Positions 1-32,569 of a DNA stretch of 32,569 nucleotides are shown piece by piece (the first letter of the stretch is position 1; each line of letters starts with the position of its first letter). The stretch is from Lachnospiraceae bacterium (GTDB taxonomy: Bacteria; Bacillota; Clostridia; Lachnospirales; Lachnospiraceae), in contig JAIKXA010000026.1 in NCBI GenBank assembly GCA_024684355.1, positions 1-32,569 on the forward strand, read 5' to 3'. The notes beneath the pieces are model-generated. The model made no database searches, was not told where the DNA came from, and saw only the letters and a program-made list of their open reading frames with translations. Position numbers and translations under genes: made by a program.

Positions 1-1
1 T

Positions 2-34
2 AAGGCTGCTAAGGTTAAGGAAGTTATCCGTTAA
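2..34 (+). CDS. rplS: 50S ribosomal protein L19, C-terminal end only (partial)
   Basis: An open frame enters from the left edge and ends KAAKVKEVIR-stop. The lysine-rich end GKAAKVKE is typical of the C-terminus of bacterial ribosomal protein L19, which sits at the interface of the two ribosomal subunits. Only ten codons are visible, so the call also rests on context: a strong terminator follows at once, and lepB, rbgA and rnhB, the usual downstream neighbours of rplS in Firmicutes, appear further on. The upstream part of the gene is outside the window. Another basic protein cannot be excluded. Confidence 0.7.
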   Translation, partial: KAAKVKEVIR

Positions 35-61
35 TCTTATACCGGTTACGCTAATGTATAG

Positions 62-93
62 GCGCGGGTGCATGACATCCGCGCTTATTTTTT
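62..93 (+). terminator. Rho-independent terminator after rplS
   Basis: A GC-only stem GCGCGG / CCGCGC encloses an 11-base loop and is followed by TTATTTTTT. It lies 27 bases after the stop codon of the partial upstream gene. Confidence 0.85.
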
Positions 94-120
94 GACAATG
101 GGGACAGTCCCTGTTGTCAC
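93..120. repeat. Small palindrome with GGGGACAGTCCC core
   Basis: TGACAA ... TTGTCA arms flank the core GGGGACAGTCCC, giving an extended dyad directly after the rplS terminator. A related core (GGGGACTGACCCC) lies between mreB and mreC near 27072. Short palindromes of this kind are known as REP-like elements in many bacterial genomes; no associated transposase is seen here. Confidence 0.5.
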
Positions 121-126
121 ATACAT

Positions 127-174
127 TGTCATTCTGAGCGAAGCGAAGAATCTTATAGCCTGTTCAGGATAACA
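127..174. repeat. Dispersed repeat family A, copy 1 (one full arm, one degenerate arm)
   Basis: The 28-base arm begins TGTCATTCTGAGCGAAGCGA and ends AGAATCTT. The stretch CTGTTCAGGATAACA shortly after looks like a decayed inverted arm, because its complement TGTTATCCTGAACAG resembles the start of copy 3. Copies 2 and 3 lie near 1067 and 8265. This copy is just upstream of the patatin gene and its ribosome binding site. Confidence 0.7.
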
Positions 175-192
175 AGAGGATGGGAAAATAAT

Positions 193-1062
193 ATGGCAAA
201 TAAAACGAAAATCGGCCTTGTTATGGAAGGCGGTTCCATGCGCGGCATGTTTACAGCCGGAGTAACGGATGTAATGATGGAAAACGGAATAGAATACGAC
301 GGTGCGATCGGTGTGTCTGCGGGAGCCACATTCGGCTGCAATTACAAGTCCAAGCAGATAGGCAGGGCATTAAGATACAATGTTAAGTACTGCAAGGATA
401 AAAGATACTGCAGCTTCAGAAATTTCTTAAAAGAAGGCAATCTTTTCAGTAATGAATTCTGCTATAAGAAGCTTCCGAACGAACTGGATGTATTCGATAC
501 CAAAACCTTTTCTGAAAACCCTATGGAGTTCTATATTGTAGCTACAGATATTGAAAAGGGCTGTGAAGTGTATTATAAGCTTGAAACAGGGGATGCTGAG
601 GATATAGAATTAATACGTGCATCTGCATCAATGCCTTTGGTATCAAAGATAGTGGAAGTGGACGGGACAAAGCTCTTAGACGGCGGTATAGCAGATTCAA
701 TACCGTTAAGAGGCTTTGAAAAAATGGGATACAGTAAAAACGTTGTTATCCTTACCCAACCGCTCGGATTTGTAAAAGAAAAGAATAAGCATATGAAGCT
801 TATAAAACTTAAATACAGAAAGTATCCGAATCTGGTAGGGGCAATGGCAGACAGACATGTGAAGTATAATGCCGAAACGCTCTATGTATCACGCCAGGAA
901 GCGGCAGGAAACGCATTTGTGATCAGGCCGCCGGAGGCTCTTAATATAAGTGGTATCATAAGAGACCCTGAAGAATTAAAGAGAGTATACAACATCGGCC
1001 GCAAAGTGATGACTGAGAGACTGGATGAGCTGAAAGAATTCCTTGAAAAATGTAAACTGTAA
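193..1062 (+). CDS. Patatin-like phospholipase family protein
   Basis: This 289-residue protein is a predicted serine lipid acyl hydrolase of the patatin family, which uses a Ser-Asp dyad. The expected motifs are all visible: a glycine-rich oxyanion loop EGGSMRG near residues 12-18, the nucleophile elbow GVSAG at 40-44 with Ser42, and DGG at 163-165 with Asp163 as the likely second catalytic residue. There is no signal peptide, so it should be cytoplasmic or membrane-associated. The C-terminal third resembles the extension found on many clostridial patatins. ATG 193 is preceded by AAGAGGA. The gene is isolated, with a family A repeat on each side, and it converges on pilT. The physiological substrate cannot be read from sequence; family assignment is firm. 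Confidence 0.88.
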   Translation: MANKTKIGLVMEGGSMRGMFTAGVTDVMMENGIEYDGAIGVSAGATFGCNYKSKQIGRALRYNVKYCKDKRYCSFRNFLKEGNLFSNEFCYKKLPNELDVFDTKTFSENPMEFYIVATDIEKGCEVYYKLETGDAEDIELIRASASMPLVSKIVEVDGTKLLDGGIADSIPLRGFEKMGYSKNVVILTQPLGFVKEKNKHMKLIKLKYRKYPNLVGAMADRHVKYNAETLYVSRQEAAGNAFVIRPPEALNISGIIRDPEELKRVYNIGRKVMTERLDELKEFLEKCKL

Positions 1063-1066
1063 GAGA

Positions 1067-1150
1067 AAGATCCTTCGCATTCGCTCGGGATGACAAAATA
1101 CCAGGCTGAAAAATGAAAAATATGTCATTCTAAGCGAAGCGAAGAATCTT
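1067..1150. repeat. Dispersed repeat family A, copy 2 (inverted pair)
   Basis: The left arm (1067-1095, starting AAGATCCTTCGCATTCGCTC) and the right arm (1123-1150, starting TGTCATTCTAAGCGAAGCGA) are imperfect inverted copies separated by 27 AT-rich bases. The right arm is nearly identical to copy 1 at 127-154, so the patatin gene is bracketed by this repeat. Confidence 0.8.
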
Positions 1151-1186
1151 AAAAAAGCGCTGTGGAAAACCACAGCGCTTAATTTT
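1151..1186. terminator. Bidirectional terminator between patatin gene and pilT
   Basis: A perfect 11-base stem AAGCGCTGTGG / CCACAGCGCTT with an AAAA loop is preceded by an A-run and followed by AATTTT. It can therefore end transcription from either side, which suits the convergent gene pair. Confidence 0.85.
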
Positions 1187-1201
1187 GCGTCGCGCAGACC
1201 G

Positions 1202-1253
1202 ACTGCAGCACACTTCGTATGCTGCAGTGTCAAACGTGCTTCGCACATTTGAC
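1202..1253. repeat. Two consecutive hairpins downstream of pilT
   Basis: ACTGCAGCA / TGCTGCAGT is a perfect 9-base stem (1202-1228). GTCAAACGTG-CTTCG-CACATTTGAC is a second stem with one mismatch (1229-1253). They sit between the terminator and the pilT stop codon and may stabilise the 3' end of the pilT mRNA. No U-tract follows on the minus strand. Confidence 0.6.
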
Positions 1254-1256
1254 GAG

Positions 1257-2315
1257 TTACATAGCATTTACGATCATCTTCTGAAGTGTAGCAGGATCTG
1301 ATGAAACCTTAAGAGCTTCAGATCTGGTAACGATGCCGTAATGAACGAGGTTAGCAAGGTCATCATTCATGGTATGCATGCCCAGAGACTTTCCTGACTG
1401 GATCATGGAAGGAATCTGGATGGTCTTTGATTCACGAATAAGGTTTGCAATACCTGTGGTAGCAATAAGAACCTCAGTAGCAAGTACACGGCCTGTACCA
1501 TCGGCACGAGGAAGCAGGTTCTGTGTGAATACACCACGGATAACGTTAGCAAACTGAGCACGGATCTGATTCTGACCTTCAAGAGGGCAGGCATCAATGA
1601 TACGTTCAACGGTCTGAGCTGCTGAAGTGGTATGCAGTGTAGAAAGAACCAAGTGACCTGTTTCTGCAGCGGTGATAGCAGCGGAAATAGTTTCGAAGTC
1701 ACGCATTTCACCAACGAGGATGATATCAGGGTCTTCACGGAGGGCTGAACGAAGAGCTACTGAGAATGACTCTACGTCCTTACCAACTTCACGCTGATGG
1801 ATCATAGCCTTGTTATGAGGATATACGTACTCGATAGGATCCTCAATGGTCATGATGTGACGTGCTGTATTTGAATTGATATATTCAACTATAGAAGCAA
1901 GGGTGGTTGACTTACCGCTACCGGTAGGTCCGGTAACAAGGATAAGACCTCTGGGAGTATTAGCCAGATCTTTTACAGCATAAGGAAGACCAAGTTCTTC
2001 GAAAGTGGGGATCCTGTTCTGGAAAAGACGGATGCTGGCTGCCAGGTTATTTCTCTGATGATAAATGTTAGCACGGATTCTGTTTCCGCCGGGAAGCATA
2101 ACACCGACATCAAGATCCTTGCCTGAGCTAACATACTTACGCTGTTCTTCATCAAGGATGGAATAGATCATCTCTCTGGACTCATCGGCTGTAGGTACAT
2201 CGTCCAAAATCATAAGAGTTCCGAAACGTCTGATGGCAAGATTGGTACCAACTGTAATATGGATATCGGAACATTCGTTATCTCTGGCATACTTCACCAG
2301 TTCTTCAAAAGTCAT
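1257..2315 (-). CDS. pilT: Type IV pilus retraction ATPase PilT
   Basis: This 352-residue PilT/VirB11-type hexameric ATPase would power pilus retraction at the inner face of the membrane. Its length is normal for PilT. Visible motifs in order are a PAS-like N-terminal domain with SDIHI, Walker A GPTGSGKST at 129-137, the Asp box TIEDPIEY at 156-163, Walker B DIILVGEMRD at 197-206, the His box TGHLVLSTLHT at 219-229, and GIANLIRE at 289-296, a variant of the PilT retraction motif AIRNLIRE. The start has AGGAGGG 7 bases upstream. It is a single-gene unit on the minus strand, with no other pilus gene in the window, so it presumably serves pili encoded elsewhere. Confidence 0.95.
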   Translation of the reverse strand: MTFEELVKYARDNECSDIHITVGTNLAIRRFGTLMILDDVPTADESREMIYSILDEEQRKYVSSGKDLDVGVMLPGGNRIRANIYHQRNNLAASIRLFQNRIPTFEELGLPYAVKDLANTPRGLILVTGPTGSGKSTTLASIVEYINSNTARHIMTIEDPIEYVYPHNKAMIHQREVGKDVESFSVALRSALREDPDIILVGEMRDFETISAAITAAETGHLVLSTLHTTSAAQTVERIIDACPLEGQNQIRAQFANVIRGVFTQNLLPRADGTGRVLATEVLIATTGIANLIRESKTIQIPSMIQSGKSLGMHTMNDDLANLVHYGIVTRSEALKVSSDPATLQKMIVNAM

Positions 2316-2369
2316 AAGATAAACCCTCCTAATATATTTTAAATACCTTCAAAAAAACCACTAAAACGT

Positions 2370-2375
2370 ATTATA
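2370..2375 (-). promoter_or_regulatory. Likely -10 box of the pilT promoter
   Basis: On the minus strand a perfect TATAAT lies about 55 bases upstream of the pilT start. The -35 at the expected distance (TTTCGT) is weak, so only the -10 is well supported. Confidence 0.5.
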
Positions 2376-2468
2376 ACACAAAAATCATAAAAACGAAACT
2401 ATTTTTTTATATTTTTATTATTTTTTGATACTCCAGATAAATATAAAGAGCCGTTTTACCGAAAAAAA

Positions 2469-2497
2469 TTGACTTGCATATAGGAATTTGCTATACT
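2469..2497 (+). promoter_or_regulatory. Sigma-A promoter for the long plus-strand run
   Basis: TTGACT and TATACT are separated by exactly 17 bases. Transcription would begin near 2504, about 55 bases before the start codon of the YD-repeat gene. This is the only clear promoter before lepB. Confidence 0.85.
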
Positions 2498-2559
2498 AAC
2501 TATGTATGTAAAAAAATAGCTGAAGCAGGATTGCTGCTAAGTTTCGAAAGGAGAATGAC

Positions 2560-4296
2560 ATGCCGGATAAAAGATTTTCATGTTTGATTAAATTCGCCGC
2601 ATCATTTGTTTTTGTCATAGTTTTGCTTCTTTTATCAGCTGCTGTTCCCATTAAAGCTGAAAACGAAGACAAGGTTCGCGTTTCTACGGCTAAGGAGCTT
2701 AAGCAGGCCATAAAACAGTCTGATGTTAAAACTATCGTTTTCAGAACAAAAGCATACCTTACATTTACAATAAAATCCGATAAAGCAGCGGCCGGCAAGG
2801 AACTTATCATTGATGCCCCCAATGCGGTTATAACAAATAAGGCAAAATTCAAGTCGATAAATATCATAAGCGGAGATTACACTGAAGCGGTTTCGGGCAA
2901 TTCCATAACCATATCGAAATGGAATGTCAAGTTTTCGGTAGCAAAAAAGAAAACTGTGAAAGAGTTATCGTTTAAAGAAAGTCTTGATTTTGTGGACGTT
3001 ACTAAAATCGTGGTGAAAAAAGGAGCAAAGATAAAGAAAGTCATTCCTTGGATAATTGATGACGGATCGGTTGATTTTTCTTATAATTCTAAAAAACGGA
3101 CATGGACCTATTCAATCGGAGAATCCGATTTGTCAAGTTATAAACGTACATTTACGTATAAGTTTGATAAATCCGGACGTCTGATCAGTTATGTCAGAAA
3201 GACGGCGGATATCCCTTCGGGTTATATCATTATAGAAAAGAATAACTATAAATATAACTCTGACGGTTATATGATCAGATTCACCTCAGATTCTGATGAT
3301 GAACATTCAAAATCTGAATATGTATATGATGCTAAGAACAGACTTATCAAAAATGTAAATAAAGCTGACGGAAAAACCAAAGAGATCATATACTCTTATG
3401 ATTCTAAGGGCCGGTTGATACACGAAGAATCAAGAAATGCCGATGATGCTGAAGATTTTATGATCGTTGATTATAAATATGATAAAGAAGGCAGGAACAC
3501 AGAACAGATTTATAAAGACAGTACAGGCGAATTAACAGTTTCCGAAATAATTGACTCTAAAGGGTTTGCGGTTGAGACGGGTTGGAGTTTTGAAGGCGAA
3601 TATGCACCACAATACAGCATATTTAATGATAAAGGAGATCTGATAAGGGTTTACAAACCTGTTCGATTACATGTATCTTACGAAGATTATTATTATGACA
3701 TTTTCGGTGAACGTCTGTACACTGTTTATGGTGATACCGAAGAAAGTGAACTGAAAAAACCGGGATCTAGGATCGTCAATTTTGTAAATGACAGATTTGG
3801 TAAATCCGAGCTTGTTGATATTAAGATTTTGGATGAGAAGAATAATATCATTGCAGGTACATTTAAGTATCCCGATGCCGGATTTACGTTTACCGTATCA
3901 AATTCGGAGATATCCGGAAATGATGATCTGCAATATTTCTGTGATGATATTTACAGTGATTTTTTAATAAAGTATTATTCGTGGAAAAACGAACAGATTA
4001 AGGATACATTAGAATTTTTCGGCATTAAATCATATAACAGTATTGATGAAAACAATTGCAGCGATGCCAGGTGTTTTTCTATATACGAGAGTAAACTGAT
4101 CACCACTTCCGAGAAGGTAAAAGATGACATAAATCTTGTCTGTAATTTGGTGGCGGATTACAGTTCGTCGAATAGTTCTGTTCCCAAAATACTGAATAAT
4201 TATTCGGTTAAAGTTTATTTATCGGATACAGGGGAGTATCTTGGGGAAAAATCAAAATTCAGTCTTAGTTTAGATGAATTAAGGAGTTTGTTGTGA
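2560..4296 (+). CDS. Secreted YD-repeat protein of unknown function
   Basis: I do not recognise this 578-residue protein as a named family. It begins with a clear Sec signal peptide: basic N-terminus, hydrophobic core FVFVIVLLLLSAAV and a probable cut after IKA near residue 33. Residues about 40-110 alternate short beta-like segments. Residues about 205-345 contain a run of YD-type repeats (YVYDAKNRLI, YSYDSKGRLI, YKYDKEGRNT), the beta-sheet repeat used in RHS and wall-associated proteins, but there is no RHS core or toxin tip. No lipobox, sortase signal or C-terminal membrane anchor is visible, so it is probably exported or loosely cell-associated. The start has AAGGAG. Its stop codon overlaps the lepB start by 4 bases, implying translational coupling. 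Confidence 0.8.
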   Translation: MPDKRFSCLIKFAASFVFVIVLLLLSAAVPIKAENEDKVRVSTAKELKQAIKQSDVKTIVFRTKAYLTFTIKSDKAAAGKELIIDAPNAVITNKAKFKSINIISGDYTEAVSGNSITISKWNVKFSVAKKKTVKELSFKESLDFVDVTKIVVKKGAKIKKVIPWIIDDGSVDFSYNSKKRTWTYSIGESDLSSYKRTFTYKFDKSGRLISYVRKTADIPSGYIIIEKNNYKYNSDGYMIRFTSDSDDEHSKSEYVYDAKNRLIKNVNKADGKTKEIIYSYDSKGRLIHEESRNADDAEDFMIVDYKYDKEGRNTEQIYKDSTGELTVSEIIDSKGFAVETGWSFEGEYAPQYSIFNDKGDLIRVYKPVRLHVSYEDYYYDIFGERLYTVYGDTEESELKKPGSRIVNFVNDRFGKSELVDIKILDEKNNIIAGTFKYPDAGFTFTVSNSEISGNDDLQYFCDDIYSDFLIKYYSWKNEQIKDTLEFFGIKSYNSIDENNCSDARCFSIYESKLITTSEKVKDDINLVCNLVADYSSSNSSVPKILNNYSVKVYLSDTGEYLGEKSKFSLSLDELRSLL

Positions 4297-4892
4297 GCTT
4301 TGAACCTAATTACAACCTTGACTATGACAGGCGTGAACTCAGGGATAAAATACTGCGTGTAACTGTCAAGGTTTTACTATGGGCTATAGTTCTGGGAGGT
4401 GTGATCTTCGGTGCCTGGGCTATAACCGAATATTGTATTGAAAAAACAAATATGACTGGTAACTCTATGGAGCCTGCACTTTCCGACGGAGAAAAAGTGC
4501 TTGTAAACAGACTGAGCTACAGAAGCGATGATCCGGACCGGTTTGATGTTATTGTATTTAACATTTCGGGTAAAGAACATGATTATTACGGTATCCGCCG
4601 AGTGATAGGCTTACCCGGAGAAAAGGTTCAGATTATTGACGGCTATGTTTATATCAATGATGAGTTTCTGGAAGAGATAAATGATGTTGAACCCATGCAG
4701 GTGTACGGATTGGCAGAATATCCGATATATCTGGATGATGATGAATTCTTTGTACTCGGTGATAACAGGAATGACTGTATAGACAGCCGATATACAGGTA
4801 TGGGCAATGTATCCAGAGAAAGTATAATCGGAAAAGCCTGGATCAGGCTGGATGGACTTGCCATTATAAGCGGATTAAATAAGAAAGATTAA
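4293..4892 (+). CDS. lepB: Signal peptidase I (Arg at the usual catalytic Lys position)
   Basis: This 199-residue type I signal peptidase should sit in the membrane with one N-terminal transmembrane helix (about 24-43) and an extracytoplasmic catalytic domain. The nucleophile box GNSMEPAL is present with Ser58, as is the box VLGDNRNDCIDSRYTG at 154-169. The conserved (Y/I)(V/I)KRxIGLPG box, whose first basic residue is the general-base lysine in SipS and LepB, reads GIRRVIGLPG, so Arg102 replaces lysine. The codon is CGC. Activity is therefore uncertain. The GTG start overlaps the upstream stop as GTGA, with AAGGAG 6 bases before it. The position, with rbgA and rnhB downstream, is the usual lepB locus of clostridia. 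Confidence 0.88.
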   Translation: MSFEPNYNLDYDRRELRDKILRVTVKVLLWAIVLGGVIFGAWAITEYCIEKTNMTGNSMEPALSDGEKVLVNRLSYRSDDPDRFDVIVFNISGKEHDYYGIRRVIGLPGEKVQIIDGYVYINDEFLEEINDVEPMQVYGLAEYPIYLDDDEFFVLGDNRNDCIDSRYTGMGNVSRESIIGKAWIRLDGLAIISGLNKKD

Positions 4893-4896
4893 GAAA

Positions 4897-6420
4897 ATGG
4901 GATTGTTTAAGCTTTCAGTTAGTTACAGCGAAAAAGAACAGGCTAAGGCATACGGTGCCAAATGGGACGCTATAAAAAGAACCTGGTATTTTATGGGTGA
5001 TGATCTGCCGAAGGAGCTTGAGAGATGGTATGAAGCACCTGAGACAGAGACTGAAGCTGCGAAAGCCTCAGGCAGTTCAGCAGCGGATGTGTTACCTGAC
5101 CGGTTTAACAAATATAAAACCGTATCGGAAGTAAATCGTCTGATAGCGGATAAATATGCTCATGTTCCGGATTTTTACGATATTCTGGTAAAGGGTGAAG
5201 TTACAAATTTCAGTGGGAAAAAGGGCAATCATTATTATTTTGATATTAAAGATGATAATTCACTTTTGCCATGCAGACTTTGGGATTCGGTGGCAGAACA
5301 GGTACTGAAATTCGAACTTGAAAAAGGGCAGTACGTTGCTATAGCCGGCAGACTTGAGTTTTTTGAAAAATTCGGACAGACTCAACTTATCGTTCGAGAA
5401 ATTGAAAACATCGGAGAAGGCGAAAGCAACCTTGCATTATTAAAGCTTAAAAACCGTCTTCAAGCGGAAGGCTTGTTTGATCTGATCCATAAGAAACAGA
5501 TACCGGGACATCCTGAACAGGTAGGTATTATAACATCTAAGAACGGACAGGCAATAAAGGATATCTGCAAGGTAGCAAAAAAGCGTAATCCGTATGTACA
5601 GCTTATACTGTTCCATGTGAATGTTCAGGGAGTTAATGCAGTAAACACCATAGTTCAGGGAATAAAAAAACTGGATGAAATGGGACTGGACTCTATAATA
5701 GTCGGACGTGGCGGCGGTTCGGATGAAGAACTGAATGTGTATAATGACGAGACGATAGTCAGAGCCGTGTTTGAAGCAAAAACTCCGATTGTTTCTGCCG
5801 TAGGACACGAAGGGCACTGGACGCTGATAGATTATGTTGCGGACAAGCGTGTGGCTACACCTTCGGAGGCGGCTGAAGAAACAATACCCGATGTGATGGC
5901 TGACATTAAAAGGGTTGAACTTCTTTCAAAAGCCATACAAGATTCCATGCAGGGACTGCTTAAAAGCAGAAAGCTGCTGCTTGATAGCATGATAGCCAAC
6001 CTTTTGAAGAATAGTCCGCAGAACAGACTTAGGGAAAACCGGGAGAGATTAAAGCATCTGTCGGAAATGATGGATTTTAATATCAGAGCTGCTTATAAAT
6101 CTTATGTCGATGCAACGGATATGCTTGCGGAAGGTATAAGCAGCCGCTTTAAGCTAATCTATCAGAGATTTAAGGACCTGCCGGATGAGTATCTTGAAAA
6201 GATCAAAATAAGCGCTGATCAGGCTTTTGAACGGAGATATCACAGACTGGAGGTTTTGCTCACGGAGCTTAACGGACTATCACCTACGGCGAAGCTTGTA
6301 GGAGGCTTCGGATATGTAACAAAGGATGGCAGACCTGTTAAAAACGCCGTCGATGTTAAGCAGGGTGATAATATTAACATTAAGATGCATGACGGAGATA
6401 TTTCTGCTAACGTTATATGA
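4897..6420 (+). CDS. xseA: Exonuclease VII large subunit with N-terminal DUF5710-like domain
   Basis: This 507-residue XseA would degrade single-stranded DNA to short oligonucleotides together with XseB. It is longer than the usual 400-450 residues because residues 1-47 form an extra domain, with the pattern YSEKEQAKAYGAKWD..RTWY typical of DUF5710. An OB-fold follows (about 85-170), then the catalytic region with ITSKNGQAIKDI (Asp222) and GRGGGSDEELNVYN (Arg271). The next conserved box, normally GHExD, reads GHEGH, so His307 stands where an essential aspartate is expected; His304 is kept. A long, probably coiled-coil region covers about 330-465. The start is 4 bases after lepB with only a weak ribosome binding site. 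XseB follows 21 bases downstream. Confidence 0.9.
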   Translation: MGLFKLSVSYSEKEQAKAYGAKWDAIKRTWYFMGDDLPKELERWYEAPETETEAAKASGSSAADVLPDRFNKYKTVSEVNRLIADKYAHVPDFYDILVKGEVTNFSGKKGNHYYFDIKDDNSLLPCRLWDSVAEQVLKFELEKGQYVAIAGRLEFFEKFGQTQLIVREIENIGEGESNLALLKLKNRLQAEGLFDLIHKKQIPGHPEQVGIITSKNGQAIKDICKVAKKRNPYVQLILFHVNVQGVNAVNTIVQGIKKLDEMGLDSIIVGRGGGSDEELNVYNDETIVRAVFEAKTPIVSAVGHEGHWTLIDYVADKRVATPSEAAEETIPDVMADIKRVELLSKAIQDSMQGLLKSRKLLLDSMIANLLKNSPQNRLRENRERLKHLSEMMDFNIRAAYKSYVDATDMLAEGISSRFKLIYQRFKDLPDEYLEKIKISADQAFERRYHRLEVLLTELNGLSPTAKLVGGFGYVTKDGRPVKNAVDVKQGDNINIKMHDGDISANVI

Positions 6421-6441
6421 TCTGGTATAAAGGAGTAACGG

Positions 6442-6663
6442 ATGAGTACAGCTAAGAAAAATGAAACAGAATTAAATGATGAGTTCAATATAGACAGAGC
6501 CCTGGATAGATTGGAAGAGATAAATGACAGGCTTGGAGCACAGGATATCCCCTTGAATGAATCCATTGAGCTTTACAAAGAGGGGACCATACTTGCTTCT
6601 AAATGTAAGGAACAGCTTCAGGGTATCGAGAAGGAATTGAAGATCCTTAATAAAGACGAGTGA
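6442..6663 (+). CDS. xseB: Exonuclease VII small subunit
   Basis: At 73 residues this matches the size and pattern of XseB: two amphipathic helices with the motif ALDRLEEINDRL and then PLNESIELYKEGTILASKCKEQL. XseB subunits wrap the coiled-coil region of XseA and are needed for activity. AAGGAG lies 6 bases before the ATG. It follows xseA by 21 bases and precedes rbgA by 14, so it is co-transcribed with both. The small subunit looks entirely normal although its partner is not. Confidence 0.93.
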   Translation: MSTAKKNETELNDEFNIDRALDRLEEINDRLGAQDIPLNESIELYKEGTILASKCKEQLQGIEKELKILNKDE

Positions 6664-6677
6664 GATCGGAGTAAAAC

Positions 6678-7574
6678 ATGTCAAAGACCGATAATATAAA
6701 AGGATACGAAAACAAAACAATTAACTGGTATCCCGGACACATGGCAAAGGCCAAGAGGATGATGCAGGAAAGTATCAAACTTATTGATGTAGTGGTCGAG
6801 ATACTTGATGCAAGAATACCGTTAAGCAGTAAAAACCCTGATATAGACGAACTGGCTAATGGTAAGTACAGAGTGCTTCTGCTTAACAAATCCGATATGG
6901 CTGACGATAAAAAGACCGATGCCTGGAAGAAGTATTATGAAGACAAGGGATTCTTTGTCAGCATAGTTAATTCAAAAACCGGGGCCGGAGTAAAGGCAAC
7001 TACAGAGGTTATACAGAAAGCCTGTCAGGAAAAGATAGAACGTGACAGAAAAAAAGGCATACTTCAAAGACCTTTAAGAGCTATGATAGCAGGTATACCC
7101 AATTCGGGTAAATCCACATTTATCAATTCATTTGCGGGAAAAGCCTGCACAAAGACCGGAAACAAACCCGGAGTGACAATAGGTAAACAGTGGATCAGGA
7201 TCAATAAGAATGTTGAACTACTTGATACACCCGGTATCCTTTGGCCTAAGTTTGAGGATCAAAAAACCGGACTTCATATCGCATTTATCGGTTCAATAAA
7301 TGATGATATATTATACCCGGAAGATATGGCTTTAGAACTGATCAAGATATTGATAAATGATTACCCGGGCATATTAAAAGAAAGATACGATATAGATGCA
7401 TCGGATGACGATGCTGTCAAAATCCTTGAATCGATCGGACAAAAACGCGGCTGTCTCAAAAAGGGCGCCGAGATCGATATGGAAAAGGCATCAAAAGTGC
7501 TGATAGATGATTTCAGATCGTTAAAACTTGGAAGGATAACGCTTGAAGTTCCTCCGGAGGTGACCGAGAAATGA
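6678..7574 (+). CDS. rbgA: Ribosome biogenesis GTPase RbgA (YlqF)
   Basis: This 298-residue circularly permuted GTPase acts late in 50S subunit assembly. The motif order is permuted as expected: G4 NKSD at 70-73 comes first, then the P-loop GIPNSGKST at 139-147, the G2 region around GVT, and G3 DTPG in ELLDTPGILWP. The N-terminal WYPGHMAKAKR signature is diagnostic of YlqF/RbgA. The C-terminal helical domain (about 200-298) is of normal length. The last four bases overlap the rnhB start as ATGA, so the two are probably translationally coupled, a pairing conserved in Firmicutes. Confidence 0.96.
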   Translation: MSKTDNIKGYENKTINWYPGHMAKAKRMMQESIKLIDVVVEILDARIPLSSKNPDIDELANGKYRVLLLNKSDMADDKKTDAWKKYYEDKGFFVSIVNSKTGAGVKATTEVIQKACQEKIERDRKKGILQRPLRAMIAGIPNSGKSTFINSFAGKACTKTGNKPGVTIGKQWIRINKNVELLDTPGILWPKFEDQKTGLHIAFIGSINDDILYPEDMALELIKILINDYPGILKERYDIDASDDDAVKILESIGQKRGCLKKGAEIDMEKASKVLIDDFRSLKLGRITLEVPPEVTEK

Positions 7575-8242
7575 CCAAAGCCGAAGAAAAAGAGCAAAAA
7601 GCACTGGCTAAGCTTGAAAAAGAGCGTGCCCGCATAGAGGGCATGAAGGAATTCGAATATAAATATGCGGAATTTCAATTTATCTGCGGTATAGACGAAG
7701 TCGGACGCGGCCCGTTTGCCGGACCTGTCGTAGCAGGTGCCGTTATATTACCGAAAGATGAAGAAATACTTTATCTGAACGATTCAAAAAAACTGTCCGA
7801 GAAAAAGAGAGAAGAGCTTTACGATATAATAATGGATAAGGCTGTAGCTGTGGGACTCGGTATGGAGACCAATGAAGTCATAGATGAGATCAATATAAAA
7901 AGAGCTACCCACAGTGCCATGAGAAAAGCAATAAGGAATCTCAAAGACCCCAAAACCGGAGAAATGTTTACACCGGATATTCTGCTGGTGGATGCAGAGC
8001 ATATTCCCGATGTTGACATCAGACAGGTTGGCATAATCAAAGGCGATGCAAAGAGTATTTCCATAGCGGCCGCCAGTATAATTGCTAAGGTAACCAGGGA
8101 CAGGATGATGGTGGAGTATGACAAGATATATCCGGGTTATGACTTCGCAGGCAATAAAGGATACGGTACCGCCGCACACATCGCCGCCATAAAAGAGCTT
8201 GGCATGACACCGATCCACAGAAGGACATTTGTGCATCTGTAG
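7571..8242 (+). CDS. rnhB: Ribonuclease HII
   Basis: RNase HII cleaves RNA in RNA-DNA hybrids and removes misincorporated ribonucleotides. The 223-residue protein carries the signature GIDEVGRGPFAGP with Asp42 and Glu43, the third acidic residue in LLVDAEHIP (Asp141) and the fourth in VTRDR (Asp177), completing the DEDD metal site. The DSKKLSEKKRE segment is also typical. About 35 extra charged residues precede the catalytic domain and may form a helix. The ATG overlaps the rbgA stop by 4 bases. A family A repeat follows before the next gene. Confidence 0.96.
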   Translation: MTKAEEKEQKALAKLEKERARIEGMKEFEYKYAEFQFICGIDEVGRGPFAGPVVAGAVILPKDEEILYLNDSKKLSEKKREELYDIIMDKAVAVGLGMETNEVIDEINIKRATHSAMRKAIRNLKDPKTGEMFTPDILLVDAEHIPDVDIRQVGIIKGDAKSISIAAASIIAKVTRDRMMVEYDKIYPGYDFAGNKGYGTAAHIAAIKELGMTPIHRRTFVHL

Positions 8243-8264
8243 CCGGGCAGAGAGTAAGTTACAT

Positions 8265-8337
8265 TGTCATCCTGAACGGAGTGAAGGATCTTTTAGACAT
8301 AAAGGCTGTAAGATTCTTCGCTGCGCTCAGAATGACA
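8265..8337. repeat. Dispersed repeat family A, copy 3 (inverted pair)
   Basis: Arms TGTCATCCTGAACGGAGTGA..GGATCTT (8265-8292) and AAGATTCTTCGCTGCGCTCA..ATGACA (8310-8337) form an imperfect inverted pair around 17 bases. The right arm is almost the exact complement of copy 1 at 127-154. The copy separates rnhB from the ylqH gene inside an otherwise tight run. Confidence 0.8.
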
Positions 8338-8395
8338 TAATCTTTAGCAGAGTGGAACTGCCGGTATTATATAGAAAAAAGAAAGGAGGAACATA

Positions 8396-8671
8396 ATGGT
8401 TAAAAAGGTAAAGACAGCCGTGGCACTCGGCTTTGAGCCCGGAGATCAGGCGCCGAAGATCATTGCCACAGGTAAGGGATATCTGGCCGAAAAGATCATA
8501 GAAGAAGCAAAAAAATCAAATGTTCCTCTGCATCATGATTCTAAGCTTGCGGAAACACTGTCCAGGCTTGATTTTGGAGATTACATTCCGCCTGAGCTAT
8601 ACGAGGCTGTAGTTGAAGTGCTTATGTTTGTAGATAAAGTTGATGCTATCAAGCAGAAGATGGATCTTTGA
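8396..8671 (+). CDS. ylqH: FlhB C-terminal-like protein (YlqH family)
   Basis: This 91-residue protein matches the cytoplasmic tail domain of the flagellar export switch FlhB, without its membrane part: AVALGF, then APKIIATGKGYLAEKIIEEAKKSNVP and YIPPELYEAVVEVLMFVD. The self-cleaving NPTH motif of true FlhB is absent. Stand-alone proteins of this type are known from Bacillus (YlqH), encoded just after rnhB as here, and their role is unknown. A strong AAGGAGG precedes the ATG. The next gene starts 30 bases later. Confidence 0.85.
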   Translation: MVKKVKTAVALGFEPGDQAPKIIATGKGYLAEKIIEEAKKSNVPLHHDSKLAETLSRLDFGDYIPPELYEAVVEVLMFVDKVDAIKQKMDL

Positions 8672-8701
8672 TAAGATCAGCAGAAACAAAAGGAGAAGTA
8701 T

Positions 8702-9055
8702 TTGAACAAAAGACAGGTAGGGTTTGATAAGGAAAATACTGCTTCGGCGTATCTGGAGAATTCCGGTTACAGGATAATACAGAAAAACTTTTACTGCAAG
8801 GCCGGAGAGATCGATATAGTTGCAGAGGATGACGGATATCTCTGCTTTGTGGAAGTTAAATACCGGGAAAATGCCGAAAACGGATTTCCGGAAGAGGCGG
8901 TTGATATCAGAAAGGCACGAAAGATAACCAGAAGCGCTATGTTTTATATGACAAGATACGGTATACCAGAGGATTACCCGGTAAGGTTTGATGTGGTATC
9001 GATCTTGGGAAAAGATATAACTGTTATAAAAAATGCATTTGATGCGGTTATGTAG
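8702..9055 (+). CDS. yraN: UPF0102 / YraN-family nuclease-fold protein
   Basis: A 117-residue YraN-type protein with a restriction-endonuclease-like fold. The family pattern is visible: GFDKENTASAYLENSGYRII, then KAGEIDIVAEDDGYLCFVEVKYR, which holds the acidic residues and lysine of a PD-(D/E)xK-like site (Glu-x-Asp and Glu-Val-Lys). The cellular role is not established. The start is TTG at 8702, chosen because AAGGAG lies a few bases upstream and the frame begins with the conserved N-terminus. It follows ylqH by 30 bases, in the common rnhB-yraN neighbourhood. Confidence 0.9.
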   Translation: MNKRQVGFDKENTASAYLENSGYRIIQKNFYCKAGEIDIVAEDDGYLCFVEVKYRENAENGFPEEAVDIRKARKITRSAMFYMTRYGIPEDYPVRFDVVSILGKDITVIKNAFDAVM

Positions 9056-9104
9056 AATACATTGACTTTATGCAGCTTTTGACATCAGTTTCCGCATAAA
9101 AGAG

Positions 9105-9974
9105 GTGAAAGACATAGACAGATTACTTAATGAACATACAATATTAAATAATTCAGATACAGTACCTTATATAACATTTAAAAGCCTTGAAAACATACCC
9201 TGGCTGAAATGCGGTTTTTCCACCAGGCTCGGAGGAGTGAGCAAGGGGATTTTTTCATCCATGAACATGAGCTTTACCAGAGGCGACGTGGAAGCCGATG
9301 TAAGGAAAAATATCGGACTGTTTTCGAAATCAGCCGGATTTAACGGTGAAAATATTGTTATGCCGCACCAGTGCCATACAACAAATGTAAGAATAGTGGG
9401 AAAAGATGACAGGGGATGCGGTGTTACAAAGCCCGGCTGCAAAGATGAGATAGACGGACAGATAACAAAGGATAAAGACACTGTCCTTTACTGCATGGGA
9501 GCTGATTGTGTACCTGTTTTTATAGCTGATATCAAAGAAAAAGTTGTTGCAGCAAGCCATGCGGGATGGAAGGGAACAGTTGAGAATATAGTAAAAGCCA
9601 CAGTAGAAAAGATGGTCTCTGAATTAGGATGCGATCCGAGGAATATGAAGGCTGTTATCGGTCCGAGTATCTGCAAGGACTGCTACGAAGTAAGCAAAGA
9701 TGTGGCGGAACGTTTTATTGAAGTGTATAATACTTCTCTTGATGTTGTAAAACCCGCATCCGGGGACTTTAACAATAATCCTTCCGAAAAATACTTTCTT
9801 AATCTTTGGGAAGCAAACAGGATCAATCTGATGGGTGCCGGACTTTCACCGGAAAGCATTGAAATTAGCGGCTATTGTACAAGGAGTCACCCCGATATGT
9901 TATTTTCGCACAGATTTCACGGAGAAAAACGCGGAGTAAATATCGGATATATATTTATTAAAGAACAGACCTGA
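9105..9974 (+). CDS. pgeF: PgeF/YlmD family multicopper-type nucleoside enzyme (DUF152)
   Basis: This 289-residue protein belongs to the laccase-domain family PgeF/YlmD. Members have been described as purine nucleoside phosphorylases or peptidoglycan-editing factors. Conserved segments are CGFSTRLGGVSKGIFSSMN, PHQCHTT, the metal-binding MGADCVPVFIAD and ASHAGWKGT, and GPSICKDCYEV. The start is doubtful: GTG 9105 lies inside the only SD-like stretch (AGAGGTG), and no ATG, GTG or TTG exists further upstream before an in-frame stop. True initiation may be this GTG or a rare codon just downstream, such as ATA 9114. The body of the protein is intact and complete. Confidence 0.9.
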   Translation: MKDIDRLLNEHTILNNSDTVPYITFKSLENIPWLKCGFSTRLGGVSKGIFSSMNMSFTRGDVEADVRKNIGLFSKSAGFNGENIVMPHQCHTTNVRIVGKDDRGCGVTKPGCKDEIDGQITKDKDTVLYCMGADCVPVFIADIKEKVVAASHAGWKGTVENIVKATVEKMVSELGCDPRNMKAVIGPSICKDCYEVSKDVAERFIEVYNTSLDVVKPASGDFNNNPSEKYFLNLWEANRINLMGAGLSPESIEISGYCTRSHPDMLFSHRFHGEKRGVNIGYIFIKEQT

Positions 9975-10023
9975 CCGGAGTATACTTGCCGGCCGGGTAA
10001 TGAAATAAGGTTATTTACAATTT

Positions 10024-11493
10024 ATGGAACGTGATAAGACTTTTAAGAAAAAGAAGAATAAAGGACATATCATATCGAAAGTAAACCCGGATTCGATAGC
10101 CGAGGAGCTTGAACTTGAGCCGGGAGATACCGTGATCAGCATAAACGGTAAAGAGATCGAGGATATCTTTGATTACAGGTTTATGATGAATGACGAGTAT
10201 ATAGTACTCGGAGTCATAAAAAAAGAAGATGGCGAGTTTTGGGAATATGAGATAGAAAAAGATTATGATGAGGACCTGGGAGTTGATTTTGAATCAGGAA
10301 TGATGGATGATTACAGATCCTGCAGCAATAAGTGTATTTTCTGTTTCATTGACCAGCTTCCGAAAGGCATGAGACCGACGCTGTATTTTAAGGATGATGA
10401 TGCCAGGCTTTCATTCCTTCAGGGGAATTATGTGACGTTGACCAATATGAGCCAGAAGGATGTGGACAGGATATGTTATTATAAGCTGTCGCCGATAAAT
10501 GTTTCTATCCATACAACAAATCCCGAGCTCAGATGTAAAATGCTGCATAACCGGTTTGCGGGTGAAGCTTTAAAGAAGATTAAGATATTCTGTGATGCGG
10601 GACTGGAGATAAACGGTCAGGTGGTTCTGTGCAAAGGCTTTAATGACGGAGCGGAACTTGACAGAACTATGAGCGACATTGAAGAGTATCTGCCGAACTT
10701 TAAAAGCATGTCGATCGTACCGGTAGGTCTCACTAAATACCGCGAGGGATTACAGCATCTTGATCCGTTTACAAAAGAGGATGCGGAAAACGTATTGCGG
10801 CAGATAGAAGCCAAACAGAAATATTATCTTGAAAAGTACGGTTCAAGGATCATATATGCTTCCGACGAATGGTATCTTCGTGCAGAGCGTGATATCCCGT
10901 CCATAGAGGAATATGAAGGTTTTCCGCAGATTGAAAACGGAGTGGGAATGCTCAGAAATATGATAGATGAGGTCGAAGCTGAGATATCATACCTTAAGGA
11001 AGAACTATCTTCGGATGTTACGGAAGAAGAACGCAGCGATGATGTTGGAGAGTTCATGGTTGATACGGTTTTCCATGTGGTGACCGGATATGCAGCATAC
11101 CGTACCATAAAAATGCTTGCGGACAGATTAGCGGAAGAATTCGGACTTAAGCACATAAAGGTGCATCCTATTATCAATGACTTTTTCGGACATGATATTG
11201 ATGTTACCGGACTTCTTACGGGACAGGATATTTTAAAGCAGCTGCAGGAGATATTCTCAAAAGAGAACGACGAAGATAAAAAGCTTGATTCATACATATT
11301 ATTACCCTGCAGTACACTGAAGAGCGGTGAAGATATCTTTCTCGATGATATGACTTTGGAATTTTTAGAAAATGCTTTACAAAAGAAGGTACGTATAGTA
11401 AAATCGAGTGGGTCTGCGTTTGTGGGTTCTTTTATGAAGGACTACGAACGGGATTATTATTCCAACGAATTAAACAAATACGAGATAGACTGA
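10024..11493 (+). CDS. DUF512 radical SAM protein with N-terminal PDZ domain
   Basis: This 489-residue protein has three parts: a PDZ-like domain (about 14-75, ISKVNPDSIAEELELEPGD), a radical SAM core with the iron-sulfur triad C-x3-C-x2-C at Cys100, Cys104 and Cys107 (CSNKCIFC followed by FIDQLPKGMR), and a C-terminal DUF512 region. It is a recognised clostridial and cyanobacterial family, often encoded beside der, as here. The reaction is unknown. The spacing C-x3-C-x2-C is the standard radical SAM arrangement, so it should bind a 4Fe-4S cluster and S-adenosylmethionine. Start ATG 10024 has only AAGG about 13 bases upstream, so initiation is probably weak or coupled. Confidence 0.9.
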   Translation: MERDKTFKKKKNKGHIISKVNPDSIAEELELEPGDTVISINGKEIEDIFDYRFMMNDEYIVLGVIKKEDGEFWEYEIEKDYDEDLGVDFESGMMDDYRSCSNKCIFCFIDQLPKGMRPTLYFKDDDARLSFLQGNYVTLTNMSQKDVDRICYYKLSPINVSIHTTNPELRCKMLHNRFAGEALKKIKIFCDAGLEINGQVVLCKGFNDGAELDRTMSDIEEYLPNFKSMSIVPVGLTKYREGLQHLDPFTKEDAENVLRQIEAKQKYYLEKYGSRIIYASDEWYLRAERDIPSIEEYEGFPQIENGVGMLRNMIDEVEAEISYLKEELSSDVTEEERSDDVGEFMVDTVFHVVTGYAAYRTIKMLADRLAEEFGLKHIKVHPIINDFFGHDIDVTGLLTGQDILKQLQEIFSKENDEDKKLDSYILLPCSTLKSGEDIFLDDMTLEFLENALQKKVRIVKSSGSAFVGSFMKDYERDYYSNELNKYEID

Positions 11494-11502
11494 TAAAAAG
11501 GC

Positions 11503-11549
11503 TTCCACCTGAAGACAAGCTGTCAGCAAAGCTGACTGATGAGGTGGAA
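11503..11549. repeat. Repeat family B, short form, upstream of der
   Basis: Terminal inverted repeats TTCCACCT / AGGTGGAA enclose a hairpin GTCAGC-AAA-GCTGAC. The 29-base stretch from AGCTGTCAGC to GATGAGGTG (11518-11546) matches the right end of the larger element at 32109-32265 with one difference. The element lies between the DUF512 gene and der and supplies the false upstream ATG at 11539. Confidence 0.8.
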
Positions 11550-11580
11550 CAAAAAAGGCTGTAGCAGGAAGGAAAGAGTA

Positions 11581-12909
11581 ATGAGTAAACCTATAGTTGC
11601 TATAGTGGGAAGGCCCAATGTCGGAAAGTCAACATTATTCAATGCCCTGGCCGGTGAACAGATAGCCATTGTAAAAGACTATCCGGGCGTTACCAGGGAC
11701 AGGATATATGCTGATTCTTCCTGGCTGAACCATAATTTTACTTTGATAGATACGGGCGGTATAGAGCCCAAAACAGATGATATAATATTAAAGTCCATGA
11801 GGGAACAGGCGGAGATAGCTATAGAGACCGCCGATGTTATCATATTCCTTGTGGATGTAAGGCAGGGTCTTGTGGATTCGGATTTCGGTGTGGCTGACAT
11901 GCTGAGACGCTCCAAGAAACCGGTAGTCCTTGCCGTTAATAAAGTGGATGATTACAAGTCCCAGCAGGCGGATGTATATGAGTTTTATAATCTGGGTATC
12001 GGAGAGCCTTTCCCGATATCTTCATCCGGCAAAATGGGATTTGGCGAGCTGCTTGACGAAGTAGTTAAGTATTTCCCTGAAGATGCGAGCGAGGAGGAAG
12101 AAGATGACCGTCCGAGAATTGCCGTTATCGGTCGTCCGAATTCCGGAAAATCATCACTTATAAACAGGCTGGCCGGAGAAGAAAGATGTATTGTTTCGGA
12201 TATAGCAGGTACCACAAGGGATGCAATAGACACTTTGATAAAATATGAAGATAAGGAATATATCTTTGTTGATACCGCCGGGTTAAGACGTAAGAGCAAG
12301 ATAAAAGAGGATCTGGAAAGATATTCCATTATCAGAACGGTAGCCGCAGTTGAAAAATGTGATGTTGCGGTACTTATGATCGATGCAGTTGAGGGTGTTA
12401 CCGAACAGGATGCAAAGATAATCGGTATTGCTCACGAGAGAGGCAGAGGTATCATAATCTGTGTCAACAAATGGGATGCGATAGAAAAAGACGATAAGAC
12501 AATGTACCGATATCGCGATAAGATCGTTCAGATACTTTCCTTTATCCCTTATGCGGAGATATTGTTTATATCTGCACTTACAGGACAGCGCGTTACAAAG
12601 CTTTTTGAGTCAATAGATGTGGTACTTGAGAATCAGAGTCTTAGGATCAAGACCGGTGTACTTAACGAGATCATGTCTGAGGCAGTGGCACTCCAGCAGC
12701 CGCCCACAGACAAAGGCAAGAGACTTAAACTGTTTTATATCACACAGACAGGCATCAAGCCTCCCACATTTGTTATATTCTGTAACGATAAGGAACTGTT
12801 CCATTTTTCGTACCAGAGATATATAGAGAACAAGATCAGGGAAGCATTTGGTTTTTCGGGTACTTCGCTGAAGATCATAATCAGAGAGCGTAATGAAAAT
12901 TCAAAATAA
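11581..12909 (+). CDS. der: Ribosome biogenesis GTPase Der (EngA)
   Basis: Der carries two tandem GTPase domains plus a KH-like domain and acts in 50S assembly. From ATG 11581 it is 442 residues, close to the usual 436-440. The first G domain shows [12 protein letters not shown] and NKVD; the second shows [12 protein letters not shown] and NKWD; the C-terminal KH-like part carries RLKLFYITQ. The ORF track start at 11539 adds 14 residues read out of a repeat and lacks a ribosome binding site. ATG 11581 has a purine-rich AGGAAGGAAAGAG before it and begins [13 protein letters not shown], the standard N-terminus. plsY follows after 27 bases. Confidence 0.96.
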
Positions 12910-12936
12910 CACAGTAAACGTGATAAGGAGAATAAA

Positions 12937-13584
12937 ATGGCTCTGCAGATAATAATATGTTTAGTGCTCGGTTATGCGGTCGGGAGTTTTTCGACCGGTT
13001 ATATCATCGGGCATATGAATAATGTCGATATACGTGAGATGGGCAGTGGAAATGCAGGTACGACCAATGCATTTCGTACTCTTGGCAAAAAGGCCGGCAT
13101 TATCACTCTTGTCGGGGATATGTTAAAAGCCATCCTCGTAGTTTTACTGGTAAGATTTGTGATCTATAAGGATGTTGACTATGTTAAGCTGCTGGAACTG
13201 ATATGCGGTTTCGGCTGTGTACTCGGACATAATTTCCCCGTTTGGCTTAAATTCCACGGCGGAAAGGGTATAGCGGTTACAGCAGGAGTATTTATAGCTA
13301 TCGATCCCTGGATACTTCCTGTAGGTCTTCCTCTTTTTGCAATACTGGTGCTTACAACAAAATATGTATCGGTAGGATCACTTGCAGTACTTACTCTTTT
13401 TCCTATATGGAATGCCATAAGATTTACGGCTGAGCCTTACTACTGGGCGATCGTAGCTGTATCCTGCTTATACACCGCAATGGCGTTCTTCCAGCATAGA
13501 CAGAATATTGTCAGACTTATGAACGGTACCGAAAATAAGATCGGTCATAAGAAACATGAAGAAAATGAAAGCGTTGTGCAGTAA
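12937..13584 (+). CDS. plsY: Acyl-phosphate:glycerol-3-phosphate acyltransferase PlsY
   Basis: PlsY is an integral membrane enzyme that transfers an acyl group from acyl-phosphate to glycerol-3-phosphate, the first step of phospholipid synthesis in Firmicutes. The 215-residue protein has several hydrophobic helices and the three conserved loops: GSGNAGTTNAFRTLG, LGHNFPVWLKFHGGKGIAV and the segment around KYVSVGSL. The start has AAGGAG. It is encoded directly before gpsA, whose product makes the glycerol-3-phosphate substrate, so the pair forms a phospholipid entry module behind der, as in many Firmicutes. Confidence 0.96.
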   Translation: MALQIIICLVLGYAVGSFSTGYIIGHMNNVDIREMGSGNAGTTNAFRTLGKKAGIITLVGDMLKAILVVLLVRFVIYKDVDYVKLLELICGFGCVLGHNFPVWLKFHGGKGIAVTAGVFIAIDPWILPVGLPLFAILVLTTKYVSVGSLAVLTLFPIWNAIRFTAEPYYWAIVAVSCLYTAMAFFQHRQNIVRLMNGTENKIGHKKHEENESVVQ

Positions 13585-13615
13585 GCAAAAAGCACGTTAT
13601 ACGTTGATAAAAATG

Positions 13616-13637
13616 AAAGGAAAGCCCGTTTCCGGGC
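13616..13637 (+). promoter_or_regulatory. Shine-Dalgarno followed by hairpin before gpsA
   Basis: AAAGGAAA at about 13616-13623 is the only SD-like sequence but lies about 24 bases from the gpsA ATG. Between them GCCCG-TTTC-CGGGC forms a hairpin (13624-13637). If folded, it would bring the SD to about 10 bases from the start codon. Confidence 0.5.
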
Positions 13638-13647
13638 GGTATATATC

Positions 13648-14670
13648 ATGTCAGTATCAGTTATGGGAAGCGGTACTTGGGGTACTGCACTAGCAATCTT
13701 GCTTGCAAACAAAGGAATCAAGGTTATTCTCTGGTCAAAGATAGAAGCTGAGATCAAGGCTCTCGGAGAAAACAGAAAAGATATCAAGAATCTTCCCGGA
13801 GCAGAATTGCCTGAGTCGGTTGAGCTTACACTTGATGAAAAATATGCTGTATCAGACAGCAATCCCGAGATAATCGTATTTGCAGTTGCGTCTCCTTATG
13901 TCAGAGATACCGCTAAACTTGTGGCTCCGTATATTAAAAAAGGCCAGATCATTGTTAATGTTGCAAAGGGTATTGAAGAAAAGACATTAAGCACATTAAC
14001 GGATATACTTCATCAGGAGATACCTGATGCTACTGTAGCCGTACTTTCCGGACCTTCACATGCTGAAGAGGTAAGCCGTCTTATACCTACGACTGTTGTA
14101 GTTGCTTCAACATCCGAAGAGGCAGCTAAAAAAATACAGGATATTTTTATGACGAAGACCTTCCGTGTATATACCAGTGATGATGTTATCGGCGTAGAGC
14201 TCGGAGGTTCGCTTAAGAACGTTATAGCACTTGCGGCCGGTATGTCGGACGGTTTGGGATACGGCGATAACACTAAGGCAGCACTTATGACCAGAGGTAT
14301 AGCCGAGATAAGCAGACTCGGAAAGAAAATGGGTGCTAATATTGAGACTCTCTGCGGTCTTTCGGGAGTAGGCGATCTTTTTGTTACAGCCACCAGTCAT
14401 CATTCGAGAAACTGGAATGCGGGCTATCTGATCGGACAGGGCATGAGTACCGAAGCAGCCATGGAAAAGGTACAGCAGGTAGTAGAAGGTGTTCATTGTG
14501 CCAAGGCAGCCAAAGCACTTGCTGATAAATATGAAGTGGAAATGCCTATAGTACAGGAAGTATATGATATACTGTTTAACGGACAGGACGTACATAAGGC
14601 TGTAGGAGAACTCTTTACCAGGGATAAGACAAATGAGCATTCCGCTGTTGACTGGGACTACACAAACTGA
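13648..14670 (+). CDS. gpsA: NAD(P)H-dependent glycerol-3-phosphate dehydrogenase
   Basis: GpsA reduces dihydroxyacetone phosphate to sn-glycerol-3-phosphate for phospholipid synthesis in the cytoplasm. At 340 residues it is normal in size. It opens with the dinucleotide-binding motif MGSGTWGTALA (GxGxxG at Gly7-Gly12). The conserved GPSHAEEV, VELGGSLKNVIALAAG with the catalytic lysine, and GLSGVGDLFVT segments are present. The ATG at 13648 gives the standard N-terminus. The spacing to its SD is odd (see the separate entry). It is the last gene before a strong terminator, closing the run that starts near 2469. Confidence 0.96.
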   Translation: MSVSVMGSGTWGTALAILLANKGIKVILWSKIEAEIKALGENRKDIKNLPGAELPESVELTLDEKYAVSDSNPEIIVFAVASPYVRDTAKLVAPYIKKGQIIVNVAKGIEEKTLSTLTDILHQEIPDATVAVLSGPSHAEEVSRLIPTTVVVASTSEEAAKKIQDIFMTKTFRVYTSDDVIGVELGGSLKNVIALAAGMSDGLGYGDNTKAALMTRGIAEISRLGKKMGANIETLCGLSGVGDLFVTATSHHSRNWNAGYLIGQGMSTEAAMEKVQQVVEGVHCAKAAKALADKYEVEMPIVQEVYDILFNGQDVHKAVGELFTRDKTNEHSAVDWDYTN

Positions 14671-14720
14671 TATATTTAAGCCTTGCTTTTATCAACAATG
14701 TTATAAAAACGATATATAGA

Positions 14721-14746
14721 AAACCACCTTTTTGGTGGTTTTTTTA
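14721..14746 (+). terminator. Rho-independent terminator after gpsA
   Basis: AAACCACC / GGTGGTTT with a TTTTT loop is followed by more T. It ends the long run of genes from 2560 to 14670. Confidence 0.92.
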
Positions 14747-14796
14747 TATTGTTACGAGTTTATAAGTCTTTAATGTAATTTTTACGTAACAATTTA

Positions 14797-14825
14797 TTGA
14801 CAAATTTGTAATTCAGTAGTATAAT
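14797..14825 (+). promoter_or_regulatory. Consensus sigma-A promoter of the NlpC/P60 gene
   Basis: TTGACA and TATAAT match the consensus at all 12 positions with exactly 17 bases between them. Transcription should start near 14832. The roughly 65-base leader contains a small hairpin CCATAT / ATATGG (14852-14870) and an AAAAGGA ribosome binding site. Confidence 0.93.
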
Positions 14826-14896
14826 ACATGCTAACCTGACTAAAACTGTATCCATATGTAAAGTATATGGAAATCAATTAAGAAAAGGATGTATAT

Positions 14897-15979
14897 ATGA
14901 AGTCATATATTAAGGTCATTGCAGCAGTGCTGTTTTTGGGGCTGGCTGTAATGGCAAACACGGACACCAAGGTTAATGCGGCCGGTGTTATTACCGGTGA
15001 GAGACCTATCGAAGGACTTTCGTATTATCTTGAAAAATGTTATGAGGAAAACACTGATTTCAGTATCGCAGAACTTTTTACCGATGCGGCTGTGATTCCT
15101 GAGAATGTTGCTTTTGCAAATGTTAATGATTATCTGAACATAAGAAAGGCCGGCAATACTTCGGCCGCTATAGTTGGTTACCTTCCTAAAGACGGTATGT
15201 GCGAGGTTCTCGATACCAAAGACGGTTGGGCACATATTAAGTCCGGCAAGATCGAAGGTTATGTTTCTGAGGATTACCTCATTACCGGTGAAAAGGGTAT
15301 TGAAAGAGCTATGTGTCTTTCAACACTGATGGCTACAGTAAATGCCGGTACCGTTAATTTCAGGTCTGAACCTGATTCTTCATCCGATGATAACATCATT
15401 GCTACCGTAAAGTGCGGTATACAGCTTCCTGTTATCGAGGAATGCGTTATTTCCAAGGAAGATGATACTATCTGGGTAAAAGCTTATTGTGATGACCTTG
15501 AAGGTTATATAGCAAAAGAGTTTGTAGATGTTGCATATGATTGGGACAAGGCAGTATCACTTGCGGCAGTACTTAACGGAGAGACTACGGTCGGAGCAAA
15601 TTCATTAAGAAACCAGATCATAATCGAGGCTAAGAAGCATATCGGACTCAAGTATGTCTGGGGCGGAAACAGTCTCGTTACCGGATGTGACTGTTCAGGT
15701 TTCTGTCTGGCAGTATACAGAGCATGCGGTTATGATACCTCACAGCTTCCCAGAGCATCATACGATATAGCTGCTTCATCAAAGGGAAGAACAGTATCGC
15801 TTGCAGAAGCTAAACCCGGTGATATGGTATTCTACGGTTCATCGTCAGGTAAGATCAATCATGTTGCATTGTACATGGGTAACGGCATGATCATACACGA
15901 AAGCGGACGTAAATACGGCTGTATGGTTTCACAGGTTGATTACAGACACATTGTTAAGATTAAGAGTTTCCTTGATTAA
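14897..15979 (+). CDS. Secreted SH3-domain NlpC/P60 cell wall hydrolase
   Basis: This 360-residue exported enzyme probably cleaves peptide bonds in peptidoglycan stems. A signal peptide (basic MKSYIK, hydrophobic core, probable cut near NAA at 27-29) is followed by two bacterial SH3 domains: about 72-130 with YLNIRKAGNTSAAIVGYLP, and about 145-210 with VNFRSEP. The NlpC/P60 domain (about 240-360) has DCSGF with catalytic Cys266, INHVALYMG with His322, and HESGRKYG with His334. It is a single-gene unit between its own consensus promoter and terminator, which suggests high constitutive expression. SH3 domains usually anchor such enzymes to the wall. Exact bond specificity is not visible. Confidence 0.95.
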   Translation: MKSYIKVIAAVLFLGLAVMANTDTKVNAAGVITGERPIEGLSYYLEKCYEENTDFSIAELFTDAAVIPENVAFANVNDYLNIRKAGNTSAAIVGYLPKDGMCEVLDTKDGWAHIKSGKIEGYVSEDYLITGEKGIERAMCLSTLMATVNAGTVNFRSEPDSSSDDNIIATVKCGIQLPVIEECVISKEDDTIWVKAYCDDLEGYIAKEFVDVAYDWDKAVSLAAVLNGETTVGANSLRNQIIIEAKKHIGLKYVWGGNSLVTGCDCSGFCLAVYRACGYDTSQLPRASYDIAASSKGRTVSLAEAKPGDMVFYGSSSGKINHVALYMGNGMIIHESGRKYGCMVSQVDYRHIVKIKSFLD

Positions 15980-15987
15980 TAGTTTGG

Positions 15988-16022
15988 GAAGGCCTGCCTT
16001 TAACGGCGGGTCTTCTTTTTTT
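15988..16022 (+). terminator. Rho-independent terminator after the NlpC/P60 gene
   Basis: GAAGGCCTGCC / GGCGGGTCTTC pairs over 11 positions (two G-U pairs) and is followed by a run of seven T. Confidence 0.92.
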
Positions 16023-16072
16023 GCAAAAATTTATTAATGTTAATAGTTTTTTAAAGTTGACATCAATTTTGT

Positions 16073-16101
16073 TTTACTTGGACACATCACTGAGGTATAC
16101 T
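16073..16101 (+). promoter_or_regulatory. Putative promoter of the small gene at 16172
   Basis: TTTACT and TATACT are separated by 17 bases, giving a start near 16108. A TTGACA at 16057 is too far from any -10 box and was not used. Confidence 0.6.
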
Positions 16102-16171
16102 TTATGTGAACAGTTATATGTAAGATATGATATCATTTTTTAAAACATTAGATTAAGAAAGGGGGAACGTT

Positions 16172-16264
16172 ATGCCGTATGCAAGGAAAGCCGGTGCTGA
16201 TTCGATATGGCAGGAGGATATATCGGAGAGCTCTTTTTTAAGAGCGGTTGAAAGGTTTTTATGA
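16172..16264 (+). CDS. Candidate 30-residue small protein
   Basis: This frame is too short for the ORF track. It encodes MPYARKAGADSIWQEDISES followed by ten more residues. Support comes from its surroundings: a strong purine-rich GAAAGGGGGAA about 6 bases before the ATG, a plausible promoter about 70 bases upstream and a terminator that starts at the stop codon itself. The stretch is flanked by terminators on both sides, so it would be transcribed as its own short unit of about 210 bases. The peptide has no signal sequence or membrane segment; it is mixed-charge and probably helical at the C-terminus. I recognise no family. It could instead be a leader within a small regulatory RNA. Confidence 0.45.
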   Translation: MPYARKAGADSIWQEDISESSFLRAVERFL

Positions 16265-16320
16265 TCCGTCGTACGTGCAGATCAAGGTTGATCCTTGATG
16301 ATGCGGACGACGGATTTTTT
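16264..16320 (+). terminator. Structured terminator after the small gene
   Basis: An outer perfect stem ATCCGTCGT / ACGACGGAT (16264-16272 and 16307-16315) encloses an inner stem ATCAAGG / CCTTGAT (16281-16299) and is followed by TTTTT. The first stem base is the last base of the small gene's TGA. Confidence 0.85.
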
Positions 16321-16343
16321 ATGGATTTTTAATAGAAAAAATT

Positions 16344-16372
16344 TTGACTTATTTCTTGAAATAAGGTAAAAT
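16344..16372 (+). promoter_or_regulatory. Promoter of the mutS cluster with a dyad in its spacer
   Basis: TTGACT and TAAAAT are separated by 17 bases, with the start expected near 16379. The spacer and the end of the -35 box contain the perfect inverted repeat CTTATTT-CTTG-AAATAAG (16348-16365), which is placed like a repressor operator. Confidence 0.8.
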
Positions 16373-16454
16373 AATATTCTTAAGGGTCTGAAAATCGGGA
16401 CATTATCGAGACATAAGAAAAACAAAGCGAAAAGTTTGAAAAGGACTATCGGAT

Positions 16455-18173
16455 ATGGAATATATAATTGGTGCTGCCATCGTAATAATATGCATATTTG
16501 CGGGCGGATATTATCTGCAGAAAAAAGGTGAGAAAAAACTTGAAAAGCGGATAAGAGAAAACTTCGGAACTGTACCTGATATAGAGTACAAACAGGAAAA
16601 GTATGATTCAATAGGTTATTATTTCAGGGAAATGGCTGAAAGGCAGCCGGATGATAATGAGCATTATACAGTTGATGATATCACCTGGAATGACCTTGAT
16701 ATGGATGACGTTTTCCTTACTATGTGCAACACCCAAAGTTCTATCGGTGAGGAATATCTGTATTATCTTTTAAGGACACCGGTATTAAACGAGGAAACAC
16801 TTGCCAAAAGAGAAAAGCTGATAAGATTTTTTGAAAAGGATCCGGAAACAAGACTCGGATTACAGGTGGAGCTTGCTAAAGCAGGTAAGATCTCGGGCGT
16901 GTCGGTATATGAGTATGTTAGCCGCCTTGACAGTCTGAAACCGGAGAATAATTTCAAGCACTTTACCTGTATTTTACTGATGATCGCAGCTATAAGCATG
17001 ATATTTGTGTATCCTGCGATAGGTATAGTCGGTACGCTCGGAGTTTTTTTCTACAATGTAATAACATACTTTAAGCGCAAAAGCGAGATAGAGAACTACT
17101 ATCAGGTAGTTGCATATATTCTTCGTACGCTCGACCTTTCACAGAAGATATGTGCCAGGAAGAATGAAGAACTTAAGCCTTATACCGAGCTGCTTTCTGA
17201 GGAGCTTAAAAGATACAGGAATGTAACAAAAGGTGCCGGTCTTATAGTATCTAAAAAAAGCAACGGAGACATATTGGAGGTTGCCCTTGATTATCTCAGG
17301 ATGGCCACCCATATAGATCTTATAAGATTCAACATTATGCTGGCCAGACTTAAAGATAAAAAGGAAGATTTTGATAAGATATATGAGATCATAGGTATTA
17401 TAGATGCCATGATCGCCGTAACATCCTACAGAGCATTAATGGGTGACTGGTGCGAACCGGAGCTTAAAAAAGCTGAAAAAGATCCGGCATCGGGACTTGT
17501 ACGGCATAATGGGATAGAGACGGAGAATGTTTATCATCCGATGATATCGGAACCGGTAAAGAATAATTTTAAGGAATCGGGCAACGTACTGCTCACCGGT
17601 TCGAATGCTTCCGGTAAATCAACATTCATAAAGACGGTTGCTATCAACGCCATACTGGCTCAGTCAGTACATACCTGCATGGCGGATGATTACAGGGCAT
17701 CATTTTTCAAATGCATGACGTCAATGGCGCTTACCGATAACCTTTCGGGCGGAGAGAGCTATTATATCGTCGAGATCAAATCATTAAAGAGAATATGTGA
17801 CAGCTTAAATGATGATGTACCGCTGCTTATATTTGTGGACGAAGTACTTCGGGGAACAAATACCCTGGAACGTATCGCGGCATCCTCAAGGATACTGTCG
17901 TATATGGGAAACAGGAACTGCATGCTTTTCGCGGCAACACATGATATTGAGCTGACATATATATTGGAAAAAAGCTTCAGACTTTATCATTTTGAGGAAA
18001 GAGTTGAAGATGACGGCGTGTTCTTTGATTATACCTTAAGGGACGGAAGGGCTGTTACCAGAAATGCGATACTGCTTCTAAAGATGATGGGGTTTGACAA
18101 GAGTATTACTGATGCTGCCGAAAAAAGCGCAGATGAATTTGTAACTACCGGAGAATGGAAGCCGGAATCTTAA
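16455..18173 (+). CDS. Membrane-anchored MutS-like ATPase
   Basis: This 572-residue protein ends in a MutS-type ABC ATPase domain: Walker A TGSNASGKST with Gly382-Thr390, the signature region NLSGGESYY, Walker B LLIFVDEVLRGTN with Asp462 and Glu463, and FAATHDIEL. It lacks the mismatch-binding and connector domains of MutS. Instead it has an N-terminal transmembrane helix (about 4-22) and a hydrophobic segment of one or two helices (about 170-210). Residues about 230-350 look like the helical MutS core. Proteins of this architecture are widespread in Clostridia and Bacteroidetes without an assigned role. A promoter precedes it, and mutS starts 21 bases after its stop, so the two should be co-transcribed. 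Confidence 0.88.
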   Translation: MEYIIGAAIVIICIFAGGYYLQKKGEKKLEKRIRENFGTVPDIEYKQEKYDSIGYYFREMAERQPDDNEHYTVDDITWNDLDMDDVFLTMCNTQSSIGEEYLYYLLRTPVLNEETLAKREKLIRFFEKDPETRLGLQVELAKAGKISGVSVYEYVSRLDSLKPENNFKHFTCILLMIAAISMIFVYPAIGIVGTLGVFFYNVITYFKRKSEIENYYQVVAYILRTLDLSQKICARKNEELKPYTELLSEELKRYRNVTKGAGLIVSKKSNGDILEVALDYLRMATHIDLIRFNIMLARLKDKKEDFDKIYEIIGIIDAMIAVTSYRALMGDWCEPELKKAEKDPASGLVRHNGIETENVYHPMISEPVKNNFKESGNVLLTGSNASGKSTFIKTVAINAILAQSVHTCMADDYRASFFKCMTSMALTDNLSGGESYYIVEIKSLKRICDSLNDDVPLLIFVDEVLRGTNTLERIAASSRILSYMGNRNCMLFAATHDIELTYILEKSFRLYHFEERVEDDGVFFDYTLRDGRAVTRNAILLLKMMGFDKSITDAAEKSADEFVTTGEWKPES

Positions 18174-18194
18174 AGAGTTATACGGAGACCAAAA

Positions 18195-20867
18195 GTGAAA
18201 GAACAAAAGTATGAGCTGACACCGCAGATGCAGCAATATATGGGGATCAAAAACGGATATAAGGACTGTATCCTGTTTTACCGTCTGGGTGATTTTTATG
18301 AGATGTTTTTTGAAGATGCGAAAACTGCATCAAAAGAGCTGGAACTGACCCTTACCGGAAAAAACTGCGGTCTGGAGGAAAGGGCTCCGATGTGCGGAGT
18401 GCCGTTTCACTCATCGGAAGGCTATATATCAAAGCTTGTTGAAAAAGGATACAAGGTTGCCATATGCGAGCAGATGGAAGACCCTGCTCTGGCAAAGGGC
18501 CTGGTAAAAAGAGAGGTAATAAGGGTAGTAACTCCCGGTACCAATATCAATCCTCAGGCACTTGATGAAACCAAAAATAACTACCTGATGAGCATATATT
18601 ATCTCGATGATACATTCGGCATGGCAAGCCTCGATGTATCTACAGGTGATTTCTTTATACAGGAGTTTGAAGGCCTGCAGAAAATACAGGATGAGGTTTA
18701 TAAGCTTACTCCTGCGGAGATCATATGCAATGAAGCGTTCCTTATATGCGGAATGGAGATCAACGTATTAAAGGAAAAGCTCGGAATATCAGTAGGCACG
18801 GTTTCAGAGGATTACTTTGATTTAAGAAAATGCGAAAATGTCCTTTCGGGACATTTTAAATGTAAAAACTGTGCGGAACTCGGAATAGATATTTATCCTG
18901 CAGCCAAAGCTGCAGCAGGAGCGGTACTGAGGTATGCACTTGAAACCCAGATGATCTCTCTTGATCATGTAACTCAGATCATACCTTACGTTTCCGGTAA
19001 GTTCATGCTTATAGATTCCCAGACAAGAAGGAACCTGGAGCTGACCGAAACAATGCGTGACAAGAACAAAAAGGGTTCTTTACTTCATGTGCTTGATAAA
19101 ACCGGTACCGCTATGGGCGCCAGAATGCTCAGGTCGTTTGTGGAGCAGCCGCTGCTTGAAAAAGAAGAAATAGAAAAAAGACTTGATGCCGTGGAAGAGC
19201 TTGGACAGAATGTTCTGGTACGTGAGGAGATAAGGGAATACCTTAATTCGATCTATGACTTGGAAAGACTTGCCGGCAGGATAAGTTACCGCAATGCCAA
19301 TCCGAGGGATATGATAGCTTTTTCTTCGTCAATCGCCATGATCGCTCCCATTAAGCATCTGATGTCGGATTTCAGATCCGTACTTTTGAAAGAACTTTAT
19401 GAGGGCTGCGACGTACTTGATGACTTAAAGGAAATGATCGATACCACGATCAACGACGATCCGCCGATCAGTATCAGAGAAGGCGGCATAATAAGGGACG
19501 GATACAGTTCTGTGATCGACGAGTTAAGATCTGCCAGATCCGAAGGTAAAAACTGGCTTGCCGAGCTTGAAGCAAGAGAAAAAGAAAATACCGGGATAAA
19601 GAATTTAAGAGTAAAGTATAACAAGGTATTCGGGTATTATCTTGAAGTAACCAATTCGTATAAAAACATGGTACCTGAAAACTGGATAAGAAAGCAGACT
19701 CTTGTACAGGCTGAACGATATACCACGCCGGAATTAAAGGAACTGGAAGATAAGATACTTCATGCTGAGGACAGGCTGGTATCGCTGGAGTATGATATTT
19801 TTACGGAACTGAGGGAAAAGATCGCTTCAAACATCGTAAGAATACAGAAAACAGCAAAGAAGATCGCGTATATCGACAGCTTATGCTCGTTAAGCTTTAT
19901 AGCTGAACGAAACGGATATGTAAGACCTCATCTTAATGAGGAAGGGATAATAGATATTAAAGACGGCAGACACCCTGTAGTTGAAAAAGTATTGGGTGAT
20001 ACCGGATTTATCGCAAACGATACGTATCTCGATAACGGGTCCCAGCGTATATCGATAATCACAGGTCCGAATATGGCAGGTAAATCAACATATATGCGTC
20101 AGACGGCACTGATAGTGCTTATGGCACAGATGGGAAGCTTCGTGCCTGCTTCATCGGCAGATATAGGTATAGTGGACAGGGTATTTACCAGAGTGGGAGC
20201 ATCGGATGATCTTGCCAGCGGTCAGAGTACCTTTATGGTTGAAATGAACGAGGTTTCCCAGATCATGAGAAACGCTACGGCAAAGAGCCTGCTCATACTT
20301 GACGAAATCGGCAGGGGAACCAGTACGTTTGACGGACTGGCAATAGCCTGGGCGGTAGTGGAGTACATAAGCGATGAAACAAGGCTTGGAGCAAAGACAC
20401 TTTTTGCCACACATTATCATGAGCTCACCGAACTGGAAGAAAAGCTTACATGTGTAAAGAATTTCAGTATAGCGGTAAAGGAACAGGGGGACAGCATAAT
20501 CTTTTTAAGAAAGATCGTCAAAGGCGGCGCGGATAAAAGTTATGGTATACAGGTGGCCAGACTTGCAGGCCTGCCGGAAGAGATACTTAAGAGGGCAGGC
20601 GAGATAGTTGAGGTATTGAGTCTGAATGATATCAATTCGCATGAAAGAAGCGAGATGATAAAGACAGCAAGTTCTGTCAGTGAGAAATACCGGCAGCCGG
20701 TCCAGAAAAGAAAGAAGCAGGATCCCGATCAGCTGTCGCTGTTTGCGGAAAGAAAATATGATAATATCCTTGATGACATCAGGGAACTTGATATCACATC
20801 CATAACACCGATACAGGCATTAAATAAGCTCTCCGAACTTCAGGAAGAACTGAAAAACCAGTCATAA
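18195..20867 (+). CDS. mutS: DNA mismatch repair protein MutS
   Basis: MutS recognises mismatches and starts methyl-independent repair with MutL. All parts of the 890-residue protein are in place: the mismatch-reading Phe-Tyr-Glu in GDFYEMFFEDA (Phe34, Glu36), connector, core and clamp domains, the ATPase with GPNMAGKST at 624-632 and ILDEIGRGTSTFDG, and FATHYHEL. Near the C-terminus QLSLF at 846-850 is a canonical beta-clamp binding motif. The start is GTG 18195 with GGAG upstream; its reading frame gives the standard N-terminus LTPQMQQYMGIK. It follows the MutS-like ATPase by 21 bases and precedes mutL by 38. Confidence 0.98.
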   Translation: MKEQKYELTPQMQQYMGIKNGYKDCILFYRLGDFYEMFFEDAKTASKELELTLTGKNCGLEERAPMCGVPFHSSEGYISKLVEKGYKVAICEQMEDPALAKGLVKREVIRVVTPGTNINPQALDETKNNYLMSIYYLDDTFGMASLDVSTGDFFIQEFEGLQKIQDEVYKLTPAEIICNEAFLICGMEINVLKEKLGISVGTVSEDYFDLRKCENVLSGHFKCKNCAELGIDIYPAAKAAAGAVLRYALETQMISLDHVTQIIPYVSGKFMLIDSQTRRNLELTETMRDKNKKGSLLHVLDKTGTAMGARMLRSFVEQPLLEKEEIEKRLDAVEELGQNVLVREEIREYLNSIYDLERLAGRISYRNANPRDMIAFSSSIAMIAPIKHLMSDFRSVLLKELYEGCDVLDDLKEMIDTTINDDPPISIREGGIIRDGYSSVIDELRSARSEGKNWLAELEAREKENTGIKNLRVKYNKVFGYYLEVTNSYKNMVPENWIRKQTLVQAERYTTPELKELEDKILHAEDRLVSLEYDIFTELREKIASNIVRIQKTAKKIAYIDSLCSLSFIAERNGYVRPHLNEEGIIDIKDGRHPVVEKVLGDTGFIANDTYLDNGSQRISIITGPNMAGKSTYMRQTALIVLMAQMGSFVPASSADIGIVDRVFTRVGASDDLASGQSTFMVEMNEVSQIMRNATAKSLLILDEIGRGTSTFDGLAIAWAVVEYISDETRLGAKTLFATHYHELTELEEKLTCVKNFSIAVKEQGDSIIFLRKIVKGGADKSYGIQVARLAGLPEEILKRAGEIVEVLSLNDINSHERSEMIKTASSVSEKYRQPVQKRKKQDPDQLSLFAERKYDNILDDIRELDITSITPIQALNKLSELQEELKNQS

Positions 20868-20905
20868 GTACGAGTTTCATTTTATAGAAATAAGCGGATG
20901 ATAAT

Positions 20906-22975
20906 ATGAGCAGAATTAATATACTTGATAAAAATACGATCAATCAGATAGCCGCAGGCGAAGTTATAGACAGACCGGCCTCAATTATAAAGGAACTGGT
21001 GGAAAACTCCATAGATGCCGGCTCTACCGCTATATCCATAGAGATTAGAGGAGGCGGTATAGACCTTATCAGGATAACGGATAACGGATCCGGTATAGAC
21101 AAGGATGATGTAAAAGTGGCATTTGTAAGGCATACGACCAGTAAGATAAAAAATGCATCGGATCTGTCATATATCACATCTTTAGGGTTTAGAGGCGAGG
21201 CACTTGCGAGTATAGCCGCAGTTGCTGATGTAGAACTCATTACCAAAACCAAAGAAGAGTTTTCCGCGGTACATTATCGTATCCAGGGCGGTGAGGAGGT
21301 CCTGTTTGAAGAGATAGGTGCTCCGAACGGTACGACATTTATCATAAGGGACGTATTTTTACAGGTACCCGTAAGAAGAAAATTTTTAAAAAGCTCCGCT
21401 ACGGAAGGATCATACTGTAACGAAGCGGTAGAAAGAATAGCTCTGTCACATCCGGAGGTAAGCATTAAGTATGTCAACAACGGCAGAAACGTATTGTTTA
21501 CCAATGGCAGTGGGAAAATGAAGGATGTGCTGTTTGGCATATACGGAAGAGATATAGCTGCAGAAACAATAGAGCTTGACTATACCGGGACTAAGAATAT
21601 AAAGATCACCGGATGTATCTGCAGGCCATCGGTAGTAAGAAGCAACAGAAATACCGAAAACCATTTCGTAAACGGCAGGTTCATCAAAAGCCAGATAGTA
21701 TATAAAGCAATAGAGGATGCATACCAGCCTTTTCTCATGCAGCACAAGTATCCTTTTACGGATATTTTTATAGAGATAGACCCTGCGGCCATGGATGTAA
21801 ATGTACATCCATCTAAACAGGAAGTAAGGTTTGAAAATCCCGAGGCTGTGTATAATACTGTATTTTCCGCAGTTTCCGAAGCTCTGTCGGGAAAGGCGCT
21901 GATACACAGAGCGGAACCCGAGCTTGTGTTCAAGAAAGAAGAGAAAAAGGAACCTGTAAAGTACATACCTGAACCTTATGAGGCGAAAAGAAGAAGCGAG
22001 GAAATATCCTTCGTCAGAGAAAAAGAGCCTGAGTACAGAGGGACCGTGGGTGGTCAAATAGTTAAGCCGGAAAGTAAGCCCGAAAACAGAACCGAGAGCA
22101 GACCGGCAGTTACACAGGAAGTAAGACAGGAAGCAATACAGGCATCATTAAACACGGAAACAAAGCATGAGATATCCGATAAGACAGAAAAAAATACAGT
22201 ATCGGTACAGCAGGAAAGCACAAGTACGGTAAACGATAAAACTGATCATACTGTAAACAAGCCTGAAACCGTTTCGGAAAATAAGGACAAAGAATATCAA
22301 GAGGACAAAACAGAGGTAAGCGGTACATATACCCAGGGTTCGTTATTTGATACAGAGGAAAAGCATCTGGATACCAGACAGGAGTTTAACAATGTATTTA
22401 GCCGCGGGTATCGCATAGTCGGCCAGATATTCGGAACATACTGGATCATAGAATGTGACGGATGTGCTTATATGATAGACCAGCATGCTGCGCATGAAAA
22501 GATCCTGTATGAGAAGTTTATGGAAAATGTCGGGACCGAAAAGTCAACACAGCTGCTTTCTCCGCCGATCATTATATCATTATCGTCCCAGGAAGAGGCA
22601 GCTGCCGAAAAGTATAAAGACGTATTAAAAGATAACGGATTTGTACTCGAACATTTCGGCGGACATGAATATGCACTGTCTGAAGTGCCTTTAAACCTGT
22701 ACGGGATAGATCCCAAAAACATGCTTTTGGAATTGATAGATGAGCTGCTTAAGGATATAAAGGGAAGTGTTATAAAGGGCATAAAGGAAAAGATCGCGAC
22801 CTGTGCATGTAAGGCAGCGGTCAAAGGAAACACCGAGCTTACCGAAGCAGAGGCTAAGGAGCTTATAAAGCAGCTGCTGGCTGCCGAAAATCCTTTCAAC
22901 TGCCCTCACGGCAGACCTATAATCATTGATCTGACCAAGAGAGAGATTGAAAAGAAATTTAAGAGGATTGTTTGA
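20906..22975 (+). CDS. mutL: DNA mismatch repair endonuclease MutL
   Basis: This 689-residue MutL has an N-terminal GHKL ATPase (NQIAAGEVIDRPASIIKELVENSIDAG, DNGSGI, GFRGEAL), a charged low-complexity linker (about 340-490) and a C-terminal dimerisation and nicking domain. The endonuclease motif DQHAAHEKILYE begins at Asp525, and ACKAAVKG and CPHGRP follow, so this is the nicking type found in bacteria without MutH. The linker holds QGSLF (477-481), a plausible beta-clamp contact. The ribosome binding site is weak (GCGGA). Its stop codon shares one base with the miaA start. Confidence 0.97.
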   Translation: MSRINILDKNTINQIAAGEVIDRPASIIKELVENSIDAGSTAISIEIRGGGIDLIRITDNGSGIDKDDVKVAFVRHTTSKIKNASDLSYITSLGFRGEALASIAAVADVELITKTKEEFSAVHYRIQGGEEVLFEEIGAPNGTTFIIRDVFLQVPVRRKFLKSSATEGSYCNEAVERIALSHPEVSIKYVNNGRNVLFTNGSGKMKDVLFGIYGRDIAAETIELDYTGTKNIKITGCICRPSVVRSNRNTENHFVNGRFIKSQIVYKAIEDAYQPFLMQHKYPFTDIFIEIDPAAMDVNVHPSKQEVRFENPEAVYNTVFSAVSEALSGKALIHRAEPELVFKKEEKKEPVKYIPEPYEAKRRSEEISFVREKEPEYRGTVGGQIVKPESKPENRTESRPAVTQEVRQEAIQASLNTETKHEISDKTEKNTVSVQQESTSTVNDKTDHTVNKPETVSENKDKEYQEDKTEVSGTYTQGSLFDTEEKHLDTRQEFNNVFSRGYRIVGQIFGTYWIIECDGCAYMIDQHAAHEKILYEKFMENVGTEKSTQLLSPPIIISLSSQEEAAAEKYKDVLKDNGFVLEHFGGHEYALSEVPLNLYGIDPKNMLLELIDELLKDIKGSVIKGIKEKIATCACKAAVKGNTELTEAEAKELIKQLLAAENPFNCPHGRPIIIDLTKREIEKKFKRIV

Positions 22976-23931
22976 TGGATAATAAAAAACCGTTGATCAT
23001 TATCACGGGGCCGACTGCAGTAGGCAAGACAGCCCTGTCGGTTGATCTGGCGCTGAAACTGGGCGGTGAGATCATATCGGCGGACTCCATGCAGGTATAC
23101 AGAGGTATGGACATAGGTACTGCCAAGATAAAGGAAGAAGAAAAGAAAGGTGTGCCCCACTATCTGATAGATATCATAAATCCCGATGAAGAGTTTAACG
23201 TAACGATATTTAAAGATCTGGCTAAAAAACATATAAATGATATCTGCTCACGGGGGAAGATACCGATCATAGCCGGAGGTACGGGGTTTTACATACAGTC
23301 CGTGCTTTATGATATTGAATTTACAGATTTTGACGAAGAAAAGAGAAGTGAAGTCAGGATGCTGTTAGAGGATACTCTTGAAGAAAAAGGCATAGATTTT
23401 ATGTATGAGAGGTTAAAGGAAGCTGATCCTAAATATGCCGAGATCATACATAAAAACAATATCAGAAGAGTATTGCACGGTCTGGAGTATAATATAGTCA
23501 CAGGAAATAAGCTTTCCGAGCATAATGAGGAACAAAGAGAAAGAACAAGTCCTTATAATTTCCTTTATTTTGTTTTAAATGATGACAGGGCAAAGGTATA
23601 CGGACGCATAAACAGCCGCGTGGATGAGATGCTGAGAGAAGGTCTGGCAGATGAGGTCAGAGGCTTGCTTGACGCAGGATACAGCAGGGACCTTCCTTCG
23701 ATGCAGGGCCTGGGTTACAAGGAAATGGCAGATTATTTAAGCGGTGAATGTTCTTACGCAGAAGCTGTAGAGCTGATAAAAAGAGATACCAGGCATTTCG
23801 CAAAAAAACAGCTGACCTGGTTTAAAAGAGAACGCGTGACAGTGGAATTGAACAGGGAAAACCTTGAGACAAATGAAAAGATGCTGGAACATATTCTTTT
23901 TTCGGCAAAACTGCGCGGACTGGTAAGTTAG
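22975..23931 (+). CDS. miaA: tRNA dimethylallyltransferase MiaA
   Basis: MiaA adds a dimethylallyl group to N6 of adenosine 37 in tRNAs reading codons that start with U. The protein shows GPTAVGKTALS (Walker A), ISADSMQVYRGMDIGTAK, the PHYLIDI segment, AGGTGFYIQ and the C-terminal LGYKEM. I place the start at ATG 22975 (318 residues) rather than the track's TTG 22972, because the ATG overlaps the mutL TGA as TGATG and sits 8 bases from AGAGG. It follows mutL as in Bacillus. The hfq gene that often comes next is absent; a PLP-enzyme gene follows after 41 bases. Confidence 0.96.
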   Translation: MDNKKPLIIITGPTAVGKTALSVDLALKLGGEIISADSMQVYRGMDIGTAKIKEEEKKGVPHYLIDIINPDEEFNVTIFKDLAKKHINDICSRGKIPIIAGGTGFYIQSVLYDIEFTDFDEEKRSEVRMLLEDTLEEKGIDFMYERLKEADPKYAEIIHKNNIRRVLHGLEYNIVTGNKLSEHNEEQRERTSPYNFLYFVLNDDRAKVYGRINSRVDEMLREGLADEVRGLLDAGYSRDLPSMQGLGYKEMADYLSGECSYAEAVELIKRDTRHFAKKQLTWFKRERVTVELNRENLETNEKMLEHILFSAKLRGLVS

Positions 23932-23972
23932 ATATAATAGAAAGATCCAAGAAAAGACAAAGGATGTAGAAA

Positions 23973-25244
23973 ATGTACGAGACACGTGATTATTTAAGAA
24001 AATTCGGATTATCGGAAAAGGCGATCGAGCTTGGAGAAAAATATGAGGCCGAACTAAAGGAAAGATTTGACAAAATAGATGAAACAGCCGAATACAATCA
24101 GTTAAAAGTTATCAAAGCTATGCAGGATAACCGTCTGAGCGATATCCATTTCGCATCGTCAACCGGATATGGGTATAACGACCTGGGAAGAGAAACCGTA
24201 GAGAAGGTTTATGCATCGATATTCAATACGGAGGATGCCCTTGTAAGACCGCAGATAACATGCGGGACACATGCACTTACAATAGCGCTTTCGGCAAACT
24301 TAAGACCGGGCGATGAGCTCCTTTCACCGGTCGGAAAGCCCTATGACACACTTGAAGGAGTAATAGGCATACATCCTTCGGAAGGCTCACTTGCAGAGTT
24401 TGGCATAACATACAGACAGGTGGATCTTTTGCCTGACGGCGGCTTTGATTATGACGGGATAAAAGCAGCGATAAACGAAAAGACTAAGCTGGTAACCATA
24501 CAGCGTTCAAAAGGTTATCAGACCAGACCCACCCTTTCGGTTGAAAGGATAGGGGAACTTATAGCATTCATAAAGAACATAAAACCGGGACTTGCCGTAA
24601 TGGTAGATAATTGTTACGGAGAATTTGTGGAAAGGATAGAACCTACGGATGTCGGAGCCGATATGTGCGTCGGATCGCTTATAAAGAATCCCGGAGGAGG
24701 ATTGGTAGCTTCCGGCGGTTATATAGCAGGCAAAACCGAATATATAGAAAAGTGTGCATACAGACTTACGGCACCCGGTCTGGGCAAAGAGGTAGGAGCA
24801 ACACTCGGAATAAACCAGAGTATGTTCCAGGGGCTTTTCCTGGCACCCACAGTCGTGGCTTCGGCATTAAAGGGAGCCATATTTGCAGCCCGTATATATG
24901 AGGACCTCGGTTACAGCTGTATACCAAACGGCAAAGAGGAAAGATATGATATCATACAGGCAGTTACACTTGGCTCGGCGGAAAAGCTAATAGCATTTTG
25001 CGGGGGCATACAGGCCGCATCGCCGGTTGACAGCTTTGTAGTACCCGAGGGCTGGGCAATGCCCGGATACACAAGCGATGTCATCATGGCAGCAGGGAAC
25101 TTCATACAGGGTTCATCAATAGAGCTTTCGGCGGACGGTCCGATAACGGAACCGTATGCCGTATATTTCCAGGGCGGACTCACATGGTATCATGCAAAGC
25201 TCGGTATTTTATCAAGCCTTGACAGAGTACTGAAGGTTTCCTGA
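23973..25244 (+). CDS. ynbB: PLP-dependent YnbB / methionine gamma-lyase-like protein
   Basis: A 423-residue fold-type I PLP enzyme of the family annotated as aluminium resistance or methionine gamma-lyase-like (YnbB in Bacillus). Visible features are SSTGYGYNDLGRE, the cofactor-ring region around RPQITCGTHA, the PLP-binding aspartate in MVDNCYGEF, and Lys238 in GSLIKNPGGG as the probable Schiff-base lysine. The substrate has not been established for most of the family. ATG 23973 has AAAGGA 8 bases upstream. It lies directly after miaA and is probably the last gene of the mutS transcript; no clear terminator follows before the radC promoter. Confidence 0.9.
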   Translation: MYETRDYLRKFGLSEKAIELGEKYEAELKERFDKIDETAEYNQLKVIKAMQDNRLSDIHFASSTGYGYNDLGRETVEKVYASIFNTEDALVRPQITCGTHALTIALSANLRPGDELLSPVGKPYDTLEGVIGIHPSEGSLAEFGITYRQVDLLPDGGFDYDGIKAAINEKTKLVTIQRSKGYQTRPTLSVERIGELIAFIKNIKPGLAVMVDNCYGEFVERIEPTDVGADMCVGSLIKNPGGGLVASGGYIAGKTEYIEKCAYRLTAPGLGKEVGATLGINQSMFQGLFLAPTVVASALKGAIFAARIYEDLGYSCIPNGKEERYDIIQAVTLGSAEKLIAFCGGIQAASPVDSFVVPEGWAMPGYTSDVIMAAGNFIQGSSIELSADGPITEPYAVYFQGGLTWYHAKLGILSSLDRVLKVS

Positions 25245-25249
25245 TCATC

Positions 25250-25278
25250 TTTACATTATGACTTTAATGTGGTAAAAT
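25250..25278 (+). promoter_or_regulatory. Promoter of the radC-mre cluster
   Basis: TTTACA and TAAAAT are separated by 17 bases, with an extended TG one base before the -10 (TGGTAAAAT). The dyad ACATTA-TGACTT-TAATGT (25253-25270) overlaps the -35 box and fills the spacer, a possible operator. Confidence 0.75.
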
Positions 25279-25320
25279 AAACGGTGTGTGTGGTGTTTTC
25301 ATGAGTAGGAAGGAAAGAGC

Positions 25321-26013
25321 TTGAAATATCTGACAATAAAAGAACTTCCCGAAAGTGAAAGACCTTATGAAAAGTGTGAAAAATACGGTCCGCAGATACT
25401 ATCCGACAGTGAACTGCTGGCCATAATCATCAAAACGGGAAACAAAAACGAAAGATCCACAGAACTGGCTTACAGGATACTTAGGCTTAAGGAGGGCAGG
25501 TTTGGGATCAACGTACTTAATCATGTCACATTTAAGGAGCTTACATCCATAAAAGGAGTCGGCAGGGTTAAGGCGATACAGCTTTTGTCGTTGGCAGAGC
25601 TGTCCAAAAGAATGTCGGAGGATATAAAACAAGAAGGTATACGCTTTGAGGATGCAGACTCGATAGCGGTTTTTTTCATGGAACGGATGAGACATCTGGA
25701 ACAGGAACAGGCTATGCTGGTGCTGCTTGATTCAAAATTAAGGATGATCGGCCATAAGGTGATCTTTGAAGGAACCGTCGGTATGTCACCCATGGAACCG
25801 AGAGAGATACTAAGGGAAGCATTAAGAGCCGATGCGGTATATTTTATATTGCTGCACAATCATCCGTCGGGCGATCCTACTCCGAGCGATGCCGATATTA
25901 AAGCGACCATCCGGATCAAAGAAGCCGGAAATACGGTCGGGATAAGGCTTAAGGATCATATAATCATAGGTGATAACAAGTATATCAGTATGAAAACCTT
26001 AAACGTGATTTAG
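25321..26013 (+). CDS. radC: RadC family JAMM/MPN domain protein
   Basis: A 230-residue RadC (UPF0758). An N-terminal helix-hairpin-helix part (TSIKGVGRVKAIQLLSLAEL) is followed by the JAB/MPN domain with the zinc-site signature HNHPSGDPTPSDAD (His179, His181, Asp192). Despite its name a repair role is unproven. The start is TTG 25321, taken because it gives the usual MKYLTIKELPESERPYEK-type N-terminus and follows a purine-rich AGGAAGGAAAGAG. The UAG stop is part of the mreB ribosome binding site (TAGGAGG), so translation of the two is closely linked. radC before mreB is the classic Firmicutes order. Confidence 0.95.
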   Translation: MKYLTIKELPESERPYEKCEKYGPQILSDSELLAIIIKTGNKNERSTELAYRILRLKEGRFGINVLNHVTFKELTSIKGVGRVKAIQLLSLAELSKRMSEDIKQEGIRFEDADSIAVFFMERMRHLEQEQAMLVLLDSKLRMIGHKVIFEGTVGMSPMEPREILREALRADAVYFILLHNHPSGDPTPSDADIKATIRIKEAGNTVGIRLKDHIIIGDNKYISMKTLNVI

Positions 26014-26023
26014 GAGGAAAGTG

Positions 26024-27061
26024 ATGGCAAGGGTATACGGAATAGATCCCGGGACATCAACGCTGAGAATATATCAAAAAGGTGCAGGCATAATATATAA
26101 CCAGAAAAACATGATGGCTGTACTTGACGGTAAAAAGATAATAGCAACGGGTGATGAAGCCTGGGAGATGGAGGGGAGGACCCCTGCCAATATTGAGGTT
26201 GTTTCTCCGATACGTTCGGGAGTACTCGCTCAGGTAAAAAACATGCTCGCCATGCTGAATATCATATTTGACAAGCTTGGCGAAGAATATGGCAGAATGA
26301 ACGGACAGGAGTTTATAGTGGCTTCTCCGTCATATGCGACCGAAGTTGAGAAAAAAGCTCTGGTCGATCTGATAGCGGAGTGCGATATCAGACCTAAGCG
26401 CATAAGAGTGGTGGACAGTCCGCTGGCTGCAGCTCTCGGAGCCGGAGTAAACTTAAGGGAGTGTTTCGGTGCCATGGTGATCGATATCGGAGCCGACACA
26501 ACAGAAATAGCCGTGCTCTCGCTTGGCGGGACAGTAGTAAGCCGGATGCTGAAATTCGGAGGCAACAGGCTTGATGAAAGCATCATAGGTGCTGTCAGAA
26601 AGTATTATAATTTTGCAATAGGCAGAAAAACCGCCGAACAGATAAAGATAAAGCTTGGGGATGCCGAACATCCCGAAGAAGACAATACGGTTGCACTAAA
26701 GGTATTCGGTAGAGATGTTGTCAGCGGGCTCCCGAAGAGCATAGCGGTAGATTCTTTATTTGTACATCTGGCTATAAAAGAGCATCTGGATAAGATAGCA
26801 GAGGTTGTTTTTAATATGCTTGAACATATTCCGCCCGAGATGTCGGCTGATATTATGGAGTCGGGTATATACCTTACAGGAGGCGTTTCTGGGATAAAGA
26901 ACCTCGATAAGGTACTGGCCGAAATGACCGGACTGAAAGTGTATAAATGCGATAACGGATCGGAAACGGTAGCGATGGGGCTCGGAAAGATAGCCGAGGA
27001 TCCGGATTATGATTTTCTGGCGGAAAAATACAGTACGCTGCAAGTGGAAGATTTTCGATGA
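26024..27061 (+). CDS. mreB: Rod shape-determining protein MreB
   Basis: MreB is the bacterial actin that guides lateral wall synthesis on the inner membrane face. The 345-residue protein keeps the actin-fold layout: phosphate-1 GIDPGTSTLRIY, phosphate-2 VIDIGADTTEIAVLSLGG and the adenosine motif YLTGGVSGIKNL. Two of these differ from the usual DLGTANT and DIGGGTTE, so it is a divergent member, but mreC and mreD follow directly. I chose ATG 26024 over the track's GTG 26021 because AGGAGG is 6 bases away and the N-terminus becomes MARVYGIDPGT. The 5' end is coupled to radC; the 3' end is followed by a short palindrome. Confidence 0.93.
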   Translation: MARVYGIDPGTSTLRIYQKGAGIIYNQKNMMAVLDGKKIIATGDEAWEMEGRTPANIEVVSPIRSGVLAQVKNMLAMLNIIFDKLGEEYGRMNGQEFIVASPSYATEVEKKALVDLIAECDIRPKRIRVVDSPLAAALGAGVNLRECFGAMVIDIGADTTEIAVLSLGGTVVSRMLKFGGNRLDESIIGAVRKYYNFAIGRKTAEQIKIKLGDAEHPEEDNTVALKVFGRDVVSGLPKSIAVDSLFVHLAIKEHLDKIAEVVFNMLEHIPPEMSADIMESGIYLTGGVSGIKNLDKVLAEMTGLKVYKCDNGSETVAMGLGKIAEDPDYDFLAEKYSTLQVEDFR

Positions 27062-27071
27062 GATCATTAAA

Positions 27072-27086
27072 TGGGGACTGACCCCA
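27072..27086. repeat. GGGGACTGACCCC palindrome between mreB and mreC
   Basis: TGGGG-ACTGA-CCCCA lies 11 bases after the mreB stop. Its core resembles the palindrome at 98-112. It supplies the false upstream ATG of the mreC ORF at 27071. Confidence 0.6.
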
Positions 27087-27097
27087 AAAGGAAGAAT

Positions 27098-27958
27098 ATG
27101 GGTAGGGAAAAAAAGAGTTTTACGATCAGCTCAAAGATGATATTTACATTTCTGGTGATCATCTGTGTCGGTCTGATAATTGTGTCATATCTCTTTTCGG
27201 ATCTGCTCGCTCCGGTAAAGACAGCGGTAGGAAATTTCTTTGTACCGATGCAAAAAGGAATATCCACCATAGGGAGCGGTATATCGGATAAGCTGAGGCT
27301 TTTTTCGGATAAGGAAAAGCTGATAGAAGAGAATGACAGGCTGACTGAAGAAGTCAATGACCTGAAAATGGAAAGACAGATACTCATACATCAGAAGTAT
27401 GAGCTCGATTATTACCGTGAGCTATATGAAAACGATTCTGTATATCAGAACGCGGAAAAGGTAGCGGCGAGGATAATAAGCAGGAATCCGAACGGAACCT
27501 GCGATGTGTTTGTCATCGATAAGGGTGAAGAGGACGGTATAGTTACCGATATGAACGTGACAGCCGGAGGAGCTTTGGTCGGTATCATAACGGATGTCGG
27601 TAAAAACTGGGCAAAAGTAAGGACGATCATAGCCGACGACAGCAGTGTAAGCGGCAGATTCCAGCCCACGTCCGATACCTGTATAGTTAAGGGAAACCTT
27701 AAGCGTATGGATGACGGATACATAGATGTGGAAATGATCAATCTGAATGCTGAAGTGTATGATAATTACGAGGTACTGACCTCGTATATAAGCGACAAGT
27801 TCCTGCCCGGTATTTTGATCGGATATGTGACCAATATAAGAAAGGATCCTTCCGAACTGAACAAACGGGCATACCTTACTCCGGCAGTTGATTTTGAACA
27901 CTTAGAGGCAGTACTTATAGTAAAGACTTTGAGAGAAGAACTGGAAGGTTTTGAGTAA
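27098..27958 (+). CDS. mreC: Rod shape-determining protein MreC
   Basis: MreC is a bitopic membrane scaffold of the elongation machinery. From ATG 27098 it is 286 residues: a short basic cytoplasmic part, one transmembrane helix (IFTFLVIICVGLIIVSYLF), a coiled coil rich in E, K and L (KEKLIEENDRLTEEVNDLKME), and the extracytoplasmic beta domain with ARIISRNPNGTCDVFVIDKG and GALVGIITDVG. The track start at 27071 reads nine codons through a palindrome and lacks a ribosome binding site, while AAGGA lies 6 bases before 27098. Its stop shares one base with the mreD start (TAATG). Confidence 0.94.
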   Translation: MGREKKSFTISSKMIFTFLVIICVGLIIVSYLFSDLLAPVKTAVGNFFVPMQKGISTIGSGISDKLRLFSDKEKLIEENDRLTEEVNDLKMERQILIHQKYELDYYRELYENDSVYQNAEKVAARIISRNPNGTCDVFVIDKGEEDGIVTDMNVTAGGALVGIITDVGKNWAKVRTIIADDSSVSGRFQPTSDTCIVKGNLKRMDDGYIDVEMINLNAEVYDNYEVLTSYISDKFLPGILIGYVTNIRKDPSELNKRAYLTPAVDFEHLEAVLIVKTLREELEGFE

Positions 27959-28530
27959 TGTTTTTGGTAAAATCTGTAATTATCATTGTTGAGATAATAA
28001 TTGCATATCTTCTGCAGACAAGCGTATTTACAGGGCTCAGACTGGCAGATGTGGTACCGGACATACTGATGATACTTACCGCGTCTTTGGCTTATATCTT
28101 CGGGAAAAAATCCGGAGCACTTACAGGCTTTTTATGCGGTATGATACTTGATTGTACGTTTGGATCGCTTATAGGTCTTTATGCTCTTTTATACTGCACG
28201 GTAGGATATATCTGCGGATATGCTCATCCTGTATATGATGAGACAGATTATACACTCCCTTATTTTGTGATCGGCGGAGCGGAATTTTTACTAAACCTTT
28301 TGTATTATGTATTGTTCTATTTCTTAAAAGGAGACCTCGATATAGGATATTTTATGGTAAGATACCTGTTCCCGAGGGTGATCTATACTGTAATAGTTTC
28401 AATACTGCTGTACAGGCTTATTAACCTTAACAACAACTTGTTTACCAAGCTGATGAAGAAAAAGAATACTCCGAAGGAAGCAATAATCTTCAAAGGCTTT
28501 GATGTAATAGGCGGCAGGCGGGATATATGA
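27958..28530 (+). CDS. mreD: Rod shape-determining protein MreD
   Basis: This 190-residue, very hydrophobic protein has five or six predicted membrane helices and fits MreD in size, composition and place. Recognisable features are LQTSVFTGLRLADVVPDILMILT near the N-terminus and FCGM-type helix patterns (GFLCGMILDCTFGSLIGLYALLY). MreD sits in the membrane with MreC and links to PBP2 and RodA. It overlaps mreC by one base and the PBP2 gene by four (ATGA), so mreC, mreD and mrdA are translationally chained. Confidence 0.93.
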   Translation: MFLVKSVIIIVEIIIAYLLQTSVFTGLRLADVVPDILMILTASLAYIFGKKSGALTGFLCGMILDCTFGSLIGLYALLYCTVGYICGYAHPVYDETDYTLPYFVIGGAEFLLNLLYYVLFYFLKGDLDIGYFMVRYLFPRVIYTVIVSILLYRLINLNNNLFTKLMKKKNTPKEAIIFKGFDVIGGRRDI

Positions 28531-31409
28531 AGATATACAAGTATTTACTTTCAAGGATAAAAAAGATTCCTGCCAAGATCAGGGAAACTCTCCGAATACG
28601 ACTGGTTTTCCTGAATATTACTGCTGTTGTATTGTTTCTGATCCTTTTGATAAGGCTTTATAACCTTCAGGTTTTAAAGGCACAGGAGGATTATGTGGCT
28701 ACCGGTTCGTCTGTAAAAACCATGCAGACGAGATATATGGAAAGTGCCAGAGGAGAGATATACGACAGAAACGGGAATCTGCTGGCATACAATGTGCAAA
28801 GCTATTCGGTGGTCATGACCAACTCTGCACTGACAGCTACCAACGCACAGAAAAACGAGATGATAGTAAAGCTCTTAAAGATACTGGACGAACACGGTAA
28901 TGAACCGGAGATGAGCTTTGCTATAGAACAGGATGAAAACGGCAAACTGGTATTTAACGTATCGGGTAATGCCGAGCTCAGATTTAAGAAAAACGCTTAC
29001 GGCTTGCAGCGTATCTCCGATCTTTCAGAGGAACAGAAAAACGCTACTGCCGAAGAAGTATATGAGTTTTTAAAGAACGGAAGCAAAAATGTTACAATGT
29101 TCAGTATACCTGACGAATATCCGACGGATCTGGCATTAAAGGTTATGATGTTCAGGTATACCTTGTTTAATCTTTATCCGCAATATACCCAGTTTACGGT
29201 ATGCAGTAATGTGGATGAAAGACTTATAGCCATTATTATGGAAAATGCAGGGGATCTGCCCGGAGTGGAGATAAAGCAGCAGACATCCCGTGTATATAAT
29301 GACAGCACCTATTTTGCACATATTCTCGGGTATACCGGTATGATGAATGAGGATGAAGCCGAGGAAATGAATGCCGGGTATGATACTCCCATATATACAA
29401 CCTCGGATGTTATCGGAAAAACCGGACTTGAAAAGGAATATGACAGTATCTTAAGAGGTACAAAGGGTGAAGTGAGACTTACGGTCAACTCCGGCGGTAA
29501 AGTCCTTTCAAGCGAGGTATACAAAGACCCCAAAGCCGGAAACGACGTATATCTTACCATAGACCGCGAAATGCAGATCGCATGCTATCATATACTTGAA
29601 AACAACATAGCTGCGATCCTGATATCGAAGATAGTCAATTCGGACGATTACGGAGGAAAAGGTACTTCCGCAAATAAGATTAAGATACCCATATATGAGG
29701 TATACAATGCATTTTTTGATAATGCCATGATAGACATACCTCATCTTTCGGCTGAAAATGCCACTACGGTTGAAAAAAGAACTTACAAGACCTTCTGCGA
29801 CAGAATGGATCTTATATACAGCAGGCTTGAAACCGTTATGGCGTTCGGCTCAAAGGATGCAAACAACAGCCTGTCTGATGAGCTGCAGGGGTATCTGGAT
29901 TACATCTACCAGTATTTAAAGAGAGAAGAGATAGTCTTAAAAAACAAAGTCGATTCAAATGACGAGATGTACAAGAAGTTTGCGGACGGAAAGATATCTC
30001 TCGCAGAGTTTTTAAGCTACTCCATAAATGCCGGCTGGATAAATTTGGAGCTTCTCGGTATAAAAGACGATTATAATACCAACGAAGAAATATATAAAAA
30101 GATCTATGATTTTGCCATAGAAAGCCTGAAGGACAATACAGAGTTTGAAAAGCTCGTATACAGGCAGCTGATATTCAATCATAAGATATCCGGAAGAGAC
30201 TGCTGTCTGCTCCTTTACGATCAGGGATTCTTAAAGATGAATACCAGTGATTACAACAGACTGGCAAACGGCAACATTTCTCCATATGAGTTTGTTATAG
30301 ACAAGCTTAAAAACCTGGAGATCACGCCCGGTATGCTGGCACTTGAGCCGTGCAGCGGTTCACTGGTCATCACGGACGTTAAGACCGGTGACATCAGAGC
30401 ACAGGTCACATACCCCACTTATGATGTCAACAAGCTGGCAAATAAGATCGACTGGGATTATTACCAGAAGCTGCTGAACAACCAGGCAGCTCCGTTACTT
30501 AACAGGACCACTCAGCAGATGACCACCACGGGTTCGACATTTAAACCTCTTATGGCGCTGGCGGGTCTCGGAGAGGGCGTTATAACCACATCTACTCTGA
30601 TAGAAGATAAAGGTATATTCGAGGAGGTAGATCCTTCACCTAAGTGCTGGAAATATCCCGATAACCACGGTAAGATCAACCTTACTTCCGCGATACAGCA
30701 TTCATGTAACTATTTCTTCTATAAGGTCGGATATGAAATGTCCCTTGATTCTAAGGGAGAATACAGCGACAGCTTAGGTATATCAAAGATCCAGAAATAT
30801 GCTACCATGTTCGGCTTAGCTGAAAAATCCGGAGTAGAGCTTCCAGAAAGCATGCCTACCATATCAGGTACGGATGCTGTACGTACAGCTATCGGTTATT
30901 ATCACAGCTTTGCACCTATACAGATATCAAAGTATGTGACTGCCATAGCCAACAGAGGTACCGTATATGACCTTACACTTGTCGACAGGATAAACAACAA
31001 GGATAAGGGTATGATAGTCGATAACCAGGCTTCGGTATATAACAAGATAGATATTTATTCCCAGTCACAGTGGAATGCGGTACAGCTCGGTATGTACAAC
31101 GTGGTAAATACCTCTGCCAATTCACTTAACAAACTATACGGGGATCTGGGATTCAGCGTAGCGGGAAAAACAGGTACCGCACAGGTAAGCCTGACACACC
31201 CCAGCCACGGTCTGTTCATATCGTTTGCACCGTATGAAAACCCTGAGATAAGCGTTACGGTAGTACTTCCCAACGGATATGCTTCTGCCAATGCGGCTAA
31301 GCTGGCAAGGGAAGTATACGGACTGTATTTCAACGGAGAAAATAAAGAGGGACTGCTTTCGGGTGATATAAAGACCACAACGGTAACAAATATCGACGTT
31401 TCCGACTAA
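28527..31409 (+). CDS. mrdA: Penicillin-binding protein 2 (class B), enlarged
   Basis: This transpeptidase cross-links peptidoglycan during elongation. It has an N-terminal transmembrane helix (about 27-46, LVFLNITAVVLFLILLIRLY), the dimerisation region with ARGEIYDRNGNLLA, and a transpeptidase domain with STFK at Ser670-Lys673, SCN at 726-728 and KTG at 881-883. At 960 residues it is far longer than the usual 600-720. The extra length lies mainly between LTIDREMQ (about 343-350) and the start of the catalytic domain (CSGSLVITD, about 609), a charged, apparently helical insert of about 240 residues. The active-site motifs are intact. It is coupled to mreD by a 4-base overlap. Confidence 0.94.
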   Translation: MKIYKYLLSRIKKIPAKIRETLRIRLVFLNITAVVLFLILLIRLYNLQVLKAQEDYVATGSSVKTMQTRYMESARGEIYDRNGNLLAYNVQSYSVVMTNSALTATNAQKNEMIVKLLKILDEHGNEPEMSFAIEQDENGKLVFNVSGNAELRFKKNAYGLQRISDLSEEQKNATAEEVYEFLKNGSKNVTMFSIPDEYPTDLALKVMMFRYTLFNLYPQYTQFTVCSNVDERLIAIIMENAGDLPGVEIKQQTSRVYNDSTYFAHILGYTGMMNEDEAEEMNAGYDTPIYTTSDVIGKTGLEKEYDSILRGTKGEVRLTVNSGGKVLSSEVYKDPKAGNDVYLTIDREMQIACYHILENNIAAILISKIVNSDDYGGKGTSANKIKIPIYEVYNAFFDNAMIDIPHLSAENATTVEKRTYKTFCDRMDLIYSRLETVMAFGSKDANNSLSDELQGYLDYIYQYLKREEIVLKNKVDSNDEMYKKFADGKISLAEFLSYSINAGWINLELLGIKDDYNTNEEIYKKIYDFAIESLKDNTEFEKLVYRQLIFNHKISGRDCCLLLYDQGFLKMNTSDYNRLANGNISPYEFVIDKLKNLEITPGMLALEPCSGSLVITDVKTGDIRAQVTYPTYDVNKLANKIDWDYYQKLLNNQAAPLLNRTTQQMTTTGSTFKPLMALAGLGEGVITTSTLIEDKGIFEEVDPSPKCWKYPDNHGKINLTSAIQHSCNYFFYKVGYEMSLDSKGEYSDSLGISKIQKYATMFGLAEKSGVELPESMPTISGTDAVRTAIGYYHSFAPIQISKYVTAIANRGTVYDLTLVDRINNKDKGMIVDNQASVYNKIDIYSQSQWNAVQLGMYNVVNTSANSLNKLYGDLGFSVAGKTGTAQVSLTHPSHGLFISFAPYENPEISVTVVLPNGYASANAAKLAREVYGLYFNGENKEGLLSGDIKTTTVTNIDVSD

Positions 31410-31438
31410 TATCGAGATTATATAAAGGATGGATTATT

Positions 31439-32104
31439 ATGAACGGTTCAGTAATGATCAAAGGCTCAAAAAACGGAATAACACTGGTTCTTTCAGAAAC
31501 GGAAGAATATGATGTCCTGAAAGAAAAAGTTGAGAAGAAATTTGCGGAAAGTGCTAAGTTTCTGGGGAATGCTAAAACTGCCATAGCTTTTGAAGGCAGG
31601 AAGCTGACGGAAGAGCAAAAGGAAGAGCTTATAAAGTGCATTATGGATAATACCCAGTTGGAAATAGTATGTATACTGGACAATTCGGAAGAGGGAAATG
31701 CCGTATTTAAGCAGGCTGTAGAGAAAAAGATCAACGAGCTTACTGCGGCAAATGCCAGGATATATAAGGGCAACCTCCGCTCAGGGCAGGCACTTGAAAG
31801 CGATACCGGCCTTATAGTACTCGGAGATGTAAATCCGGGTGCGAGCCTTGTATCGAAGGGAAATATCATAGTGCTCGGAGTGCTCAGGGGTACAGCATGG
31901 GCAGGTGCAGGCGGAAATGAAAACTGTTTCGTTATCTGTTCGGATATGATGCCCATGCAGATAAGGATAGCCGATATCATAGCCAGATCGCCCGATCATC
32001 AGGACAGTAAGTCCGGCAAGGATATAAGGATCGCATATCTTGAAAACGGTTCGATATGTATATCACCTTTAAGTAAGGATATAATTACCGGACTTGTTTT
32101 ATAA
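31439..32104 (+). CDS. minC: Septum site-determining protein MinC
   Basis: MinC blocks FtsZ ring assembly away from mid-cell when recruited to the membrane by MinD. The 221-residue protein has the N-terminal FtsZ-inhibiting domain (about 1-100) and the C-terminal beta-helix domain with RSGQALESDTGLIVLGDVNPGA and GNIIVLGVLRGTAWAGAGG, close to the family consensus with AWAG in place of the usual AHAG. AAAGGA lies 9 bases before the ATG. It starts 29 bases after the PBP2 gene; a composite repeat separates it from minD. Confidence 0.95.
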   Translation: MNGSVMIKGSKNGITLVLSETEEYDVLKEKVEKKFAESAKFLGNAKTAIAFEGRKLTEEQKEELIKCIMDNTQLEIVCILDNSEEGNAVFKQAVEKKINELTAANARIYKGNLRSGQALESDTGLIVLGDVNPGASLVSKGNIIVLGVLRGTAWAGAGGNENCFVICSDMMPMQIRIADIIARSPDHQDSKSGKDIRIAYLENGSICISPLSKDIITGLVL

Positions 32105-32108
32105 AATA

Positions 32109-32265
32109 CACCTCATCCGTCACGCTAAAGCGTGACACCTTCCCCTCGAGGGGAAGGCTTATAAAAAGACATTCTCTGGCTTCCCCTTGAGGGGAAGGCT
32201 TATAAAAAGACATTCTCTGGCTTCCCCTTGAGGGGAAGCTGTCAGCGAAGCTGACTGATGAGGTG
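32109..32265. repeat. Composite palindromic repeat element (family B, long form)
   Basis: A 157-base element bounded by near-perfect terminal inverted repeats CACCTCATCCGTC / GACTGATGAGGTG. Inside are a hairpin GTCACGC-TAAA-GCGTGAC on the left, a 41-base unit repeated 2.4 times (see the separate entry), and GTCAGC-GAA-GCTGAC on the right. The right end is shared with the element before der. No transposase is encoded. It fills half of the minC-minD gap and, being multiply hairpinned, may slow or stop transcription there. Confidence 0.85.
32140..32238. repeat. 41-base tandem repeat inside the composite element
   Basis: Units at 32140-32180 and 32181-32221 are each 41 bases, and a partial third follows at 32222-32238. 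Each starts with the palindrome TTCCCCTYGAGGGGAA and continues GGCTTATAAAAAGACATTCT. Units 1 and 2 differ at one position. Confidence 0.88.
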
Positions 32266-32406
32266 TAAAACAAAAAAATATCTTGAATATTTTACCAAAT
32301 TTAGTATTATATATATTAGGGTATTTTAGACTATTATACAGGAATAAGAACCCGGAAGTATTTATATACTTCAGTAATACGTAACACGTAATGGAGGAAT
32401 AGGAAA
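32266..32406 (+). promoter_or_regulatory. AT-rich leader region of minD
   Basis: The 141 bases between the composite repeat and minD hold a possible weak promoter, TTGAAT-N16-TATTAT (32283-32310), and a hairpin GAAGTAT-TTAT-ATACTTC (32355-32372). GGAGG precedes the minD ATG. A separate minD promoter is plausible but not certain. Confidence 0.4.
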
Positions 32407-32569
32407 ATGGGTGAAGTAATAGTAGTAACTTCTGGCAAGGGAGGTGTAGGAAAGACTACCACTACGGCAAATGTCGGAACAGGTCTTGCAAAGCTTGACA
32501 AAAAAGTAGTACTTATCGATACCGATATAGGTCTTAGAAACCTTGATGTAGTTATGGGTCTTGAGAACA
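32407..32569 (+). CDS. minD: Septum site-determining protein MinD, N-terminal part (partial)
   Basis: The frame runs off the right edge after 54 codons. It begins [20 protein letters not shown], holding the deviant Walker A motif KGGVGKTT with the signature lysine of the MinD/ParA family, then [19 protein letters not shown], the MinD-specific switch region. MinD is a membrane-binding ATPase that recruits and activates MinC. GGAGG lies 9 bases before the ATG. The rest of the protein, including its C-terminal amphipathic helix, and any minE lie outside the window. Confidence 0.96.

Follow-up and report, generated by a model that had tools for sequence, protein, structure and literature searches.

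The window analysed here, a stretch of 32,569 nucleotides, corresponds to a contig (C45) of a rumen Lachnospiraceae genome (G000), a draft of 182 contigs that is 66% complete. The named records nearest to this genome are mostly metagenome-assembled genomes of rumen Lachnospiraceae. In the middle of the window, a gene for an NlpC/P60-SH3 protein and a gene for a protein with MutS domain V (MutS-like), the latter followed by mutS, flank a compact unit made up of a promoter, a strong ribosome binding site, a reading frame of 30 codons and a two-layer hairpin terminator (Table 1). The terminator hairpin folds with -28.7 kcal/mol (z = -5.5; none of 200 shuffled sequences was as good), and the fold of the whole 221-nt stretch reaches z = -2.5. 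Coordinates and fold statistics thus agree with the anatomy put forward in the original prediction, and the terminator that had been placed upstream of the unit is indeed present and belongs to the NlpC/P60 gene. The start assigned to the unit, position 16057, is drawn too narrowly, as it leaves out a conserved palindrome that is part of the same leader. Note that the promoter pattern by itself is not above chance (12 sites in the region versus 12.2 expected from shuffled sequences); what lends it weight is solely the conservation of the leader upstream of an operon in related genomes. As to the downstream neighbour, the MutS-domain-V protein (16455-18173) has a hydrophobic N-terminus and is encoded directly before mutS; its best NCBIfam matches, MutS and a KamC-type ATPase, all stay far below the cut-off.

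Table 1. Features of the NlpC/P60-MutS-like intergenic region and its borders in the window.
Feature	Position	Strand	Basis or remark
NlpC/P60 gene, upstream neighbour	14897-15979		NlpC_P60 and SH3 domains found
Terminator of NlpC/P60 gene	15986-16017 (up to 16020)	+	terminator scan
Palindrome TTTATTAATGTTAATAGT	16030-16047	.	decayed copy of operator-like ACTATTAAYRTTAATAGT; 2 mismatches in left arm
Promoter TTTACT-N17-TATACT	16073-16101	+	sequence pattern; aligned leader and profile
Shine-Dalgarno sequence GAAAGGGGG	16157-16165	+	sequence; six bases 5' of ATG
30-codon reading frame, ATG to TGA	16172-16264	+	translation MPYARKAGADSIWQEDISESSFLRAVERFL
ATG CCG TAT (MPY), putative first codons of lost 7TM sensor gene	16172-16180	+	identical in G001: ATGCCGTATATAAGC
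Zone that would hold the deletion junction, exact base not resolvable	16181-16192	+	alignment, profiles
Putative last ~27 codons and stop of stand-alone receiver gene	16181-16264	+	13/22 identical to residues 101-122 of the G022 receiver
Two-layer hairpin terminator, begins inside stop codon	16263-16320	+	folding; outer arms ATCCG..CGGATTTTTTATG
Promoter of MutS-like gene, TTGACT-N17-TAAAAT	16344-16372	+	conserved in G001 and G003

In the related genome G003, the site between the NlpC/P60 and MutS-like genes is occupied by a three-gene operon for a sensor with a seven-transmembrane (7TM) region, a kinase-like protein and a LuxR-type response regulator. The sensor (567 residues) is weakly matched by the histidine-kinase 7TM region (E = 1.5e-4, under the Pfam cut-off), the kinase-like protein (432 residues) has no convincing Pfam match, and the regulator (216 residues) combines a receiver with a LuxR-type part. 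The kinase-like protein carries an HDDLG motif that resembles the H-box of NarX/DesK-type kinases, from which we infer its assignment. G001, the closest relative of the window genome (96% identity for MutS, 86% for the MutS-like protein), shows the same gene order at the site, spread over two contigs with a 659-bp overlap (98.5% identity). In G006, the order gpsA-nlpC-7TM-HK-RR can be followed to the end of the contig, which falls in the response regulator gene, and more divergent versions of the operon reside at the same site in G017 and G007. Only about 170-240 bp lie between the two neighbour genes in G013, G010 and G008. In G010, G008 and G022 the operon is located elsewhere, and a lipoprotein-like and a serpin-like gene come after it. 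Occupancy of the site thus varies among relatives, with the promoter of the MutS-like gene as the 3' border of the variable locus. A tree of the MutS-like proteins places the window genome and G001 as sisters (99/99), with G003 and G006 next (86/87); together with the presence of the operon in these relatives, this makes loss on the branch of the window genome the simplest reading. Between the response regulator and MutS-like genes of G003 there is a GTCATTCTGAGCGAAGCGAAGAATC-type repeat (L030, 5810-5900), and a minus-strand open reading frame at 976-1248 of the window (CHPERMRRI) suggests a similar repeat at that position.

The upstream part of the unit can be assigned to the beginning of this operon. 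The leader in the window aligns with the operon leaders of G003, G001 and G006 over the palindrome AACTATTAAYRTTAATAGTT, both promoter hexamers and ATGCCRTAT. When a profile of these three leaders was run against the window, it found only 16007-16188 (E = 5.7e-9; next match 0.24). On the evidence of the aligned leaders and the profile, the promoter is probably inherited from a lost operon. The palindrome ACTATTAAYRTTAATAGT is intact and located just upstream of the sensor-operon promoter in G001 (C118, 23667-23684), G003 (C10, 12984-13001) and G006 (C2, 26090-26107), and is possibly the operator of the sensor operon; the window genome holds no copy of it at one mismatch or fewer. Outside the operon, two copies occur 39 bp apart in G006 (C90, 8399-8455) and one, with one mismatch, in G022 (C157). 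The palindrome was also considered as a marker of a wider regulon, an idea that was dropped when the neighbours of the G006 copies gave no clear link.

The downstream part has a different source. From residue 4 onwards, the encoded peptide matches the C-terminal end of stand-alone receiver (REC) proteins in G022, G010 and G008 (E between 1.1e-4 and 2.9e-4 per genome). Their genes encode about 125-135 residues and directly follow the LuxR-type regulator gene of the related operon; the full-length receiver belongs to PF00072. A profile of the three receivers, run against all reading frames of the window, retrieved only the 30-codon frame (E = 1.4e-6; next match 1.3). The homology spans only 22-27 residues, and the stop codon has the same position within one residue. 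The LuxR-type response regulator was tried as the source of this part and matched less well (8/25 identities, 23 bits, compared with 13/22 and 34 bits for the receiver). The outer arms of the terminator and the stretch up to the MutS-like promoter match the sequence that follows the response regulator gene in G001. The WQKEIS motif, invariant in the three receivers, reads WQEDIS in the window, with the conserved lysine replaced by glutamate. The peptide, which keeps only the last ~27 residues of a receiver, does not have the receiver hallmarks (phospho-acceptor aspartate, threonine/serine, lysine), and a Pfam search with the 30 residues gave no match. Compared with the three receiver genes, the frame has 5-8 synonymous-only and 9-10 nonsynonymous codons out of 22, against 10 and 1-2 between the receivers. 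These counts would fit relaxed constraint, but they mix the history before and after a deletion. As a separate observation, the divergent stand-alone receiver of G022, G010 and G008 is part of a 7TM-HK-RR-REC operon next to the lipoprotein-like and serpin-like genes (L032, L033 and L034), and a search of about 395 other genomes of the family turned up no close relative of it.

An intact operon thus occupies the site in relatives, the 5' part of the unit corresponds to the leader of that operon and the 3' part to the end of a receiver gene. We consider it highly probable that an operon deletion left the unit behind as its scar, with the beginning of the first gene joined to the end of the last. 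The ancestor would have carried genes for the 7TM sensor, the histidine-kinase-like protein, the LuxR-type response regulator and a stand-alone receiver between the NlpC/P60 and MutS-like genes. One deletion would then have removed about 4 kb, starting at codon 3-6 of the first gene and stopping about 27 codons short of the end of the last, with the reading frame kept across the junction. The operator-like palindrome, promoter, ribosome binding site, start codon, natural stop codon and terminator would have been retained. Being located outside the deleted stretch, all expression signals would have escaped the loss and, with start and stop in place, the remnant looks like a neat mini-gene. As for the receiver gene, its presence in the ancestor is deduced from the remnant. 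The presumed 7TM-HK-RR-REC arrangement was found at this site in no genome, the operons of G001, G003, G017 and G007 lacking a receiver gene here, and only the operon copies at another site (G022, G010 and G008) were seen to end with a receiver gene. The gene may have been present in the ancestor and then lost in G001, G003, G017 and G007, or it may have been gained in the lineage of the window genome.

The same arrangement would be obtained if the operon were intact and had merely been skipped by the assembly. Such an artefact is conceivable for a fragmented and incomplete draft, all the more as the operon copy of G001 is itself split over two contigs in its assembly. However, the beginning of the 7TM gene and the end of the receiver gene, as seen in relatives, have no long identical stretch in common across which an assembler could jump, and neither the kinase nor any close copy of sensor, regulator or receiver was found on another contig of the window genome. 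As about a third of the genome is missing, not finding the operon elsewhere carries little weight; for the sensor, the sole match is a remote 7TM paralogue on contig C30 (25% identity). We regard an assembly artefact as very unlikely. Reads running from ATGCCGTAT into the 7TM gene would mean either an assembly error or a polymorphic deletion.

Two further explanations take the unit as functional. According to the first, it specifies a small regulatory RNA of about 160-220 nt in which the reading frame is incidental. Compactness, an own promoter, the strong terminator and the fold of the whole unit are in line with this, but the stability stems mostly from the terminator and the interior is accounted for as a coding remnant. 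Moreover, no Rfam family reached the threshold, and the interior has no DNA match in 60 relatives. A small RNA is therefore extremely improbable. According to the second explanation, the fusion was co-opted after the deletion as a functional small protein, or as a decoy peptide made of receiver and 7TM pieces. The frame is open and fused in frame, and promoter, ribosome binding site and terminator have been kept. Against this stands the search for the peptide in related genomes, in which neither the 23 other genomes of the genus nor about 395 further genomes of the family yielded a homologue of the 30-codon frame. One match in G013 (C157; 69% over 16 residues) falls within a larger gene of no relation, in a different frame, and was discarded as chance. 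In addition, the fragment covers no more of a receiver than its final strand and helix, the conserved lysine is a glutamate, and an in-frame junction arises by chance one third of the time; selection is not measurable without homologues. Co-option is thus hardly to be expected, and we would give even less credit to the specific notion of a new small gene whose 30-residue peptide is produced under the old sensor-operon promoter and operator, for instance to serve as a decoy in what remains of the signalling network. Of the original prediction, then, the anatomy of a transcription unit holds, while neither a real small protein nor a small RNA of about 210 nt is supported, as the frame has two sources, no stand-alone homologue and no Rfam family above threshold.

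Under the favoured interpretation as a deletion scar, transcription of the unit probably continues, perhaps with translation into the 30-residue fragment. This fragment is probably without function because it would be unable to fold as a receiver and the conserved lysine is gone. The frame is still open and the strong ribosome binding site still present, neither of which is required if the unit is decaying. Pseudogenes can be transcribed in bacteria, as reported for Sodalis (PMC7067036), and an RNA-seq signal alone would therefore not establish a function for the unit.

Searches for small open reading frames that build on promoter, ribosome binding site and terminator can be misled by scars of this kind. 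When a deletion runs from the first gene of an operon into the last, all expression signals remain and the frame stays open in one third of cases, so that the product would score well in small-protein prediction and may even yield a Ribo-seq signal. In addition, the locus is a record of how one two-component operon was lost and relocated at the variable site between the nlpC/P60 and mutS-like genes in rumen Lachnospiraceae.

With the stand-alone, CheY-like receivers (PF00072) of G022, G010 and G008, the encoded peptide shares the C-terminal ~27 residues, the position of the stop and the WQ..ISESSF motif, but it lacks the region of the phosphorylated aspartate and has glutamate in place of the conserved lysine. 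Deletion-fusion pseudogenes and gene remnants are known in bacterial genomes. Like these, the unit would consist of truncated pieces of once-intact genes amid intact expression signals and conserved neighbours. Unlike them, it would join the two ends of a whole operon in frame and in this way mimic a complete small gene.
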